This document shows positions 1-64,000 of a stretch of DNA of 64,000 nucleotides, in pieces. Every line of letters starts with the position of its first letter. The first letter of the stretch is position 1. Below the pieces are notes generated by a model. It worked only from the letters and a program-made list of their open reading frames with translations, was not told the DNA's origin and searched no databases. The stretch lies in contig JACNKP010000062.1 of assembly GCA_014381985.1 (NCBI GenBank), forward strand, positions 1 through 64,000, given 5' to 3'. The stretch comes from SAR92 clade bacterium (GTDB lineage Bacteria; Pseudomonadota; Gammaproteobacteria; Pseudomonadales; Porticoccaceae). Both the position numbers and the translations under genes were made by a program.

Positions 1-455
1 CCCCGAATATGAAGGGTGGCTTGCCTGCTTTTTTAGTCGAAACCAGTGGGCTTATTTCAGGTTTTATGATTGCTCAGGTAACCGCCGCGGCTCTAGTGTC
101 TGAAAACAAAACCCTGGCCCATCCCGCCAGCGTTGATAGTATTCCCACATCAGCCAACCAAGAAGATCATGTCAGTATGGCAACGTTTGCGGCACGCAGG
201 CTATGTGATATGACAGAAAACACTGACTATGTGGTTGCTGTCGAGCTACTAAGTGCGGTGCAGGCCGTTGAGTTTCATCAACCTCATGTTACGTCGCCAG
301 CCTTACAGAATGTAGTTGACCAGACACGTCAGCGGGTCCCTAGGTACACCGAAGATCGGTTTTTTGCGCCAGATATTACCGCCGCTAGAGCGTTAATCAG
401 TGAGGCTTATTTTTATACCTTGGTCGCCGATATACTGCCTTCTGGAGCAAGTTAA
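1..455 (+). CDS. hutH: Histidine ammonia-lyase, C-terminal part (cut by window edge)
   Basis: HutH removes ammonia from L-histidine to give urocanate, the first step of cytoplasmic histidine degradation. Only the last ~150 codons are present; the reading frame is open to the left edge, starting with the codon at 3. The visible part contains the family C-terminal core around [18 protein letters not shown] and [20 protein letters not shown], followed by the usual helical tail. The Ala-Ser-Gly triplet that forms the MIO cofactor lies upstream and cannot be checked. hutG follows after two bases, so the two are co-transcribed. The family match is direct; upstream hut genes such as hutU are only inferred. 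Confidence 0.95.
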
Positions 456-457
456 AT

Positions 458-1243
458 ATGGACATTGTTTCTCTTGCCGAGAACACTGGGCCGCTATTAG
501 TGAGCTTTCCTCATTCAGGTACTTTTGTGCCGCAGGCTATAAAAGAAACCCTTACTCAGGCGGCATTGCCCTTGCCTGACACCGATTGGCATGTGCCTCG
601 TTTGTACGGTTTTTTGGCTGACATGCCGGTGTCTACTATTACCGCAAATTATTCTCGCTACGTCGTTGATGTAAATCGGTTTAGTCAGGGCTCTGCTCTG
701 TATCCAGGACAGAGTGAAACGGAAGTATGTCCAACGACGACCTTTAGTGAGCACGCTATTTACCTGCAGGGAAAGTCGCCAAATAAGGCCCAGATAGACC
801 AGCGTATTCAAGCCTATTGGCAGCCTTATCATAAGGCGCTTGCAGATCAGCTTGAGCGCATTAAAGCCATTCATGGTTACGCTTTACTGTGGGACGCCCA
901 TAGTATTGCCAGTGTAGTACCGCGCTTTTTTACGGGCACATTACCTGACCTAAATCTGGGTACGGCTGAGAGCCTATCTTGTCGACCAGATCTAGGGAAC
1001 GACCTGTTTAAAATAATGCAACAGAGTCAGTTTTCAGCGGTGCGTGACAGCCGGTTTAAAGGCGGTTATATAACGCGCCATTATGGTCAACCACAGGGGG
1101 ATATTCATGCCGTGCAAATGGAGATAGCCCAGAGCACATACACGGAAGAGCACAGCGATAATGGTTATGATGAGACTAAGGCGGCCAAGCTTGGGGAGTT
1201 TCTTCAGACAATGATTTTGGCGTTAAGCCGCACTAAAATTTGA
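458..1243 (+). CDS. hutG: N-formylglutamate deformylase
   Basis: This 261-residue protein matches the N-formylglutamate amidohydrolase family, which hydrolyses N-formyl-L-glutamate to glutamate and formate, the last step of the five-step Hut pathway. Visible family features are the N-terminal SFPHSGTFVP segment, the VDVNRF region, LLWDAHSI with its metal-binding Asp-His, and a C-terminal GGYITRHYG stretch. The ATG lies two bases after the hutH stop, implying translational coupling. The pairing means this organism uses the formylglutamate branch rather than the direct formiminoglutamate hydrolysis branch. Length is normal for the family. Confidence 0.93.
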   Translation: MDIVSLAENTGPLLVSFPHSGTFVPQAIKETLTQAALPLPDTDWHVPRLYGFLADMPVSTITANYSRYVVDVNRFSQGSALYPGQSETEVCPTTTFSEHAIYLQGKSPNKAQIDQRIQAYWQPYHKALADQLERIKAIHGYALLWDAHSIASVVPRFFTGTLPDLNLGTAESLSCRPDLGNDLFKIMQQSQFSAVRDSRFKGGYITRHYGQPQGDIHAVQMEIAQSTYTEEHSDNGYDETKAAKLGEFLQTMILALSRTKI

Positions 1244-1261
1244 TAAAAAACGGAAAAGATA

Positions 1262-2431
1262 ATGAAAAAAACGCCCCTTTTTATTTTTGTTTTACTTGTA
1301 GCTCTAGTGGTTGTCGCCTTTAGTTTAGGCCCCGCTTATATTGAACGTGACATGAACAGAGTCTCGCCACACACAAATTATGTTGTGTCTGAACAAGCAA
1401 AAACACTCCACGCAAGTTTGTTGATTGGTGACTGGCATGCCGACAGCGCTTTATGGGACCGAGATCTATCTAAACAATATGATTATGGGCATGTTGATAT
1501 TCCACGCATGCAGCAGGGCAATATGGCCTTGCAAATGTTTACAACAGTAACCAAGTCACCTGCGGATCAAAATTACGACAGCAACCAAACCAGCGCCCGT
1601 GATAATATTACTGCTCTTGTGGTGGTGCAGGGTTGGCCGATTAAAACGTGGAATAGTTTGACCGAAAGGGCGATTTTTCAGGCCGAAAAAATTCACGATT
1701 TGGCGCGTCGAAACGGTGACAATTTTATGTTGATTCAATCACAAACTGACCTTGATAGTTTTCTACAGCGACGCGCATTAAATCAAAGTCTTATTGGTGG
1801 GTTGCTAGGGACCGAAGGCTCTCATGCCCTAGATGGTAACTTGGATAATATTCAGAGGCTGTATGATAAAGGCTTCCGCATGATGAGCCTGCAACATTTC
1901 TTTGACAACAAATTAGGGGGCTCTCTCCATGGCGTTAGTGGCTTAGGCTTGACCGATTTTGGCAGACAGGCTGTCATGCAAATGCTTGCACTTGATATTA
2001 TGATTGATGTTTCTCACTCGTCTGAGAGCGTGGTTAGAGACACTCTAGCACTATCTGACCAACCTTTGTTGGTCAGCCATACGGGGTTTCAAGGTCACTG
2101 CCAGTCGGCTCGTAATATTAGTGATTTGTTAATGCAAGACATTGCAGAGCAAGGCGGCCTTATAGCCATTGGGTTCTGGGATGGTGCGGTGTGTGACAAT
2201 ACGCCCAAGGCAGTCGCCGCCGCCATTACCTATGGCATCCAATTAGTCGGCGCAGGCCATGTCGCCCTAGGGTCTGATTTTGATGGTTCAATCACCCCAG
2301 GGTTTGATGTTTCAGAACTTGTCGCTATCACCCATGAGCTGCTCGAATCTGGCGTGACCGAACCACAGATTCGGCAGGTCATGGGTGAAAATATGGTGCG
2401 GTTTTTACAAAAAAATCTACCGAAACACTAG
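1262..2431 (+). CDS. Membrane dipeptidase, peptidase family M19
   Basis: A 389-residue protein of the renal-dipeptidase (M19) family, zinc enzymes that hydrolyse dipeptides. An N-terminal hydrophobic helix (about residues 6-25) without a lipobox suggests an inner-membrane anchor with a periplasmic catalytic domain. Metal-site motifs are visible: the HAD triad in GDWHADSALWD, the bridging Glu in LLGTEGSHAL, the His of DVSHSS, SHTGFQGHC, and a C-terminal GSDFDGSITPGF. It begins 18 bases after hutG with a GGAAAAG ribosome site, so it is probably in the hut transcript and may supply amino acids from peptides; that link is inference. Confidence 0.88.
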   Translation: MKKTPLFIFVLLVALVVVAFSLGPAYIERDMNRVSPHTNYVVSEQAKTLHASLLIGDWHADSALWDRDLSKQYDYGHVDIPRMQQGNMALQMFTTVTKSPADQNYDSNQTSARDNITALVVVQGWPIKTWNSLTERAIFQAEKIHDLARRNGDNFMLIQSQTDLDSFLQRRALNQSLIGGLLGTEGSHALDGNLDNIQRLYDKGFRMMSLQHFFDNKLGGSLHGVSGLGLTDFGRQAVMQMLALDIMIDVSHSSESVVRDTLALSDQPLLVSHTGFQGHCQSARNISDLLMQDIAEQGGLIAIGFWDGAVCDNTPKAVAAAITYGIQLVGAGHVALGSDFDGSITPGFDVSELVAITHELLESGVTEPQIRQVMGENMVRFLQKNLPKH

Positions 2432-2485
2432 CCTGTTAAATGCTTTTTTAAGTATGATCGGCATTCTAATTTTAAGGACAATAAA

Positions 2486-2770
2486 ATGATTGCAGTTATC
2501 GCTAAGTTGAATGTTAAATCCGGATGTGAAGAAGAGTTTGAGACAGCTATGCTGAATCTTGCGGCTCAAGTAAATGAGAATGAGCCAGGAAACCACCTTT
2601 ACAAATTATGTGAAAAAGTAGATGGCAAGTATGTCGTCATGGAGCTGTACGAAGATCAAGCCGCTGTCGCAGCGCACGCTGAGTCTGCGCATTTTAAAGC
2701 GGCAGGCGCCGAGTTCGGCGGGCTGATGGCTGGTGCACCAGAGATCACGCGCATGGAAGTCATTGGTTAG
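2486..2770 (+). CDS. Small ABM-domain protein (antibiotic biosynthesis monooxygenase fold)
   Basis: A 94-residue protein with the dimeric ferredoxin-like ABM fold: an N-terminal MIAVIAKLNVKSGCEEEFE strand-helix, a central ENEPGNHLYKLCE, and VMELYEDQAAVAAHAESAHF near residue 65. Relatives include YgiN-like quinol monooxygenases and many uncharacterised small proteins; substrate cannot be told from sequence. It follows the M19 gene by 54 bases with its own AAGGA ribosome site, and a hairpin lies just downstream, so it may be a single gene or the end of the hut transcript. Confidence 0.8.
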   Translation: MIAVIAKLNVKSGCEEEFETAMLNLAAQVNENEPGNHLYKLCEKVDGKYVVMELYEDQAAVAAHAESAHFKAAGAEFGGLMAGAPEITRMEVIG

Positions 2771-2777
2771 ATTATCT

Positions 2778-2803
2778 ATGCCGAGTTCTCGCTCGGCATT
2801 TCT
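2778..2803 (+). terminator. Possible terminator after the ABM gene
   Basis: A perfect 8-bp stem (ATGCCGAG at 2778-2785, CTCGGCAT at 2792-2799) with a six-base loop starts eight bases after the stop codon. The following T-tract is short (TTCTC), so it is a weak candidate. Confidence 0.5.
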
Positions 2804-2952
2804 CCCATCTATACGGCGAACATCACCTTTAACAAAAGCTAACAGTGGTTTTAGTTAACAGCGCGTACTGTGATCCAACACTCATTTTTTGTTACCCCCA
2901 AGTAATACTCTAACTCACTACACTAGAAAAATGACGTTGGGAGATTTCATCA

Positions 2953-3510
2953 ATGAAGCCTCAGCAGCAGGGGTTTTCACTTATCGAATTACTGATTTGC
3001 ATCGGTATCTTATCCATTTTATTAACGATTTCACTACCCTCTATGGGGACTTTCACCGCCAAGCAAAGAGTTGCGGCGCAGATTTATGATATTCGACATG
3101 CTTTATATTTAACTAGAAGTTTAGCGGTGACCCAAGGACAGGTTTGGAAAATGTGTTTACTTGATGCTGCCAACGCCTGTGTCAAAGAAGGCGGGCAGTC
3201 CATTGCCGTCTTTAGAGATGACAATAATGATCATAAACTGAGTGGCGATGAGCCTCTAAAGAAAACCTCAGACATTAGAGGGGTAACCATAAAACTCTCC
3301 GCCTCTAATCGTGCCTATGTGCGCTTTAAAATGACCGGAGAATCCAAAGAGTCGGGTAATTTTCAGGTATGCAGTTCAGTCCCAGATATGACTCATGGGC
3401 GTCAGGTTATTATCTACAGAAGCGGTCGTATTCGATTATCGGTGGATACTAACAACGACGGCTATCATGAGTCCGCAAGCGGTGTTATTAGGTGTACGCC
3501 AACCGCTTGA
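2953..3510 (+). CDS. fimT: FimT/GspH-family minor pilin-like protein
   Basis: A 185-residue type IV prepilin. The short leader MKPQQQG is followed by the prepilin peptidase site G^FSLIELL with Glu at +5 and a single hydrophobic helix; the rest is a GspH/FimT-type globular domain. A GGGAG site nine bases upstream of ATG 2953 supports this start. Four cysteines occur in the globular part. FimT-like proteins act as minor components of type IV pili and in some species bind DNA; function here is inferred. It is the first gene of the pilin cluster and is separated by 143 bases from the next gene. Confidence 0.85.
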   Translation: MKPQQQGFSLIELLICIGILSILLTISLPSMGTFTAKQRVAAQIYDIRHALYLTRSLAVTQGQVWKMCLLDAANACVKEGGQSIAVFRDDNNDHKLSGDEPLKKTSDIRGVTIKLSASNRAYVRFKMTGESKESGNFQVCSSVPDMTHGRQVIIYRSGRIRLSVDTNNDGYHESASGVIRCTPTA

Positions 3511-3613
3511 CCGGCCATAGCAGACCGAAATTGTGACATAGCTCTCATTTTTGAAAAATTAATGACAAAGAATGTTCGTTTTTGTCGCCTCTACCAGGGA
3601 AAAGGAAGAGACT

Positions 3614-3652
3614 ATGGATATCCTAGGTATAAATAATGTTTTGGAATTGTGA
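3614..3652 (+). other. Short upstream ORF (12 codons) coupled to pilE-like gene
   Basis: An ATG at 3614 sits three bases after a good AAGGAAGAG ribosome site and opens a 12-codon frame ending with TGA at 3650-3652, one base before the preferred pilin start at 3654. The geometry resembles a translated leader that hands ribosomes to the pilin gene. No homologue is recognised and it may be chance. Confidence 0.3.
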
Positions 3653-3653
3653 C

Positions 3654-4064
3654 ATGGATGTTCGTCGACACCACATTGGGTTTACCCTAATCGAACTGCT
3701 AATAGTGGTTGCTATTATTGGCATTCTTGCGTCAATGGCTTATCCCAGTTATCAACAATATATAGTCAAAGGTAACCGAGCAGCTGCACAGCAATTTTTA
3801 CTTGAGGCGGCCAGTGTTCAGCATCAGTATTTTCTCGCTAATAATGGTAATGGTTACGCCAATCAAGCAACGCTTCTAGGATCAAGTGCATTACTCAGCA
3901 CGCCAGGCAGAGTCGCTAGCTATTACACCATTACTTCGCTTCCCTTAACGGAAACAAGCTCTGCGACTTTTACAGTCACGGCAACGCCGGTTAATAGCGG
4001 CATTCAGTTGGCTGACGGCGTGCTATCAATAGACAATATTGGTTCAAAAACGGGAGCATGGTAA
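3654..4064 (+). CDS. pilE: PilE-like type IV minor pilin
   Basis: A type IV prepilin of 136 residues. The leader MDVRRHHIG precedes the cleavage site G^FTLIELLIVVAIIGILAS and a typical N-terminal helix; the C-terminal half with QYFLANNGNGYA and SYYTITS matches PilE-type minor pilins of pseudomonads. I chose ATG 3654 because GGAA lies seven bases upstream; an in-frame ATG at 3636 would add six residues but has no ribosome site. In Pseudomonas pilE comes last, after pilY1; here it precedes fimU-pilV-pilW-pilX. The stop overlaps the start of the next gene by one base, so translation is coupled. Confidence 0.85.
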   Translation: MDVRRHHIGFTLIELLIVVAIIGILASMAYPSYQQYIVKGNRAAAQQFLLEAASVQHQYFLANNGNGYANQATLLGSSALLSTPGRVASYYTITSLPLTETSSATFTVTATPVNSGIQLADGVLSIDNIGSKTGAW

Positions 4065-4606
4065 TGCGATATAAAAACCCTTCACGATATTTAACCAAGA
4101 CACACAGCGGGTTTACGCTGATTGAGTTGCTCGTGGTGATTAGCATTGCGGCTATCATAATGGCAATTGCAGTGCCCAGTTTCAATCAACTAGTTGGCCA
4201 GCAAAGAGTCAAAGCAGCCGCGAATGATTTTAAAAGTGCTGTTGCGCTAGCGCGTTCTGAAGCGAGGAAAACAGGTTTAAATACAAGCATAAGACAAATT
4301 GGTAAAACTTCCGTCACTGGCGGCTCATGGGAAAAGATGCGTGACGGCTGGCATGTTTTTAATAAACCCAACGACACAGTAGACATAAGTTTAGTGCGCC
4401 AGCTTGAAGCGAGTAGTATTAAGTTAAAAGGTAACGCTAAAAAGGGTCTTGTTTTGGCTGGCAAGACAGGCCGTGTAAATGAAAATAAGTCCAAAAAAAT
4501 CTGTTTTAAAGATGCCAGTAATAACAGTGACATTCCTGTATATACTGTCTATATAAATAAAGCAGGTTCTGCGACAGTCAAGGAATCGGCCTCATGTCCA
4601 GCCTAA
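4064..4606 (+). CDS. fimU: FimU/GspH-like minor pilin
   Basis: A 180-residue prepilin with leader ending SG^FTLIELLVVISIAAIIMA, Glu at +5, and a GspH-type domain rich in Lys. In Pseudomonas FimU joins PilV, PilW and PilX in the pilus-priming tip complex. The ATG at 4064 overlaps the upstream TAA by one base and has GGGAG seven bases before it; ATG 4058 lies too close to that site. The gene overlaps pilV by 13 bases. Assignment to FimU rather than a second FimT rests mainly on position before pilV. Confidence 0.82.
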   Translation: MRYKNPSRYLTKTHSGFTLIELLVVISIAAIIMAIAVPSFNQLVGQQRVKAAANDFKSAVALARSEARKTGLNTSIRQIGKTSVTGGSWEKMRDGWHVFNKPNDTVDISLVRQLEASSIKLKGNAKKGLVLAGKTGRVNENKSKKICFKDASNNSDIPVYTVYINKAGSATVKESASCPA

Positions 4607-5613
4607 AAAGGTCTCATCCACATGTAGCAAAAATTAAGCCTGTCCAAGGTTTTACATTAGTCGAAGTGCTCGTAACTTTTGTGATTATGGCAGTTGGATT
4701 GTTAGGTTTTCTCAATTTGCAGAATCGATCATTAACTGCAGAGCTGGAAGCATCTAATCGTGTACAGGCTTCAATTTTGGCCGAATACATGATCGAGCGG
4801 ATAAAGTCTGATCCAAATATAGCGACCCACTGTACAGGTTTCACACCCACGACTTTTGGTGTTGATTATAACTCCGTCTTTAGCTGCTCCTCTTTTACTC
4901 AGAGTGCAGCGGCAGCAAATACTTGGGATGCTCTTCTTGATGGAGAGCATGAAAAAATGGGTACAGCTGACATGGGTGCACCTGCCCAGGCGCGTGGGTG
5001 TGTTGACTACCAAATTAGAACTAACTTAGCACCTGCAAAATATACAGTTTCAGTTGCTTGGCGAGGGTTTTCCGAGTCAAAAGTGTCAGATGCAGGCGTG
5101 GCTTGTGGTAAAGATGAATATAACGTTGGCAGTGTAAATTTGCGTAGGGTTATTTCATATGACGTTATTATTCCTTCAATCGATCCATACGTATCCCCAC
5201 CAAACTGCGCGGATGATAATACATGCCCACCAATTTGTGAGTTAGATGATTCCTGTGAGGACGTTGAACCATGTAGTTCAACGAGTTGGACGCCGGCTGG
5301 CGGATGGATAACTGCCTCATCAGGAAGTAGCAGCTATGGCTATACAGGGCATTCTATGTATTTAACTCAAAATACTACTTTTTCAGGAAATCTTGAGATG
5401 ACTGATCTGTGTCTAAATGGACATACCCTAACGATAAATAATGGGTCTATTAAAATTGAAGAGTTCAATTGCCATCAAGTCCCTTCACCCCAATTGAACA
5501 CTGGTAATATAATCCTTAATAATGAGGACGGATGCTACATACATGATTATCTAGGGCATGGTCATAGTATTCCCAGCGGTGTTTCTATACAACATCCGAG
5601 CTCAGACGACTGA
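4594..5613 (+). CDS. pilV: PilV minor pilin with a long Cys-rich C-terminal extension
   Basis: The N-terminal ~195 residues match PilV: leader ending QG^FTLVEVLVTFVIMAVGLLGFL (cleavage near residue 19), NRSLTAELEASNR and MIERIKSDP. PilV is a minor pilin of the tip/priming complex. Family members are usually about 160-200 residues; this one has 339. The extra part starts near residue 200 with five closely spaced cysteines (205, 211, 215, 221, 227), then a Ser/Gly/Thr-rich segment and a domain with repeated LTI/NNGSI strands that could be beta-rich. No homologue of this domain is recognised. Its stop overlaps the pilW start (TGATG). Confidence 0.82.
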   Translation: MSSLKRSHPHVAKIKPVQGFTLVEVLVTFVIMAVGLLGFLNLQNRSLTAELEASNRVQASILAEYMIERIKSDPNIATHCTGFTPTTFGVDYNSVFSCSSFTQSAAAANTWDALLDGEHEKMGTADMGAPAQARGCVDYQIRTNLAPAKYTVSVAWRGFSESKVSDAGVACGKDEYNVGSVNLRRVISYDVIIPSIDPYVSPPNCADDNTCPPICELDDSCEDVEPCSSTSWTPAGGWITASSGSSSYGYTGHSMYLTQNTTFSGNLEMTDLCLNGHTLTINNGSIKIEEFNCHQVPSPQLNTGNIILNNEDGCYIHDYLGHGHSIPSGVSIQHPSSDD

Positions 5614-6611
5614 TGATTGTTATAAGTGCAAGTGGTAACAAAAGGATGCTTATTAGAAGGCGCAAATTTGTTACGCGCGCTCACAGCTCAGGCTTCTCCT
5701 TAATTGAACTAATGATGGCTCTAGCACTTGGGCTGGTTATAACATGGTCGGTATTAGAGGTATCGTTATCGTCTTTGAGGTCAAGTCAGACTTTAAATAA
5801 TAGTAGTGAGATCAATGAGACAGGGAGATATTTAACTCAGTTTTTGCAAAAAGAAATTAGTATGGCGGGATTTTTGGGTAGGCTTACCGATATACCTTCA
5901 AAATCAACATCACCCTCGCGATGGATGTGCCGTCCCGTTATGAAATGGGATGACCTTACATTTTCGATCGATGGTTTAAATGATATGTCAGGAACCGATA
6001 GCCTATGCGATACTAGCTTTCAGCCACTGGCTGGTTCAGATGTATTGATGATACGGCGAACAAGCTCAAAAGAGATTGTGTATTCAAACCCTCTAAATCC
6101 AGACAGCTATTATCTTCAGGCCAAAACGGGTACTGAAAATTCCGTAACGGATATAGACACAGTGGTAAGAATAGCACTTGGTTCTTGGGATAATTTTCCG
6201 TTGCTAGAAATGGACGCAACAACAAGAATGCCCATTTATCGATATCTGCACTCGTTCTATTTTATCGATCAGAACAATACTTTTAGAACAATGAGCAGAG
6301 AAGATGGCGCTTGGATTTCTGAACCAATAGCTAATTCCGTTGTAGATTTCCAAGTGGAATACGGGATTGATACTAATGACGACAATGTCGCTGACAAGAT
6401 TGGTTTCCCAGCGAATAGGGATGAATGGCAAGCGTTAATATCAGTAAAAATATCATTATTGGTTAGTGGTGCTATGCCTCAAATCGTTGCAAGTGATACG
6501 AGCTTTTTTTACGCGGGTAACACGTCAAGTTTTACTAATGATAGATTCAAGCGACGTTTATTTGTTAGCGTGACCGAACCTACAAATTTAACAATGAGGC
6601 TAGGCGATTGA
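5613..6611 (+). CDS. pilW: PilW minor pilin
   Basis: A 332-residue prepilin of the PilW family, the largest component of the minor-pilin priming complex. The leader ends SSG^FSLIELMMALALGLVITW; downstream ETGRYLTQFLQKEISMAGFLG is characteristic of PilW. The start overlaps the pilV stop by one base. An in-frame ATG at 5646, preceded by AAAAGG, is an alternative that shortens the leader by 11 residues. The stop overlaps the pilX start. Family assignment is firm. Confidence 0.85.
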   Translation: MIVISASGNKRMLIRRRKFVTRAHSSGFSLIELMMALALGLVITWSVLEVSLSSLRSSQTLNNSSEINETGRYLTQFLQKEISMAGFLGRLTDIPSKSTSPSRWMCRPVMKWDDLTFSIDGLNDMSGTDSLCDTSFQPLAGSDVLMIRRTSSKEIVYSNPLNPDSYYLQAKTGTENSVTDIDTVVRIALGSWDNFPLLEMDATTRMPIYRYLHSFYFIDQNNTFRTMSREDGAWISEPIANSVVDFQVEYGIDTNDDNVADKIGFPANRDEWQALISVKISLLVSGAMPQIVASDTSFFYAGNTSSFTNDRFKRRLFVSVTEPTNLTMRLGD

Positions 6612-7468
6612 ACGTCTTGAATTTAAGTGATGCCGTCTATCGGCAGAGAGGTGCTGTTCTTCCCACAGCTCTGATAATACTGGTCGTTTTAACGATTCTC
6701 GGTTTAAGCTCAGTGAGCCTAAGTAACAATAATACCAAGATCGCACAAAATCACCTACGTCTGCAAGAGGTAGAAAGAGTTGCACAAAATGCATCGAACT
6801 ATTTGATTTCTAGCTATCCTGACAATAAGAATGAGGTTTTTGGATCATTATTTACAGGTTTTGATACTCACAGCACGTCAATTTCGACAAGTACAGAGTG
6901 CATTCAGCAATGGACGGGACCTGTCGATTCTGGATTAGATACTTTGCCAGGGACGGAACAAACATCGACAGGACACTCTTACTACTCTGGAAGATATTAC
7001 TGGTTGAGTGGCGCATCATGGAGCAAGCATCCGCATCTTGATAGTAGCTCTCATCTGACAGTTGTTGGTAATTTGGTTATTCCTGACTGTGGTGGTGGTT
7101 TCAAAAAATCTTCTGGAGGGTTGATTCGCTTTACCGGAACCGCCGCTGTTTGCACAGAAAAAGGTAGTTGGAATTCTGCTGTTGAATTAGAGCAAGTGAC
7201 CATTGCAGAATTACTGGCAGAATGCACCACTTGCGAGCCATCAATATACTTCACTGATTGGGAAACTAAGGTGATTGCCACTCACAGCACATCGGGAGCA
7301 ACGGCTGCGGTGACAACGGGGTTTCGTTACAAAAGCACAGACAATGCTGGCTGTTTGGATTCATACTCGGGTACGGCACCTACCGACTACACGGGCCCTG
7401 TAATAGCAGATTTGTTAATGGACAGTGTTGACTTGCGCAGAACCTATCGATTTCAGGATGTCGACTAA
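6608..7468 (+). CDS. pilX: PilX minor pilin
   Basis: A 286-residue PilX-like protein. It has the N-terminal RQRGAVLPTALIILVVLTILGLSS segment, in which the usual FxLxE of pilins is replaced by AVLPTAL as in other PilX proteins, and QNHLRLQEVERVAQNA after the helix. The likely start is TTG at 6608, overlapping the pilW TGA by three bases. In Pseudomonas pilX is followed by pilY1; here the next gene is nadE, convergent and 17 bases away, so the cluster ends without a PilY1 adhesin. The protein is longer than typical PilX (about 170-200 residues). Confidence 0.8.
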   Translation: MNVLNLSDAVYRQRGAVLPTALIILVVLTILGLSSVSLSNNNTKIAQNHLRLQEVERVAQNASNYLISSYPDNKNEVFGSLFTGFDTHSTSISTSTECIQQWTGPVDSGLDTLPGTEQTSTGHSYYSGRYYWLSGASWSKHPHLDSSSHLTVVGNLVIPDCGGGFKKSSGGLIRFTGTAAVCTEKGSWNSAVELEQVTIAELLAECTTCEPSIYFTDWETKVIATHSTSGATAAVTTGFRYKSTDNAGCLDSYSGTAPTDYTGPVIADLLMDSVDLRRTYRFQDVD

Positions 7469-7485
7469 AATTTTACCGCAGTTAA

Positions 7486-8316
7486 CTAATCATAAACCGT
7501 GGCAATAGGCAAACGCTTATGCTGCGTTTTGGCGTAGATTGCAATTAACCGCTGTTCTGCCTCAGCACTGACTGCTTTGCCTTCAAGAAAATCATCAATG
7601 TCATCGTAGGACAGGCCAAGCACTTGCTCATCTTCTTTCTGCGGGCTTAGGCACTCTAAATCTGCCGTTGGCGTTTTGGTCACTAGGGCATCAGGCGCAC
7701 CCATGGTTTTGGCGAGCAAGCGCACTTGACGTTTGCTCAGGCCAAACAGCGGTGCCAAGTCACAGGCGCCATCTCCAAACTTGGTGTAAAACCCTGTGAT
7801 GTTCTCTGCGGAGTGGTCGGTACCCAGCACAAGACCACCGAGCATGCCGGCTATTTCATATTGCGACACCATGCGTGCCCGCGCCTTAACATTGCCCTTG
7901 GCAAAATCAACCGCGTCTGCGTTGGGCAATAGACCGTTGTCTTCAAGCGTTGCACAGACACTGGCGTTGATGGCGTCAACACCCTCTTTGATATTCACAG
8001 TGAGGCTTAGACTAGGCTGAATAAAGGCCAGAGACACCTGCGCATCATCTTCGTCTTTCTGGGTGCCATAGGGCAGGCGTACAGCGGCAAACCGGTAGTC
8101 TGTGCAATCATACTGCTGGTTTAGACCATCAACGGCTAGCTGGGCTAGACGACCGCAGGTCGAGGAATCTACCCCACCGCTAATACCTAGAACAAGGGTT
8201 TTGGCACCAGCATTAGTAAGTTGGCCCTGAATGAACGCGACTCTGCGAGAAATTTCAAAGTCTGGATCAATAGCGGGAAGGACCCGCATCTCATCGATAA
8301 TGTCTTGCTTGTTCAT
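7486..8316 (-). CDS. nadE: NH3-dependent NAD+ synthetase
   Basis: NadE amidates deamido-NAD to NAD with ATP and ammonia in the cytoplasm. The 276-residue protein has the PP-loop signature [65 protein letters not shown] and a C-terminal KRLPI. There is no nitrilase (glutaminase) domain, so it uses free ammonia. I chose ATG 8316 (MNKQDII), which has AGGTGG upstream; a GTG at 8349 is possible. It sits between pilX and bamD, where P. aeruginosa has pilSR. Confidence 0.93.
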
Positions 8317-8387
8317 GATGATATTTTGTCCACCTGGGGTTGGGGACACAGGCTGATTAGCCTGTTAGTCCAAAGGTGAGTCTACGT

Positions 8388-8431
8388 TAGGAAGATCACG
8401 TCTTGTCCTACTGATAAACGTCATCTTCCTA
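8388..8431. repeat. Inverted repeat, 14-bp arms, after bamD
   Basis: TAGGAAGATCACGT (8388-8401) and ACGTCATCTTCCTA (8418-8431) are complementary at 13 of 14 positions with a 16-base loop. It starts seven bases past the bamD stop, where a terminator would be expected, but no T-tract follows on either strand. A second perfect 6-bp hairpin (CAGGCT-GATT-AGCCTG) lies at 8349-8364. Confidence 0.6.
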
Positions 8432-8437
8432 CAGTAT

Positions 8438-9568
8438 TTATGTTCCAGTCGTTCCAGTCGTTCCAGTCGTCCCAGAACCGCCGGTACCTGTAGTGCCAGT
8501 ATTTGTGCCTGTGGTGCCTGTAGTGCCATCACCGCCGTCACTGGAAGAGCTACCACCACCATTGGCGATCGCAGCGGCGCCAAGGACGCCCACAGCAACT
8601 GCTGTGGCTGTTTTCATACCAAAAATAGTACCTGCAGCCTCGCCACTGATCAATGCAGCCTCGCGGGTTGCTTTGTCATAGATTGTACGGGTATCAAACG
8701 CAGGCGGTTTAATACGTTTAAGCAAGCCAAATGACAGCTTGTCTAAGAATGTATCTTCGTTACCGATGAGGCGTTGATCAAAATCAAATTGACCATTTTC
8801 ATCAAGAGCAGGATGCTCCGGATAATTGGCAGCCAATACCTTGACGGAGTTGTCGGCTAGCTCTCGCATGTCCAGCATATAATAGGCCTGGGCGGTGACC
8901 GCTAGACCATCGGGCACAGCGGGTGATTGTTGGAAATTCTCTACAACATAACGCCCCCGAGTAGCTGCCGCCAAATAGGCACCTCGGGCGAAGTAGTAGT
9001 TGGCCACATGAATTTCGGCCCGAGCCAGTCGGTTGCGTAAACTTACCAAACGTTTACGTGCATCGTCGGCATAAGGGCTTTCAGGAAAGCGCGATAGCAG
9101 TTCGCTTAAGGTTGTGAAAGCGCCGCGCGCAGTTCCAATATCTCGCATGCTGTTGTCGGTAGGCATAAAGCTGTCGAAGAACCCCCCTGTCTGTGAGATC
9201 TCTGATAAACCTTTAACGTAAAAAGCATAGTCGACATTAGGATGTTGTGGGTGCAAGCGAACAAAGCGATCTGCCGATGCAATACTTGATTCGTAGTCAC
9301 CTGACTTGTACTGGGCATAGATTAGTTCGAGTTGTCCTTGTTCCGCATACTTACCAAAGGGAAATTGAGACTCTAAGAGCTGCAGGTTGCTGATGGCAAC
9401 GCCCCAATTACTAGCGTTCAGACTCGATTGAATTTTGTCGTAAAAATTACGTTCGGTAAAGCCGGCTGTATCCTCTTCTGGCTGTTCATCATCACCCCAT
9501 CCAAGCCACGAGCATCCAGAGGAGAGCGATAAAGTCAAAATCAACAACATAAACGACAAGTTTTTCAT
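8438..9568 (-). CDS. bamD: BamD outer-membrane assembly lipoprotein with repetitive C-terminal tail
   Basis: BamD is the essential lipoprotein of the beta-barrel assembly machine on the periplasmic face of the outer membrane. A lipoprotein signal ends at LSSGC (Cys 19), followed by tetratricopeptide-like repeats with the family segments FTERNFYDKIQSSL, LESQFPFGKYAEQ and the R-rich YVVENFQQSPAV. BamD is normally about 245 residues; this protein has 376. After the core come about 60 residues of moderately charged sequence, a short hydrophobic Ala/Gly/Val stretch (about 320-336) and a 40-residue low-complexity Gly/Thr/Ser tail built on TGT units, encoded by 9-bp tandem repeats. The tail is unlike known BamD. 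Confidence 0.9.
   Translation of the reverse strand: MKNLSFMLLILTLSLSSGCSWLGWGDDEQPEEDTAGFTERNFYDKIQSSLNASNWGVAISNLQLLESQFPFGKYAEQGQLELIYAQYKSGDYESSIASADRFVRLHPQHPNVDYAFYVKGLSEISQTGGFFDSFMPTDNSMRDIGTARGAFTTLSELLSRFPESPYADDARKRLVSLRNRLARAEIHVANYYFARGAYLAAATRGRYVVENFQQSPAVPDGLAVTAQAYYMLDMRELADNSVKVLAANYPEHPALDENGQFDFDQRLIGNEDTFLDKLSFGLLKRIKPPAFDTRTIYDKATREAALISGEAAGTIFGMKTATAVAVGVLGAAAIANGGGSSSSDGGDGTTGTTGTNTGTTGTGGSGTTGTTGTTGT
8442..8468. repeat. 9-bp tandem repeat in the 3' end of bamD
   Basis: Three exact copies of GTTCCAGTC, continuing as decayed copies to about 8530. On the coding strand each unit encodes three residues of the Gly/Thr tail, so copy-number change keeps the frame and only alters tail length. 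Confidence 0.85.
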
Positions 9569-9758
9569 GTAATATTCTCAGTTGTAGGCTCTGTCGAGTC
9601 ACCACTCGACGAGGTCGGCTATTTAACCACAGCCCACTAACTAAACCAATAATTCTTCCATTTTTGGATGCTAGTTGGTAGTAAATCGCCTTCGTTAGAG
9701 CGATTAATTTAGAATAAGTTTAGTAATTAATGAAATAAGTAAAAATGGATCAGATGAA

Positions 9759-10712
9759 TTGACTAATAATTTAGATAATATTGAGCGTAAAGCCATGGTG
9801 CTGCCTTCAGATTGTGGCCGACGATTAGATCAAGTAGCGGCTGAGCTATTTGGTGAATTTTCGCGATCGCGTCTGCAACAGTGGATTAAGCAGGGTGAGT
9901 TAAAAGTTGATGATCAGCAGAAGGTACCCAAGCATAAGTTGCTCGGTGGTGAAACACTCACGATTAATGCCCATCTTGAGCCAGAAGGAGACTGGCAGGC
10001 AGAGGATATTCCCTTAAGTATCGTATTTGAAGATGATCATATATTGGTCATTAACAAGACGGCAAATTTTGTGGTTCATCCCGCGGCAGGCAACCGTTCT
10101 GGCACTGTTCTTAATGCGTTGCTCCATCACTGCCCTTCACTTCAGTCAGTACCACGGGCAGGCATTGTGCACCGATTGGACAAAGATACTACGGGTTTGA
10201 TGGTGGTAGCTAAGACATTGCAAGCGCACACTGACCTTGTTCTGCAACTGCAAGCCAGAACAGTACGCCGTGAATACGAAGCCGTTACTGTTGGCTGTGT
10301 GATAGCTGGTGGCACAGTGGATCAGCCCATTGGCAGGCACCCACATCAGCGTACTAAAATGGCGGTAATCACTGACGGCAAGGAGGCGCGAACCCACTAT
10401 CGCGTGCTTAAGCGGTTTGACAGCCACAGTCATTTGCGGGTTAAGCTAGAAACGGGCCGTACTCACCAGATTCGAGTGCATATGGCGCATATAAAGCACC
10501 CTATCGTTGGAGATGATACCTATGCGGGGCGTTTGCGGATTCATAAGGGCACCTCGATTGAGCTGCAAGAGTGTCTGCGGCAGTTTGGTCGTCAAGCTTT
10601 GCATGCTCGCGAGTTGGCGCTTGTACATCCTGCCACCGGCAAGGAAGTTGGTTGGACTACCGACTTACCTGAGGATATGCAAAACTTACTTGAAGCTTTG
10701 GCGATAGGATAG
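9759..10712 (+). CDS. rluD: 23S rRNA pseudouridine synthase RluD
   Basis: RluD makes pseudouridines 1911, 1915 and 1917 in helix 69 of 23S rRNA. The protein has an N-terminal S4 domain (SRSRLQQWIKQGEL), the catalytic-Asp motif GIVHRLDKDTTGLMVVAKT, LETGRTHQIRVHMAHIKHPIVGD and FGRQALHA. The longest frame begins with TTG 9759; an in-frame ATG at 9795 would still leave the S4 domain intact. It is divergent from bamD and followed seven bases later by pgeF, the same trio as in Pseudomonas. Confidence 0.93.
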   Translation: MTNNLDNIERKAMVLPSDCGRRLDQVAAELFGEFSRSRLQQWIKQGELKVDDQQKVPKHKLLGGETLTINAHLEPEGDWQAEDIPLSIVFEDDHILVINKTANFVVHPAAGNRSGTVLNALLHHCPSLQSVPRAGIVHRLDKDTTGLMVVAKTLQAHTDLVLQLQARTVRREYEAVTVGCVIAGGTVDQPIGRHPHQRTKMAVITDGKEARTHYRVLKRFDSHSHLRVKLETGRTHQIRVHMAHIKHPIVGDDTYAGRLRIHKGTSIELQECLRQFGRQALHARELALVHPATGKEVGWTTDLPEDMQNLLEALAIG

Positions 10713-10719
10713 TTAAGCG

Positions 10720-11466
10720 ATGTCTTTTTTTGTTCCAGATTGGCCGGCGCCAGATAATGTGCGCTCAGCTATGACTGTTAGGGCAGGGGGCTGCAGTGAG
10801 AGCCCTTTTAACCAAAACAATCTTGCATTGCATGTTGGTGACACGGCGATAGCCGTTCAGGCTAACCGTGATGCACTTGAAACCACCCTTAACCTTTTAA
10901 TGTCGCCAGTGTGGCTGAATCAAGTGCATGGTACTAAGGTAATTTATGCGCCAGATGCGAAGGGTGTTCCGGATGCTGACGGCAGTTTTAGCGATCAATC
11001 CGGTGTCCCCTGTGTGGTGATGACGGCAGATTGTTTACCGGTCCTTTTATGTGATCAATCCGGCACTCAGATAGCGGCTGTTCATGCAGGCTGGCGTGGG
11101 CTTGCCAATGGCATATTGCGCAGAACCCTTAGTCAATTCTCTTCTACAAAAAATATCCTCGCTTATTTAGGTCCCGCCATTGGCCCTCAAGCATTTGAGG
11201 TTGGTGTAGACGTTAGGGAAGCCTTTTTAAGTAACGCGCAAAACAGCGTCCATCAGGGTGCGATTAAAAATGCCTTCATAGATGCAAGCGCCAAGTATTT
11301 GGCTGATATTTATGCTCTAGCCCGGGCCGAATTGCAGGCCTGCGGTGTATCTGCGGTATACGGTGGAGAGTTTTGTACCGTTAATGATTCAGAGCGTTTT
11401 TTCTCCTACCGTAGAGATCAAATAACAGGGCGTAATGCTTCCCTGATCTGGCTTGACGGCGCCTAA
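10720..11466 (+). CDS. pgeF: Peptidoglycan editing factor / polyphenol oxidase family protein (YfiH)
   Basis: A 248-residue DUF152/YfiH protein. Family metal-binding motifs are visible: LNQVHGTKV, MTADCLPVLLCD, AAVHAGWRGL, YLGPAIGPQAFEVG and GGEFCTVND. E. coli YfiH is reported to correct misplaced L-Ser in peptidoglycan precursors, and relatives have purine nucleoside phosphorylase activity. The start lies seven bases after the rluD stop, so they share a transcript. Confidence 0.9.
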   Translation: MSFFVPDWPAPDNVRSAMTVRAGGCSESPFNQNNLALHVGDTAIAVQANRDALETTLNLLMSPVWLNQVHGTKVIYAPDAKGVPDADGSFSDQSGVPCVVMTADCLPVLLCDQSGTQIAAVHAGWRGLANGILRRTLSQFSSTKNILAYLGPAIGPQAFEVGVDVREAFLSNAQNSVHQGAIKNAFIDASAKYLADIYALARAELQACGVSAVYGGEFCTVNDSERFFSYRRDQITGRNASLIWLDGA

Positions 11467-11682
11467 TTAGATCGTCTAGAGCTTGGTTTGGTGTCTCCAT
11501 TATTGGTCAGTTTGTGCCACCTGTTTTAAATCCGGCAGATTACTGTTGTTTTCACTGTTTAAATGCTTGATAAGACGGGGGTGTTCCATTAGAATTGCCG
11601 CCCTCGCAAAGGGGCTATTAGCTCAACGACTTGAAGCGACAGAATCAGGCCGTGAAAGGGTCATTATAAATTGGAGCAAAAC
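11467..11682 (+). promoter_or_regulatory. 5' region of rplU-rpmA
   Basis: This 216-base gap before rplU should hold the promoter and leader of the ribosomal protein operon. A GC-rich potential hairpin (CCGCCC ... GGGGC, about 11598-11614) is visible. No confident -35/-10 pair is assigned. Confidence 0.3.
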
Positions 11683-11997
11683 ATGTACGCAGTAATCAAA
11701 AGTGGCGGAAAGCAACATCGAGTCGTAGAGGGCGAAACCCTGCGTCTTGAGAAGCTTGAGATTGCAACTGGTGATAGTATCGATTTCGAAGAAGTCTTGA
11801 TGGTTGGCGAAGGTGCTGAAGTCAAGATTGGTGCCCCTCATGTAGAGGGTGGTAAAGTGACGGCTGAGGTTGTATCTCATGGTCGTGGTGATAAAGTAAA
11901 CATCATCAAGTTTCGTCGTCGCAAGCACTCGCGCACTCAACAGGGCCACAGACAGTGGTATACAGAAGTTAAGATTACTGGCATTAATGCTGGTTAA
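11683..11997 (+). CDS. rplU: 50S ribosomal protein L21
   Basis: The 104-residue protein matches L21 throughout: [17 protein letters not shown] at the start, [28 protein letters not shown] and KITGI near the end. ATG 11683 is preceded by GGAG at seven bases. rpmA follows after 18 bases, the universal L21-L27 pairing. Confidence 0.98.
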
Positions 11998-12015
11998 TCC
12001 AAAGAGGATATAGCA

Positions 12016-12273
12016 ATGGCTCACAAGAAAGCTGGTGGTAGTACTCGTAACGGTCGCGATTCACAAAGCAAGCGACTTGGCGTGAAAGTCTATGGCGGTC
12101 AAGCAATCAATGCAGGTGGTATCATCATTCGTCAGCGTGGAACTAAGTTTCATCCTGGCAACAATGTTGGTATTGGTAAAGACCACACGTTGTTTGCAAA
12201 AGCGACGGGTAAAGTGCAGTTTGTACAAAAAGGCCCGCACAATCGTAAATATGCTGAGGTAGTGTCTGCGTAG
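12016..12273 (+). CDS. rpmA: 50S ribosomal protein L27
   Basis: An 85-residue L27 with the conserved N-terminus [16 protein letters not shown] that reaches the peptidyl transferase centre, then [20 protein letters not shown] and a GKVQF motif. An AGAGGA site precedes the ATG. A terminator follows, separating it from obgE. Confidence 0.98.
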
Positions 12274-12290
12274 ACGCTTCCATTCAGTTA

Positions 12291-12318
12291 AAAAGGCCCC
12301 TACGCGGGGCTTTTTTTA
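12291..12318 (+). terminator. Rho-independent terminator after rpmA
   Basis: A GGCCCC / GGGGCT hairpin with a TACGC loop is flanked by A residues upstream and a run of seven T downstream. It ends the L21-L27 transcript, or attenuates into obgE. Confidence 0.85.
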
Positions 12319-12385
12319 TGGGCGCTAATTTTTTTAAAAATAGATCCTCAATTCTTGAAATGACTAAACCCTTTGGCAACTGTAA

Positions 12386-13597
<1,212 letters not shown>

Positions 13598-13603
13598 TGT
13601 AAG

Positions 13604-14734
13604 GTGAATAGGACGGTCGCTAAAGATGCTAAACGCTGGGTCGTTAAGATCGGCAGCGCCTTATTGACCGATGATGGTGCAGGTCTTGATCGAGCTGCTA
13701 TTGATGGGTGGGTTAGCCAAATAGCGACTTTACTTGATCAGGGCAATGAGATTGTACTGGTCTCTTCAGGCGCTATTGCCGAGGGTATTGCCCGTCTCGG
13801 ATGGACACAAAGACCTGATAGCATTGATGAATTACAGGCCGCCGCTGCGGTGGGTCAAATGGGGCTTATTCAGGCCTACGAGAGTAGCTTTGAGCGATTC
13901 ACTCGAGCTACCGCACAGATCTTGCTTGACCACGATGACTTAGCCAATAGACAGCGCTATTTGAACGCTCGTGGTGTCCTAAAAAAGCTCATGGAGTTAG
14001 GTGTTGTTCCCATTGTTAACGAAAACGATACCGTTGTTACAGATGAAATTCGTTTTGGTGACAATGATAGCTTGGCCGCTTTAGTTGCTAATTTAATTGA
14101 TGCTGACCTATTGGTGATATTGACTGACAAAGATGGGCTGTATAGCGCCAATCCTGACCATGACTCAACGGCCACATTAATACCTCATGCACAGGCTGAT
14201 GACGATGCTCTGGATGCATTGGTTGGCGATAGTGCAAGTGGTTTGGGGCGTGGCGGCATGGTTACTAAACTTCAGGCGGCGCGTTTAGCGGCCCGCTCTG
14301 GTTGTAATACAGTGATTGCCGGTGGCCGTAACGAAGAGGTTCTTCTTAGAGTGGGTCGCGGTGATGTTGTTGGAACATTGTTATCCGCGAGTCAGAAACC
14401 CATCGCGGCTCGCAAGCAATGGTTAGCGGGTCAGTTACAGGTTAAGGGGCAGTTGATTCTTGATGCTGGAGCGGTGGCCGTGCTGTCAAAAGAGGGTCGT
14501 AGTTTGCTGCCTGTTGGGGTTAAAGGCGTAAGTGGAGAGTTTAGTCGGGGTGACCTAGTGAGTTGTGTGAATGAAACAGGTGCAGAAATAGCCCGTGGGT
14601 TGGTTAACTATAGTGCAGTGGAGACTCTTAAAATAAAAGGCAAAGGCACAGAGTTAATTTTAGAGGTGCTAGGCTACCGCGAGGATGATGAGTTGATTCA
14701 TCGAGACAATATGGTAGTTAACGCCCAACTGTAG
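13604..14734 (+). CDS. proB: Glutamate 5-kinase
   Basis: ProB phosphorylates L-glutamate, the first step of proline synthesis. The amino-acid kinase domain shows [51 protein letters not shown] and [12 protein letters not shown]; a C-terminal PUA domain (from ~280) is present, giving the usual ~375 residues. The start is GTG 13604 with AAGG upstream. The order obgE-proB is the Pseudomonas order. Confidence 0.96.
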
Positions 14735-14763
14735 GTCGATCACTGACTAAGTTACAGACGAAA

Positions 14764-14787
14764 AAAAACCGGCTAATGCCGGTTTTT
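14764..14787. terminator. Bidirectional terminator between proB and rpsT
   Basis: A perfect 10-bp stem AAAAACCGGC / GCCGGTTTTT with a TAAT loop, A-rich on the left and T-rich on the right, lies between two convergent genes and can end both transcripts. Confidence 0.93.
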
Positions 14788-14802
14788 CTTTTTGAGAGGT
14801 TC

Positions 14803-15072
14803 TTACGCTGCGTTAAGGGCCTTAACTTTAGCGTTCAAACGACTCTTATGCCGCGCGGCTTTATTCTTGTGAATAATTCCTTTATCGGCCATACGATCTA
14901 TAACTGGCACAGAAGCAGTGTACGCTTCCTGCGCCACTGCTTTATCACCAGAGGCGATCGCAGCATCAACTTTCTTTAAATAGGTGCGGACCATAGAGCG
15001 CAGGCTGGCATTATGCTGGCGGCGTTTCTCGTTTTGGCGTGCGCGTTTCTTTGCTTGTACTGAATTTGCCAA
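14803..15072 (-). CDS. rpsT: 30S ribosomal protein S20
   Basis: An 89-residue, Lys/Ala-rich S20: [21 protein letters not shown] at the N-terminus, [16 protein letters not shown] and [27 protein letters not shown] precedes the start. It is a single-gene unit facing proB, with murJ divergent. Confidence 0.98.
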
Positions 15073-15312
15073 CTTTCTTACTCCTAACTTTATGGACTCG
15101 CTAAAGGCGCGGAAATATACAGGGTTTAGTTGTAATATTCAACCTAGTTTTCATGCTTTATTTAGGCTTATTTAGTTTGAAAACGGTTACTGAGATGCTT
15201 CGCTTGCAAGTCTAACAGTATTATCTAATCTTGGGGTTTTTAGATTTGCTTGGCCGCAGCGATGTCAGTGGTTAAACTGTACTTTATAAACACATAATGA
15301 ATAGGTGCTCTT

Positions 15313-16986
15313 TTGACTCAGGAACGGTCACAGTTAGATGATCAAGGCGCGCCTACTGGGGCTTTCGTCGAGTCTTCAGGCAATCCTAAAGACAATGGTT
15401 TGTTGCGTTCTAGTGGTGTCGTTAGCTTTTTTACCATGCTGTCCCGTGTTATGGGGCTTGCTCGAGACGTTGTATTTGCCAGAGTTATTGGCGCCGAGGC
15501 ATTTGCAGACGTATTTTTTGTCGCCTTTAAAATACCTAATTTTTTTCGTCGGTTATTTGCTGAAGGAGCCTTTGCTCAGGCATTTGTGCCGATATTGGGC
15601 GAGTATCGAGAGCAGGGTAGTCAGGCTGCAGTAAGAAGTTTAATAAGTCGAGTAAGTGGCACTTTGGGCCTTACCCTTTTATTGTTTACGCTGGTTATCG
15701 TTCTGGCAGCACCTGCCATGGCAGCTATTTTTGCCCCAAAATGGTTTTTTAATGACCCCCTAAAGTTTACTGCGACAGCGGAGATGTTACGCATTACCTT
15801 TCCCTACTTGATGTTTATTTCGATGACTGGTGTAGCTGGGGGCATTCTTAATAGCTATGATCGGTTTGCGGTGCCGGCATTTACACCTATTTTGTTGAAT
15901 ATATCGCTGATTGCAGCGGCTCTAATCGCAGCGCCCATGTTTGAACAGCCCGCTTTTGCTCTCGCTTGGGGTGTTTTAATTGCGGGGATTTTACAGTTTA
16001 TTTTTCAGATTCCATTTTTACTCCGTATACACATGCTGCCAGCACCTAAAGTTGATTGGCATCATCCCGGTGTGCGTAAGATTTTAAAGCTAATGGGGCC
16101 GGCAATATTTGGAGTTTCTGTTAGCCAAATAAATTTACTACTAGACACCATGCTAGCGACGTTCTTACCAACGGGAAGTGTCTCTTGGTTGTATTACTCG
16201 GATCGTTTGTCGGAACTGCCTCTAGGTGTATTTGGGGTCGCCATTGCGACGGTAATATTACCTAATCTGTCGCGCCATCATGCGGCGAGTTCAACTCAGG
16301 AATATTCTGAGACATTAGACTGGGCGCTAAAAATGATTTTGCTTATTGCGGTGCCGGCTTCTGCGGCGCTGGTGCTATTAGCTGAGCCCATTTTAGTCAC
16401 CCTGTTTTATTATGGCGACGTAATGACCCTTCGGGATATGTCAATGGCAACGCTAAGTTTGCGGGCCTATGCCTTGGGTCTGATTGCGTTTATGTTGATT
16501 AAGGTGCTCGCTCCTGGCTTTTTTGCTCGTCAAGATATGCGCACACCGGTACGTATTGGCATTATCGCTATGGTGACTAATATGGTGCTTAACATTCTTT
16601 TTGTGGTGCCCCTGCATTTTTACTGGCAGATCGGGCATCTAGGGTTAGCCGCAGCCACATCAGTCGCTGCTTTTTTAAATGCCATCCTCCTGTATGTCTA
16701 TCTAAAAAGGAGTGGTGTTTATGTCGCCTCAGGTCATTGGGTGGGATTTTTCTGCCGGTTAAGTGCAGCTGTTGGCGTAATGTTGGTTGTATTGGTGGTG
16801 GTTTCTGGGCCGCTAGATGCGTTAAATTCTGAGGTTTGGCAGAACATGCCTTGGTGGCAGAGATCAAGAGGTATTCTCGGGCTTTGTGCCGCTGGATTCG
16901 TAGCCTATGTTTTGATGCTTTTAATAACTGGCTTTAAAATGTCAGATCTGCGCGGCCCCGCTAAGGCGACCTCACGCCAACCATAA
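15313..16986 (+). CDS. murJ: Lipid II flippase MurJ
   Basis: MurJ moves lipid II across the inner membrane for peptidoglycan synthesis. The MATE-like core starts with LLRSSGVVSFFTMLSRVMGLARDVVFA and shows FFRRLFAEGAFAQAFVP and about 14 hydrophobic segments. The frame starts with TTG 15313 and carries about 30 polar residues before the first helix; most MurJ proteins have only a few, so the true start could lie further in, although no ATG exists between. Its 557 residues otherwise fit the family of roughly 510-530. Confidence 0.92.
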   Translation: MTQERSQLDDQGAPTGAFVESSGNPKDNGLLRSSGVVSFFTMLSRVMGLARDVVFARVIGAEAFADVFFVAFKIPNFFRRLFAEGAFAQAFVPILGEYREQGSQAAVRSLISRVSGTLGLTLLLFTLVIVLAAPAMAAIFAPKWFFNDPLKFTATAEMLRITFPYLMFISMTGVAGGILNSYDRFAVPAFTPILLNISLIAAALIAAPMFEQPAFALAWGVLIAGILQFIFQIPFLLRIHMLPAPKVDWHHPGVRKILKLMGPAIFGVSVSQINLLLDTMLATFLPTGSVSWLYYSDRLSELPLGVFGVAIATVILPNLSRHHAASSTQEYSETLDWALKMILLIAVPASAALVLLAEPILVTLFYYGDVMTLRDMSMATLSLRAYALGLIAFMLIKVLAPGFFARQDMRTPVRIGIIAMVTNMVLNILFVVPLHFYWQIGHLGLAAATSVAAFLNAILLYVYLKRSGVYVASGHWVGFFCRLSAAVGVMLVVLVVVSGPLDALNSEVWQNMPWWQRSRGILGLCAAGFVAYVLMLLITGFKMSDLRGPAKATSRQP

Positions 16987-17147
16987 ACCACAATACTTTT
17001 TTGGTTACCGGCGTAGCGGTCCATGTGCATTTAAAAGTGGAGACGTAACACACCATTGTAGGCCTATCTCTTACCTTTCTGCGCGTTGCTAGGTATACTT
17101 TGCGCCTTGTTTAGAGAGTAATGATGTTGGCTGTAAAACGAGGCAAA

Positions 17148-18083
17148 ATGAGTTTCATTCGAGGATTACATAACCTGCATGCCTCTGACCAAGAATCGGT
17201 TGTAACTATCGGTTCCTTTGATGGCGTTCACCTTGGTCATCAGGCTATATTGCAGCAGGTGAAAAATAAAGCCGCTGCCTTAAATCTACCTTCGGTGGTC
17301 ATGGTTTTTGAGCCTCAGCCACAGGAATATTTTTCAGGTGAAAAGGCTCCTGCAAGATTAATGCGTCTGCGAGAGAAGATAGAGGCGCTGACAGATTTTG
17401 GTATTGATCAGGTTGTCTGTTTGCAGTTCAACCAGGCGCTGAGAAGTCTAACGGCTCAGCAGTTTGTTGATAAGGTGTTAGTTAAGGGTTTGCGCACTCG
17501 TTATTTAATCGTTGGCGATGATTTTCGTTTTGGTTGTGACCGCAGTGGTGATTTCCAGATGCTGAAGCGCTCGGGGGCTAAAGCTAATTTTGAAGTTCAG
17601 GACACTGAAACCCTCGAGGTCGATGGTCAACGCGTTAGTAGCACGCTAGTGCGAAAGTTTTTACGACAATCGGACTTTGCCGGGGCTCAGGACTTATTAG
17701 GGCGGCCATTTTCAATTCAAGGGCGAGTTGTTTACGGTCAACAGCTTGGGACTGAATTGGGTTTCCCAACGGCTAATGTGCAGCTTCATCGATATAGCGC
17801 CCCTTTATCAGGCGTTTTTGCAGTGTTGGTGAATGTCGGTGAGAAAGTTTTGCAAGGCGCGGCCAATGTGGGTATCAGGCCAACGGTTGGCGATCTAGTA
17901 AAACCAATTCTAGAAGTACACCTTTTGGATTTTGAAGGAAAACTTTACGGTCAGCGGATTGACGTAGAGTTTAAACATAAAATTCGTGACGAGAAAAAGT
18001 TCACTACGTTGGATGACTTGGTAGAAAATATCCGCCGTGATGTTAATAACATAAGAGCCTGGTTTGACCAGGCAAACAAATAG
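17148..18083 (+). CDS. ribF: Bifunctional riboflavin kinase / FAD synthetase
   Basis: RibF converts riboflavin to FMN and then FAD. The N-terminal nucleotidyltransferase half has TIGSFDGVHLGHQAIL and VGDDFRFGCDRSGDF; the C-terminal flavokinase half has GRVVYGQQLGTELGFPTANV and VLEVHLLDFEGKLYGQ-like sequence. I chose ATG 17148 (MSFIRGLHNL, ACGAGGC upstream) because other RibF proteins begin this way; the frame also has ATG 17121. ileS follows after 18 bases. Confidence 0.95.
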   Translation: MSFIRGLHNLHASDQESVVTIGSFDGVHLGHQAILQQVKNKAAALNLPSVVMVFEPQPQEYFSGEKAPARLMRLREKIEALTDFGIDQVVCLQFNQALRSLTAQQFVDKVLVKGLRTRYLIVGDDFRFGCDRSGDFQMLKRSGAKANFEVQDTETLEVDGQRVSSTLVRKFLRQSDFAGAQDLLGRPFSIQGRVVYGQQLGTELGFPTANVQLHRYSAPLSGVFAVLVNVGEKVLQGAANVGIRPTVGDLVKPILEVHLLDFEGKLYGQRIDVEFKHKIRDEKKFTTLDDLVENIRRDVNNIRAWFDQANK

Positions 18084-18101
18084 TAGACCTTAAGGCTGAA
18101 A

Positions 18102-20936
18102 ATGAGCGACCAAACAATAGATTATAAAACAACGTTAAATCTGCCGAAAACGGATTTTCCGATGCGTGCTAATTTGTCACAGAGAGAACCTGGCATCTTA
18201 AAAGAATGGCACAAGAAAGATATTTACGGGCAAATAAGAAAGGCTCGATCTGGGCGTGAGAAATATATTCTTCACGATGGCCCTCCCTATGCTAATGGTG
18301 ATATTCATTTGGGTCATGCGGTTAATAAGACCTTAAAAGATATAGTCGTTAAGTCTCGCACTATGAGTGGTTTCGATGCGCCTTATATCCCTGGGTGGGA
18401 TTGCCATGGTTTGCCAATTGAGCACAATGTAGAAAAGAAAATTGGTAAGGCTGGAGTTAAAGTCGATTATTCTGTTTTTAGGCAAAAGTGTCGCGATTAT
18501 GCAATGAAACAGGTGGATGGCCAGCGTAAAGATTTTGTTCGTATTGGTATTTTTGGAGATTGGGATAGGCCCTATCTGACGATGAATTTTGGTGTTGAGG
18601 CGGATATTATTCGAGCTCTGGGTAAGATCACCGCTAATGGTCATTTGGTCAAGGGATACAAGCCGGTTTACTGGAGTGTTGTCGGCGGGTCAGCTCTGGC
18701 TGAAGCTGAGGTTGAGTATCAAGATAAAACGTCATTTTCTATCGATGTCGCCTATCCGGTGACTGACTCCAAGCAGCTGGATAAGCTGTCTATTGCCTTT
18801 GGTGGGGTGCCTGGTGAGGGTGAAATTAATGTTTTAATTTGGACCACGACACCTTGGACTATTCCAAGTAGTCAGGCGATATCAATGGGCGCAGAGTTGG
18901 AATACAGCTTGGTGCAGTGCGCAACAGCCTCTGGCTCTATGCGTTTAATCTGCTCTCAACTATTGCTCGAGTCAGTGATGGAGCGTCTAGAGATTGCAGA
19001 CTATAAAGTGCTGGCAAGTTGCCAAGGCGAGGCTCTGGAAAACCTGGTCGCTGATCATCCCTTTTATGACCGCAAGATTCCCGTGTTACTGGGTGATCAT
19101 GTCACTACAGAAGCGGGCACAGGGTGTGTGCACACGGCACCAGACCATGGCGTGGAAGATTTTAATGTAGCTAAGCAGTATGGTATTGGCACCTTAAATT
19201 ATATCATCGACAATGGTACTTTTCGGGATGATGTTGAGCTGTTTGCCGGAGAGCATGTCTATAAAGTCGATCAGCATGTGATTGACGTGTTAACTGAGCA
19301 GGGTAGGCTAATGGCTTGCGGTAAGATCACGCATAGCTACGCTCATTGTTGGCGGACCAAAACGCCTTTGATTTACAGAGCGACGCCTCAGTGGTTTATC
19401 TCTATGAACAAGGAAGGCTTGTTGGATAAAGCTAAAGCTGCGATTAAAAATGTGAGCTGGCACCCTGATTGGGGTGAGGCGCGCATTGAGGGTATGTTAG
19501 ATAACAGTCCTGATTGGTGCGTCTCTCGACAACGAACCTGGGGAGTTCCGATCACGCTGTTTGTCCATAAGCAGTCCGGAGAGATCCATCCAGACACGGC
19601 TAATTTGATCGAGAAGGTGGCTTGTATTGTTGAAACTCAAGGCATTGATGCTTGGTATTCTTTAGACGCAGCTGACTTATTAGGTGCTGATGCGGAAGAT
19701 TATCAAAAAGTCACCGATACTCTCGATGTTTGGTTTGATTCTGGTGTAACTCATGCCTCTGTCATTGATGATCGTGAAGAACTTAGCTACCCAGCAGATC
19801 TTTATTTGGAGGGCTCAGATCAACATAGAGGTTGGTTTCAGTCTTCTTTGAAGACGGCGATTGCAATTAACGGCACGGCGCCCTACAAAGCAGTTTTAAC
19901 CCACGGGTTTACGGTCGATGAAAACGGACGCAAGATGTCCAAGTCAATTGGCAATGTGGTATCACCACAAAAAGTTATCAACGAACTAGGCGCCGATGTT
20001 TTGCGCCTCTGGATTGCCTCAGCTGACTTTAGTGCAGAGATGGCGGTATCTGATGAGATACTTAATCGAGCAGGCGATTCCTATCGTCGTATTCGTAATA
20101 CGGCACGTTATTTCCTGTCTAATATCGATGGTTTCGATCCGTCTTCTCACGCAGTTAAACATGATGACTTAGTAGCTCTTGATCGCTGGGCAATTGACTG
20201 TGCCGCTCAGCTTCAGGACGATATTATTAGCGATTACAATAATTTCCAATTTCATCAAATCTATCAAAAATTACACAATTTCTGTGTCCGAGATATGGGT
20301 GGTTTTTATCTGGATATTATTAAAGATCGGATTTATACCTGTGGTGAAGATAGCCTACCTAGACGCTCAGCTCAAACGGCTCTTTTTCATATTGCTGAGG
20401 CATTTGTCCGCTGGATTGCACCGATACTAAGCTTTACTGCTCATGAAATTTGGAGCTTTATGCCAGGGGACCGAAGTGAGTCTGTCTTTGTCGCTGAATG
20501 GTATCCGCTGCCTAGGTTGACCCGTGAGGAAACAATTAGCAATGATGACTGGGCGTCTATTTTGTTGGCCAAAGAAGCGATCAATAAGGTTATCGAAGAT
20601 CAGAGAAAAGAGGGCGCTATTAAAGGATCTCTCGGCGCTGAAATCGCAGTATATGCCGATCAAGCTCTGTATGAGACGCTTGCAAAACTAGGCGATGAGT
20701 TACGTTTTGTCACGATTACTTCAAAAGCCGTGCTTTCACCGTTGGCTGATGCTCCTGACCTTCAAGAGTCGCCTCTTGGCGGTTTGAGAGTCGCTGTATC
20801 TCACTCGACAGCCACCAAATGCGTTCGCTGCTGGCATTTTATTGAAGATATTGGCACTCAGGCAGATCATTCAGAGGTTTGTGGGCGCTGCATTGATAAT
20901 ATCAGTGGCGTTGGAGAAACTCGATCTCATGCCTAA
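18102..20936 (+). CDS. ileS: Isoleucyl-tRNA synthetase
   Basis: A 944-residue class I synthetase charging tRNA-Ile. The HIGH-type motif is [13 protein letters not shown] (residues 61-73), the KMSKS motif [11 protein letters not shown] (~611), and the C-terminal zinc finger has CVRCWHF and CGRC. An editing domain (CP1) is present with [10 protein letters not shown] and [12 protein letters not shown]. The C-terminal zinc site marks the bacterial-type enzyme. The stop overlaps the lspA start. Confidence 0.98.
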
Positions 20937-21429
20937 GTCTGAAAGTATCATGCCATATAGGCTTATGTGGTTTATGTTGGCGACCCTCATTGTCGCAGCT
21001 GATCAGCTAACAAAAGCATGGATAGTGGCTGATTTTCCCTACGGGCAGGGTGAGGTAATAACCGATTTCTTTAACTTAGTGCATGTCCATAATTATGGTG
21101 CGGCCTTTAGTTTCTTAAGTGATGCAGGGGGGTGGCAGCGTTGGTTCTTCACGGCTTTGTCGTCCATAGTCAGTGTCATTATCATTGTGTGGATGACTCG
21201 CTTATCTAGGCAACGTTGGCTAGAGAGCCTAGCCTTGGCGTTAATATTGGGTGGAGCTTTGGGCAATCTCTATGATCGAGCCTTTTTAGGCTACGTGATT
21301 GATTTTCTAGATTTCCATTGGTCTGGCTCGCATTTTCCTGCGTTTAATGTTGCCGACAGCGGGATTACCGTTGGTGCATTCTTATTAATATTGGATACGT
21401 TTGTATCTGACCAAGATTCAAAAAGTTAG
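20929..21429 (+). CDS. lspA: Lipoprotein signal peptidase
   Basis: LspA cleaves the signal peptide of diacylglyceryl-prolipoproteins at the inner membrane. The protein shows the family blocks [52 protein letters not shown] and [12 protein letters not shown] with the catalytic Asp pair, and four membrane segments. ATG 20929 overlaps the last codons of ileS; ATG 20950 is an alternative. It is needed for the lipoproteins in this window such as BamD and the DUF885 lipoprotein. Confidence 0.95.
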
Positions 21430-21436
21430 GCTTGAT

Positions 21437-21877
21437 ATGACATTATCAGTAGACAGTGGAACCATAGTTACTTTGCATTTTGCGTTAGTGCTTGAGGATG
21501 GCCATGTTATAGACTCAAATTTTGAGGCAAAAGCGGCCACCTTTACGGTAGGCGACGGAAATTTACTGCCGGGATTCGAGTCTTCTTTGATGGGCTTAGT
21601 TGGTGGTGATGAGCGCGAGTTCACTATTGCCCCAGAAAATGCTTTTGGTCAGCATAATCCCCAAAATGTGCAGGAAGTGGATCGTAGTAATTTTGATCAG
21701 AAAGAGATAGAAGTTGGTGCGATGTTTTCCTTTCAAAATGGCGATGGAGAGCTGCCGGGAGTTATTGTTGAGATTAACGATGATCGAGCTCTGATCGACT
21801 TTAACCACCCACTGGCGGGGAAGAATATCATTTTTCAAGTTCACATAATTGATGTTGCTCCAGAGAGTTTACACTGA
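21437..21877 (+). CDS. fkpB: FKBP-type peptidyl-prolyl isomerase (SlpA/FkpB)
   Basis: A 146-residue SlyD/SlpA-type FKBP. The FKBP domain is split by the insert-in-flap: [52 protein letters not shown], then a C-terminal [16 protein letters not shown]. It has no His-rich metal tail, so it is SlpA rather than SlyD. The start at ATG 21437 is preceded by TTAGG. Its stop overlaps the ispH start (TGATG). It is likely a cytoplasmic folding factor. Confidence 0.92.
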
Positions 21878-22827
21878 TGGATATTAAACTCGCCAATCCT
21901 AGAGGTTTTTGCGCAGGCGTTGATCGTGCGATTGACATTGTTGATCGTGCTCTCGTTCTTTTTGGTGCCCCTATCTATGTTAGGCACGAGGTCGTGCACA
22001 ATAAATTTGTGGTTGATAACCTGCGGTCTAGAGGTGCTATTTTCGTTGAGGAGCTGAATGAGGTTCCCGATGATGTGATTGTTATATTTAGTGCTCATGG
22101 TGTCTCTCAGTCGGTGCGTAAAGAGGCAGAAGATCGCAGCCTTAAGGTTTTTGATGCGACATGTCCTTTGGTGACTAAAGTCCATTTTGAGGTAATAAAA
22201 TACAGTACAGATGGAATTGATTGCGTGCTAATCGGGCACGCAGGTCATCCTGAAGTGGAAGGAACAATGGGGCAGTTTGATAAATTACAAGGAGGCGCAA
22301 TACACCTTGTCGAAGATCAAAATGATGTGTTAGCGCTTGAGGTAAGAGATCCCTCTAAGTTGGCTTATGTCACGCAGACGACTCTTTCTATGGACGATAC
22401 GGCTGGTGTAATTGAGGCTTTACGGCTGAGATTTCCTGATATTCAAGGCCCGCGTAAAGATGATATTTGTTATGCGACTCAAAATAGACAAGACGCAGTG
22501 AAACAGTTGGCAATAGAGTCTGATGTGGTTTTGGTTGTAGGCTCAGTGGCCAGTTCTAATTCTAATCGGCTTAAAGAGTTAGCCGAACGTTGTGGCTGTG
22601 CCGCTTACCTCATTGATGGACCTGAAGATATAGATTCTCGGTGGTTTGACGGTGCAAGGACAGTTGGCGTTACAGCTGGGGCTTCGGCGCCTGAAGTGCT
22701 GGTTCAGGGGGTAGTTGCCCAACTGGTCAGCTTTGGTGCGACGCCACCTCAGGAGCTTAAAGGGGTTGAAGAAAATGTTAGCTTCTCTCTGCCTAAAGAA
22801 CTGCGACCATCGGGTGGCCGCGCCTAG
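21877..22827 (+). CDS. ispH: 4-hydroxy-3-methylbut-2-enyl diphosphate reductase
   Basis: IspH (LytB) is the [4Fe-4S] enzyme that makes IPP and DMAPP, the last MEP-pathway step. Three conserved Cys are visible in [24 protein letters not shown] and a [13 protein letters not shown] segment; [13 protein letters not shown] and [13 protein letters not shown] are also present. In Pseudomonas ispH follows pilE; here the pilin cluster lies 14 kb upstream. pgi converges five bases downstream. Confidence 0.97.
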
Positions 22828-22832
22828 GTCTT

Positions 22833-24428
22833 CTACTTAATTCTATCAATGTGCTCAAACAAGCTCTGAGATGAGGGGTCCAATGTAGTCCTATCGAGAT
22901 TGTCATCTAACAATCTGTTGGCCATTTTCTTACCCAACTCAACACCCCACTGATCGAAACAGTTGATGTTCCAAATACTGCCCTGCACAAACACCTTATG
23001 CTCATAAAGGGCGATCAAAGCGCCAAAGTTTTTAGGTGATAATCTATCCATTAACAAGGTATTTGATGGCTTATTACCTGGATAATATCGATGTTGCTCC
23101 GCCTCTGGAGCGGATTGCCCCATCATTAGAGCGGCAGACTGACCAAGCATATTGCCTAATAAAACGCGGTGATGTTCCTCATTGCTGAGGCCGTCTTTAA
23201 CTGCAGCTATAAAGTCAATTGGAACCAATCGTGTCCCTTGGTGTAGCAGTTGGAAAAATGCATGTTGACCATTAGTGCCTGTTTGTCCCCAAATAATGGG
23301 ACCCGTATCGTACTCTGTGGCCTTCCCGTGCAGTGTGGTTGCCTTGCCGTTACTTTCCATATCTAGTTGCTGTAGATAGGAGGGGAGAAGCAATAGGCGC
23401 TCGCAGTAGGGGATTACGGCGCTAGACTGGGCTCCCATGAAATTACTGTACCAGATACCCAGTAAGGCCATAATGACAGGCATGTTTTGGTCCAATGGTG
23501 CCTGCTGAAAGTGTATATCCATTTCTCGCGCGCCCCTAAGCATCTCCACGAATCCGTCAAATCCAATACTGATGGCGATAGACAGCCCTATGCTTGACCA
23601 GAGTGAATAACGGCCCCCAACCCATTCCGCGAACTCCAGAATTTGTGATTCAGGGATGCCATAAGCAACGGCATTGGCTTTGTTTGCCGTTAGACCGATG
23701 AAATGACTGGAGGTCTGTGCCTGGGCCAAGCCTAAAGTTTGCTCAAACCAGTGAATGGCCGTCTTGGCGTTCAGTAGTGTCTCTTGAGTGGTGAAGGTTT
23801 TACTGGCCAGTGCAACAAGGGTTGTCTCTGGATTCAGTTTAGCTAAGGTTGTCAGAATCTCAGCGCCGTCAACATTTGAAATAAAATGCAGCTTAATTTC
23901 GGGGTGAGCGAATTCATTAAGGCCATTGCAAGCCAGTTTTGGGCCTAAGTCTGAGCCGCCGATCCCGATGTTAATGACATCGGTAATTTTTTTCCCGGTA
24001 GAGCCCTGCCATTGGCCATTGCGAATCTTTTCGCTGACTAGTCGCATCTGCTCTAGCTGCGCCTTGACTAGGCTATTTCTTTCCAGACCCTCGAGTGAGG
24101 TTGTATCTTCAGGCTCTGATCTCAGCGCGGCATGGAGAACAGCACGATCCTCCGTGGTATTGATGACTTCGCCGGCAAACATGGCAGTGCGGTGCGCTTT
24201 AAGATTGGACTGTTCAGCCAGAGCTAATAATTGCTGTAAAATCTCATTACTGACTAGATTTTTTGAATAATCAAGAAGTAATTCGTTGACCTGTAATGTC
24301 ATTTGATTGGCACGGTTGGGATCTGAATGAAAAAAATCCTGAATGGTACGACTGTTCATGCTGGTCGCCAATGATGTTAGTGTCGACCAGGCTGCGGTGG
24401 CGGTTGGTGAGTACATATTATCTTTCAT
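22833..24428 (-). CDS. pgi: Glucose-6-phosphate isomerase
   Basis: Pgi interconverts glucose-6-P and fructose-6-P. The 531-residue protein has INIGIGGSDLGPKLA, the phosphate-binding SKTFTTQETL, GGRYSLWSSIGLSIA and the C-terminal KVFVQGSIWNINCFDQWGVE block with the catalytic Lys-Gln region. It is divergent from edd over a 185-base gap that carries two HexR-like sites. With edd/eda present it probably feeds fructose-6-P back into the Entner-Doudoroff route. Confidence 0.97.
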   Translation of the reverse strand: MKDNMYSPTATAAWSTLTSLATSMNSRTIQDFFHSDPNRANQMTLQVNELLLDYSKNLVSNEILQQLLALAEQSNLKAHRTAMFAGEVINTTEDRAVLHAALRSEPEDTTSLEGLERNSLVKAQLEQMRLVSEKIRNGQWQGSTGKKITDVINIGIGGSDLGPKLACNGLNEFAHPEIKLHFISNVDGAEILTTLAKLNPETTLVALASKTFTTQETLLNAKTAIHWFEQTLGLAQAQTSSHFIGLTANKANAVAYGIPESQILEFAEWVGGRYSLWSSIGLSIAISIGFDGFVEMLRGAREMDIHFQQAPLDQNMPVIMALLGIWYSNFMGAQSSAVIPYCERLLLLPSYLQQLDMESNGKATTLHGKATEYDTGPIIWGQTGTNGQHAFFQLLHQGTRLVPIDFIAAVKDGLSNEEHHRVLLGNMLGQSAALMMGQSAPEAEQHRYYPGNKPSNTLLMDRLSPKNFGALIALYEHKVFVQGSIWNINCFDQWGVELGKKMANRLLDDNLDRTTLDPSSQSLFEHIDRIK

Positions 24429-24518
24429 TGAGTATCTTATTCCTGTTTCAGGCTATCTGATAAAAGGGTAAAATTGCTGGCCAAATATTACTTTTCATCG
24501 TATTCAGCGGCCAATATA

Positions 24519-24533
24519 TGTAATAAAATTACG
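24519..24533. promoter_or_regulatory. HexR-type operator (pgi side)
   Basis: TGTAATAAAATTACG, an imperfect palindrome close to the published HexR pattern TGTAATwwwATTACA, lies 90 bases upstream of pgi. It matches the site upstream of gap at 14 of 15 bases. Confidence 0.75.
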
Positions 24534-24571
24534 GTTATTGGCTTTATTTTTGATTAAATGTGACCTTATGA

Positions 24572-24586
24572 TGTAATTTAGTTACA
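24572..24586. promoter_or_regulatory. HexR-type operator (edd side)
   Basis: TGTAATTTAGTTACA has perfect 5-bp arms (TGTAA/TTACA) and lies 28 bases before the edd start. It overlaps a possible -10 (TACAAT at 24583-24588), a position suited to repression. Confidence 0.78.
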
Positions 24587-24613
24587 ATATACCTTTACCC
24601 TTTCGGAGTCATT

Positions 24614-26437
24614 ATGGGCCAACTTAATCTTCAAGTTGCTGCAGTCACACAGCGTATTATAGAGCGCAGTGGGGCTTTACGTGCTGATTATTTAGCACAA
24701 ATTGCGGAAGATCGTAATAATCAGCCGGAGAGAGGCAAGTTGAGCTGCGGTAATCTTGCGCATGGATTTGCCGCCTGCGGCGATAGTGACAAAGATAGTC
24801 TAAGACTAATGCAAGCTGCCAACGTCGGAATTGTTACAGCTTACAATGACATGTTGTCGGCTCACCACCCTTACGCAGAATATCCTGAGCTTATTAAGCG
24901 AGCTATGAGAGAGGTAGGCGGTACCGCACAGGTTGCTGGTGGCGTACCTGCTATGTGCGATGGTGTGACTCAAGGTCAAGATGGTATGGAATTGAGCCTG
25001 CTCAGTCGAGACATCATTGCCCAATGCACCGCAATTGCTCTATCCCATCAGATGTTTGATGGTGTTTTGGCTTTAGGTATTTGTGACAAGATAGTACCTG
25101 GGTTATTAATCGGGGTTCTAAGCTTTGGTTATTTACCGACTGTTTTTGTTCCCGCAGGCCCGATGGAGTCGGGACTAAGTAATAAAGAAAAGATAAGAAT
25201 TAGGCAGCTGTTTGCCGAGGGCAAGATTGGCCGTGAGGAGCTTTTACAAGCAGAGTCAGACTCTTATCATAGCGCGGGCACCTGCACATTTTATGGCACT
25301 GCAAACAGTAACCAGGTGGTACTTGAGGCGCTTGGCCTTCAGCTGCCTGGGAGTTCATTTGTGAACCCAAGCGACCCAATGCGGGAACGTTTGACGATAG
25401 AGGCTAGTCATCAGCTATCACGTATTACTGCATTAGGAGGTGATTATCGCCCCGTAGGTGAATTGGTCGATGAGCGTTCTATTGTTAATGCGACGATTGC
25501 CTTACTCGCCTCAGGCGGATCTACTAATCATACAATGCACCTTGTGGCGATTGCTCGTGCAGCAGGAATCATTCTAAATTGGGACGATATAGCTGAGTTG
25601 TCGGCGGCCGTGCCTTTACTTGCTCGGGTCTACCCAAACGGGCCTGCTGATGTGAATCATTTCCATGCTGCCGGCGGCACTAGCTGTATGTTTCGACAGC
25701 TAATTGAGGGTGGTTTTATGCATGCAGATGCTAAAACTATTTGGGGTGATAGCTTTGCAGATTTTACGCAAGAATCATTTTTGGATCACGGCAAAATAAT
25801 ATGGCGCGAGTCACCCATGACGCCGCTGGATAAAGAGGTCTTAACGACGGTAGATCAACCATTTTCAGAAGAGGGCGGACTGCGTCTGTTAACCGGCAAC
25901 CTTGGCCGAGGGGTTATTAAGGTGTCTGCGGTTGCGACTGAACACCAAATTGTTGAAGCTCCTGCGGTGGTTATTGATGATCAAGACCATTTAGAACCCT
26001 TATTTAAAGCGGGTAAATTAAACCGTGACTGTGTTGTTGTGATTCGATTTCAAGGGCCTAAAGCATTAGGAATGCCTGAATTACATAAGTTAACGCCTTT
26101 TTTGGGTACGCTGCAGGATAAGGGCTATAAGGTCGCTTTAGTAACTGATGGACGCATGTCTGGGGCCTCTGGAAAAGTGCCAGCGGCTATTCATTTAGTG
26201 CCTGAAGCGGCAAGTGGAGGCATTTTAAGCAAGTTACAAGATGGTGATTTGATTCGAGTCAATGCCGTCACTGGTGAGTTGTCTTATGTTGGCGATATTA
26301 GTGAGATGAGTAACCGAACGCCTGCACAGCAGCCCGTCGCTGGACAGCGTGGTTGTGGCCGTGAATTGTTTGCGGTTAACCGGGCGAATATAAGTAACGC
26401 GGAGCAGGGTGCATCGTACCTTTTTCCTGGAGAGTAG
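24614..26437 (+). CDS. edd: 6-Phosphogluconate dehydratase
   Basis: Edd dehydrates 6-phosphogluconate to KDPG, the committed Entner-Doudoroff step. This 607-residue IlvD/Edd protein has iron-sulfur cysteines in VPAMCDGVTQGQDGMELS and LGICDKIVPGLL, and NSNQVVLEALGLQLPGSSFV, ASGGSTNHTMHLVAIARAAG and DGRMSGASGKVPAAIH. GGAG lies six bases before the ATG. First gene of the edd-glk-eda-zwf-pgl operon, with glk three bases downstream. Confidence 0.97.
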   Translation: MGQLNLQVAAVTQRIIERSGALRADYLAQIAEDRNNQPERGKLSCGNLAHGFAACGDSDKDSLRLMQAANVGIVTAYNDMLSAHHPYAEYPELIKRAMREVGGTAQVAGGVPAMCDGVTQGQDGMELSLLSRDIIAQCTAIALSHQMFDGVLALGICDKIVPGLLIGVLSFGYLPTVFVPAGPMESGLSNKEKIRIRQLFAEGKIGREELLQAESDSYHSAGTCTFYGTANSNQVVLEALGLQLPGSSFVNPSDPMRERLTIEASHQLSRITALGGDYRPVGELVDERSIVNATIALLASGGSTNHTMHLVAIARAAGIILNWDDIAELSAAVPLLARVYPNGPADVNHFHAAGGTSCMFRQLIEGGFMHADAKTIWGDSFADFTQESFLDHGKIIWRESPMTPLDKEVLTTVDQPFSEEGGLRLLTGNLGRGVIKVSAVATEHQIVEAPAVVIDDQDHLEPLFKAGKLNRDCVVVIRFQGPKALGMPELHKLTPFLGTLQDKGYKVALVTDGRMSGASGKVPAAIHLVPEAASGGILSKLQDGDLIRVNAVTGELSYVGDISEMSNRTPAQQPVAGQRGCGRELFAVNRANISNAEQGASYLFPGE

Positions 26438-26440
26438 AGT

Positions 26441-27412
26441 ATGAGTCAAAAATGGAGTTTAGTCGCTGACATTGGCGGCACTAATGCAAGGTTTTCAGCG
26501 CTCTTAGAGGGCCAATTAGAAAGCCAGTATGAATTTCATCATTCAGTGGAAGAGTACCCTGAGTTCGGGGATTTGATTGTCATTTTACTGCAGGAAATAA
26601 AAAGCGCGACTGGTTGGGGAAGCCCTCCTTCTAGCGCCTGTTTCGCGGTTGCGTGCCCAGCTGACAGTGAAATAATTAGCTTTACCAATAGTCATTGGAT
26701 ATTTTCAAAGTCTGAATTACAGGCCTTGGTAGGGTGCGAAATCCTTCTGATTATTAATGATTTTGAGGCTGTGGCTCATGGTATTACCGAACTGTCGGAG
26801 GTTGATTTAGTCCAGGTCGGTGGAGAGGTGCCAGTTGCGAACAAGGCTATTGGCATCATGGGGGCAGGGACTGGTCTAGGAGTCGCTTGTTTAGTACCGC
26901 ACCCTAAAGGCTATCATGTGCTCGACACCGAGGGTGGCCACGCCGATTATTCTCCCATAGATGACATGCAGAGTGCTGTGGTTAATACGCTCAGGGCACG
27001 TTTCGGGCGTGTTTCGTTAGAGAGATTATTGTCCGGTAAAGGTCTGCTCAATATTTATACAGCTTTATGTAGTATTGAAAATGATGATGTTGATTTTGAA
27101 ACTCCGGCCGAAGTGGTCGCTGCGGCTTTAGATAATACTGATACTAAAGCATTGCAAACGCTCAATATGTTTTGCGAAGGTGTCGGAGCCGCGGCGGGTA
27201 ATCTGGCTCTAACCTTTGGCGCCAAAGGCGGCATTTATATAGCCGGCGGTGTTATCCCTCGCTTTCAAGAATTTTTTATCAAGAGTGGTTTTCGTAACAA
27301 GTTCGAGGACAAAGGTCGTTTTGTCAGTTACTTGCAACCGATACCGGTCTATTTAGTCACTCGCAGTAACCTAGGCCTTCTTGGCGCTGCAAAAAAAATA
27401 CAGCAATTTTAA
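26441..27412 (+). CDS. glk: Glucokinase
   Basis: Glk phosphorylates free glucose with ATP. The 323-residue protein is of the proteobacterial Glk family (not ROK): ADIGGTNARFSALLEG phosphate loop, LLIINDFEAVAHGI, GIMGAGTGLGVACLV, and DTEGGHADYSP. It lies in the Entner-Doudoroff operon, so glucose enters as the free sugar; no phosphotransferase component is seen nearby. edd-glk order matches Pseudomonas and Xanthomonas-type loci. Confidence 0.95.
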   Translation: MSQKWSLVADIGGTNARFSALLEGQLESQYEFHHSVEEYPEFGDLIVILLQEIKSATGWGSPPSSACFAVACPADSEIISFTNSHWIFSKSELQALVGCEILLIINDFEAVAHGITELSEVDLVQVGGEVPVANKAIGIMGAGTGLGVACLVPHPKGYHVLDTEGGHADYSPIDDMQSAVVNTLRARFGRVSLERLLSGKGLLNIYTALCSIENDDVDFETPAEVVAAALDNTDTKALQTLNMFCEGVGAAAGNLALTFGAKGGIYIAGGVIPRFQEFFIKSGFRNKFEDKGRFVSYLQPIPVYLVTRSNLGLLGAAKKIQQF

Positions 27413-27422
27413 GGAGTTGTTA

Positions 27423-28043
27423 GTGCGAAATTTATTATCTGAGAGTCCTATTATTCCCGTTATCACCTTAGACAGGGTGAGCGATGCCGTACCTCTCGCC
27501 GAGGCGTTACTGGCTGGCGGTTTAAGGGTGTTGGAAATCACATTGAGAACTGAGGCTGCAATTGAAGGTATCAAGGAGATCATTAGACAGGTCCCTGGCG
27601 CTATAGTGGGTTCGGGAACTGTCTGTAATGCAGAACAGATTGCGCTATCTGAGGATATAGGATGTCAGTTTATGGTTTCGCCTGGGAGCACAGACGGGCT
27701 GCTTGCGGCTGCTGAGGGTTGCTCTATACCGCTCTTGCCTGGTGTATCATCAGTGAGCGAATTGATGCGTGGATTGGACTATGGGCACAGTGACTTTAAA
27801 TTCTTCCCTGCCGAAGCATCTGGTGGCGTCAATATGTTGAAGTCAATTGCAGGGCCTTTTGCTGACGTTCGGTTTTGCGCCACAGGTGGAATAGGCTTAC
27901 ACAATGTCGCAGATTACCTGGCTTTAGATAATATTCTGAGTGTTGGTGGGTCTTGGATTACCGCTGCAAATTTGATACGAGAAAAACGCTGGGCTGACAT
28001 CGAAAAATTAGCGCAAGAGGCAACGGTGCTTGCGGGACGCTAG
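27423..28043 (+). CDS. eda: KDPG aldolase
   Basis: Eda splits 2-keto-3-deoxy-6-phosphogluconate into pyruvate and glyceraldehyde-3-P. The 206-residue TIM barrel shows PVITLDRVSDAVPLAEALL, the catalytic Glu in LEITLRTEAA, GSGTVCNAEQ, and the Schiff-base Lys in DFKFFPAEASGG. I chose GTG 27423 because AAGGAG lies seven bases before it and family N-termini start here; a longer frame would overlap glk. Confidence 0.95.
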   Translation: MRNLLSESPIIPVITLDRVSDAVPLAEALLAGGLRVLEITLRTEAAIEGIKEIIRQVPGAIVGSGTVCNAEQIALSEDIGCQFMVSPGSTDGLLAAAEGCSIPLLPGVSSVSELMRGLDYGHSDFKFFPAEASGGVNMLKSIAGPFADVRFCATGGIGLHNVADYLALDNILSVGGSWITAANLIREKRWADIEKLAQEATVLAGR

Positions 28044-28109
28044 AGTGGGACTGGGGATACATTTTCTATCAGCGTATTGTTGGCTGATGATTAAATACTG
28101 AGGTATAAA

Positions 28110-29567
28110 ATGAGCAGTAATATTGACTTGGTAATTTTTGGCGCTCGAGGTGATCTAGCAAGACGTAAATTGCTACCCGCGTTGTTTCAACTTCATAAAG
28201 CTGGCTTATTGGCCGACAGCGTTCGCATCGCGGCCGTCGCTCGAGAAGCTCTAGATACGGCTGGGTTCATTGCCGATACCCTTAAGTTACTTAAAGGTGA
28301 AAATGTTGATAATGATTTCGACGAAAAAGCGTGGCAGGGGTTTAGTCGGCGGCTTACCTATATAAAAATTGATTTCGCCCAAAAGAAAGAGTTTTTAGCG
28401 CTTAAGGATTGGATTGTTGAGAAGCGCACTCTTATTTACTATCTGGCTACTCCGCCGAGCTTGTTCGGTTCAATATCCAGGCATTTACATGACGCGAACT
28501 GCGTAGATGCCACTTCACGCATAGTGTTGGAAAAACCCATTGGACACGATTTGAAAAGCTCCGGTCAGGTTAATGGTGCCGTTGGCGAATATTTTTCGGA
28601 ACGCAATATATATCGAATCGATCATTATCTTGGAAAGGAAACCGTGCAAAATTTACTTGCACTTCGTTTTGCCAATCGAATGATTAACTCTCAGTGGGAT
28701 AATAGTTGCATTGATCATGTGCAGATTACGGCGGCTGAAACAGTAGGCATAGAAGGTCGTTGGTCATACTACGACAAGGTTGGACAGTTGCGTGACATGG
28801 TGCAAAATCATCTTTTGCAGCTACTTTGCATGGTCGCTATGGAGCCGCCTAGTTCGCTTCAGGCTGATGAAATACGTGCTGAAAAAGTGAAATTGTTAAG
28901 AGCTTTGAGGCCCATTTGTGATGACAATGTTGCAGATCACGCAGTACGTGGACAGTACTCAGCCGGTTGGGTTGAAGGCTCACCCGTTGTTGGTTACATG
29001 GAAGAAGAGGGTAGTGAAAGCGACAGTAGTGATAATGAAACTTACGTTGCCCTAAAAGTACATGTTGATAATTGGCGTTGGGCGGGTGTGCCGTTTTATC
29101 TACGCACAGGCAAACGAATGAGAGAAAAAGTCACTCAGGTTGTTATTGTGTATAAGGATAATCCTCACTCATTGTTCCCCGAAACAGAAGGTGAAGCCAA
29201 TAATAAGCTAGTGATTCGACTTCAGCCTAATGAAGGTATTCAGTTGGAGATGGTATCTAAAAAGCAAAGCCTAAAAGAGCGGTTGAGCACGGAAAAGCGA
29301 ACGCTTAATCTGGACTTTTTTGACTCTTCGGGTGAGTCAAGAATCGCGGACGCCTATGAGCGCTTATTTCTTGAAGTTATCAAGGGTGACCAGTGGTTGT
29401 TTGTTAGCCGAGACGAGATTGAAGCTTCTTGGCGTTGGTGTGATGAATTACTAGCTACCTGGAAAGATAAAAAGATTGGTACAAAAAGCTACAGCGCAGG
29501 CTCATGGGGGCCATCAAAGGCCGAAATGCTCATAGAGAATGATGACCGAAGTTGGTATCAGGCCTGA
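28110..29567 (+). CDS. zwf: Glucose-6-phosphate 1-dehydrogenase
   Basis: Zwf oxidises glucose-6-P to 6-phosphogluconolactone. NADP-binding motif FGARGDLARRKLLPALF is at the N-terminus; the substrate site RIDHYLGKETVQNLLALRFAN is near residue 170. Length of 485 is normal. A 66-base gap separates it from eda with GAGG before the ATG and no obvious HexR site, so it is probably co-transcribed with edd-glk-eda. pgl starts next to its stop codon. Confidence 0.97.
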   Translation: MSSNIDLVIFGARGDLARRKLLPALFQLHKAGLLADSVRIAAVAREALDTAGFIADTLKLLKGENVDNDFDEKAWQGFSRRLTYIKIDFAQKKEFLALKDWIVEKRTLIYYLATPPSLFGSISRHLHDANCVDATSRIVLEKPIGHDLKSSGQVNGAVGEYFSERNIYRIDHYLGKETVQNLLALRFANRMINSQWDNSCIDHVQITAAETVGIEGRWSYYDKVGQLRDMVQNHLLQLLCMVAMEPPSSLQADEIRAEKVKLLRALRPICDDNVADHAVRGQYSAGWVEGSPVVGYMEEEGSESDSSDNETYVALKVHVDNWRWAGVPFYLRTGKRMREKVTQVVIVYKDNPHSLFPETEGEANNKLVIRLQPNEGIQLEMVSKKQSLKERLSTEKRTLNLDFFDSSGESRIADAYERLFLEVIKGDQWLFVSRDEIEASWRWCDELLATWKDKKIGTKSYSAGSWGPSKAEMLIENDDRSWYQA

Positions 29568-29568
29568 T

Positions 29569-30258
29569 ATGAAACTAATAGAGTTTGAAAATTCCTCTGC
29601 GCTAGATACTGCTTTGGTCAGTAAGGTGACTGAGCTTTTGATCGGTGCGATCAATAAGAGAGGTTCGGCATCCTTAGTTGTATCCGGCGGCAGAACGCCA
29701 TTGGCCTTTTTTCATCTACTATCTCAACAGGTTTTGGATTGGTCTAAGGTTGTCGTGACACTTGCCGATGAGCGCTGGGTTGATGCTGACCATGGCGATA
29801 GCAATGAGAAGTTGGTCCGTGAGAATTTGTTAATCAATGAGGCTCACACGGCAGCATTTATACCGTTAAAAAATGCAGCGATGGACGCGGCAGAGGGTGA
29901 GATCCAGACTGAGAGCGATATCGAGCAGATGGGTCAGTTTACTGTAGTGATTCTAGGCATGGGTGATGACGGTCACACTGCATCGTTATTCCCTGGCGCT
30001 GAGACCTTGGCATTGGGCTTAGATATGAATTCAGGCCGCAGTGCAATTGCAGTAACGCCAACAGCAGCACCTCATCAACGAATGACGTTGACTTTACCTC
30101 GCCTGCTGAACAGTCAGCAGATCATTATTCATATCAGTGGAGCTGGTAAGCAGGCTGTCTTAAAGGCTGCGCAGGCCGGTGAGGATATTACTGAGTTGCC
30201 TATTCGGGCGATGTTAAATCAGCAGGTTGCACCCTTATCGATCTTTTGGGCTAAATAA
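29569..30258 (+). CDS. pgl: 6-Phosphogluconolactonase
   Basis: Pgl hydrolyses 6-phosphogluconolactone to 6-phosphogluconate. This 229-residue DevB-type enzyme has SLVVSGGRTPLAFFHLL, VTLADERWVDADHGDSNE, ILGMGDDGHTASLFPGA and HQRMTLTLPRLL. ATG 29569 follows the zwf stop after one base. It completes the route glk-zwf-pgl-edd-eda in one operon. pyk converges 41 bases downstream. Confidence 0.95.
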   Translation: MKLIEFENSSALDTALVSKVTELLIGAINKRGSASLVVSGGRTPLAFFHLLSQQVLDWSKVVVTLADERWVDADHGDSNEKLVRENLLINEAHTAAFIPLKNAAMDAAEGEIQTESDIEQMGQFTVVILGMGDDGHTASLFPGAETLALGLDMNSGRSAIAVTPTAAPHQRMTLTLPRLLNSQQIIIHISGAGKQAVLKAAQAGEDITELPIRAMLNQQVAPLSIFWAK

Positions 30259-30299
30259 ATTGGGCCTTCAATTGTTTTATAGTGAGACCCTTATTAAAG

Positions 30300-31745
30300 C
30301 TAGCGAATAACATCACCTACCTTAACAATTTTTAGTGTATTGGTCCCACCATGCACATTGACGAAGTCACCTTTTGTCACCAGAACGAGATCGCCATCGT
30401 TTACGGCATTGTCTTCAAGCAGTTTTTCGACGGCGCGGTGGTTCACCTCTGAAGGGTCAAGTTGCGATGCATTAAAAGGTACCGGAACTACCCCTTTATA
30501 TAGTGCAGTAATTTCACAGGTGCCCGGCTTTTCGGCCATGGCGTAAATTGGTAGGGACGATGTAATGCGTGACATCAGTAGAGGAGTAAAGCCAGTTTCA
30601 GTCATGCAGATAACAGCCTTTACGCCTTGCAGGTGATTCGCCACATACATGGCTGATAACGCTAATGACTCATCAATTCGCTCAAAGGTTTGATCAATCC
30701 TGTGTTTTGAACGCTGGGCAAGAGGGTGTTTCTCTGCGCCCTCAATGACTCTGGCCATTGCTTTGACTGTTTCAACGGGATATTTACCGACAGCAGTTTC
30801 AGCTGATAGCATGACTGCATCTGTGCCATCGAGTACGGCATTGGCCACATCAAACACTTCTGCTCGCGTGGGCGTAGGTGCGCTGATCATCGATTCCATC
30901 ATCTGGGTTGCTGTAATAACCACTTTATTAGCCGCATTAGCGGCCTCAATGAGCTGTTTCTGAACCGCGACAAGATTGGCATCACCAATTTCTACGCCTA
31001 GATCACCACGGGCAACCATTACGCCATCAGCGCTGGTGATGATCCCTGGTAGAAATTCCTCAGTAATAGCCTCTGCGCGCTCAATTTTGGCAATAATGTG
31101 TGCAGTGCTGTTGGCTTCAGTGAGTAGTTTTCTGGTTTCTATAACATCTTCTTGAGACTGTACAAAAGAGATAGCCAAATAATCTGTATTCAGTGCGGCC
31201 GCGGTTTTAATGTCGGCCTTGTCCTTTTCTGTTAGTGCTTTTGCAGAAAGGCCACCACCAAATTTATTGACGCCTTTTTTACTTGAAAGAATGCCACCTT
31301 GAATTACGGTACATTCCAATGCATGAGCTGTTTTCACGTTAACTTGAAAGGTTAAACGGCCATCATCAAGTAGAAGAATATCACTTGTATCAATATCTTC
31401 CAGCAGGTCCTTGGCAATAAAGACGGTATTTTCATCGCCCATCTGGGGATCGACTTGGCTATCTAGCGTAAATATGCTCCCTTCAATAAGATCGATCTTT
31501 TTGTCATCAATAAAACTGCCAATACGTATTTTCGGACCCTGCATATCACAGAGAATTCCCACTGGGGTTTTCAGTGACCGGCTGATACGCCGAATTAACT
31601 TTGCACGCGCAGTGTGCTCCTGAGCGCTTCCGTGGGAGAAATTAAGCCTGAACACGTTCACGCCGGCTACGATTAGTGCCTTAATGACACTTTCATCACT
31701 ACTGCTTGGTCCCAGCGTGGCGAGAATTTTAGTTCTTCTAGGCAT
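30300..31745 (-). CDS. pyk: Pyruvate kinase
   Basis: Pyk makes pyruvate and ATP from PEP. The protein shows TKILATLGPSSSD, FRLNFSHGSAQEH, CDMQGPKIRIG, KIERAEAITEEF, MVARGDLGVEIG and ATQMMESMI. I chose ATG 31745 (MPRRTKIL); the longer frame reads back into gap. It starts four bases after the gap stop, so gap-pyk form an operon. A C-terminal regulatory domain is present, giving 481 residues. Confidence 0.97.
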   Translation of the reverse strand: MPRRTKILATLGPSSSDESVIKALIVAGVNVFRLNFSHGSAQEHTARAKLIRRISRSLKTPVGILCDMQGPKIRIGSFIDDKKIDLIEGSIFTLDSQVDPQMGDENTVFIAKDLLEDIDTSDILLLDDGRLTFQVNVKTAHALECTVIQGGILSSKKGVNKFGGGLSAKALTEKDKADIKTAAALNTDYLAISFVQSQEDVIETRKLLTEANSTAHIIAKIERAEAITEEFLPGIITSADGVMVARGDLGVEIGDANLVAVQKQLIEAANAANKVVITATQMMESMISAPTPTRAEVFDVANAVLDGTDAVMLSAETAVGKYPVETVKAMARVIEGAEKHPLAQRSKHRIDQTFERIDESLALSAMYVANHLQGVKAVICMTETGFTPLLMSRITSSLPIYAMAEKPGTCEITALYKGVVPVPFNASQLDPSEVNHRAVEKLLEDNAVNDGDLVLVTKGDFVNVHGGTNTLKIVKVGDVIR

Positions 31746-31749
31746 CGTT

Positions 31750-32787
31750 CTAAGCCGCCGCATGCAATTGAGAGAGGCTACTATCTGCATTTAATAGAGC
31801 GAGACTATTATCCAGCATTCGGTTAGAGAACCCCCACTCGTTGTCGTACCACGCCATTACTTTGACGAGAGAACCATTGACGCGAGTTTGCAGTGAATCA
31901 AAATTACTAGAGTATGGGATATGGTTGTAGTCGATTGAAACTAGCGGTTTGTCGCAGTAACTTAGCACTTCACTAAGTTCACCAGCTGCAGCTTGATTGA
32001 GAATTTGATTCACCTCTTCGACCGAGGTGTCACGGCCAGCATTAAACGTTAAATCTACCAGAGAGACGTTAATGGTCGGCACACGCACGGCTAGCCCGTC
32101 GAGCTTGCCTGCAAGCTCTGGCATAACATCGGCGATAGCAGCAGCAGCACCCGTTTTAGTAGGAATCATAGAGTGAGTTGCTGATCGCGCGCGATAGACA
32201 TCTGAGTGATAAACATCACTAAGTTGCTGGTCGTTGGTGTAGGCGTGGACCGTGGTCATATAGCCAGACAAAATCGACAAGGACTCATGCAGAGGCTTGA
32301 CGAGCGGAGCAAGGCAGTTAGTCGTGCATGAAGCATTAGAAATAATTTGATGTTCGGCAGTCAAAATATTGTGATTAATGCCGTAAACGACGGTGGCATC
32401 AACATTGGATGCCGGCGCCGAAATTAATACCTTTTTTGCTCCCCCAGTGATGTGGAGTGCGGCTTTTTCGCGGCTAGTAAATGCACCTGTGCATTCGCAG
32501 ACTAGGTCGACGCCTAAATCTCCCCAAGGGATATTCGCTGGGTCGCGCTCGCAGAACCACTGAATTTGATCGCCGTTAATAGATAGAGATTTCGTACCCA
32601 CTTCCACCTGTTGGTTAAAGCGACCATGAACTGTATCAAACTCTAATAGGTGCGCGCTGATGTTAACGTCACCCAAATCATTAATAGCAACGATTTTAAT
32701 TTTGTCTTGAAGATCAGGACGCTCGTAGAGTGCTCTGACAATATTGCGGCCAATGCGGCCAAAGCCATTGATAGCGATTTTATACAT
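31750..32787 (-). CDS. gap: Glyceraldehyde-3-phosphate dehydrogenase
   Basis: Gap oxidises glyceraldehyde-3-P to 1,3-bisphosphoglycerate with NAD. The Rossmann start [17 protein letters not shown], the catalytic Cys in [25 protein letters not shown] and [12 protein letters not shown] are all present; 345 residues. It leads a gap-pyk operon divergent from hexR, with a HexR-like operator 18 bases upstream of its start. The Asp after the nucleotide-binding fold (INDLGD) suits NAD rather than NADP use. Confidence 0.96.
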
Positions 32788-32804
32788 GATTCCCTCTTAT
32801 ATTG

Positions 32805-32819
32805 TGTAATAAAATAACG
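32805..32819. promoter_or_regulatory. HexR-type operator between gap and hexR
   Basis: TGTAATAAAATAACG differs from the pgi operator by one base. It lies within a wider dyad (TTGTGTAAT at 32802-32810 and AATACACAA at 32825-32833, one mismatch) close to the gap start, so gap-pyk and perhaps hexR itself are likely targets. Confidence 0.72.
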
Positions 32820-33025
32820 TAAATAATACACAAATATGCTATTTTAAGCAACGAATCAGGGTTATATGTTAGTAATATTACCAATAATCAGTAATATTGA
32901 GCGGTTTTAGCGAGGGCTTTATGGGTTTTTATTACATTACTTTGCTTTTTACAGATTTTTAGTGAAAAATTAACTAAACTAATTGATAGTTACGTAAGTT
33001 TACTGAATAAAATAGGATGCCTTTA

Positions 33026-33883
33026 ATGCATAGTCAGAATCTTATTAATATCATTACTGATGCTTTGCCCGGTTTAAATAAATCAGAGACTAAGGTCGCC
33101 CTGGTCATTCTTGCTGACCCTGATGCAGCAACCAGTTCAAGTATTGCCACGCTAGCCAAAAAAGCGAGCGTGAGCGAGCCGAGCGTGAACCGATTTTGCA
33201 AGCGATTTGATGCAACAGGGTTCCCTGACTTTAAGCTTAAGCTAGCGAAATCTTTAGTGAGTGGGATTCGCTTTGTTAATCGTAATGTGAATCCTGATGA
33301 TGACGTGACGAGTTACACTCCCAAGATTTTTGACAGCACCATTAACGACTTAGCCTTGGTGCGCGACAAAATTAGTCATGCGGTAGTCAACAATGTCGTG
33401 GACAAGCTTATTCAAGCAAAAAGAATTTACTTTTTCGGCTTGGGTACCTCAGGTTCAGTTGCCAGAGATGCTGAGAATAAGTTTTTTCGATTTAACTTAC
33501 CGGTCTCCTTTCATGATGATGTGCTTATGATGCGAATGCTTGCTTCGACAGGGACCACTGGCGATGTGTTTTTCGTTATCTCCCATACCGGACGTACAAA
33601 AGAGATTATTGATGTGGTGCAGATTGCACGTGAAAACGGTGCAACGATTATTGCTCTTACGTCGCCAGGCTCTCCATTGGCCGCTATTAGTAGCATTAGT
33701 CTTGATGTCGATGTTCCTGAAAATACTGATGAATATATGCCCATGACTTCACGGATAGTGCACTTGGTTATTCTAGACGTTTTGGCAACAGGGTTTACAT
33801 TGCGCCGTGGGCCTGATTTTCTCCCCCATCTTGAAAAAATTAAAAATAGTCTTTTACCGACCCGCCTAAAGAAAGAAAATTAA
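33026..33883 (+). CDS. hexR: HexR transcriptional regulator (RpiR family)
   Basis: HexR controls central sugar metabolism in gammaproteobacteria and releases DNA on binding KDPG. The protein has an N-terminal RpiR HTH (about residues 10-75: KSETKVALVILADP, IATLAKKASVSEPSVNRFCKRF) and a C-terminal SIS domain (FGLGTSGSVARDAENKF, FVISHTGRTKEIIDV). I prefer ATG 33026 because AGGA lies eight bases upstream; ATG 33017 is also in frame. It is divergent from gap. The operators at 24519, 24572 and 32805 are its inferred targets. Confidence 0.92.
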   Translation: MHSQNLINIITDALPGLNKSETKVALVILADPDAATSSSIATLAKKASVSEPSVNRFCKRFDATGFPDFKLKLAKSLVSGIRFVNRNVNPDDDVTSYTPKIFDSTINDLALVRDKISHAVVNNVVDKLIQAKRIYFFGLGTSGSVARDAENKFFRFNLPVSFHDDVLMMRMLASTGTTGDVFFVISHTGRTKEIIDVVQIARENGATIIALTSPGSPLAAISSISLDVDVPENTDEYMPMTSRIVHLVILDVLATGFTLRRGPDFLPHLEKIKNSLLPTRLKKEN

Positions 33884-34048
33884 ATAATTTTCGAGTGAAA
33901 AAGTTAGATATTTATGCTTTGGAAAGGACATAAGAAGAAATGATACAAGCTATATTATTATGTTAATTGCTCTAAAAGCAGTCATTCAGGTATTGTTCTA
34001 TGCAATTCTCTCGAGGTGTCACCGTGTCGAAAAATATTGAGTCATATT

Positions 34049-35983
34049 ATGCCTGACGTTAAGTTATATACGGTGCCCGAAAGCTGGGCTAAAACAGCTT
34101 GGATCAACAAAGAAAACTACCAAGAAATGTACCGTGAATCTGTCGACGATCCAGAGAAATTTTGGGCTAAGCAAGCGACTGAGTTTTTAACTTGGGAAAC
34201 TCCGTGGCAAACAGTTTGTGATTATGATTTTGGTAAGGGTGAGGCTGCGTGGTTTGAGGGTGGAAAATTAAATGTCTCAGTTAACTGTATTGATCGACAT
34301 CTTGCTGAGCGTTCAGATCAAACGGCACTTATCTGGGAAGGTGATGAACCGACAGAAGATAAGAACATTACTTATAAGGAGCTGCATAATAAGGTATCCC
34401 GCCTAGGTAATATTTTGCGGCAAAGAGGCGTAAAGAAGGGTGATCGGGTGTGTATCTATATGCCTATGATTCCTGAGGCAGCCTACGCAATGCTTGCCTG
34501 TGCGCGAATTGGTGCTGTGCACTCGGTAGTCTTTGGCGGCTTTTCACCAGATGCGTTAAAAGATAGGATTCTTGATTCTGACTGTCAGGTCGTCATTACA
34601 GCTGATCAAGGATATAGGGGCGGCAAGATCGTTCCTTTGAAGGACAATGTCGACAGAGCGTTACAGAGCTGCCCTGAGGTGCATACTTGTCTGGTGGTGG
34701 AGAGAGCCAAAGGCAAGGTGGAATGGAACGAGGGTAGAGACATTTGGTATCACCAAGCTATCGAGGATGTACCTTCTCATTGCTCACCCGAAATGATGGA
34801 TGCTGAAGATCCACTTTTTGTCCTTTATACCTCGGGATCTACCGGCAAGCCTAAAGGTGTGGTGCACACTACAGGCGGATACTTACTCATGACGGCTATG
34901 AGCCATAAGTACACCTTCGATTATAAAGATGGAGACGTCTATTGGTGCACCGCCGATGTCGGCTGGGTCACCGGCCATAGTTATATTGTTTATGGCCCAC
35001 TTTGTAATGGTGGCATATCGCTGATGTTTGAGGGTGTGCCAACTTATCCAGATGCTTCAAGATTTTGGCAGATTATTGATAAACATCAGGTTAATCAGTT
35101 TTACACCGCACCAACTGCTATTCGGGCACTGATGGGAGCTGGTAATGATTTCGTCAACAAGACGTCGCGAAAATCACTTAAATTATTAGGTACCGTGGGT
35201 GAGCCGATTAACCCTGAAGCTTGGGAGTGGTATTACCAGACGATTGGTGGGTCTCGCTGTCCTGTTGTTGATACCTGGTGGCAGACAGAAACAGGTGCTC
35301 ACATGCTTACGCCTTTGCCTGGCGCTACTGATTTAAAGCCTGGATCTGCGACGTTACCATTCTTTGGTGTTGAACCCATCTTACTGGATACAGAGGGGGA
35401 TCAAATTGAGGGTGAAGGTGAAGGGTTGTTGATGATAAAGTCGTCGTGGCCGAGTCAGATTCGCACGGTTTATGGGGACCATAAGCGCTGTATTGAGACC
35501 TATTTTAGCGCCTACCCAGGCTATTACTTTACCGGTGACGGCGCTCGGAGAGACGCTGACGGCTATTACTGGATTACTGGTCGCGTTGATGATGTTTTAA
35601 ACGTATCAGGGCATCGGATGGGTACAGCTGAAGTTGAAAGTGCTCTGGTCCTTCACGAGTCTATTGCTGAGGCTGCGGTGGTCGGATACCCGCACGATAT
35701 TAAGGGGCAGGGTATCTATTGTTATGTCACGCCAATGACAAACATTGAACCCGATGCTGCACTTAAAAAAGAGTTGGTGGCTCTGTGCGTTAAAGAGATT
35801 GGGCCTATTGCGAAACCTGATATTATTCAATGGGCGCCTGGGTTGCCAAAAACAAGATCGGGAAAAATTATGCGTCGTATCTTGAGAAAGGTCGCCGCAA
35901 ATGAGCTAGACAGCCTTGGTGATACATCAACACTTGCTGATCCATCGGTGGTAGATGAGTTGATAGCTAACCGTCATGTATAG
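34049..35983 (+). CDS. acs: Acetyl-CoA synthetase
   Basis: Acs activates acetate to acetyl-CoA via acetyl-AMP. The 644-residue protein has the AMP-binding signature [64 protein letters not shown] and the C-terminal [13 protein letters not shown] with the Lys that is controlled by acetylation. I chose ATG 34049 ([10 protein letters not shown]); a GTG at 34016 would add 11 residues. It appears to be a single gene, allowing assimilation of scavenged acetate. Confidence 0.96.
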
Positions 35984-36083
35984 GTTGGAGAAAAACTGAA
36001 ATTACTTCAATTTTTTTACCTTAGGTGCCTCTCAGAACTTTAAGAGGCTATCGATGTTAGATGTCAGGTGAAGGAAAAGCCGA

Positions 36084-36944
36084 ATGATGAGATATTTTTT
36101 GAACTTGCTATTGGTGTCGGCCTGTTTATATGGGGTGCTGTTGTTACTTCCAGAACCTGAGCCTATGGAAGATATTCCTTTTTATGGTGATATGGGCTTC
36201 TCGGTTATTGCTCATAGAGGCGGCAGAGGGCTGATGCCTGGCAATACCATTGAGGCGGCAATAAATGCTGTCAATATTGGCTCTGACATAATCGAGATCG
36301 ATGTTCATTTAACCGCAGATGATATCTTGGTGGTCAGGCATGACGCGTCAATTGATACGACCACTAATGGTACTGGTCAGATATCAGCAATGAGTTTAGC
36401 TGATATACAAGGCTATGATGCTGGCTTCCATGAAATAGATTATCCGGATGCAGTGCATCAAGAGTCGCTTAGGGTTCCAGCTTTAGGGGCTCTCTTTTCA
36501 ATGCTACCAGATGAAAAATATTTAATTGAGTTGAAGCCGCAAGACGTTTCTGCAGCAGATAGCCTGTGTAGTGTTATTCGTCAGCATAATATGCAGAATC
36601 AAGTGATGGTGGGCTCCTTTCATACCCAAGTGCTTAAACACTTCAGGCGAGAGTGTCCGGAAATACCGACATCTTTAGGACAAACAGAAATAACCCAGTT
36701 AGTCTTACTTGAAAAGTTGGGCCTAAGCCATCTATTTACTATTGAAGGTTATGCTATACATATCCCCATCAGCTATGGCGTTATTGATATTCTTAGTCTA
36801 AGTTTGGTTAATCAGATGCACGCACGCAATGTTCGCGTTGATACTTGGACTCTTAATGACGCTGATTTTATGCGTCAATCAATAAGTCTTGGAGTGGATG
36901 GTATTATTACTGACCGGCCCGATGTTTTGTTAGATCTCCTCTGA
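36084..36944 (+). CDS. Membrane-anchored glycerophosphodiester phosphodiesterase family protein
   Basis: A 286-residue GDPD-family TIM barrel. An uncleaved-looking hydrophobic segment (residues 4-22) would anchor it in the inner membrane facing the periplasm. The family motif AHRGGRGLMPGNTIEA (catalytic His near 44), EIDVHLTADDILVVRHD and a late DTWTLND are present. Typical substrates are glycerophosphodiesters from phospholipid turnover, giving glycerol-3-P; specificity is not shown. AAGGAA lies seven bases upstream of the start. Confidence 0.88.
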   Translation: MMRYFLNLLLVSACLYGVLLLLPEPEPMEDIPFYGDMGFSVIAHRGGRGLMPGNTIEAAINAVNIGSDIIEIDVHLTADDILVVRHDASIDTTTNGTGQISAMSLADIQGYDAGFHEIDYPDAVHQESLRVPALGALFSMLPDEKYLIELKPQDVSAADSLCSVIRQHNMQNQVMVGSFHTQVLKHFRRECPEIPTSLGQTEITQLVLLEKLGLSHLFTIEGYAIHIPISYGVIDILSLSLVNQMHARNVRVDTWTLNDADFMRQSISLGVDGIITDRPDVLLDLL

Positions 36945-36987
36945 GAACCGCAATCAATAAGCTATTATCGTTAAAAGTTATGTACTA

Positions 36988-37013
36988 ATGCTTTTTGAGT
37001 GTATAAAAAGCAT
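36988..37013. repeat. Perfect inverted repeat upstream of the XRE gene
   Basis: ATGCTTTTT and AAAAAGCAT (9-bp arms, 8-base spacer) lie 44 bases after the phosphodiesterase gene and 168 bases before the XRE regulator. No T-tract follows, so an operator is as likely as a terminator. Confidence 0.55.
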
Positions 37014-37180
37014 CGAATAAAATATTAAACTATACGATAATGAAAATTGATTAATAAATTTGTGAAATACAACAGCAAAGGACTACACCTAGACTTTGGT
37101 TTTGAGGTGAAATGGATCTGCGCTTTAATTGCCTTTATCAATAATAATAAAGTCGAAATAGACGTACAAGGAGAGGTCTC

Positions 37181-37507
37181 ATGAAGCTAGACATTAGTAA
37201 GCAGTTATCTAAATTAATGAGAGATAATAATTTATCTCAAAGCGCCCTGTCGAGAGCCACAGGGGTACCGCAGCCCACTATTAACCGCATTCTTAGTGAG
37301 GTGACTCGTGAGCCTAGAAGAGACTCAGTTGTTAGAATAGCTAATTTTTTCGGTATCACTCCAGAGTCACTTTATGAGTCTGGTGGTGCTAAAGCAGCCC
37401 GAACTCCTACAGCAGAGACAGTCGAAGAAATATACAAGCGGATAGCCATGTTAAGTATTACTGAGCGAGCTGAGCTGTTTGATCGAGTGTCGACTAACCT
37501 TAAGTAG
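37181..37507 (+). CDS. XRE-family helix-turn-helix regulator
   Basis: A 108-residue DNA-binding protein with a Cro/CI HTH in residues 8-60 (LSQSALSRATGVPQPTINRIL as recognition region) and a short C-terminal helix region ending ERAELFDRVSTNLK. CI-type S24 peptidase and toxin domains are absent. AAGGAGAGG precedes the ATG at a good distance. The gene runs tail-to-tail with a 55-codon gene, overlapping by eight bases. Prophage repressors look like this, but no phage genes are nearby. Targets are unknown. Confidence 0.82.
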   Translation: MKLDISKQLSKLMRDNNLSQSALSRATGVPQPTINRILSEVTREPRRDSVVRIANFFGITPESLYESGGAKAARTPTAETVEEIYKRIAMLSITERAELFDRVSTNLK

Positions 37508-37667
37508 AATACTCGTCGAGTGTGGTGATTAAGTTCACCCATTCGTCGTTTGGTAGTTCTGCTACAAACTCTCGGAAAACTTCATAACCCGAGTCATAGG
37601 CTTTCTCTATGCTTTTTTTCCCTTGAGAGTCAAAACTCCCTGAGTTGAATCCACAATTTTTTTCCAT
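37500..37667 (-). CDS. Small uncharacterised 55-residue protein
   Basis: A short open frame begins at ATG 37667, preceded by a strong AAAGGAGAGC ribosome site, and ends with TAA at 37500-37502. The product starts MEKNCGFNSGSFDSQGKKS and has the acidic C-terminal half AELPNDEWVNLITTLDEY; no signal peptide, membrane segment or known domain is visible. The stop region overlaps the 3' end of the convergent XRE gene by eight bases. The ribosome site and polar, protein-like composition argue that it is real; function is unknown. Confidence 0.65.
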   Translation of the reverse strand: MEKNCGFNSGSFDSQGKKSIEKAYDSGYEVFREFVAELPNDEWVNLITTLDEYST

Positions 37668-37774
37668 ATCGCTCTCCTTTAAAACCGATCTCTCTAAATC
37701 TATGTTAATCAGTAAATACTAGGCTTCTATTAACGCTTTTCTACGAGGTCAGTCATGGCCGACTTACACAAGAT

Positions 37775-37798
37775 CTTAATAATACCCAGATTATTAAG
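37775..37798. repeat. Perfect inverted repeat in the gap before the LysE-family gene
   Basis: CTTAATAAT and ATTATTAAG, 9-bp arms with a 6-base spacer, lie 146 bases upstream of the exporter gene and 108 bases upstream of the small minus-strand gene. It could be an operator. The rest of the 276-base gap shows nothing else convincing. Confidence 0.5.
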
Positions 37799-37943
37799 AG
37801 TCTACTTTAGCTTCTATAATTTCGGAAAAATGTGATCGAGTTGGCTTTTTTACTTCAAATTTAAGGTGCGCTTGTAACTGCAGGCTATTCTCGGCCATAG
37901 TGTTTTAACTTGTTTTATTTGGGTATCCCTGTATAAAAGCCTT

Positions 37944-38594
37944 ATGGACATTTCGTGGATCAATGAAGCCAGTCTCGGATTTTGGATTGCGGTTACCTTA
38001 GCCTGTGCGTTGGGCGCCATGTCGCCTGGCCCTAGCCTTGCTGTAGTGGTCAATCATACATTGGCCCATGGCCGAGCCGCTGGTTGTTATGCGGCGATCA
38101 GTCATGGCATTGGAGTAGGTATTTATGCGCTTATAACCGTGTTTGGCCTGGCGGTGGTCATTCAAAAAAATCAAGAAATATTTGATATCGCGCAATTGTT
38201 AGGGTGCCTATTTTTACTACTAATGGCGACAAAAATTCTATTTTCGTCGCCAAACCCCATTGATACAGGATTGCCTGTCGCGTCTAGATCATCTAGCCTA
38301 AAAGCGATAGTTGATGGTTTTTTGGTCGCCCTTATAAACCCTAAGATTCTCTTGTTTTTTACGGCTCTTTTTAGTCAGTTTGTTCGATTGGAAAGTGATC
38401 TATGGGAAAAACTAACGCTAGCATTGATTGCAAGTGGTGTTGATGCCATATGGTATCTATTGGTTGCTTTAACGCTCTCACATTTTCAGTCTATTGTCCG
38501 TTATCAGCGGATTAGTGGGGTGATAGATAAGGTTTTTGCGGTTGTATTAATTGTCATTGCATCGAACTTTATATTTCAGATTACCCAAGGCTAA
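37944..38594 (+). CDS. LysE/RhtB-family amino-acid exporter
   Basis: A 216-residue inner-membrane protein with about six hydrophobic segments. The family signature ALGAMSPGPSLAVVVNHTLAHGRAAG is at the N-terminus, with ALINPKILLFFTALFSQF near residue 130. Members export amino acids such as threonine, homoserine or lysine; the substrate cannot be assigned. The start codon choice is ATG 37944; no strong ribosome site is seen. Confidence 0.85.
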   Translation: MDISWINEASLGFWIAVTLACALGAMSPGPSLAVVVNHTLAHGRAAGCYAAISHGIGVGIYALITVFGLAVVIQKNQEIFDIAQLLGCLFLLLMATKILFSSPNPIDTGLPVASRSSSLKAIVDGFLVALINPKILLFFTALFSQFVRLESDLWEKLTLALIASGVDAIWYLLVALTLSHFQSIVRYQRISGVIDKVFAVVLIVIASNFIFQITQG

Positions 38595-38705
38595 AAATAT
38601 TACATAATGACATCCAGTGATTCTAGCTTTTATGCTTGTGCTTCACATAAGCGCACGGGCTAAACTAATCGCTTTTTCTATCGACAGCGATTACAGGAAA
38701 TAGCA

Positions 38706-39374
38706 ATGACTTCATTTCAATCGATCTATGACATAGCGGCTAAAAACCGTGGTTCGGTAGAATTACTCGAGGCAATTTTACCGAAACATAAATCACCTGA
38801 GGTTTTGGCTGACTTAACTGACGACCGATACCTTTCAATGATGACTCGTTGCATATTTCGTGCGGGATTTGTGTGGCGGGTGATTGACAATAAATGGCCT
38901 GGATTTGAAAGTGCTTTCGCTAATTTTAACCCTATGGCTGTTGCTCACTTTAGCGATGAGCGGTTGGAAGAGTTAGCTCAAGATAGAAGTATTGTGCGTA
39001 ATTTCACTAAGATAATATCTGTACGGAACAACGCCGTTTATGTTTTGGATAAACAGCGTAGTCATGGTAGTTTCGGTGCTTTTATAGCTGAATGGCCGAC
39101 CAGCAATATTGTTGGTTTGTGGTTGGAGCTAAAGAAAAAGGGCTGCCGGCTAGGTGGGAACAGCGGCCCGATGATGTTGAGGAGTATGGGTAAGGATACT
39201 TTCCTGATGACTAAGGATGTGTGTGCTGCGCTAGTTAATCATGGGTTTGTAGACAAAATTAGCCCGACCTCACAGCGGGACTTAAAGCAGGTAGAGACTG
39301 TTTTTGGCGCATTGCGTGATCAGTCTGGCCGATCTCTTTGTGAAATCAGCCGGATTCTAGCCTGCACTGTTTAA
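38706..39374 (+). CDS. DNA-3-methyladenine glycosylase I-like protein
   Basis: A 222-residue protein resembling the Tag-like (HhH-GPD) glycosylases that excise alkylated bases. Visible blocks are SMMTRCIFRAGFVWRVIDNKWPGFESAF, FNPMAVAHFSDE, IVRNFTKIISVRNNA and LGGNSGPMMLRSMGKDTFLMTKDV. The zinc-binding residues of classical Tag are not obvious, so it is a divergent branch. ACAGGAAATAGC precedes the ATG. A DUF885 gene converges five bases downstream. Confidence 0.78.
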   Translation: MTSFQSIYDIAAKNRGSVELLEAILPKHKSPEVLADLTDDRYLSMMTRCIFRAGFVWRVIDNKWPGFESAFANFNPMAVAHFSDERLEELAQDRSIVRNFTKIISVRNNAVYVLDKQRSHGSFGAFIAEWPTSNIVGLWLELKKKGCRLGGNSGPMMLRSMGKDTFLMTKDVCAALVNHGFVDKISPTSQRDLKQVETVFGALRDQSGRSLCEISRILACTV

Positions 39375-39379
39375 ATTCT

Positions 39380-41125
39380 TTATAGCTGTGTTTCGATCCA
39401 CTTGTCCATTCGTTTATCAAGCACATCCATAGGCAGAGCGCCTTTCACATGAAGTTGATCATGAAACGCACGTAGATCAAATTTAGAGCCGAGTTTCTTC
39501 GTTGCGCGTGCGCGTAGTTCTTTGAATTTTAATTCACCAATCTTATAAGCGAGAGCCTGGGCTGGCCACGAAATATAGCGGTCTATCTCGACCTCTATAT
39601 CATGCAGGCTTTTGGCCGTATTGTTGGCGAAATAGTCAATTGCCTTTTGACGGTTCCAGTCAAACATGTGCATGCCGGTGTCAACGACGAGGCGCACGGC
39701 ACGCCACATTTCATAGGTTAATTGGCCAAATTTGCTGTAGGGGTCGGTGTAAAACCCCATTTCTACGCCTAGACTTTCGGCGTAGAGCCCCCAGCCCTCG
39801 ACAAATCCGGGGTAACTCAAATTTTGTAATAGGGGATGAGTTTCAGGTAGTTCTTGTGCCAGCGATATTTGCAGATGGTGCCCAGGCATGGCCTCATGCA
39901 GTGTTAATGCCTCCATTTCCCAGGTCGGACGTGTGTTCAGGGCATATGTATTAGCGTAAAAATACCCAGGTCTCCCATCTTTACTAGAGCCGCCCCAGTA
40001 GTATGCCGTGGTTTGAGATTTAGCCGCATAGGCAGGGATGGGAATTACGCCATAAGGCATCCGGGGGAGTTTGCCAAATAGTTTAGCTAATTCAGGATCC
40101 GCTCTCTTGGCAATGTCTCTGTAGCCAACCATAAGATCATCTGCCGACGTCATGTAGAACTGCGGATCAGTGCGCAGAAAATGAGTGAACTCGCCGAAGG
40201 TACCGTCAAAGCCTGACGCGGAAATTACCTTATCCATTTCTTTGCGAATACGTTTGACCTCAGAAAGGCCTAGCTGATGAATTTGCTTTGGCGTTAGATC
40301 GGAGGTGGTAAAGGTTTTTGCTCGATGACGATACCAGGCTGCTCCATTTGGCATGTCAATAAGAGCAATTGACGCATTGGAATTCGGGATGTAGTCATCT
40401 TCAAGAAAATGAAGAAGGCTTTCAAAAGCGGGGTAAATTTTCTGCTTGATAATTTGCCGGGCACGGGCTGTTATTTTCTCTTGTTCAGCCTGATCAATAC
40501 TGTCTGGGAAGCCACTAAAACTAGTGAGTAATGGACTTTTGTCTATGTCTGTGGGGATTGTATTGCGGATTTGTTCGGGCACATCACGCAGAGTTATCTG
40601 TGGTGGTGTAATACCCCTAGCTAGCCCCTCTCGCAGCACCTCGATCGTACTCAGAATATAACTTTCAGCGTTTTCTAGCCTTGCTAGGCGATCTTTAAAA
40701 TCCTGGTGACTAAATTTCGGCATCATTGAAAGAGTGTCGGCAATATCTTGTTGCACACCTGTGCGCTGATGAACCAAGATGAACTGCTCTGGATAGGCTT
40801 GTCCAGCGACCTCGTCTGAAAGGCTTTTCTCAACTAGCATCCATTCTAAATATCGATCTTTGTCTAGTTTTTCAGTATCAACTGACCTCAACTGCCTTAA
40901 TAACTCTTTCCGCTGGGCAGCATTTTTAGCATGTGCCACTAGAGACGGGTCGGGCCATAGCGAATTTTGCCCTGGATACCCGACATAGGTAGCGTAAGTT
41001 GGATTGCTGATCATGGTTTGATGCCAAATGTCATCAAACAACACAGTTAGTCTTTCTTCTACTGAAGGGCTTGCTGATAAGTTGAATGACAGCAGTAGAA
41101 ATAGTGCAAAGCTTAGTGATTTCAT
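39380..41125 (-). CDS. DUF885-family secreted putative metallopeptidase (copy 1)
   Basis: A 581-residue exported protein: a signal peptide (residues 1-18, ending NLSASP) followed by an all-helical DUF885 domain. The conserved motif HEAMPGHHLQ (410-419) and EGWGLYAE (443-450) resemble a gluzincin zinc site with a downstream Glu, though spacing differs from classical HExxH. RPGYFYANTY precedes it. It lies 14 bases after a paralogue with the same motif order and is likely co-transcribed. Peptidase activity is inferred. Confidence 0.85.
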   Translation of the reverse strand: MKSLSFALFLLLSFNLSASPSVEERLTVLFDDIWHQTMISNPTYATYVGYPGQNSLWPDPSLVAHAKNAAQRKELLRQLRSVDTEKLDKDRYLEWMLVEKSLSDEVAGQAYPEQFILVHQRTGVQQDIADTLSMMPKFSHQDFKDRLARLENAESYILSTIEVLREGLARGITPPQITLRDVPEQIRNTIPTDIDKSPLLTSFSGFPDSIDQAEQEKITARARQIIKQKIYPAFESLLHFLEDDYIPNSNASIALIDMPNGAAWYRHRAKTFTTSDLTPKQIHQLGLSEVKRIRKEMDKVISASGFDGTFGEFTHFLRTDPQFYMTSADDLMVGYRDIAKRADPELAKLFGKLPRMPYGVIPIPAYAAKSQTTAYYWGGSSKDGRPGYFYANTYALNTRPTWEMEALTLHEAMPGHHLQISLAQELPETHPLLQNLSYPGFVEGWGLYAESLGVEMGFYTDPYSKFGQLTYEMWRAVRLVVDTGMHMFDWNRQKAIDYFANNTAKSLHDIEVEIDRYISWPAQALAYKIGELKFKELRARATKKLGSKFDLRAFHDQLHVKGALPMDVLDKRMDKWIETQL

Positions 41126-41139
41126 TATTTTAACGCTCT

Positions 41140-42945
41140 TTATAAGGTTGTCTTAGCAATCCATTTGTTAACATTTTCTTCAAGGATAGGTAGGGGAATT
41201 GAACCATCTCTAAGTACCACGTCATGAAACTGGCGAATATCAAATTTGTTGCCCAATGATTGCTTCGCTATTCGCCTCAATTCCTGAATTTTCAGCATCC
41301 CGATCTTGTAAGCAGTAGCCTGAGATGGCATGACGATGTACCGTTCTATTTGACGTACGTTATAGCTACTAGAATTCGGAACGTTACTATTCATGTACTT
41401 AAGTGCCTTTTCGCGAGTCCAGCGCTTAGCATGAATTCCGGTATCGACTACCAGTCGACAGGCCCGGTATAGCTCCCCAGAAAGTCGCCCAAAATCCGAG
41501 TACGGATCCTCATATAAGCCAATTTCTTTTGGTACTGATTCAGAGTAGAGGCCCCAACCCTCACTGAAGACTGTGTAGCCTCCAAAGAGTCTGAATTTGG
41601 GCATATTCTGAAGTTCCTGTGCAATCGATATCTGCATGTGATGTCCAGGAATACCCTCATGATAGGCTAATGCTTCCATGTTATATTTGGACATGTCACT
41701 CATTTTATACAGGTTAGCAAAGTATGTTCCCGGACGACTGCCGTCGGGTGCGGGGCTTTGATAGAACGCTTGACCAGCCGAGGCTTCACGAAATGCCTCC
41801 ACCGCTTTTACCACGAGATCAGCTTTAGGTTTTGTGATAAATAGCTCATCCAAACGTGATTTCATGGTGTCAATGAATAGCGTTGCCTGATCTAAGTATG
41901 CTTGCTTACCTGCTGCAGTATCTGGATAGTAGAATTGAGGATCATTACGCATAAAATCGAAGAAGGCCTGTAGATCACCGTCAAATTTAACTCGCCTCAT
42001 GATTCTGCGCATTTCTGTTTGAATACGTGCAACTTCTTCAAGGCCCAAATTATGGATTTGGTCAGCTGTGAGATCAGTCGTGGTGGTGCGCTTTAGGGCA
42101 AAGTTATAAAAATCGCCTCCTTCAGGAAATTTCCAAACGCCATCATCATTGGTGGCACTGTGTTGTAAGTTGGTTAGGTATTTATGGAGCTTTCTATAGC
42201 CGGGAGCAAGGTAATCTTCAAGGGCTGCTTTTGCAGTAGCCACTAGCTCTTCTTTTTCGGCCTCTGCAATATCCAGAGCAGCTACTTTTCGTCTAAAATC
42301 AGCCAGTATGGTGCTATCTGCACCTTCGCTAAAAGGTATGCCCGTCATAATGTTTTCTATGGATTTTAGGGCTAAGGGGAAAACGAATTTAGGCGGCAAT
42401 ATGCCCTTACTATCGCGGATTCTAATTTCAGTAATCAGTTGGTCTAAGAGCGTAGATGAATTGACGATTCTGTGAATATACGCCTGGGCTTCTTCGACGT
42501 TAGCGATGAGATGTTGGTTGATTAAAAATGAAGGGATCATACTATGGGCGCCCCGCATTTGATTAACTGGATAGCTGTGGTATCGCCATTTATCGCCTTC
42601 TATTTGCAGAGTCGCCTGTTGGATAAACATCTTTACACTTAGTTTGGTAGCCTCATCAACATGAGCTAAATCAAGTCTCCTGACTTTTTCTAGATGTTCA
42701 CGGGTCATTTCCATGCTGGCATCTCTGGCTTTATCAGAAATATCGTTCCACTCGCCGTATCGATCTCGCAGGCCTAAATAGGTCAGTGATTGTGGACTTT
42801 GTTGCAGCTCTTCCATGAACAGTACATCGAGGAATTCGTTAACTTCTGTAGACCCCATTTTTACAGATGTCTCTGGCGTCTTTTCACAGCCATTGATTAA
42901 CAGCATGCATATGAGGGTTAAGAGTGGAATCAATATTTTTTTCAT
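41140..42945 (-). CDS. DUF885-family lipoprotein, putative metallopeptidase (copy 2)
   Basis: A 601-residue paralogue of the next gene. It has a lipoprotein signal with lipobox LINGC near residue 20, so it is attached to a membrane while its partner appears soluble. The motifs HEGIPGHHMQ, EGWGLYSE, RPGTYFANLY and VVDTGIHAKRWTREKAL align with copy 1. First gene of the two-gene unit; it faces away from the TPP-riboswitch operon. Function is likely periplasmic peptide hydrolysis, by inference from motif and export. Confidence 0.85.
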   Translation of the reverse strand: MKKILIPLLTLICMLLINGCEKTPETSVKMGSTEVNEFLDVLFMEELQQSPQSLTYLGLRDRYGEWNDISDKARDASMEMTREHLEKVRRLDLAHVDEATKLSVKMFIQQATLQIEGDKWRYHSYPVNQMRGAHSMIPSFLINQHLIANVEEAQAYIHRIVNSSTLLDQLITEIRIRDSKGILPPKFVFPLALKSIENIMTGIPFSEGADSTILADFRRKVAALDIAEAEKEELVATAKAALEDYLAPGYRKLHKYLTNLQHSATNDDGVWKFPEGGDFYNFALKRTTTTDLTADQIHNLGLEEVARIQTEMRRIMRRVKFDGDLQAFFDFMRNDPQFYYPDTAAGKQAYLDQATLFIDTMKSRLDELFITKPKADLVVKAVEAFREASAGQAFYQSPAPDGSRPGTYFANLYKMSDMSKYNMEALAYHEGIPGHHMQISIAQELQNMPKFRLFGGYTVFSEGWGLYSESVPKEIGLYEDPYSDFGRLSGELYRACRLVVDTGIHAKRWTREKALKYMNSNVPNSSSYNVRQIERYIVMPSQATAYKIGMLKIQELRRIAKQSLGNKFDIRQFHDVVLRDGSIPLPILEENVNKWIAKTTL

Positions 42946-43039
42946 TGTGTGGCCCTATTTACTAATTACATTGATGCTTGGTAGATCAATATTAGACTAG
43001 ATACTGATGTTGTTACAGTCGATGACCATGTTACTATGC

Positions 43040-43122
43040 AGATTCCTAAGGGGCGGTTAATCTTTGTTAACCTGAGAGGTACCCTTTGAACCTGATCCGG
43101 ATTATGCCGGCGTAGGAATAGG
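43040..43122 (+). promoter_or_regulatory. TPP riboswitch (THI element)
   Basis: The conserved THI-box is clear: CTGAGAGGTACCC (43072-43084) followed by TTGAACCTGATCCGG and ATGCCGGCGTAGG. The outer stem forms between ATTCCT near 43042 and AGGAAT at 43114-43119. It senses thiamine diphosphate and would switch off the downstream TonB receptor operon when TPP is plentiful. The expression platform probably lies in 43125-43185; I did not resolve whether it acts on transcription or on the ribosome site GAGG near 43182. Confidence 0.96.
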
Positions 43123-43190
43123 ATACGTTTTACCGCCTTTACTCCGTCTTTTGATTCCGGGTCTCCTTAACTACCGTTATTGAGGCTCTT

Positions 43191-45314
43191 ATGTATTTCT
43201 ACCGCACAATGCGTAACAAAACTGACGCCAACTATATTGGCACTTTAGTTAAAAATCTATCCCTTATTATCTTGATCTGCGGGTCACCTTTGGCTGCGGC
43301 TGATAAGGAGATTGAAGAGGTCATAGTCACCTCAGAGTTTCGTAACGCAACTTTGCTAGATACTGCCGCTAGCATAACCATTTTTGATGATTCAATAATT
43401 AAAAACCGTCAGGCCAAGCATTTAGAAGAACTGTTAAATTTGGCGCCCAATGTAAATTTTTCAAGCGGAGCATCAAGAGGTCGTTTCATTCAAATACGCG
43501 GTATCGGTGAGCGCAGTCAATTTATAGAACCCCTTAATCCTTCCGTAGGCATTCTGGTCGACGGCATCGACTTCACTGGCATTGCGGGTGCAGCGACAAC
43601 TATGGATATCAAGCAAGTTGAAATACTGCGTGGGCCACAGGGCACTTTGTACGGCGCTAATGCATTGGCAGGTCTTATTAACCTTACCTCTAACCAGCCT
43701 ACTGAAAATGCTCAAGGTAAACTCTCACTGGCCATTGGAAGTCACAACACTAAGACAATGGCGGGGGCGATGGGTGGTTCCTTGAGTAGTGATGTGAATT
43801 ATCGCGTCGCGGTACAAAGTCACACCAGCGATGGATATATAACTAATGATTTTTTGATAAAAGATGACACAGATAATATTGATGAACTCAGTTTACGTGC
43901 GATTTTTGATTGGCAGGCAAGTGACGACCTTAGCCTCAAGTTAACTCTGTTTCGTGTTGATGCGGATAATGGATATGACGCCTTTTCTCTAGATAATACG
44001 CGCAATACTCTTTCTGATAAGCCTGGCCATGACCGTCAAGAGTCTTCTGCAGTTGCTTTACACAGTAACTGGCAGGCAAATGAGCAGTTTGATGTGGTTA
44101 GTTTGATTAGCTTTGCCGATAGTGACCTTGAGTATGGTTATGACGAAGACTGGGCCTTCCCTGCAATATGCGCCGGGCAAGAGTGTGATGGGTGGGAATA
44201 CAATTCAGAAGATAACTATTTGCGTGACCGAGATAACAGTACCCTTGATGTTAAATTAGTCTCCAAAAAGCCGGTAAGTTTGTTGGGCCGACATGCCGAC
44301 TGGGTGTTCGGTGTTTATGCTCGCCAGCAAGACGAGCAACTCTTGCGCCAGTACACCTATAACGCCAGTGACTTTAGCAGCAATTTTGATACTAAAAATC
44401 GAGCGATCTACGGTCAATTGGATATTGATATCGCCTCTGACTTAAGTTTTATTGCCGGCTTAAGGTTGGAGGGTCGAAAGGCAACCTACAATGATAGTGA
44501 TGGCGTGGATCACAGTGTTGATGAGAATCTGTGGGGTGGGCGTATTGCGCTCCAATATAAACTCGATGACAGTACTATGGTTTATGGTCTGGTATCGCGA
44601 GGCTACAAAGCGGGGGGTGTAAATAGTGACTCGTCGCTGTCCGCGCAAGACCGTGAATTTGACACAGAGCTTATGTGGAACTTCGAGACAGGGTTTAAAG
44701 GAAGTTGGTTTGAACAGCGACTGCAGACACGAGTTTCGGTGTTTTACCAGCAGCGCAAAGACATTCAGATTAAACAGTCACTTGTTCAATCCAGAGATGA
44801 CAGTAATGCCAGTGACTTCACCGATTATTTTGGAAACTCGGGCAAAGGGAGCAATTACGGAATGGAAGTCGAAGTCAATTGGCTAGCCTCGGAAGTACTC
44901 TCGGTTCAGGGTTCTCTGGGTTTATTGGAGACTGACTATGACACTCCACTGTCAGCCACCTTAGATCGTCGAGATCAGGCTCATGCGCCACTTTATCAGT
45001 TTGCGCTGGGCGCTAGCCTGCAGGTTAGTGAAAACCTTATTTGGACAGCTGATATTGAAGGAAAGGACAAGTTTTACCTGTCCTCTAGTCACGACGAGCA
45101 GTCTGAGTCGTACTGGCTACTAAATACCAATTTAGCGTATATCGCAGATCAATGGTCTTTGTCTGTTTGGGGTCGCAACCTCACTGACGAGGATGTGATC
45201 GTTCGTGGGTTCGGCGGGTTTGGAAATGATCCGAGGAAATACTATGCTACTGAGCCTTACTATCAGCTTGGTGAGCCGCGGACTTTTGGTGTTAGTGGGC
45301 AGTATAATTTTTAA
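43191..45314 (+). CDS. TonB-dependent outer-membrane receptor, probably for thiamine
   Basis: A 707-residue receptor: signal sequence (to about residue 37, PLAAA), TonB box EEVIVTS (42-48), plug domain with IQIRGIGERSQF, VGILVDGID, VEILRGPQGTLYGANALAGLINL, then a beta-barrel ending in the aromatic-terminated FGVSGQYNF. The plug resembles FecA/BtuB-type siderophore and cofactor receptors. The TPP riboswitch upstream and the three genes downstream give the substrate: thiamine or a close derivative. Direct ligand evidence is absent. Confidence 0.9.
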   Translation: MYFYRTMRNKTDANYIGTLVKNLSLIILICGSPLAAADKEIEEVIVTSEFRNATLLDTAASITIFDDSIIKNRQAKHLEELLNLAPNVNFSSGASRGRFIQIRGIGERSQFIEPLNPSVGILVDGIDFTGIAGAATTMDIKQVEILRGPQGTLYGANALAGLINLTSNQPTENAQGKLSLAIGSHNTKTMAGAMGGSLSSDVNYRVAVQSHTSDGYITNDFLIKDDTDNIDELSLRAIFDWQASDDLSLKLTLFRVDADNGYDAFSLDNTRNTLSDKPGHDRQESSAVALHSNWQANEQFDVVSLISFADSDLEYGYDEDWAFPAICAGQECDGWEYNSEDNYLRDRDNSTLDVKLVSKKPVSLLGRHADWVFGVYARQQDEQLLRQYTYNASDFSSNFDTKNRAIYGQLDIDIASDLSFIAGLRLEGRKATYNDSDGVDHSVDENLWGGRIALQYKLDDSTMVYGLVSRGYKAGGVNSDSSLSAQDREFDTELMWNFETGFKGSWFEQRLQTRVSVFYQQRKDIQIKQSLVQSRDDSNASDFTDYFGNSGKGSNYGMEVEVNWLASEVLSVQGSLGLLETDYDTPLSATLDRRDQAHAPLYQFALGASLQVSENLIWTADIEGKDKFYLSSSHDEQSESYWLLNTNLAYIADQWSLSVWGRNLTDEDVIVRGFGGFGNDPRKYYATEPYYQLGEPRTFGVSGQYNF

Positions 45315-45343
45315 ATTTCATCGATTAATCTGAGGTAAGTGTG

Positions 45344-45592
45344 ATGCAAGTTACTATTGATATCAGTATGTACCCCAACCGGGAGGAATTTATTCCTCCC
45401 ATTGATGGCTTTATTGAAAAGATTAATCGCTTTGAATATCTTAAAATCAGCACCTTTCCTACCAGCACCGTGGTTCAGGGTGAGTATGAGCATGCGATGA
45501 AGGCCGTCCAGGATACTATTTCTGCCTGTTACCATGAATATAATATGGCAGTGTACGTCGCTAAAATTATTCCCGGTTACGAGGCGCTGTAA
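45344..45592 (+). CDS. YkoF/MTH1187-type small protein, candidate thiamine binder
   Basis: An 82-residue protein with the ferredoxin-like fold of the MTH1187/YkoF (DUF77) family: MQVTIDISMYPNREEF at the start, FEYLKISTFPTSTVVQGEYE, and an ending VYVAKIIPGYEAL. YkoF of Bacillus binds thiamine or its pyrimidine part. GAGG lies eight bases before ATG 45344 (GTG 45341 is also possible). It lies between the TonB receptor and the transporter; no signal peptide is visible, so it acts in the cytoplasm. Confidence 0.82.
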   Translation: MQVTIDISMYPNREEFIPPIDGFIEKINRFEYLKISTFPTSTVVQGEYEHAMKAVQDTISACYHEYNMAVYVAKIIPGYEAL

Positions 45593-46183
45593 GTGAGTTT
45601 AGATTGGGTTAATCTCGAAACATTGGCGGTGGCTTTGGGTGTCGCTTATCTTGTGCTTGCGATGCGTGAAAACAGCCTCTGTTGGTACTGTGCTTTTTTT
45701 AGTACTGCACTCTATGTGTGGATATTTGGCGATGTCAGCCTGTACATGGAGTCGGCGCTTAATGTGTATTACATGGGCATGGCGATTTATGGTTGGTTTC
45801 AATGGCAGCGAGGCGGGGTTAATCATGAAGGGTTAGACATTATTCGCTGGACTGCCAAACAGCATGGTTTGGCTATTTCTGCAATAGTACTCGCGGCCTT
45901 AGTATCAGGTTACTTGTTATCAATAGGCACTGATGCAAAGTTGCCTTATATGGATTCCTTAACTACCTGGGGCAGTATACTGACAACTGTGATGGTAGCG
46001 CGAAAGGTATTAGAAAATTGGTTGTACTGGATTGTAATTAATAGTATTTCGATTTACCTGTACCTCGACCGCGGCCTAGAGCAAACAGCGGCAATGTTCA
46101 TGCTGTATTTGGTGTTAGCGACAATGGGTTATTATGCTTGGAGAAAAAAATATGCTGGGCAGAACAGAGACATTATTAAATAA
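45593..46183 (+). CDS. pnuT: PnuC-family transporter, likely thiamine-specific (PnuT)
   Basis: A 196-residue inner-membrane protein with about seven hydrophobic segments and the family stretch NSLCWYCAFFSTALYVWIFGDVSLYMESALNVYYMGMAIYGW. PnuC relatives carry vitamins such as nicotinamide riboside by facilitated diffusion and rely on intracellular phosphorylation; PnuT members of TPP-riboswitch operons carry thiamine. The start is GTG 45593, directly after the upstream stop. The 3' end overlaps the kinase gene by 32 bases. Confidence 0.85.
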   Translation: MSLDWVNLETLAVALGVAYLVLAMRENSLCWYCAFFSTALYVWIFGDVSLYMESALNVYYMGMAIYGWFQWQRGGVNHEGLDIIRWTAKQHGLAISAIVLAALVSGYLLSIGTDAKLPYMDSLTTWGSILTTVMVARKVLENWLYWIVINSISIYLYLDRGLEQTAAMFMLYLVLATMGYYAWRKKYAGQNRDIIK

Positions 46184-46928
46184 GACGCTTGCGCATTGGC
46201 GTGAGTGGTCAATGGTCAGCGAGAATACACCTACAAAGCAGCCTCAGGTGATTGCGCAGCTAACTGGAGGATTGACTAATCAGTCCTTTTTGGTCGGTAG
46301 GGGAGACTTTAAAGCTGTTGTAAGAATTAACTCATTTGATTCTGACTCTTTTGCTATTGATCGAGACCGCGAAACTCTGTTTTTGAATATGCTGCAGTCA
46401 ACTGGCTGTGTGCCTCGGCTTCTCTATGCCGATTCGGATACTCAAGTAACACAATTTCTTGGGGGCCGTTGTTTGACCGATAATGATTTAGCTAATCCTT
46501 CTCTTCGAGCAGAGGTGGAAGGCAGCCTTAAACAAATTCAGGCGATAATACTAGGCAATATGCCGAGAAGAAACTACTTAGAATATAGCCGGTCATACAG
46601 TGATCAGCTTAGTGGTTTTAGTGACTTAGAGGCAATAGAGAGAGCGGCTATGACTATAGATGAAGCGGACTGGCAACCTGTCATCAGCCATCATGATTTA
46701 TTATTTGAAAATATCCTTTATAACGATCAGGGGGTCTATTTCATTGACTGGGAATATGCTGCGCTGGGACATCCTCTCATTGACTATCTCAGGGTATTTG
46801 GCCCTAAGTATTGCACTAGTAAAGCTGATGCAGGTACTGTTGAGGCTCTTGTAGTCTTGCAACATGGCCTCACAAAACTCTGGCACGCCGTGAAGGGCAA
46901 CAATAAATCAGTTAGGGACATAAAATGA
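46152..46928 (+). CDS. Thiamine kinase-like aminoglycoside-phosphotransferase-fold protein
   Basis: A 258-residue kinase of the APH/choline-kinase fold. The N-terminal loop is LTGGLTNQSFLV, the catalytic motif SHHDLLFENIL (about 179-189), and the metal motif FIDWEYAALGHPLIDYL (about 197-213), which resembles ThiK of E. coli (DWEYA). ThiK phosphorylates thiamine. Chosen start: ATG 46152 with GGAG eight bases upstream, overlapping pnuT. Trapping imported vitamin as thiamine phosphate fits the PnuT mode of uptake. Similarity to other APH-fold kinases makes the exact substrate an inference. Confidence 0.8.
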   Translation: MLGRTETLLNKTLAHWREWSMVSENTPTKQPQVIAQLTGGLTNQSFLVGRGDFKAVVRINSFDSDSFAIDRDRETLFLNMLQSTGCVPRLLYADSDTQVTQFLGGRCLTDNDLANPSLRAEVEGSLKQIQAIILGNMPRRNYLEYSRSYSDQLSGFSDLEAIERAAMTIDEADWQPVISHHDLLFENILYNDQGVYFIDWEYAALGHPLIDYLRVFGPKYCTSKADAGTVEALVVLQHGLTKLWHAVKGNNKSVRDIK

Positions 46929-47293
46929 CAAAATCACTTAATAATTTGACACCAGAAGAGCAGTATGTGATCCAACAGAAAGGGACAGAGCGACCATTTC
47001 TGGGTGAGTATACTGATTGTTTTGATGGTGGACTGTACATTTGTAAACAGTGTGATACTCCACTCTATCGATCAGAGCACAAATTTCCATCTCACTGCGG
47101 CTGGCCTAGTTTTGATGACGAAATTATTGGGTCAGTGAGGCGTGAAACTGATGCTGATGGCCGACGAGTCGAGATACTTTGCGCCAACTGTGACGGCCAC
47201 CTTGGACATGTATTTACTGGCGAGGGTTACACCGATAAAAATATTCGCCACTGTGTTAATAGCATATCCATGAAGTTCATTTCGAGTGATTAA
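46925..47293 (+). CDS. msrB: Peptide-methionine (R)-S-oxide reductase
   Basis: MsrB reduces the R isomer of methionine sulfoxide in proteins. The 122-residue enzyme has GTERPFLGEYTDCFDGGLYICKQCDTPLY, the CGWPSFDDEI block, CANCDGHLGHVF zinc motif and the catalytic RHCVNSISMKF near the end. Both CxxC zinc pairs are present. The ATG overlaps the kinase stop by four bases, so it is translated with the thiamine operon, although its function differs. Confidence 0.95.
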   Translation: MTKSLNNLTPEEQYVIQQKGTERPFLGEYTDCFDGGLYICKQCDTPLYRSEHKFPSHCGWPSFDDEIIGSVRRETDADGRRVEILCANCDGHLGHVFTGEGYTDKNIRHCVNSISMKFISSD

Positions 47294-47308
47294 TGAGTAG
47301 CTCAGCAG

Positions 47309-47794
47309 CTAGTCACGAAAGTTTTTAAACTGAAATGGCTGGCCTAGATCGGCTTCTCGCACTGCAGCCATAACAGCTTGCAAGTCGTCGCGCTTTTTAC
47401 CTGTCACTCTAACTTCGTCGCCTTGCACTTGGGCTTGGACTTTAAGCTTCTTATCTTTGGTCAGTTTAACTATCTTTTTAGCCACATCTGCGGCGATACC
47501 CTGCTTAAAGGTGACATTAAGTGAAAATGTTTTGCCACTATGAAATGCTTCATCATTATATTCGATGACAGTGGGGTCAATTTTTCGCTTAACTAGCTGA
47601 GTTGCAAAAATATCGAGCAATTGCTGACATTGAAAGTCCGCTTCGGCTTTTAAGGTCACAATTTCGTTAGCGAAGGTGATGCTTGCATCAACACCACGAA
47701 AATCGAAGCGGGTGGTTAACTCTCTCGCGGCATTTTGAGTTGCATTGAGGATTTCAGCGTTGTCGACTTCTGAAACAATATCTAAACTAGGCAT
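47309..47794 (-). CDS. yajQ: YajQ-family nucleotide-binding protein
   Basis: A 161-residue UPF0234/YajQ protein: [22 protein letters not shown] start, [26 protein letters not shown], and [21 protein letters not shown] near the end. Members bind c-di-GMP or other nucleotides in Pseudomonas and Xanthomonas and affect gene expression; function here is unproven. It converges on msrB with 15 bases between. Confidence 0.92.
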
Positions 47795-47861
47795 ATTATG
47801 ACCCTTGAATAATTATTTAAGGTATTATTTTAAACCAAATATCACCGGTCAAACTACCTAA

Positions 47862-48245
47862 ATGAACAATCAGTGTATCTGTGGCAAAAATATACCTTTC
47901 TTACAATGTTGTGAGCCGTACTTAACAGGCAAAGCCGTTGCTTCAATGCCGGAAGAACTTATGCGGTCACGCTATAGTGCTTATGCCTTGGGAGGCTATG
48001 GTGAATATCTTTTGAAGACCTGGTTTCCACCAATGGCCTCAGGCTTGACCGCTATTGAACTATCACAGCATACCCAAGAGTGGCTGTCGCTTGAGGTTCT
48101 CGGGTCAGGTGCTAAGGGCGCTAAAGGTTGGGTGGAATTTAAGGCGACCTATCAGGTTAACAATGTGACTTCTGTTATGCATGAAAGGTCGATATTTAGC
48201 TTAATAGGCGGCCGATGGCTTTATGTCGGTGGAGAGATTAAGTAG
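47862..48245 (+). CDS. YchJ/UPF0225-family SEC-C motif protein
   Basis: A 127-residue YchJ-like protein. The Cys-rich N-terminus CICGKNIPFLQCCEPYL is a SEC-C zinc motif, followed by the family signature PEELMRSRYSAYALG and a NTF2-like domain ending HERSIFSLIGGRWLYVGG. Function is unknown; SEC-C motifs bind zinc. It is divergent from yajQ. Confidence 0.9.
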   Translation: MNNQCICGKNIPFLQCCEPYLTGKAVASMPEELMRSRYSAYALGGYGEYLLKTWFPPMASGLTAIELSQHTQEWLSLEVLGSGAKGAKGWVEFKATYQVNNVTSVMHERSIFSLIGGRWLYVGGEIK

Positions 48246-48295
48246 ACTTTGCGTTCAAGACGTTTTTGCCTTTTAAAGTTAGGAGCAGTTTATCC

Positions 48296-49258
48296 ATGGA
48301 TTTAAATTTAGTTGATGCGGAGCTTATCCCCACCTTAGAGGCTATACCAGAATTCGACATTTGGGCGGATTTAAGTGTCACGCGCCTATTGTCTTTGCAG
48401 CGGAATACTCACCTGGCGTCAATGCTGCCCCCCATTGAGAATATTGGGACCGCGGATTATATTGTTCCTCAGTCAGGCGATGAGGGAGTTCCTGTGCGAG
48501 TTTACGGGCCGAAGAGCCAGACTAATGTGCTTCCGGCTCTACTTTGGATTCATGGTGGCGGATACTGCTTTGGGAGCCTGATGGGTGATGATTATACGGT
48601 GAAGAGAATGGCCGAGGCCATTGGTTGTGTCGTCATATCAGTAGACTACCGATTAGCTCCTGAATTTCCTTTCCCGACACCTCTCAATGACTGTTATGCG
48701 GCGCTAACATGGGTTTTTGATAATGCGGAAATGCTCAAGGTTGATGCCTCTCGTATAGCTATAGGAGGAATTAGCGCGGGGGGTGGGTTAGCCGCAGGCC
48801 TTGCGCTTCTAGCAAGGGACAGAGCCGAAGTGACGGTAGTCTTTCAGGCATTACTTTGCCCGATGATTGATAACAATAGTACCTCAGTATCCAGTTACAG
48901 TATTTCGGATAACCGTATCTGGAATCGTCGCTCAAACCTAGAAGGTTGGATGCATTATTTGGGGCGGCAAACGACCTCAGAGCAAGAGCCTTATGTAGCA
49001 TCTAAGTACGCAGCACCAAGTCACGCGGGTGATTTACATGGCTTGCCACCCGCTTACATTGGGGTTGGATCGGTTGATCTATTTGTTGATGAGAACCGTG
49101 ATTATGCGGCGCGTCTCAATGGATCAGGAGTGGCCACTCAAATGGAAATATTTCCCGGCGGATACCATGGGTTTGAGTTTATGGTGCCAAATGCCAAGAT
49201 CTCTAGGTTGGCAAGAGATACGCACTACCGCGCTATTAAACTGGCCCTGTTCGAATAA
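48296..49258 (+). CDS. Alpha/beta hydrolase, hormone-sensitive lipase family (esterase)
   Basis: A 320-residue family IV esterase. The oxyanion motif is WIHGGGYCFGS, the nucleophile elbow GISAGGGLAAGLAL, the acid is Asp in GSVDLFVDENRDYA and the base His in GGYHGFEFM. VVISVDYRLAPEFPFPTPLNDCYAAL is typical. Such enzymes hydrolyse short-chain esters; no signal peptide is visible. The start at ATG 48296 has TAGGAG upstream. It converges on tatC five bases apart. Confidence 0.9.
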   Translation: MDLNLVDAELIPTLEAIPEFDIWADLSVTRLLSLQRNTHLASMLPPIENIGTADYIVPQSGDEGVPVRVYGPKSQTNVLPALLWIHGGGYCFGSLMGDDYTVKRMAEAIGCVVISVDYRLAPEFPFPTPLNDCYAALTWVFDNAEMLKVDASRIAIGGISAGGGLAAGLALLARDRAEVTVVFQALLCPMIDNNSTSVSSYSISDNRIWNRRSNLEGWMHYLGRQTTSEQEPYVASKYAAPSHAGDLHGLPPAYIGVGSVDLFVDENRDYAARLNGSGVATQMEIFPGGYHGFEFMVPNAKISRLARDTHYRAIKLALFE

Positions 49259-49262
49259 CCGA

Positions 49263-50003
49263 TTAGTCAGACTCTGCTGCAGGGGCCACCATGCGACCAA
49301 ACATGATGCCGATTTCAAAAAGTAACCACATTGGTATGGCTAGCAAGGTTTGGGAGATAATGTCTGGGGGTGTTAGCAACATTCCAAGTATAAAGCAGAG
49401 TACAAATACGTAGGGTCGTTTTTTGGCGAGCTTGTTTGGATCAACAGCGCCCATCCAAGACAGTATTACCACCGCAATAGGGATTTCAAAGCTAATGCCA
49501 AAAGCAAAAAAGAGCTTAAGCACAAAATCCAAATAGCTACGGATATCAGGCATGATACTCACGCCTTCTGGAGCAATACCGGAAAAAAACATGAACACCA
49601 GCGGGAATACTACGTAGTAGGCAAACGCCATACCGCCATAAAAAAGCAACACACTTGAAAAAAACAAAGGCAGAACGATCTTCTTTTCTCTTTTATACAG
49701 GCCCGGCGCTAAAAATGCCCAAGCCTGATAGAGGATATAGGGCATGGCTGCAAACATAGATAGCACTAGCGTTAGCTTGAAGGGCGTCAAAAAGGGGGAC
49801 GCCACTTCGGTTGCAATCATGCTTAAGTTGTCGGGCAGGTAGGCTCGAATAGGCTTTGACACATAGAGATAAAGTTCGTTACTAAAGGAAAACAAACCTG
49901 CAAAAATAATGAGTACCGAGACAAAGCAGCGCAGTACACGATCTCTGAACTCGATTAAATGAGACATGAACGGCTGACTGTCTAGGTCTTCTTTGTCAGT
50001 CAT
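49263..50003 (-). CDS. tatC: Sec-independent translocase protein TatC
   Basis: TatC is the receptor of the twin-arginine export system. The 246-residue protein has the N-terminal SHLIEFRDRVLRCFV motif, KPIRAYLP, EVASPFLTPFKLTL and six hydrophobic segments. It overlaps tatB by eight bases. The window also encodes a Tat substrate, MsrP (63321), although it is unlinked. Confidence 0.96.
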   Translation of the reverse strand: MTDKEDLDSQPFMSHLIEFRDRVLRCFVSVLIIFAGLFSFSNELYLYVSKPIRAYLPDNLSMIATEVASPFLTPFKLTLVLSMFAAMPYILYQAWAFLAPGLYKREKKIVLPLFFSSVLLFYGGMAFAYYVVFPLVFMFFSGIAPEGVSIMPDIRSYLDFVLKLFFAFGISFEIPIAVVILSWMGAVDPNKLAKKRPYVFVLCFILGMLLTPPDIISQTLLAIPMWLLFEIGIMFGRMVAPAAESD

Positions 50004-50289
50004 TTTTACTCTCGGCGTGGCTAGTTTTAGTTATATCCTCTGTTAAACCTGCCAGTTCATCTTTAGTTTTTTCCAAGTCACGCATGATTTTTTCGTTACG
50101 CAACTGTCGACGAATTTCGTCAACGCCAACCTCGTCTTCTAACTCTGAACGAGCACTTGAGATAAATTGACGTAACCGACCAAGCCATAGGGTTATGGTT
50201 CGCACAGTTTCTGGGAGTCTTTCAGGCCCCATAATGACAAGGCTAATCATAGCTACGACCATAATTTCAGAAAAGCCAATATCAAACAT
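49996..50289 (-). CDS. tatB: Sec-independent translocase protein TatB
   Basis: A 97-residue TatB: MFDIGFSEIMVVAMISLVIMGPERLPETVRTI, the single N-terminal helix with GPERLP hinge, then an amphipathic helix and a charged tail. It forms the receptor complex with TatC. Short relative to E. coli TatB (171 residues) but within the marine range. Confidence 0.94.
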   Translation of the reverse strand: MFDIGFSEIMVVAMISLVIMGPERLPETVRTITLWLGRLRQFISSARSELEDEVGVDEIRRQLRNEKIMRDLEKTKDELAGLTEDITKTSHAESKND

Positions 50290-50324
50290 AGTCGCAAATC
50301 AGCACTTTGTTAAATGAATTTATT

Positions 50325-50534
50325 TTAGTCTTTTTGATCAGAGGACTCAGGGTGCTCTTCAGACTTTTCCACTGAGTCAGTATCGACTGAGTCTGCGGTA
50401 TCATTGGACATTGAGTCTTTGAATCCTTTCACTGCGCCACCGACGTCAGAGCCAATGTTACGTAGTTTTTTCGTACCAAAAATCAGCGCCACTATCACTA
50501 AAATGATTAGTAATTCTTGCCATCCAAAACCCAT
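50325..50534 (-). CDS. tatA: Sec-independent translocase protein TatA
   Basis: A 69-residue TatA with [26 protein letters not shown], an amphipathic helix [14 protein letters not shown] and an acidic tail. It forms the translocation pore. I chose ATG 50534, which has GGAG seven bases upstream; a GTG at 50537 is in frame. It is 12 bases downstream of hisE in the same operon. Confidence 0.95.
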
Positions 50535-50549
50535 CACGTATCTCCAGTT

Positions 50550-50888
50550 CTATTTGTGTTTAGTGCGTTGAGCCTTTTCTTCAAGGCCGGATAAGTCAAA
50601 TCTTCGTTGTAGTTCACTTATAACAGATTCTGCATTTTCGCCCAAGTTAGATAGCATCACCAAGGAGTGAAACCATAAATCAGCCGTTTCGTAGATTAAT
50701 TGTTCATTATTGCCGCTCTGCGCGGCATCTTTGGCGGCCAATATAGTTTCTGTTGATTCCTCGCCCACTTTTTTGAGAATTTCATTCAGACCCCCTTTAT
50801 GCAAGCTGGCCACATATGAGCTTTCAGCAGACGCATTTTTGCGTTGTTCTATCACTTGGGACAATGTATTTAAGACCGAATCACTCAT
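50550..50888 (-). CDS. hisE: Phosphoribosyl-ATP pyrophosphatase
   Basis: HisE hydrolyses phosphoribosyl-ATP in histidine biosynthesis. The 112-residue MazG-like all-helical protein shows [22 protein letters not shown] and [14 protein letters not shown], the metal-binding Glu/Asp clusters. It is encoded separately from HisI, as in Pseudomonas, not fused as in E. coli. It overlaps hisI by one base. Confidence 0.95.
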
Positions 50889-51265
50889 TAATAAATATCC
50901 TTTGGATCTTTAATTACTTTATCGACTATTTGCCACTGGCCATCCCTCAGTACGCGATAAAAGCAAGATGCTCTGCCTGTATGACAGGCTAGGCCACCAA
51001 TTTGGTTAACCTTGAGTATAATTACATCGTTATCACAGTCCAACCGCAGCTCTAGTAATTGCTGCTCGTGACCTGACTGTTCTCCTTTTCGCCATAATTT
51101 CTGACGTGAACGAGACCAATAAACAGCCCTGTTTTCTTCAACTGTGAGTTCTAAGGCCTCGCGGTTCATCCAAGCGACCATCAGTATGAGCCCTGTATCA
51201 GCGTCTTGGGCGATAGCGGGTATCAATCCATCGCTGTTCCAACCGATGTCGTCAATGTAACTCAT
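50888..51265 (-). CDS. hisI: Phosphoribosyl-AMP cyclohydrolase
   Basis: HisI opens the adenine ring of phosphoribosyl-AMP. The 125-residue protein has [49 protein letters not shown] and a [11 protein letters not shown] zinc site. Its product and HisE form adjacent steps. It lies 73 bases after ubiB, within the minus-strand run. Confidence 0.95.
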
Positions 51266-51338
51266 TAAATAGTACCAATTACTAAAAAGGAGTGAGGGTC
51301 TAATTATGGCAGTTTTTGGGCGTGAACTAAAGTGGCAA

Positions 51339-52952
51339 CTAGCGGAGAGCTAGAATGACAAGCCCGACACCTGCAAGAATGCCGCTGACAGTTGATAGAT
51401 GAGTAAGAGATCCAGCCCATAGGGGCAGCGCAAGTCCTGCTGCTGCAGCAATGGCTGCAATGCCGATGATAGTCAAATATCTAGAGCGCCCAGATGACGG
51501 TTTAACAAGATCTGGGCTGTCATGCGAAGGCTGAGCGTTGTTCTGCTGGGCTGCCTTGAGAGCTTGAAATATCATTGGTGGTATTTCAGGGAGATGCTCT
51601 AACCAATCAGGCACATAACGCTGGAATTGTTTAAAAATGCTTTTTGGCGAATAACGATCTTTTAACCATTTTTCTAAATAGGGTTGTGCTGTCTGCCAAA
51701 GATCAAGTTCGGGGTACAGCTGGCGACCGAGTCCCTCGATATTAAGCAACGTTTTTTGTAATAAAACCAAGGAAGGTTGGACTTCCATATCAAACCGTCG
51801 TGCTGTAGCAAAAAGGTCTATAAGCATATGACCGAGAGAAATTTCGCTCAGTGGGCGCTGAAAAATAGGCTCGCAGACAGATCGTATCGCACCAGTAAAT
51901 TCGTTGATAGGCGTATTTTTGGGAACCCATCCAGAGCGAATATGTAGCTCGGCTACCAATCGATAGTCTCGTTGAAACATAGCGAGTAGATTTCGCGCCA
52001 TATAAAACTGGTCTTCGCTGGAGAGCGAGCCCATGATCGCACAGTCTACGGCAATGTAACTGGGTGAGGCGGGATCAGTCACATCGACAAAAATATTACC
52101 CGGATGCATGTCTGCATGGAAAAAATTATGCTCGAAGACCTGCGTAAAAAATATCTCTACACCACGTTCGGCAAGCAGCTTGAAATCAACCCCAGATGCC
52201 TTTAGTTGTGCTATATCTGTCACCGGAATACCTTGAATTCTTTCCATGACAAGCACATCTTTGTTGGAGTAAGACCAGTGTATTTCTGGTACGTGCAACA
52301 ACGGGGAATCGGTGAAGTTATGACGTAAAAGGGATGCATTGGCACCTTCAGACTGCAGATTCAACTCTTCAATAATGACCGACTCATAGTCTTTGACTAC
52401 CTCTACTGGATGAAGTCTTTGTCCATCTACACTGTATTTCAGCACTAATCTGGCCAAGGTATAAAGCAGGGCCAAATCTTTTCTAATCGTTTTCTCAATA
52501 CCTGGGCGAACGGCTTTAATGACTACTCTTTGCCCATCTTTTAAAACGGCACCATGCACCTGTGCCACAGATGCTGAGGCTAATGGGTCTTTTTCAAAAC
52601 TGTCAAAAAGATCTTCTACTTGGCCACTTAGAGCAGTTTCAATGTTTTTCTTAAATAGGGCAGAAGAAAATGGCGGAACATTATCTTGGAGGATGGATAA
52701 CTCTTTACTGATATCGTCAGGCACCAAGTCTGGTCTTGTGGAGATTAATTGACCAAATTTAACGAAAATGGGACCTAGTTCTTCCAGTGCCTTTCGTAAT
52801 CGCTCGCCGCGAGTTCCCTTAGCGGCCCCAAAAAGGACGGCTGGAGATAGTAAAAGACGGACCCCCAACGGTAATTGTTGTTTGTCCAATAGCTGATCTA
52901 GCCGGTATTTGCCTACGACTTTAATGATTTTTCCGATACGTCGCAGGCGCAT
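51339..52952 (-). CDS. ubiB: Ubiquinone biosynthesis kinase-like protein UbiB
   Basis: UbiB (ADCK/ABC1 family) supports ubiquinone synthesis and has ATPase activity. The KxGQ motif in [16 protein letters not shown], the Ala-rich [24 protein letters not shown] and AVDCAIMG are present, and two hydrophobic segments lie at the C-terminus for membrane attachment. 537 residues is normal. Its ATG overlaps the ubiJ stop by one base. Confidence 0.96.
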
Positions 52953-53596
52953 TACGAGGCGACCTTTTCTGAGATGTGTTGATTCACTTTCACCTGAAAC
53001 TTTTTCACTTTAGCCGTTAAACGATCGACGTCTGACGACAGGCGTCTAATTTGTGGGCCTATGGTCTCAAATTCGTTCTTACTGGGTGTTAACTGGAACT
53101 CTTCCTGCGCAACCTCAACTATAGCCGAGCTTGCTCTGGCTGAAGTTTGTGTTTTGAACGCGGCAGAATTACGTACAGTTTTGGCGAATAGATGAGCGGG
53201 TAAGTCTCCAATGATCTGAGCGAGAGCGCCTTCCCAATCAATATCGAGATTGCCAATGATCTTATTTAATTGATTCAGAGTGTCTAAATTACCACTAACC
53301 TTGACTCCCGTTCCCGAAAAAGACATCGATTCTTTGGAACTCAATGCCACGCCCACCATAGATACTAAGGTCCCTTCAATAGTTACATCGCTATCTTCTT
53401 GTCGCTCACTGTGGAGTTTGACACCCTGACCTACAGGTTCTATTGATATTGAGATCGGAGGCATTGTGCTATCTATGCGTATTATTTGCCCGTCCAAATG
53501 AGTCAGAGCCTTTGCCGATACAGGATCGTATTCTAGGGCTCTATTAATGAGACGCTCGACACCTTCTAGGGCCGTTTTTTGCATGACTGCCAGCAT
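52952..53596 (-). CDS. ubiJ: Ubiquinone biosynthesis accessory factor UbiJ
   Basis: A 214-residue SCP2-domain protein. The sterol-carrier-like domain fills residues 12-110, with [14 protein letters not shown] and [18 protein letters not shown], then [12 protein letters not shown]; the C-terminus is a charged coiled-coil-like helix ([20 protein letters not shown]). UbiJ holds ubiquinone intermediates in the Ubi complex. The order ubiE-ubiJ-ubiB supports the call. Confidence 0.92.
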
Positions 53597-53598
53597 GG

Positions 53599-54345
53599 CT
53601 ATGGTTTCACTCCACGATGCAGAGCGACTACGCCGCCGGTCATGTTATGAAAGTCAGTATTAGTGAATCCAGCGACATTCATCATACCCATCAGAGTTTG
53701 TTGATCTGGATGCATTCTTATCGATTCGGCAAGATATTGGTAGCTCTCTGCATCATCGGCAAATAATTTTCCAAGCTTAGGCAATATGTTAAAGGAATAG
53801 GTGTCGTAGATTTTAGATAGCACCGGATTTCCCGGCTTTGAAAATTCTAGGACCAGCAGTCGGCCACCTGGTTTTAAAACACGCAACATCGACTTCAGCG
53901 CTAGTTCTTTATCGGTCACATTACGCAGCCCAAAGGCGATGGTAATAATATCAAAGGTGTTATCTGGGAAAGGTAGATATTGAGCATCGGACTGAGAAAA
54001 TTTAACATTGTCTACGACGCCTAGATCCATTAGCCGATCTCGCCCAACTTTAAGCATAGATTCGTTGATATCAGCTAAGACTACATAGCCGTCCTTGCCG
54101 ACTATTCGAGAAAATTTAGCGGCAAGGTCTCCGGTGCCTCCAGCGATATCCAATACCTTGTTACCGGAGCGTACACCTGACATCTCGATGGTCATGCGCT
54201 TCCATAGCCGATGCACGCCAGCGGACATGAGATCATTCATCAGGTCATAGTTGCTGGCGACGGAGTGAAAAACGTCAGCAACTTTGCCGGCCTTTTCTTC
54301 AACGTTGACGGTTTTGTAGCCAAAATGCGTTGTTTTCTGATCCAT
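53599..54345 (-). CDS. ubiE: Ubiquinone/menaquinone C-methyltransferase UbiE
   Basis: UbiE methylates the quinone ring with S-adenosylmethionine. Motifs: [61 protein letters not shown]-like [14 protein letters not shown], and [11 protein letters not shown]. 248 residues. It is two bases upstream of ubiJ. A 142-base gap with no recognised site separates it from the DUF971 gene. Confidence 0.97.
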
Positions 54346-54487
54346 GACATTTAGAGTCTAAATTTGCTGGGCGAGTATTGTAGCTTTAGTTGCGGTGTTT
54401 GGGTATTCGGCAGGTTATAAAATAAGTGAGATGCCTGTCGTTGGTAATAGTTGGCTCTGCCCAATAAGCCGCTGAGGGTCATGGGCT

Positions 54488-54868
54488 CTAACTGGAGAAT
54501 CGTACGACTTGAGTTTCTGGGTCACGAGACTCACCCGCCTCATGGAGGCGGCCGAGATAGCCAATCCAGTTATCAGTATAGTTTTCACCCAACTCAAAAA
54601 GGTAATCCCAAGAGAAGATCCCCGAATTGTGACCGTCGTCAAAGGTAATTTGAATGGCATAGTTACCAGCCTTTTCTATGGATTGGATAAGTACATTGAG
54701 CTTCCCAAACTGCAAAACCTCTTGTCCTCTTCCGTGGCCACGAACCTCCGCACTTGGTGAGAAGACTCGCAAGTATTCAGCGGGGAGTTTATGTTGGCCA
54801 TCAGATCCGTACTCCAATTTGATTGCATCTTTGGCCTCGGTCACCAGAACTCGGGTTGGCGTTGGCAT
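54488..54868 (-). CDS. DUF971-domain protein
   Basis: A 126-residue protein with the N-terminal domain of gamma-butyrobetaine hydroxylase (DUF971): LEYGSDGQHKLPAEYLRVFSPSAEVRGHG, KAGNYAIQITFDDGHNSGIFSWDYLFELG. The same type of small gene lies after hslU in pseudomonads. Members are often fused to or near Mrp/ApbC iron-sulfur proteins and may bind zinc; function is unproven. It follows hslU by 29 bases. Confidence 0.88.
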   Translation of the reverse strand: MPTPTRVLVTEAKDAIKLEYGSDGQHKLPAEYLRVFSPSAEVRGHGRGQEVLQFGKLNVLIQSIEKAGNYAIQITFDDGHNSGIFSWDYLFELGENYTDNWIGYLGRLHEAGESRDPETQVVRFSS

Positions 54869-54897
54869 GGCTAAGTACTCTCTATGACTTCATTTGA

Positions 54898-56226
54898 TTA
54901 CAAAATGAAGCGGGTTAAATCTTCGTCGCTGGCAAGTTCACCCAGATGTTTCTCAACAAATGCGCTATCGATGGTGATTGACTCATCTTTTGCGCCTAGG
55001 TCTGAGGCGTCGAAAGAAATTTCCTCAAGTAGTCGTTCTAAAATTGTATGTAAACGCCTTGCACCAATATTTTCGGTACCCTCGTTAACCTCAAAAGCGA
55101 TTTCAGCGATTCGTCGGATACCTTCTTTGGTGAACTTAATAGAGAGTCCTTCAGTTGACATTAATTCGACGTATTGCTTGGTTAGCGAGGCCTTGGGTTC
55201 GGTTAAAATACGTTCAAGATCTCCAATTTTGAGGGCGTTAAGTTCAACTCGAATAGGCAATCGACCTTGTAGCTCCGGAATAAGATCCGATGGCTTAGAA
55301 AGATGAAAGGCGCCAGAGGCAATAAATAAGATATGGTCAGTCTTAATCATTCCGAATTTGGTTGATACTGTACAGCCTTCAATTAATGGCAGCAGATCCC
55401 TTTGAACGCCTTCACGCGACACATCGGCTCCGGTAGTCTCACCGCGACGACAGACCTTGTCGATTTCATCAAGAAATACGATGCCATTTTGTTCGGCAGC
55501 CTCAACAGCGATTGTTTTTATGTCTTCTTCATTGACTAATTTTGCCGCTTCTTCTTCCTTCAAGTGCTTTAACGCATCGGCCACAGTGATCTTACGGCTA
55601 GCGGTTTTTCCCTTACCCATAGAACTGAACATGTTCTGCAACTGAGATGTCATTTCTTCCATTCCGGGAGGTGCCATAATTTCAACGCCAACGGGCGTCT
55701 GACTTATCTCAATTTCAATTTCCTTATCATTCAAAGCACCCTCACGTAATTTTTTACGGAAGACTTGGCGGGTCGTAGAGCCGGCTTCTTCCTTGCCTTC
55801 TGTGTCTCTTGCTGGCGGGAGCAGGGCATCCAGAACTCTCTCTTCAGCGGCATCCATAGCACGCTGCTCTACCTTGGCCATTTCGCTTTCACGACATTGT
55901 TTAACCGAGGTTTCAACCAGATCCCTGATAATTGATTCGACATCCTTACCTACATACCCCACCTCGGTAAATTTAGTGGCTTCGACCTTAACAAAAGGGG
56001 CATTTGCAAGCCGAGCCAGACGACGAGCGATTTCTGTTTTACCGACCCCCGTGGGGCCAATCATAAGGATGTTTTTTGGCGTAACTTCGTTACGCATTTC
56101 GTCATCAAGTTGAGAACGACGCCACCGATTACGCAGAGCTATAGCGACGGCTCGTTTTGCATTGTCCTGACCAATAATATGACGATTGAGCTCATGTACA
56201 ATTTCACGGGGAGTCATTTGAGACAT
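54898..56226 (-). CDS. hslU: HslU ATPase of the HslVU protease
   Basis: HslU is the AAA+ unfoldase of the HslVU (ClpYQ) protease. It shows [34 protein letters not shown], Walker [19 protein letters not shown], Walker [13 protein letters not shown], an I domain between about 110 and 230, and the C-terminal tail DEDLTRFIL that inserts into HslV. 442 residues. It is 12 bases downstream of hslV. Confidence 0.97.
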
Positions 56227-56238
56227 AATAAATCCTAA

Positions 56239-56784
56239 TTAAACCTTAGAGTCTAACTCTTCAATAGTTCTGTTGTGGTTGGTGTAGATGCAAATGTCAC
56301 CAGCGATTTTCAAGCCTTGCTCAACAATCGTTCTTGCGTCTAAGTCAGTATTTTCCAGAAGAGCCCGAGCAGCAGATTGAGCAAATGGTCCACCTGAGCC
56401 GATAGCAATAAGATCATCTTCCGGTTGAATGACGTCGCCATTGCCCGTAATGATCAATGATGCCTCGCTGTCTGCGACGGCCAGAAGAGCTTCTAATTTG
56501 CGTAGCATTCGATCGGTGCGCCAATCTTTGGCAAGTTCTACGGCAGCGCGAGTCAAGTTACCTTGATGCTGGTCTAATTTGGCTTCGAATCGCTCAAATA
56601 GAGTGAACGCATCAGCAGTGCCGCCGGCAAAGCCAGCAATGACTTGATCATTGTGCAGGCGCCGTACTTTACGAGCATTGCCTTTCATTATGGTGTTGCC
56701 CAGACTAACTTGACCATCACCGCCGATCACGACCTTCCCGTTGCGCCTCACAGAGAGGATGGTTGTTCCACGATACTGTTCCAA
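56239..56784 (-). CDS. hslV: HslV peptidase of the HslVU protease
   Basis: HslV is the proteasome-like peptidase. The catalytic N-terminal Thr follows an unusual-looking six-residue leader (MEQYRG^[25 protein letters not shown]), so maturation would need removal of more than Met. [17 protein letters not shown] and a [11 protein letters not shown]-type C-terminus are present. The frame start is ATG 56784; no internal start exists just before TT. Forms a complex with HslU. Confidence 0.96.
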
Positions 56785-56867
56785 AGCTAAACTCCTTTGA
56801 TGGTTAACCTATCAGATGGGGTCTGCGTCTAGAATATCAATGGGCGACCTTAAAAAAGTCTACAGCA

Positions 56868-58277
56868 TTAAAGGTGCCCTTCTAGGCGAAGATCTTCCAA
56901 GCAGGCGACTATGCTATCACGCAGGGTATCAACGATGAAATCGACTTGTTCTCGATTAATAATTAATGGTGGTGACATTACATTTAAATTTATGATCGGA
57001 CGAACGATTAACCCCCGACTATCGGCTTGGTTGGATACCCACTTGCCAATATCTAGCTCTTCAGAGAACAACTCTTTGCTTTCCTTATCTTTAACAAACT
57101 CTACACACGCCATTAAACCAATACCTCGCACATCCCCCACAATCGGCAGATCACTCAGTGTCTTAAGGCGCTGCTGAAAATAGGGTTCGATGTCTCGAAC
57201 ATGCTTCAACAGCTCTTCTCGTTCGATTATTTCTATATTTTTCAGAGCGGCGGCACAGGCAACGGGGTGGCCTGAGTAGGTGTAGCCATGTGTAAAGCAT
57301 CGCCCATGACCCGGCTCGCTGATTACGTTATGGATGCTGCTTGAATAAATGGTTGCTCCCAGTGGTTGATACCCTGAGGTAAGACCCTTCGCTGAGCAGA
57401 TAATATCGGGCTGAAAGTCAAACACCTCTTTGGACGCAAACCAATGGCCAAGCCGACCAAAGGCGGTTACAACTTCGTCTGAAACATAAAGTACATCGTA
57501 TTTCTGGCAAATTTCCCATGTTCCGCGGTGATAACCTTTAGGTGGAATGATTACGCCTCCGGCACCAAAAACCGGTTCGGCAAAAAACGCGGCAACCTTG
57601 TCAGGGCCAACTTCTTTTATTTTAGCTTCGAGCTCACCAAGTTTTGCGGTGAGAAAGTCAGCTTCGCTGATACCTTCGTCAGCGCGATAAAAATTAGGGC
57701 AAGAAATATGGTGGATAGTGTCCTGAATATAGTCAAATTCTGGGGGGTGATCACCCGGTTTGCCGCCGATGGACATTGCTGCATAGGTTGTCCCATGATA
57801 AGAATTGACTCGCGAAATAATATGTTTTTTATCATGCTTACCGCGGCAGTTCTGATAAAAATGGATCAAGCGATAGGCGGTATCAATAGCGGTTGAACCA
57901 CCACAAGATAGCGCAACGTGATTTAGATCGCCTGGGGCTAACTCGGCTAACTTAGCGGTCAATTGCGCCGCAGGAATATTAGTCATATCAACAAAGGGGC
58001 TGGCGTAGGCCATTTGACGTACCTGATTAGCAATGGCATCGGCCATTTCTTCCCGGCCCAACCCTATATTAGTGCACCATAGCCCACCAACAGCATCTAA
58101 ATATTTACGTCCATCGCTATCATAAATATAAGCATCACGTGCGGCCGCAATGGGCAGAGCGCCTTCCTCAGAAAACACATCAAACACTTGGAATGGATGT
58201 AGAAAATGCTCTTTGTCTTGACGGTTAATCGTTGCCGTATCAAACCGGTCAAAATACGTTTTGTCATCTATGTTCAT
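56868..58277 (-). CDS. Class III aminotransferase (PLP-dependent)
   Basis: A 469-residue fold-type I, class III enzyme. The PLP Lys is in CSAKGLTSGYQPLGA, the cofactor contact in VSDEVVTAFGRLGHWF, and CGGSTAIDTAYRLIHFYQ and SRVNSYHGTTYAAMSIGG are typical. It belongs with omega-amino acid/amine:pyruvate transaminases such as putrescine or beta-alanine enzymes; substrate is unknown. A 346-base gap precedes it, facing the desaturase gene. Confidence 0.9.
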   Translation of the reverse strand: MNIDDKTYFDRFDTATINRQDKEHFLHPFQVFDVFSEEGALPIAAARDAYIYDSDGRKYLDAVGGLWCTNIGLGREEMADAIANQVRQMAYASPFVDMTNIPAAQLTAKLAELAPGDLNHVALSCGGSTAIDTAYRLIHFYQNCRGKHDKKHIISRVNSYHGTTYAAMSIGGKPGDHPPEFDYIQDTIHHISCPNFYRADEGISEADFLTAKLGELEAKIKEVGPDKVAAFFAEPVFGAGGVIIPPKGYHRGTWEICQKYDVLYVSDEVVTAFGRLGHWFASKEVFDFQPDIICSAKGLTSGYQPLGATIYSSSIHNVISEPGHGRCFTHGYTYSGHPVACAAALKNIEIIEREELLKHVRDIEPYFQQRLKTLSDLPIVGDVRGIGLMACVEFVKDKESKELFSEELDIGKWVSNQADSRGLIVRPIINLNVMSPPLIINREQVDFIVDTLRDSIVACLEDLRLEGHL

Positions 58278-58623
58278 GGTAAACCTGCAGTTGGATGATA
58301 TTATGCCAATCAGGGTAACGACTTAAACCCAGCAAGCCTTATACCCCTATAGGGTGGTGGTTGTATTGGTAAAATATAATCAAGTGGCAAAATTATTTCC
58401 TGCTTAAACGAATACCTAGAGGTGCACGACACGCATCGGTTTTTAATGGTAAAGCAACTCTAGCTTGACTATAAATGAGCCCTATGTTGACGTGATTTAA
58501 CCCACCTAAGGAATAGACTGTGAACTATAATCTCTTCATAAGCGGCAATAAAAATGGCAACGCAACGCACTACTCTTGCAAATTAGCCTTTTTAAGGCTG
58601 GATTCTTTTAGAAGGATAAAAAC
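58278..58623. promoter_or_regulatory. Divergent promoter region, aminotransferase/desaturase
   Basis: This 346-base gap should hold both promoters. It contains a perfect 10-bp palindrome CCCTATAGGG (58345-58354), embedded in TATACCCCTATAGGG. The 9-base TATACCCCT recurs in reverse at 60232-60240, ahead of the dehydrogenase gene. No gene is supported here. Confidence 0.35.
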
Positions 58624-59553
58624 GTGGACGATATTGCAGCCTTGAATAAAATTGCCAGCCAAAAAGCCAAGAACTACTACTGTGGTCTAGCCTGGCCCAC
58701 CATGCTAATTGGACTGACGTCATTTCTTGCTTATTGGGCACTTCCATACCTAGTCCTGTTAAATGGCTTTAGCCTGTGGCTAGCGATTCCGACAATGGTG
58801 GCGCTGACTTATGCTGCCTATACGGTATTACACGAATCTGTGCATGGCAGTATCAACGGAAGTAACACGTCAATGAAATGGGTAAACGATGGGCTAGGGT
58901 ATCTTGCAGGTACTATTCTAGCGATCCCTTTGACAGCCCACCGCATTGAACACCTTACGCATCACGCAAACACAAATCACGCGGAAAAAGATCCGGACGG
59001 CTATTCTGCTAACATCGTCAGTTCCCCCTTAGATATGATGAAAACTGCTTGGAGAGGTATAGCGATCCAATATGAGCTGTATTCTCAACGATATTGGGCC
59101 AAAGCCACAGTGGGAAAGAAGGCTACTTTTGTTATTGAAATTGCTTTTACAGTGCTACTTAGAGTGTTGCCGTTCATTGTGCTGTGGCGAACTGGTGATC
59201 CAGAATTAATCGCAGGTTGGTGGCGAGGCCTCATGTTATTTGTGGTTGCAGGGTTGCTAGGCATTATTGTCTTGGTGTATTTTTTCGCTTATATAGTCCA
59301 TCGACCTCATGCCGTTATGGGTCGCTATGTCGACACATCCACAATAGTGATCCCCAGACCTTTCTCTACAGTAGCAACCGTGCTGTGGGGCTACCAAAAT
59401 TACCACTCTATTCATCACCTCTTTCCAAGGGTTCCATTCTATCGGTATCGTCGTCTATTTCATGACATTGCCGAGACTATGGATGCGATGAAGGCCCCGG
59501 TGTATCGTTTGACTTGGCGCGGGCTGCAACCTATCAAGGCGATGGATGCTTAA
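58624..59553 (+). CDS. Membrane fatty-acid desaturase family protein
   Basis: A 309-residue integral membrane di-iron protein. Three His boxes are visible: HESVHGS (~75), HRIEHLTHHANTNH (~108) and YHSIHHLFP (~262), with four hydrophobic segments. It could desaturate acyl lipids or hydroxylate carotenoids; the first and third boxes fit either. Start is GTG 58624 preceded by AGAAGGA. It is divergent from the aminotransferase. Confidence 0.85.
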   Translation: MDDIAALNKIASQKAKNYYCGLAWPTMLIGLTSFLAYWALPYLVLLNGFSLWLAIPTMVALTYAAYTVLHESVHGSINGSNTSMKWVNDGLGYLAGTILAIPLTAHRIEHLTHHANTNHAEKDPDGYSANIVSSPLDMMKTAWRGIAIQYELYSQRYWAKATVGKKATFVIEIAFTVLLRVLPFIVLWRTGDPELIAGWWRGLMLFVVAGLLGIIVLVYFFAYIVHRPHAVMGRYVDTSTIVIPRPFSTVATVLWGYQNYHSIHHLFPRVPFYRYRRLFHDIAETMDAMKAPVYRLTWRGLQPIKAMDA

Positions 59554-59580
59554 CCTGTGTAGCGATGCATTTAGCAAAGC

Positions 59581-60138
59581 TTATTTTTGGGTCCTTAAAT
59601 AACCGTTTTTTCTTACATTGCGTTCTACTTGGTCAGGCCCTATTGTCAATTTAGGGGATATTTTCAAGCCAGCTTCTTTAAGCACATAGGCTGTCCAGTT
59701 GTTACATGTATTTAAAATACTGTAGGTGCCACTAGCGCTAAAAAAAAGCTCTCCGGTCGCTTTTTCGCGAACGATAGTCAAGTCATTTGATTCATTAAAC
59801 TGAAAATATCGACTGATAAATAGCAAGGTAGCGTCCATAGCCGTCTCGGGCAAAGGGATTGCATATACGCGCGTCTGTGCATGAAAGTCGTTGGTGATGT
59901 CCGTGATACTACGCACACCTATGATTGCCTTAGTCGGCATAAACAGCGCACGAAAACCCAATAGCTTAGTCTGCTTTGCAGACCCATAGTAATCAAAGTC
60001 GCCCCAGCCAAGTTGTAACCAGGGTTCGTCCAAAAAGTACTTGGATAGCTGAGGGACTAATGCCTTTAGTCCCTGGCTTGGTAGAACCAAATGGGTGTGT
60101 AAACCATTGTTTGTAAAGTACAGTAGAGGGTCAGGCAT
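59581..60138 (-). CDS. DUF2459-family protein lacking an N-terminal membrane anchor
   Basis: A 185-residue DUF2459 (TIGR02117-like) protein: NNGLHTHLVLP, WLQLGWGDFDYY, the ARVYAIPL-type block, and a Cys in ILNTCNNWTAYVLKEAGL, which recalls NlpC/P60-like or Cys-based hydrolases. Members usually start with a membrane helix; here the frame starts directly at the domain (ATG 60138; TTG 60150 possible), so it is cytoplasmic or its start was missed. Function unknown. Confidence 0.75.
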   Translation of the reverse strand: MPDPLLYFTNNGLHTHLVLPSQGLKALVPQLSKYFLDEPWLQLGWGDFDYYGSAKQTKLLGFRALFMPTKAIIGVRSITDITNDFHAQTRVYAIPLPETAMDATLLFISRYFQFNESNDLTIVREKATGELFFSASGTYSILNTCNNWTAYVLKEAGLKISPKLTIGPDQVERNVRKNGYLRTQK

Positions 60139-60231
60139 AGTTCCAATCAAAGTCGCTATTTAAGTATCAAGATTACAGGTTTTTATTGACGTCTGATAGC
60201 CTAGGTTTATCCTTTACCGATCTACCTAAAC

Positions 60232-60240
60232 AGGGGTATA
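60232..60240 (-). promoter_or_regulatory. Shared TATACCCCT motif upstream of the dehydrogenase gene
   Basis: AGGGGTATA on the plus strand (reverse of TATACCCCT) lies 163 bases before the dehydrogenase start and matches 58340-58348 exactly. A common regulator is possible but unproven. Confidence 0.3.
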
Positions 60241-60402
60241 GCGACAACGATACTTGCCGTCTATATTGTCGGGATAACATGTACGCTTTGCACGTTAAAG
60301 CCACCGCGCAGGTAACCGGATGTCCATAATAGGTGCCAACTGGCTCTATTTTTTATTTCTGCAAGCACATACACTATATAAAAACCAAAATTGGACCAAC
60401 TA

Positions 60403-61866
60403 ATGACACTCAAATTAAAAGACAAGAGTCTAATAGTATCTCAGGCCTTTATTAATGGAGATTGGGTAGATGCTGACAGTGGTGAAACTCTAGACGTTAC
60501 TAATCCAGCAACGGGAGCATGGGTGTCTAAAGTCAGTAAATGTGGTACAGCTGAAACACGACGTATGATTGAGGCTGCTTCTGTGGCGCAGAAGTCTTGG
60601 GCTAAAACCACGGTTAAGGAAAGAGCGGCATTATTGCGTCGTTGGTTTAACCTTATTATGGAAAATCAAGAGGACTTAGCTCAGATTCTTACAGCAGAGC
60701 AGGGTAAGCCTTTGGCAGAGTCTCGTGGAGAAATAGCTTACGGGGCAAACTATGTAGAGTGGTTTAGTGAGGAGTCCAAGCGGGTCTATGGCGATATCAT
60801 CCCGCAGCCGTCCAATGACAAACGCGTCATGGTCATCAAACAACCCGTTGGCGTGGTTGCCTGTATTACACCTTGGAACTTCCCTAATGCCATGTTGACG
60901 CGAAAAATTGCACCAGCTATAGCCGCAGGTTGCGCGGTGGTGTGCAAACCTGCGAATGCGACGCCTTTGTCTGCGCTAGCCTTAATGGTACTGGCTGAAC
61001 GAGCTGGCTTTCCGCCAGGGTTAGTAAACATCCTTACTGGTCGCACCGCTGAGATTGGTGCTGAACTGACCAGTAATCCGCTGGTTCGCAAAGTAACCTT
61101 CACTGGGTCAACACCGGTGGGTAAACAACTCATGGCCGAGTGTGCCGCCACGGTTAAGCGCACGTCAATGGAGTTAGGGGGCAATGCGCCCTTTATTGTT
61201 TTTGACGATGCCGATATTGATTCTGCCGTGCAGGGGGCAATGATTTCTAAGTACCGCAATGCAGGCCAGACCTGCGTTTGTTCTAATCGCATTTTAGTTC
61301 AGTCATCAGTATCTGAAGAATTTACCGCGAAGTTTACCGAGGCGGTTAAAACATTAGTCGTCGGCAATGGTGACCAAGAGGGTGTTACTGTTGGCCCATT
61401 AATCGACGAAAAAGCCGCAGTAGGTGTCTGTGAATTTATTGACGATGCTGTTGCAAAAGGCGCAATGGTCACTATCGGTGGAGGCATGAGTAGCCGGGGA
61501 GGGTGCTTCGTGGAGCCAACTATTTTGGTCAATGTGTCGAGAGATATGCGTGTTTTTTCTGAAGAAATATTTGGACCAGTGGCACCCATTCTTACGTTTG
61601 AAAGTGAAGATGAAGCTATCGAAATGGCCAATGACACTGAATTTGGGTTGGCAGCTTACTTTTATTCAAGAGATATTGGCCGAGTTTACCGTGTTGCGGA
61701 GCAACTGGAATACGGTATCGTTGGTATTAACGAAGGCGTTATTTCAAATGAGATGGCACCTTTCGGCGGGGTTAAAGAATCCGGTAGTGGGAGAGAAGGC
61801 TCTAAGTATGGGATGGACGACTATATGGATATTAAATACATGTGTGTTGGCGGCATTGACAAATAA
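60403..61866 (+). CDS. gabD: NAD(P)-dependent succinate-semialdehyde dehydrogenase
   Basis: A 487-residue aldehyde dehydrogenase of the GabD type. The catalytic Cys is in NAGQTCVCSNRIL, the general-base Glu in MELGGNAPFIVFDDADID, and TFTGSTPVGKQLM and PWNFPNAMLTRKIAPAIAAGC are typical; the N-terminus GDWVDADSGETLDVTNPATG agrees. It oxidises succinate semialdehyde to succinate. I chose ATG 60403; TTG 60391 is in frame. It is followed 20 bases later by an aminotransferase, a pair consistent with GABA/putrescine breakdown. Confidence 0.92.
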   Translation: MTLKLKDKSLIVSQAFINGDWVDADSGETLDVTNPATGAWVSKVSKCGTAETRRMIEAASVAQKSWAKTTVKERAALLRRWFNLIMENQEDLAQILTAEQGKPLAESRGEIAYGANYVEWFSEESKRVYGDIIPQPSNDKRVMVIKQPVGVVACITPWNFPNAMLTRKIAPAIAAGCAVVCKPANATPLSALALMVLAERAGFPPGLVNILTGRTAEIGAELTSNPLVRKVTFTGSTPVGKQLMAECAATVKRTSMELGGNAPFIVFDDADIDSAVQGAMISKYRNAGQTCVCSNRILVQSSVSEEFTAKFTEAVKTLVVGNGDQEGVTVGPLIDEKAAVGVCEFIDDAVAKGAMVTIGGGMSSRGGCFVEPTILVNVSRDMRVFSEEIFGPVAPILTFESEDEAIEMANDTEFGLAAYFYSRDIGRVYRVAEQLEYGIVGINEGVISNEMAPFGGVKESGSGREGSKYGMDDYMDIKYMCVGGIDK

Positions 61867-61886
61867 TAAGGCATTAGGGATTGAAA

Positions 61887-63236
61887 ATGACTCACTTAAT
61901 TTACCCAACCACTAATTTTAAGGCAATCGAGCAGATTACTATTGAACGTGGCGAGGGTTGCTATGTTTGGGACAATCAAGGAAATAAATATCTTGAGGGC
62001 CTTGCGGGCCTCTGGTGCACCGCTTTGGGTTATGGCAATCAAGAGGTCATTGATACCGCCTCAGAGCAAATGGGTAAGCTTACATTTAGTCATATGTTTG
62101 GCGGCAAAACTCATCAGGTAGCTATTGACCTAGCTGATAAATTAGCTGAAATGATCCCCATGAAGGATCCAGTCTTGTCTTTTGGAAACTCTGGCAGTGA
62201 CGCTAATGACACTCATATTAAGCTTTTGCGGTATTACCATGAAGCCATTGGTAAACCAGAATGTCGCAAGATTATCTCCCGAGAGCGCTCATACCATGGC
62301 GTTACCGTGGCGGCCGCCTCATTGACAGGATTGCCAGTCACGCAGAACCATTTTGATTTGCCGGTGGATGCCTTAGGTATTTTGCATACTGACCATCCTC
62401 ATTATTATCGCGGCAAGCAGGGAGGGGAGTCAGAGACAGAATTTGTTGATCGTATTGTTGGTAACCTTGAATCCATGATAGTACGCGAGGGCCCAGACAC
62501 CATCGCCGCCTTTATTGCCGAGCCAATTACCGGTGCCAGTGGTGTTATTGTGCCGCCGGCCGGCTACTATCAAAAAGTTCAAGCGGTACTGAATCGCTAT
62601 AATATTATGTTTTGGGCTGACGAAGTCATTACCGGGTTTGGTCGCACGGGCAGTGACTTTGGTTGTAATACTATGGGTATTGAATCTCCCGATATGATGA
62701 CCTTTGCCAAGCAACTTTCGTCTGCTTACATGCCTATTAGTGCTTCTGCGGTTCGCCGGGAAATGTATGATGCAATGATTGAGCAAACCGCTACCGCGGG
62801 GGCCTTTGGTCACGGTTATACCTATTCTGGGCATCCGGTTGCTTGCGCTGTTGCGTTAAAGGTTTTAGAAATCTATCAACGTGATAGCATTTTCGAAAAA
62901 GCGGCGGTGACTGGCCAGTACATGCAAAAAAGACTCGCAGAATTCACTGACCATCCTTTAGTTGGTGAAGTCAGAGGCAGTGGATTGCTGGGTGCTATTG
63001 AGTTGGTTGCTAATAAAGAAACCGGCGAACCTTTTGTCGGTGGTGCTGTGGGTGGTTATGCGCAGAAAATGGCTCAAGATGAAGGTCTCTTGATTCGTGC
63101 GGTAGCAGGTTCTAGTCTAGGGTTCTGCCCACCGCTCATTATTAGCGAAACACAGATTGATGAGATGATTGAAAAAGTAGCCGTTGCCCTAGATAAAACA
63201 TTGGACCATTGCACTCAGGAAGGACTCTTAGTTTAA
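61887..63236 (+). CDS. Class III aminotransferase, likely amine/GABA-type
   Basis: A 449-residue PLP enzyme: LEGLAGLWCTALGYGNQEV, FGNSGSDANDTHIKLLRYYHEA, ISRERSYHGVTVAAASLTG, WADEVITGFGRTGSDFG with PLP-contact Asp, and FAKQLSSAYMPISASAV carrying the cofactor Lys. It pairs with the upstream dehydrogenase: transamination would give an aldehyde that the dehydrogenase oxidises. Similar to putrescine/GABA:pyruvate enzymes; the substrate is inferred. Start ATG 61887 has AGGGA upstream; TTG 61881 is in frame. Confidence 0.9.
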   Translation: MTHLIYPTTNFKAIEQITIERGEGCYVWDNQGNKYLEGLAGLWCTALGYGNQEVIDTASEQMGKLTFSHMFGGKTHQVAIDLADKLAEMIPMKDPVLSFGNSGSDANDTHIKLLRYYHEAIGKPECRKIISRERSYHGVTVAAASLTGLPVTQNHFDLPVDALGILHTDHPHYYRGKQGGESETEFVDRIVGNLESMIVREGPDTIAAFIAEPITGASGVIVPPAGYYQKVQAVLNRYNIMFWADEVITGFGRTGSDFGCNTMGIESPDMMTFAKQLSSAYMPISASAVRREMYDAMIEQTATAGAFGHGYTYSGHPVACAVALKVLEIYQRDSIFEKAAVTGQYMQKRLAEFTDHPLVGEVRGSGLLGAIELVANKETGEPFVGGAVGGYAQKMAQDEGLLIRAVAGSSLGFCPPLIISETQIDEMIEKVAVALDKTLDHCTQEGLLV

Positions 63237-63320
63237 CCTGTGTCACAGTTTTGAACTTATTTTTAGCATTTATGGCCCTTTACCTCTAATCTAGCCGTAA
63301 GCATTATTAAAGGGTTAACA

Positions 63321-64000
63321 ATGATTATCAAAACCACATCGGTGAGTGAGTGCAAAGAACATACGATAACCGACGAAAATGTTTATCATCAGCGCCGCGA
63401 ACTTATTAAGAAAATGGGTTTTTTGGGCGCGGCCAGTCTGCTGTCATCACCAGCCAGCGCAGGCATTTTGGACATCTTCGGCGAGGAAAAAACACCCGAA
63501 GCTTTGTTTACTCAAAATAACCTGAGCTACGCCGCAGAAAAAGGTGGCTTTGCTGAGGAGTTAACGCCGGAAGCTAAAATCACCTCTCATAATAATTTTT
63601 ATGAGTTCGGGGTTGAGAAGCAGCAACCAGCAGCACTATCTCAATCATTTAAGGTTGATCCTTGGCAGTTAAAGATTTCTGGTGAAGTCGAAAATCCACT
63701 GACTCTTGGTTACGACGACCTCTACTCATCGTTTGATTTGGAAGAACGTATTTATCGACTGCGCTGTGTTGAAGCCTGGTCCATGGTGGTGCCCTGGATT
63801 GGTTTCTCTCTAGCGGAGCTGGTCAAAAAAGCCAAGCCCACTTCTCGGGCTAAATACCTTGCCTTTGAAACGTTGTATGACCCTGTGCAGATGCCCGGGC
63901 AAAGAAGTCGACGATTAGGCGGTGGAATTGATTACCCTTATGTGGAGGGGTTGCGAATAGACGAAGCCATGAACCCTCTGGCGCTCATGAGTGTTGGCCT
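63321..64000 (+). CDS. msrP: Protein-methionine-sulfoxide reductase catalytic subunit MsrP (cut by window edge)
   Basis: The frame is open to the end of the window, so the gene continues outside. The first 226 residues match MsrP (YedY), a periplasmic molybdenum enzyme that repairs oxidised methionine. A twin-arginine-type leader is seen (QRRELIKKMGFLGAASLL, ending SSPASA). The molybdopterin-binding region shows WQLKISGEVENPLTL, YRLRCVEAWSMVVPWIGFSLAELVKK with the Mo-ligand Cys, and a YVEGLRIDEAMNPL start of the next block. It should be exported by TatABC. GGG of AAAGGG lies eight bases before the ATG. Confidence 0.93.
   Translation, partial: MIIKTTSVSECKEHTITDENVYHQRRELIKKMGFLGAASLLSSPASAGILDIFGEEKTPEALFTQNNLSYAAEKGGFAEELTPEAKITSHNNFYEFGVEKQQPAALSQSFKVDPWQLKISGEVENPLTLGYDDLYSSFDLEERIYRLRCVEAWSMVVPWIGFSLAELVKKAKPTSRAKYLAFETLYDPVQMPGQRSRRLGGGIDYPYVEGLRIDEAMNPLALMSVG

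Follow-up and report, generated by a model that had tools for sequence, protein, structure and literature searches.

Behind a TPP riboswitch, the window analysed here (a 64,000-nt stretch of contig JACNKP010000062.1 from a SAR92 clade bacterium) carries a set of five genes coding for a TonB-dependent receptor, an 82-aa protein, a PnuC-family permease, a kinase, and MsrB, and the arrangement is best explained, with a probability of about 0.85, as the only TPP-riboswitch operon with which a SAR92-type bacterium, itself auxotrophic for thiamine, acquires vitamin B1, taking up thiamine and trapping it as TMP. Specifically, when TPP is scarce, the leader would release the ribosome-binding site and allow expression of the gene set; the receptor would then take thiamine through the outer membrane, the permease would equilibrate it over the inner membrane, and the kinase would convert it to TMP, which would be unable to exit the cell and would be turned into TPP by ThiL, encoded elsewhere. 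The YkoF-type small protein would hold cytosolic thiamine, serving as a sink or as a relay between the permease and the kinase.

The genes lie on the + strand and are closely packed, as noted in the first-pass annotation: 29 nt separate the receptor gene from the small gene, 0 nt separate the latter from pnuT, and the kinase gene overlaps pnuT by 32 nt. The set ends at position 47293, where it meets a convergent yajQ-like gene (DUF520), and its order is kept across the genus (SAR92/HTCC2207-type Porticoccaceae). The earlier part-by-part reading as receptor, YkoF-type protein, permease, and kinase holds; the riboswitch and the order of these four genes also stand, while a fifth member, msrB (46925-47293), had been overlooked, and the description of the operon as "complete" is too strong, since ThiL is encoded on another contig. 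In the search at the level of the taxonomic order, gene contexts were read in 49 of the 99 matching genomes, and the locus sets L119-L191 and L192-L241 share genomes. The alignments retain 28 of 29 available rows (A1; the truncated L085 was dropped), 23 of 36 (A2), and 38 of 74 (A3), with 34 of the 38 A3 rows serving as fold input (A4). At loci L126 and L090, both from the same genome, the receptor lies in two frames and the pieces were left separate, and the L090 kinase row, a 7-aa fragment, was removed by the length filter. The text pattern that set the riboswitch marks in the locus listing is too strict for this genus, and a missing mark is therefore meaningless.

The THI element proposed from the letters is real: the full RF00059 model (1-105) matches positions 43039-43135 of the + strand with 75.5 bits (gathering threshold 54.3; E 4.5e-13), and this is the only TPP riboswitch found in the genome, a 98%-complete draft of 2.5 Mb. 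Downstream of the aptamer, a predicted hairpin (GGGUCUC...GAGGCUC, 43159-43188, + strand) takes up the receptor gene's ribosome-binding site, GAGG, in its stem and is likely a translational off-switch. At each of its seven outer pairs, 30-32 of the 32 aligned leaders (alignment A5, 32 of the 37 listed) are paired, mostly through sequence identity; covariation in the stem is near nil, and both sides have changed in just one pair. Of the 44 loci tried, 8 gave no match to a leader pattern that closes with the hairpin, some of them being cut by contig ends, and the fold of the whole leader is no more stable than those of shuffled sequences (z -0.78; z -1.60 for the 78-nt stretch holding the hairpin). 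A transcription terminator was considered as the switch and set aside: no terminator-like site lies on the + strand of the leader (43039-43190), and the five such sites detected in all are close to the 4.4 expected, for which reason translational control, presumably responsive to TPP, is preferred.

The receptor (43191-45314, + strand, 707 aa) contains both the Plug (PF07715, 66.7 bits) and the barrel (PF00593, 116 bits) domains above the cut-offs and is proposed as an OMthi/Omr1-like thiamine receptor. The inner-membrane permease (45593-46183, + strand, 196 aa) matches PF04973 with 168 bits and, at the profile level, the PnuC structure 4qtn (E 9.6e-17); its context of a TPP riboswitch and thiamine genes is that of the thiamine-specific PnuT branch of the PnuC family, and on these sequence grounds the protein is proposed to be PnuT and to carry thiamine. 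A PnuT match is present in 28 of 35 genus genomes, including a single one in this genome; in five of the seven genomes lacking it, the riboswitch is so close to a contig end that pnuT is lost, and the other two, 71-75% complete, have neither riboswitch nor pnuT. The kinase (46152-46928, + strand) adopts the APH/choline-kinase fold of small-molecule kinases, with PF01633 (59.2 bits) and PF01636 (48.4 bits) both above cut-off. Its likelier start is the ATG at 46152, located behind a GGAG and in agreement with several relatives, which yields 258 aa. The H.D....N and DWE residues, which we take to be catalytic, are invariant in all 31 aligned rows. The earlier label "ThiK-like" holds by fold and context and fails at the curated ThiK cut-off (TIGR02721, 71.3 bits against 299.45); a role as thiamine kinase, with thiamine as the substrate, is thus suggested rather than assigned by model.

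The content of the rest of the genome indicates which step such a kinase could fill. Model searches of this genome gave no match to ThiC, ThiG, ThiE, thiamine pyrophosphokinase (TPK), or ThiB, in a draft whose 98% completeness means that a gene counted as absent could be unassembled; the first-pass annotation had proposed four of these searches (ThiC, ThiE, ThiG, and ThiB). The ThiB model, for an ABC thiamine transporter, is narrow: of 14 control genomes, 1 scored above the cut-off. The TPK route was discarded, as PF04263 had no match in 36 genomes (23 from the genus), against matches in 7 of 14 controls. Conversely, ThiL is present on another contig (305 bits, above cut-off), which makes TMP the intermediate required by the cell and leaves thiamine phosphorylation by a kinase as the missing step. 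Across the genus, ThiC occurs in 1 of 35 genomes and ThiE passes its cut-off in 2 of these 35, as a 31-bit fragment in one case; genome G001 carries ThiC, ThiG, and ThiE together on one 9.1-kb contig, and five further genus genomes, out of 23 searched, have weak, partial matches to the ThiG model (23-29 bits). With no ThiE, HMP and thiazole cannot be joined, which narrows the cargo to thiamine or its phosphates: of the original proposal of "thiamine or a precursor", the first half stands and the precursor drops out, an HMP or thiazole precursor being ruled out as sufficient cargo by the lack of ThiE and ThiG matches in the genome. The cargo is likely intact thiamine.

The small ORF (45341-45592) has a better start at the ATG at 45344, giving the 82-aa product (45344-45592, + strand), presumed to be cytosolic. 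This protein falls just under the Pfam cut-off of Thiamine_BP (PF01910, 22.1 bits versus 24.9), and 35 of the 38 aligned members of its family match PF01910 at E<=0.01. The best PDB match of the family profile is YkoF (E 0.0014), and all 14 Foldseek matches of the structure model (pLDDT 90.3) at E<=0.001 belong to the YkoF/Thiamine_BP superfamily; structural matches are to TM0486, SP2199, MJ1052, YBL001c, and MTH1187. YkoF itself is not among the fold matches listed and is reached by the profile only, which is no evidence against membership of the superfamily; as modelled, the protein is a single-domain YkoF/MTH1187-type fold. Together with MsrB, it is the most conserved product of the operon. 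Two loci, L237 and L238, hold distant relatives of the small protein with no thiamine neighbour; in L237 the preceding gene codes for a gamma-glutamyltranspeptidase, and its counterpart in L238 looks alike.

Most likely, the small protein binds cytosolic thiamine through the vitamin's pyrimidine part and either stores it or passes it from the permease to the kinase. A rather less probable reading, compatible with the operon as explained above, gives it a regulatory or stress-related function in thiamine metabolism instead of ligand binding for transport, its place in the operon being incidental. Such a role would suit the SAR86-titled loci, where the small gene is apart from pnuT in 11 of 11 although 10 of the 11 genomes encode PnuT (in four the gene is oriented divergently to the receptor unit, or to as much of it as is visible, and in seven no such unit is in view), and it would also suit genome G141 of the same family, in which the small gene is the last of a TPP-riboswitch thiC-thiO-thiG-thiDE operon. 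The abutting of small gene and pnuT in the window speaks against it, as does their adjacency in 45 of 49 distinct places of the order search (this locus included). Among the 73 genome_contigs loci, 61 have the small gene ahead of pnuT at a distance of no more than 300 nt. The position in G141 ties the protein to thiamine independently of pnuT, so that the small protein belongs to thiamine handling generally, and a tie to PnuT alone is ruled out by G141 and the SAR86-titled loci. As regards the permease and the kinase, they might instead handle a nucleoside-like vitamin, nicotinamide riboside or another, the TPP riboswitch concerning the receptor only. The permease does exceed the cut-off of the PnuC equivalog TIGR01528 (70.8 versus 42.45), which taken alone names a nicotinamide riboside transporter, and the best PDB match of the kinase is a choline kinase. 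This explanation is nonetheless very improbable: beyond the genus, RF00059 is retained above cut-off in all 17 order-level sources with matches to both receptor and PnuT (19 sources examined), and a genome with no thiamine synthesis match and one PnuT match would require another route for thiamine.

The operon with thiamine as its cargo probably also includes msrB in its transcript. The msrB gene (46925-47293, + strand) codes for a methionine-R-sulfoxide reductase (SelR PF01641, 146 bits; equivalog PRK05508, 204.7 versus 179), in which the cysteine motifs CGWPSF and RHCVNS are invariant in 28 of 28 rows. That msrB is independent of the operon, driven by a promoter of its own and found after the kinase by accident, is a serious though less favoured possibility: in 12 of the 58 loci no msrB start follows the kinase gene (five are Porticoccus-titled, and one, L170, shows a partial match), and the 20 order-level loci L222-L241 contain no msrB match, the loci L192-L221, of about 3.2 kb, being too short to judge. 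Against an independent msrB stand the kinase-msrB gap of -17 to 49 nt (median 3.5) in all 46 measurable loci, the 4-nt overlap in the window, and the absence of any other SelR match from the genome. A promoter scan returned about as many sites as in shuffled sequences and favours neither side. A more far-reaching proposal would have the YkoF-type protein act as a cytosolic thiamine acceptor that makes the passive flow through PnuT directed by handover to the kinase, and the TPP switch set the level of the sole MsrB, linking oxidised-methionine repair to B1 scarcity; we regard this combination as speculative and improbable. In the portion of the open-licence literature that was searched, such an acceptor role is assigned to no PnuT system.

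Several of these elements have known counterparts. Bacillus subtilis YkoF, of 200 aa, partners the ECF transporter YkoEDC, whereas the small protein has one domain in 82 aa and partners PnuT. The kinase shares the APH/choline kinase fold and motifs with E. coli ThiK (YcfN), whose model TIGR02721 is its best NCBIfam match, although far under the cut-off. In a Bacteroides thetaiotaomicron strain without thiamine synthesis, deletion of OMthi or PnuT is reported to raise the need for thiamine, and OMthi-pnuT-tnr3 (BT2390, BT2396-2397) is described as one operon in most gut Bacteroidetes (PMC5613172). That unit has in common with the present one a TPP riboswitch, a TonB-dependent receptor, PnuT, and a thiamine enzyme; it differs in that tnr3, named there a thiamine pyrophosphorylase, follows pnuT, whereas here an APH/choline-kinase-type kinase does so with ThiL encoded elsewhere, no TPK is matched, and the YkoF-type gene and msrB are added. 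PnuT of Shewanella woodyi, likewise of the PnuC family, is cited as a thiamin transporter (Jaehme et al. 2018, in PMC7749635) with facilitated diffusion as the published mechanism, as given in a reference title of that paper. In marine plankton, the same receptor idea appears in the omr1 genes that PMC10881298 reports near TPP riboswitches in MAG clusters of SAR86 and Flavobacteriales; a search within that text counted 0 mentions of PnuT and 0 of SAR92. The part of the open-licence literature that was searched yielded no description of a receptor-YkoF-PnuT-kinase-msrB operon. Receptor-PnuT-enzyme units under TPP riboswitches are already known, and it is the two little-noticed extra genes, the YkoF-type gene and msrB, that set this operon apart.

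SAR92-type bacteria are common coastal plankton. As far as gene content can tell, the genus probably relies on external, intact thiamine, with no ThiE route for rebuilding it from precursors. The small protein offers a simple, single-domain case for the role of the YkoF family beside a permease that lacks its own energy source, the msrB tail suggests a regulatory link open to testing, and the operon names the genes with which such tests may be made.

The RF00059 model matches the window at 43039-43135 on the forward strand with 75.5 bits (gathering score 54.3), bearing out the TPP riboswitch proposed in the first-pass annotation, and this element is the sole TPP riboswitch found in G000, the genome from which the window comes (2,516,332 bases in 82 contigs, 98.16% complete and 0.12% contaminated). 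On its 3' side lie genes for a TonB-dependent receptor, an 82-aa YkoF-type protein, a PnuC-family permease (PnuT) and a kinase of the APH/choline-kinase fold, so that the riboswitch and four genes of the annotated operon stand; its end was placed one gene short, leaving out msrB, whose start at 46925 falls inside the end of the kinase gene (46928) and whose product is MsrB by a curated model. As judged from alignment, the small protein is best read as starting at ATG 45344, where relatives start with MQVTID or similar, and the kinase at ATG 46152, which is preceded by GGAG and encodes a methionine common to several relatives. Two neighbouring DUF885 proteins (548 and 595 bits) are encoded head to tail on the reverse strand at 39380-42945, divergent from the operon, and a DUF885 match adjoins the operon in a number of loci of the genus. 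Downstream of the aptamer, the leader is predicted to fold into a hairpin (43159-43188, forward strand) that covers the GAGG ahead of ATG 43191. Each of the seven pairs between its arms, GGGUCUC and GAGGCUC, is formed in 30 to 32 of 32 aligned leaders, a support that comes from conservation rather than covariation; the stability of the full leader is not out of the ordinary, and the leader search pattern had no match in 8 of 44 loci, some of which are cut by contig ends. A hairpin placed over GAGG and kept across leaders points to translational control as the likely mode of regulation.

The lack of thi biosynthesis genes noted for the window extends to the whole genome: ThiC, ThiE, ThiG and the transporter component ThiB have no match in G000, although the ThiB model reached its cut-off in just one control genome of 14 and a gene can be missed in a draft that is 98% complete. 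TPK is likewise without a match in G000, while ThiL is present (305 bits, cut-off 184); TMP therefore has to arise from imported thiamine, and by pathway logic the operon kinase is the evident candidate for the conversion of thiamine to TMP. The best NCBIfam match of this kinase is TIGR02721 (thiK), but because its 71.3 bits are far under the cut-off of 299.45 and the GntI model scores nearly as high (70.4 bits, cut-off 357), the protein is not filed as ThiK; it probably does what ThiK does. Similarly, since HMP and thiazole cannot be joined without ThiE, the cargo, earlier given as thiamine or a precursor, should be thiamine itself, or thiamine phosphates if these are dephosphorylated outside. 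The permease passes the cut-off of a PnuC equivalog model that names a nicotinamide riboside transporter, and the TPP riboswitch argues for its membership of the thiamine branch. Of 19 order-level sources scanned with Rfam, 17 match both the receptor and PnuT, and every one of these 17 carries a TPP riboswitch. The PnuT matches of two genomes labelled SAR86 (L249, L253) each contain one in-frame TAG, either a sequencing error or decay.

Among the 35 genomes of the genus, ThiC is found only in G001 (80% complete, 4% contamination), also the only one with full-length ThiG and ThiE; the three genes lie together on one 9.1-kb contig (L116, contig C232), which may be either a foreign contaminant of the bin or the sign of a true prototroph. 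Weak partial matches to the ThiG model occur in five other genus genomes of 23, and G018 carries a fragment matching the ThiE model.

The order receptor, small gene, pnuT, kinase and msrB is kept wherever the contig extends (27 loci in 26 further genus genomes), and G001 keeps it split over two contigs. Relatives in the genome_contigs set bear titles of Porticoccaceae and of the SAR92 clade, one of them HTCC2207. A PnuT match is present in 28 of the 35 genomes, G000 counted. In five of the other seven, the riboswitch lies 0 to about 2,300 bases from the contig end on the gene-ward side, too close to leave room for pnuT; the remaining two are 71% and 75% complete, and the riboswitch was not found in them either. 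Compared with the window proteins, those of the genus are 78-96% identical in the small protein, 68-98% in MsrB, 62-96% in PnuT and 34-92% in the kinase, so that among these four constraint is strongest on the small protein and MsrB and weakest on the kinase. In G029, a second riboswitch leader (L102, contig C39) lies at a contig end next to a DUF885 gene and represents either a true second copy or a duplication introduced by assembly, and in G043 a 2OG-Fe(II) oxygenase gene (L111:3592-4380) is located on the opposite strand between receptor and pnuT.

Beyond the kinase, msrB is found in all 28 genus loci that extend so far. More broadly, it directly follows the kinase in 46 of 58 loci where the kinase is preceded by the small gene and pnuT in succession, the spacing between kinase and msrB being -17 to 49 nt (median 3.5); among the other 12, five are labelled Porticoccus and L170 shows a partial match, and no msrB match appears in any of the 20 loci of the order-level search (L222-L241). 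It is the sole SelR match in G000; a second match elsewhere in the genome occurs in several members of the genus. A paper on TM0486 reportedly links, in its title, a thiamin-binding protein to oxidative conditions, a tie that is suggestive only.

The small YkoF-type gene also occurs in other settings. In G141 (L241/L260:6629-12852), a TPP riboswitch is followed by thiC, thiO, thiG, a thiD-thiE fusion and a similar small gene, and in four SAR86-labelled loci (L155, L171, L173, L174) the gene is divergent from the riboswitch-receptor unit and outside it. On a contig labelled Bacteroidetes MAG Ww261 (L159), pnuT is found together with the small gene, here at 74% identity; the contig may come from a Porticoccaceae genome and have been mis-binned. 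In G405, the group II intron models RF01998 and RF02001 match at L223:6791-7174, on the downstream side of the thiamine unit.

Receptors adjoining PnuT were noted in 2009 as putative thiamin transporters (PMC2771747), a system in which a TPP riboswitch accompanies a TonB receptor, PnuT and a thiamine enzyme has been genetically tested in B. thetaiotaomicron (PMC5613172), and SAR86 MAG clusters are described with omr1 near a TPP riboswitch (PMC10881298). The window operon is a variant of this known system, with an ordinary core to which it adds the YkoF-type gene and msrB, and these two additions are the parts worth testing.
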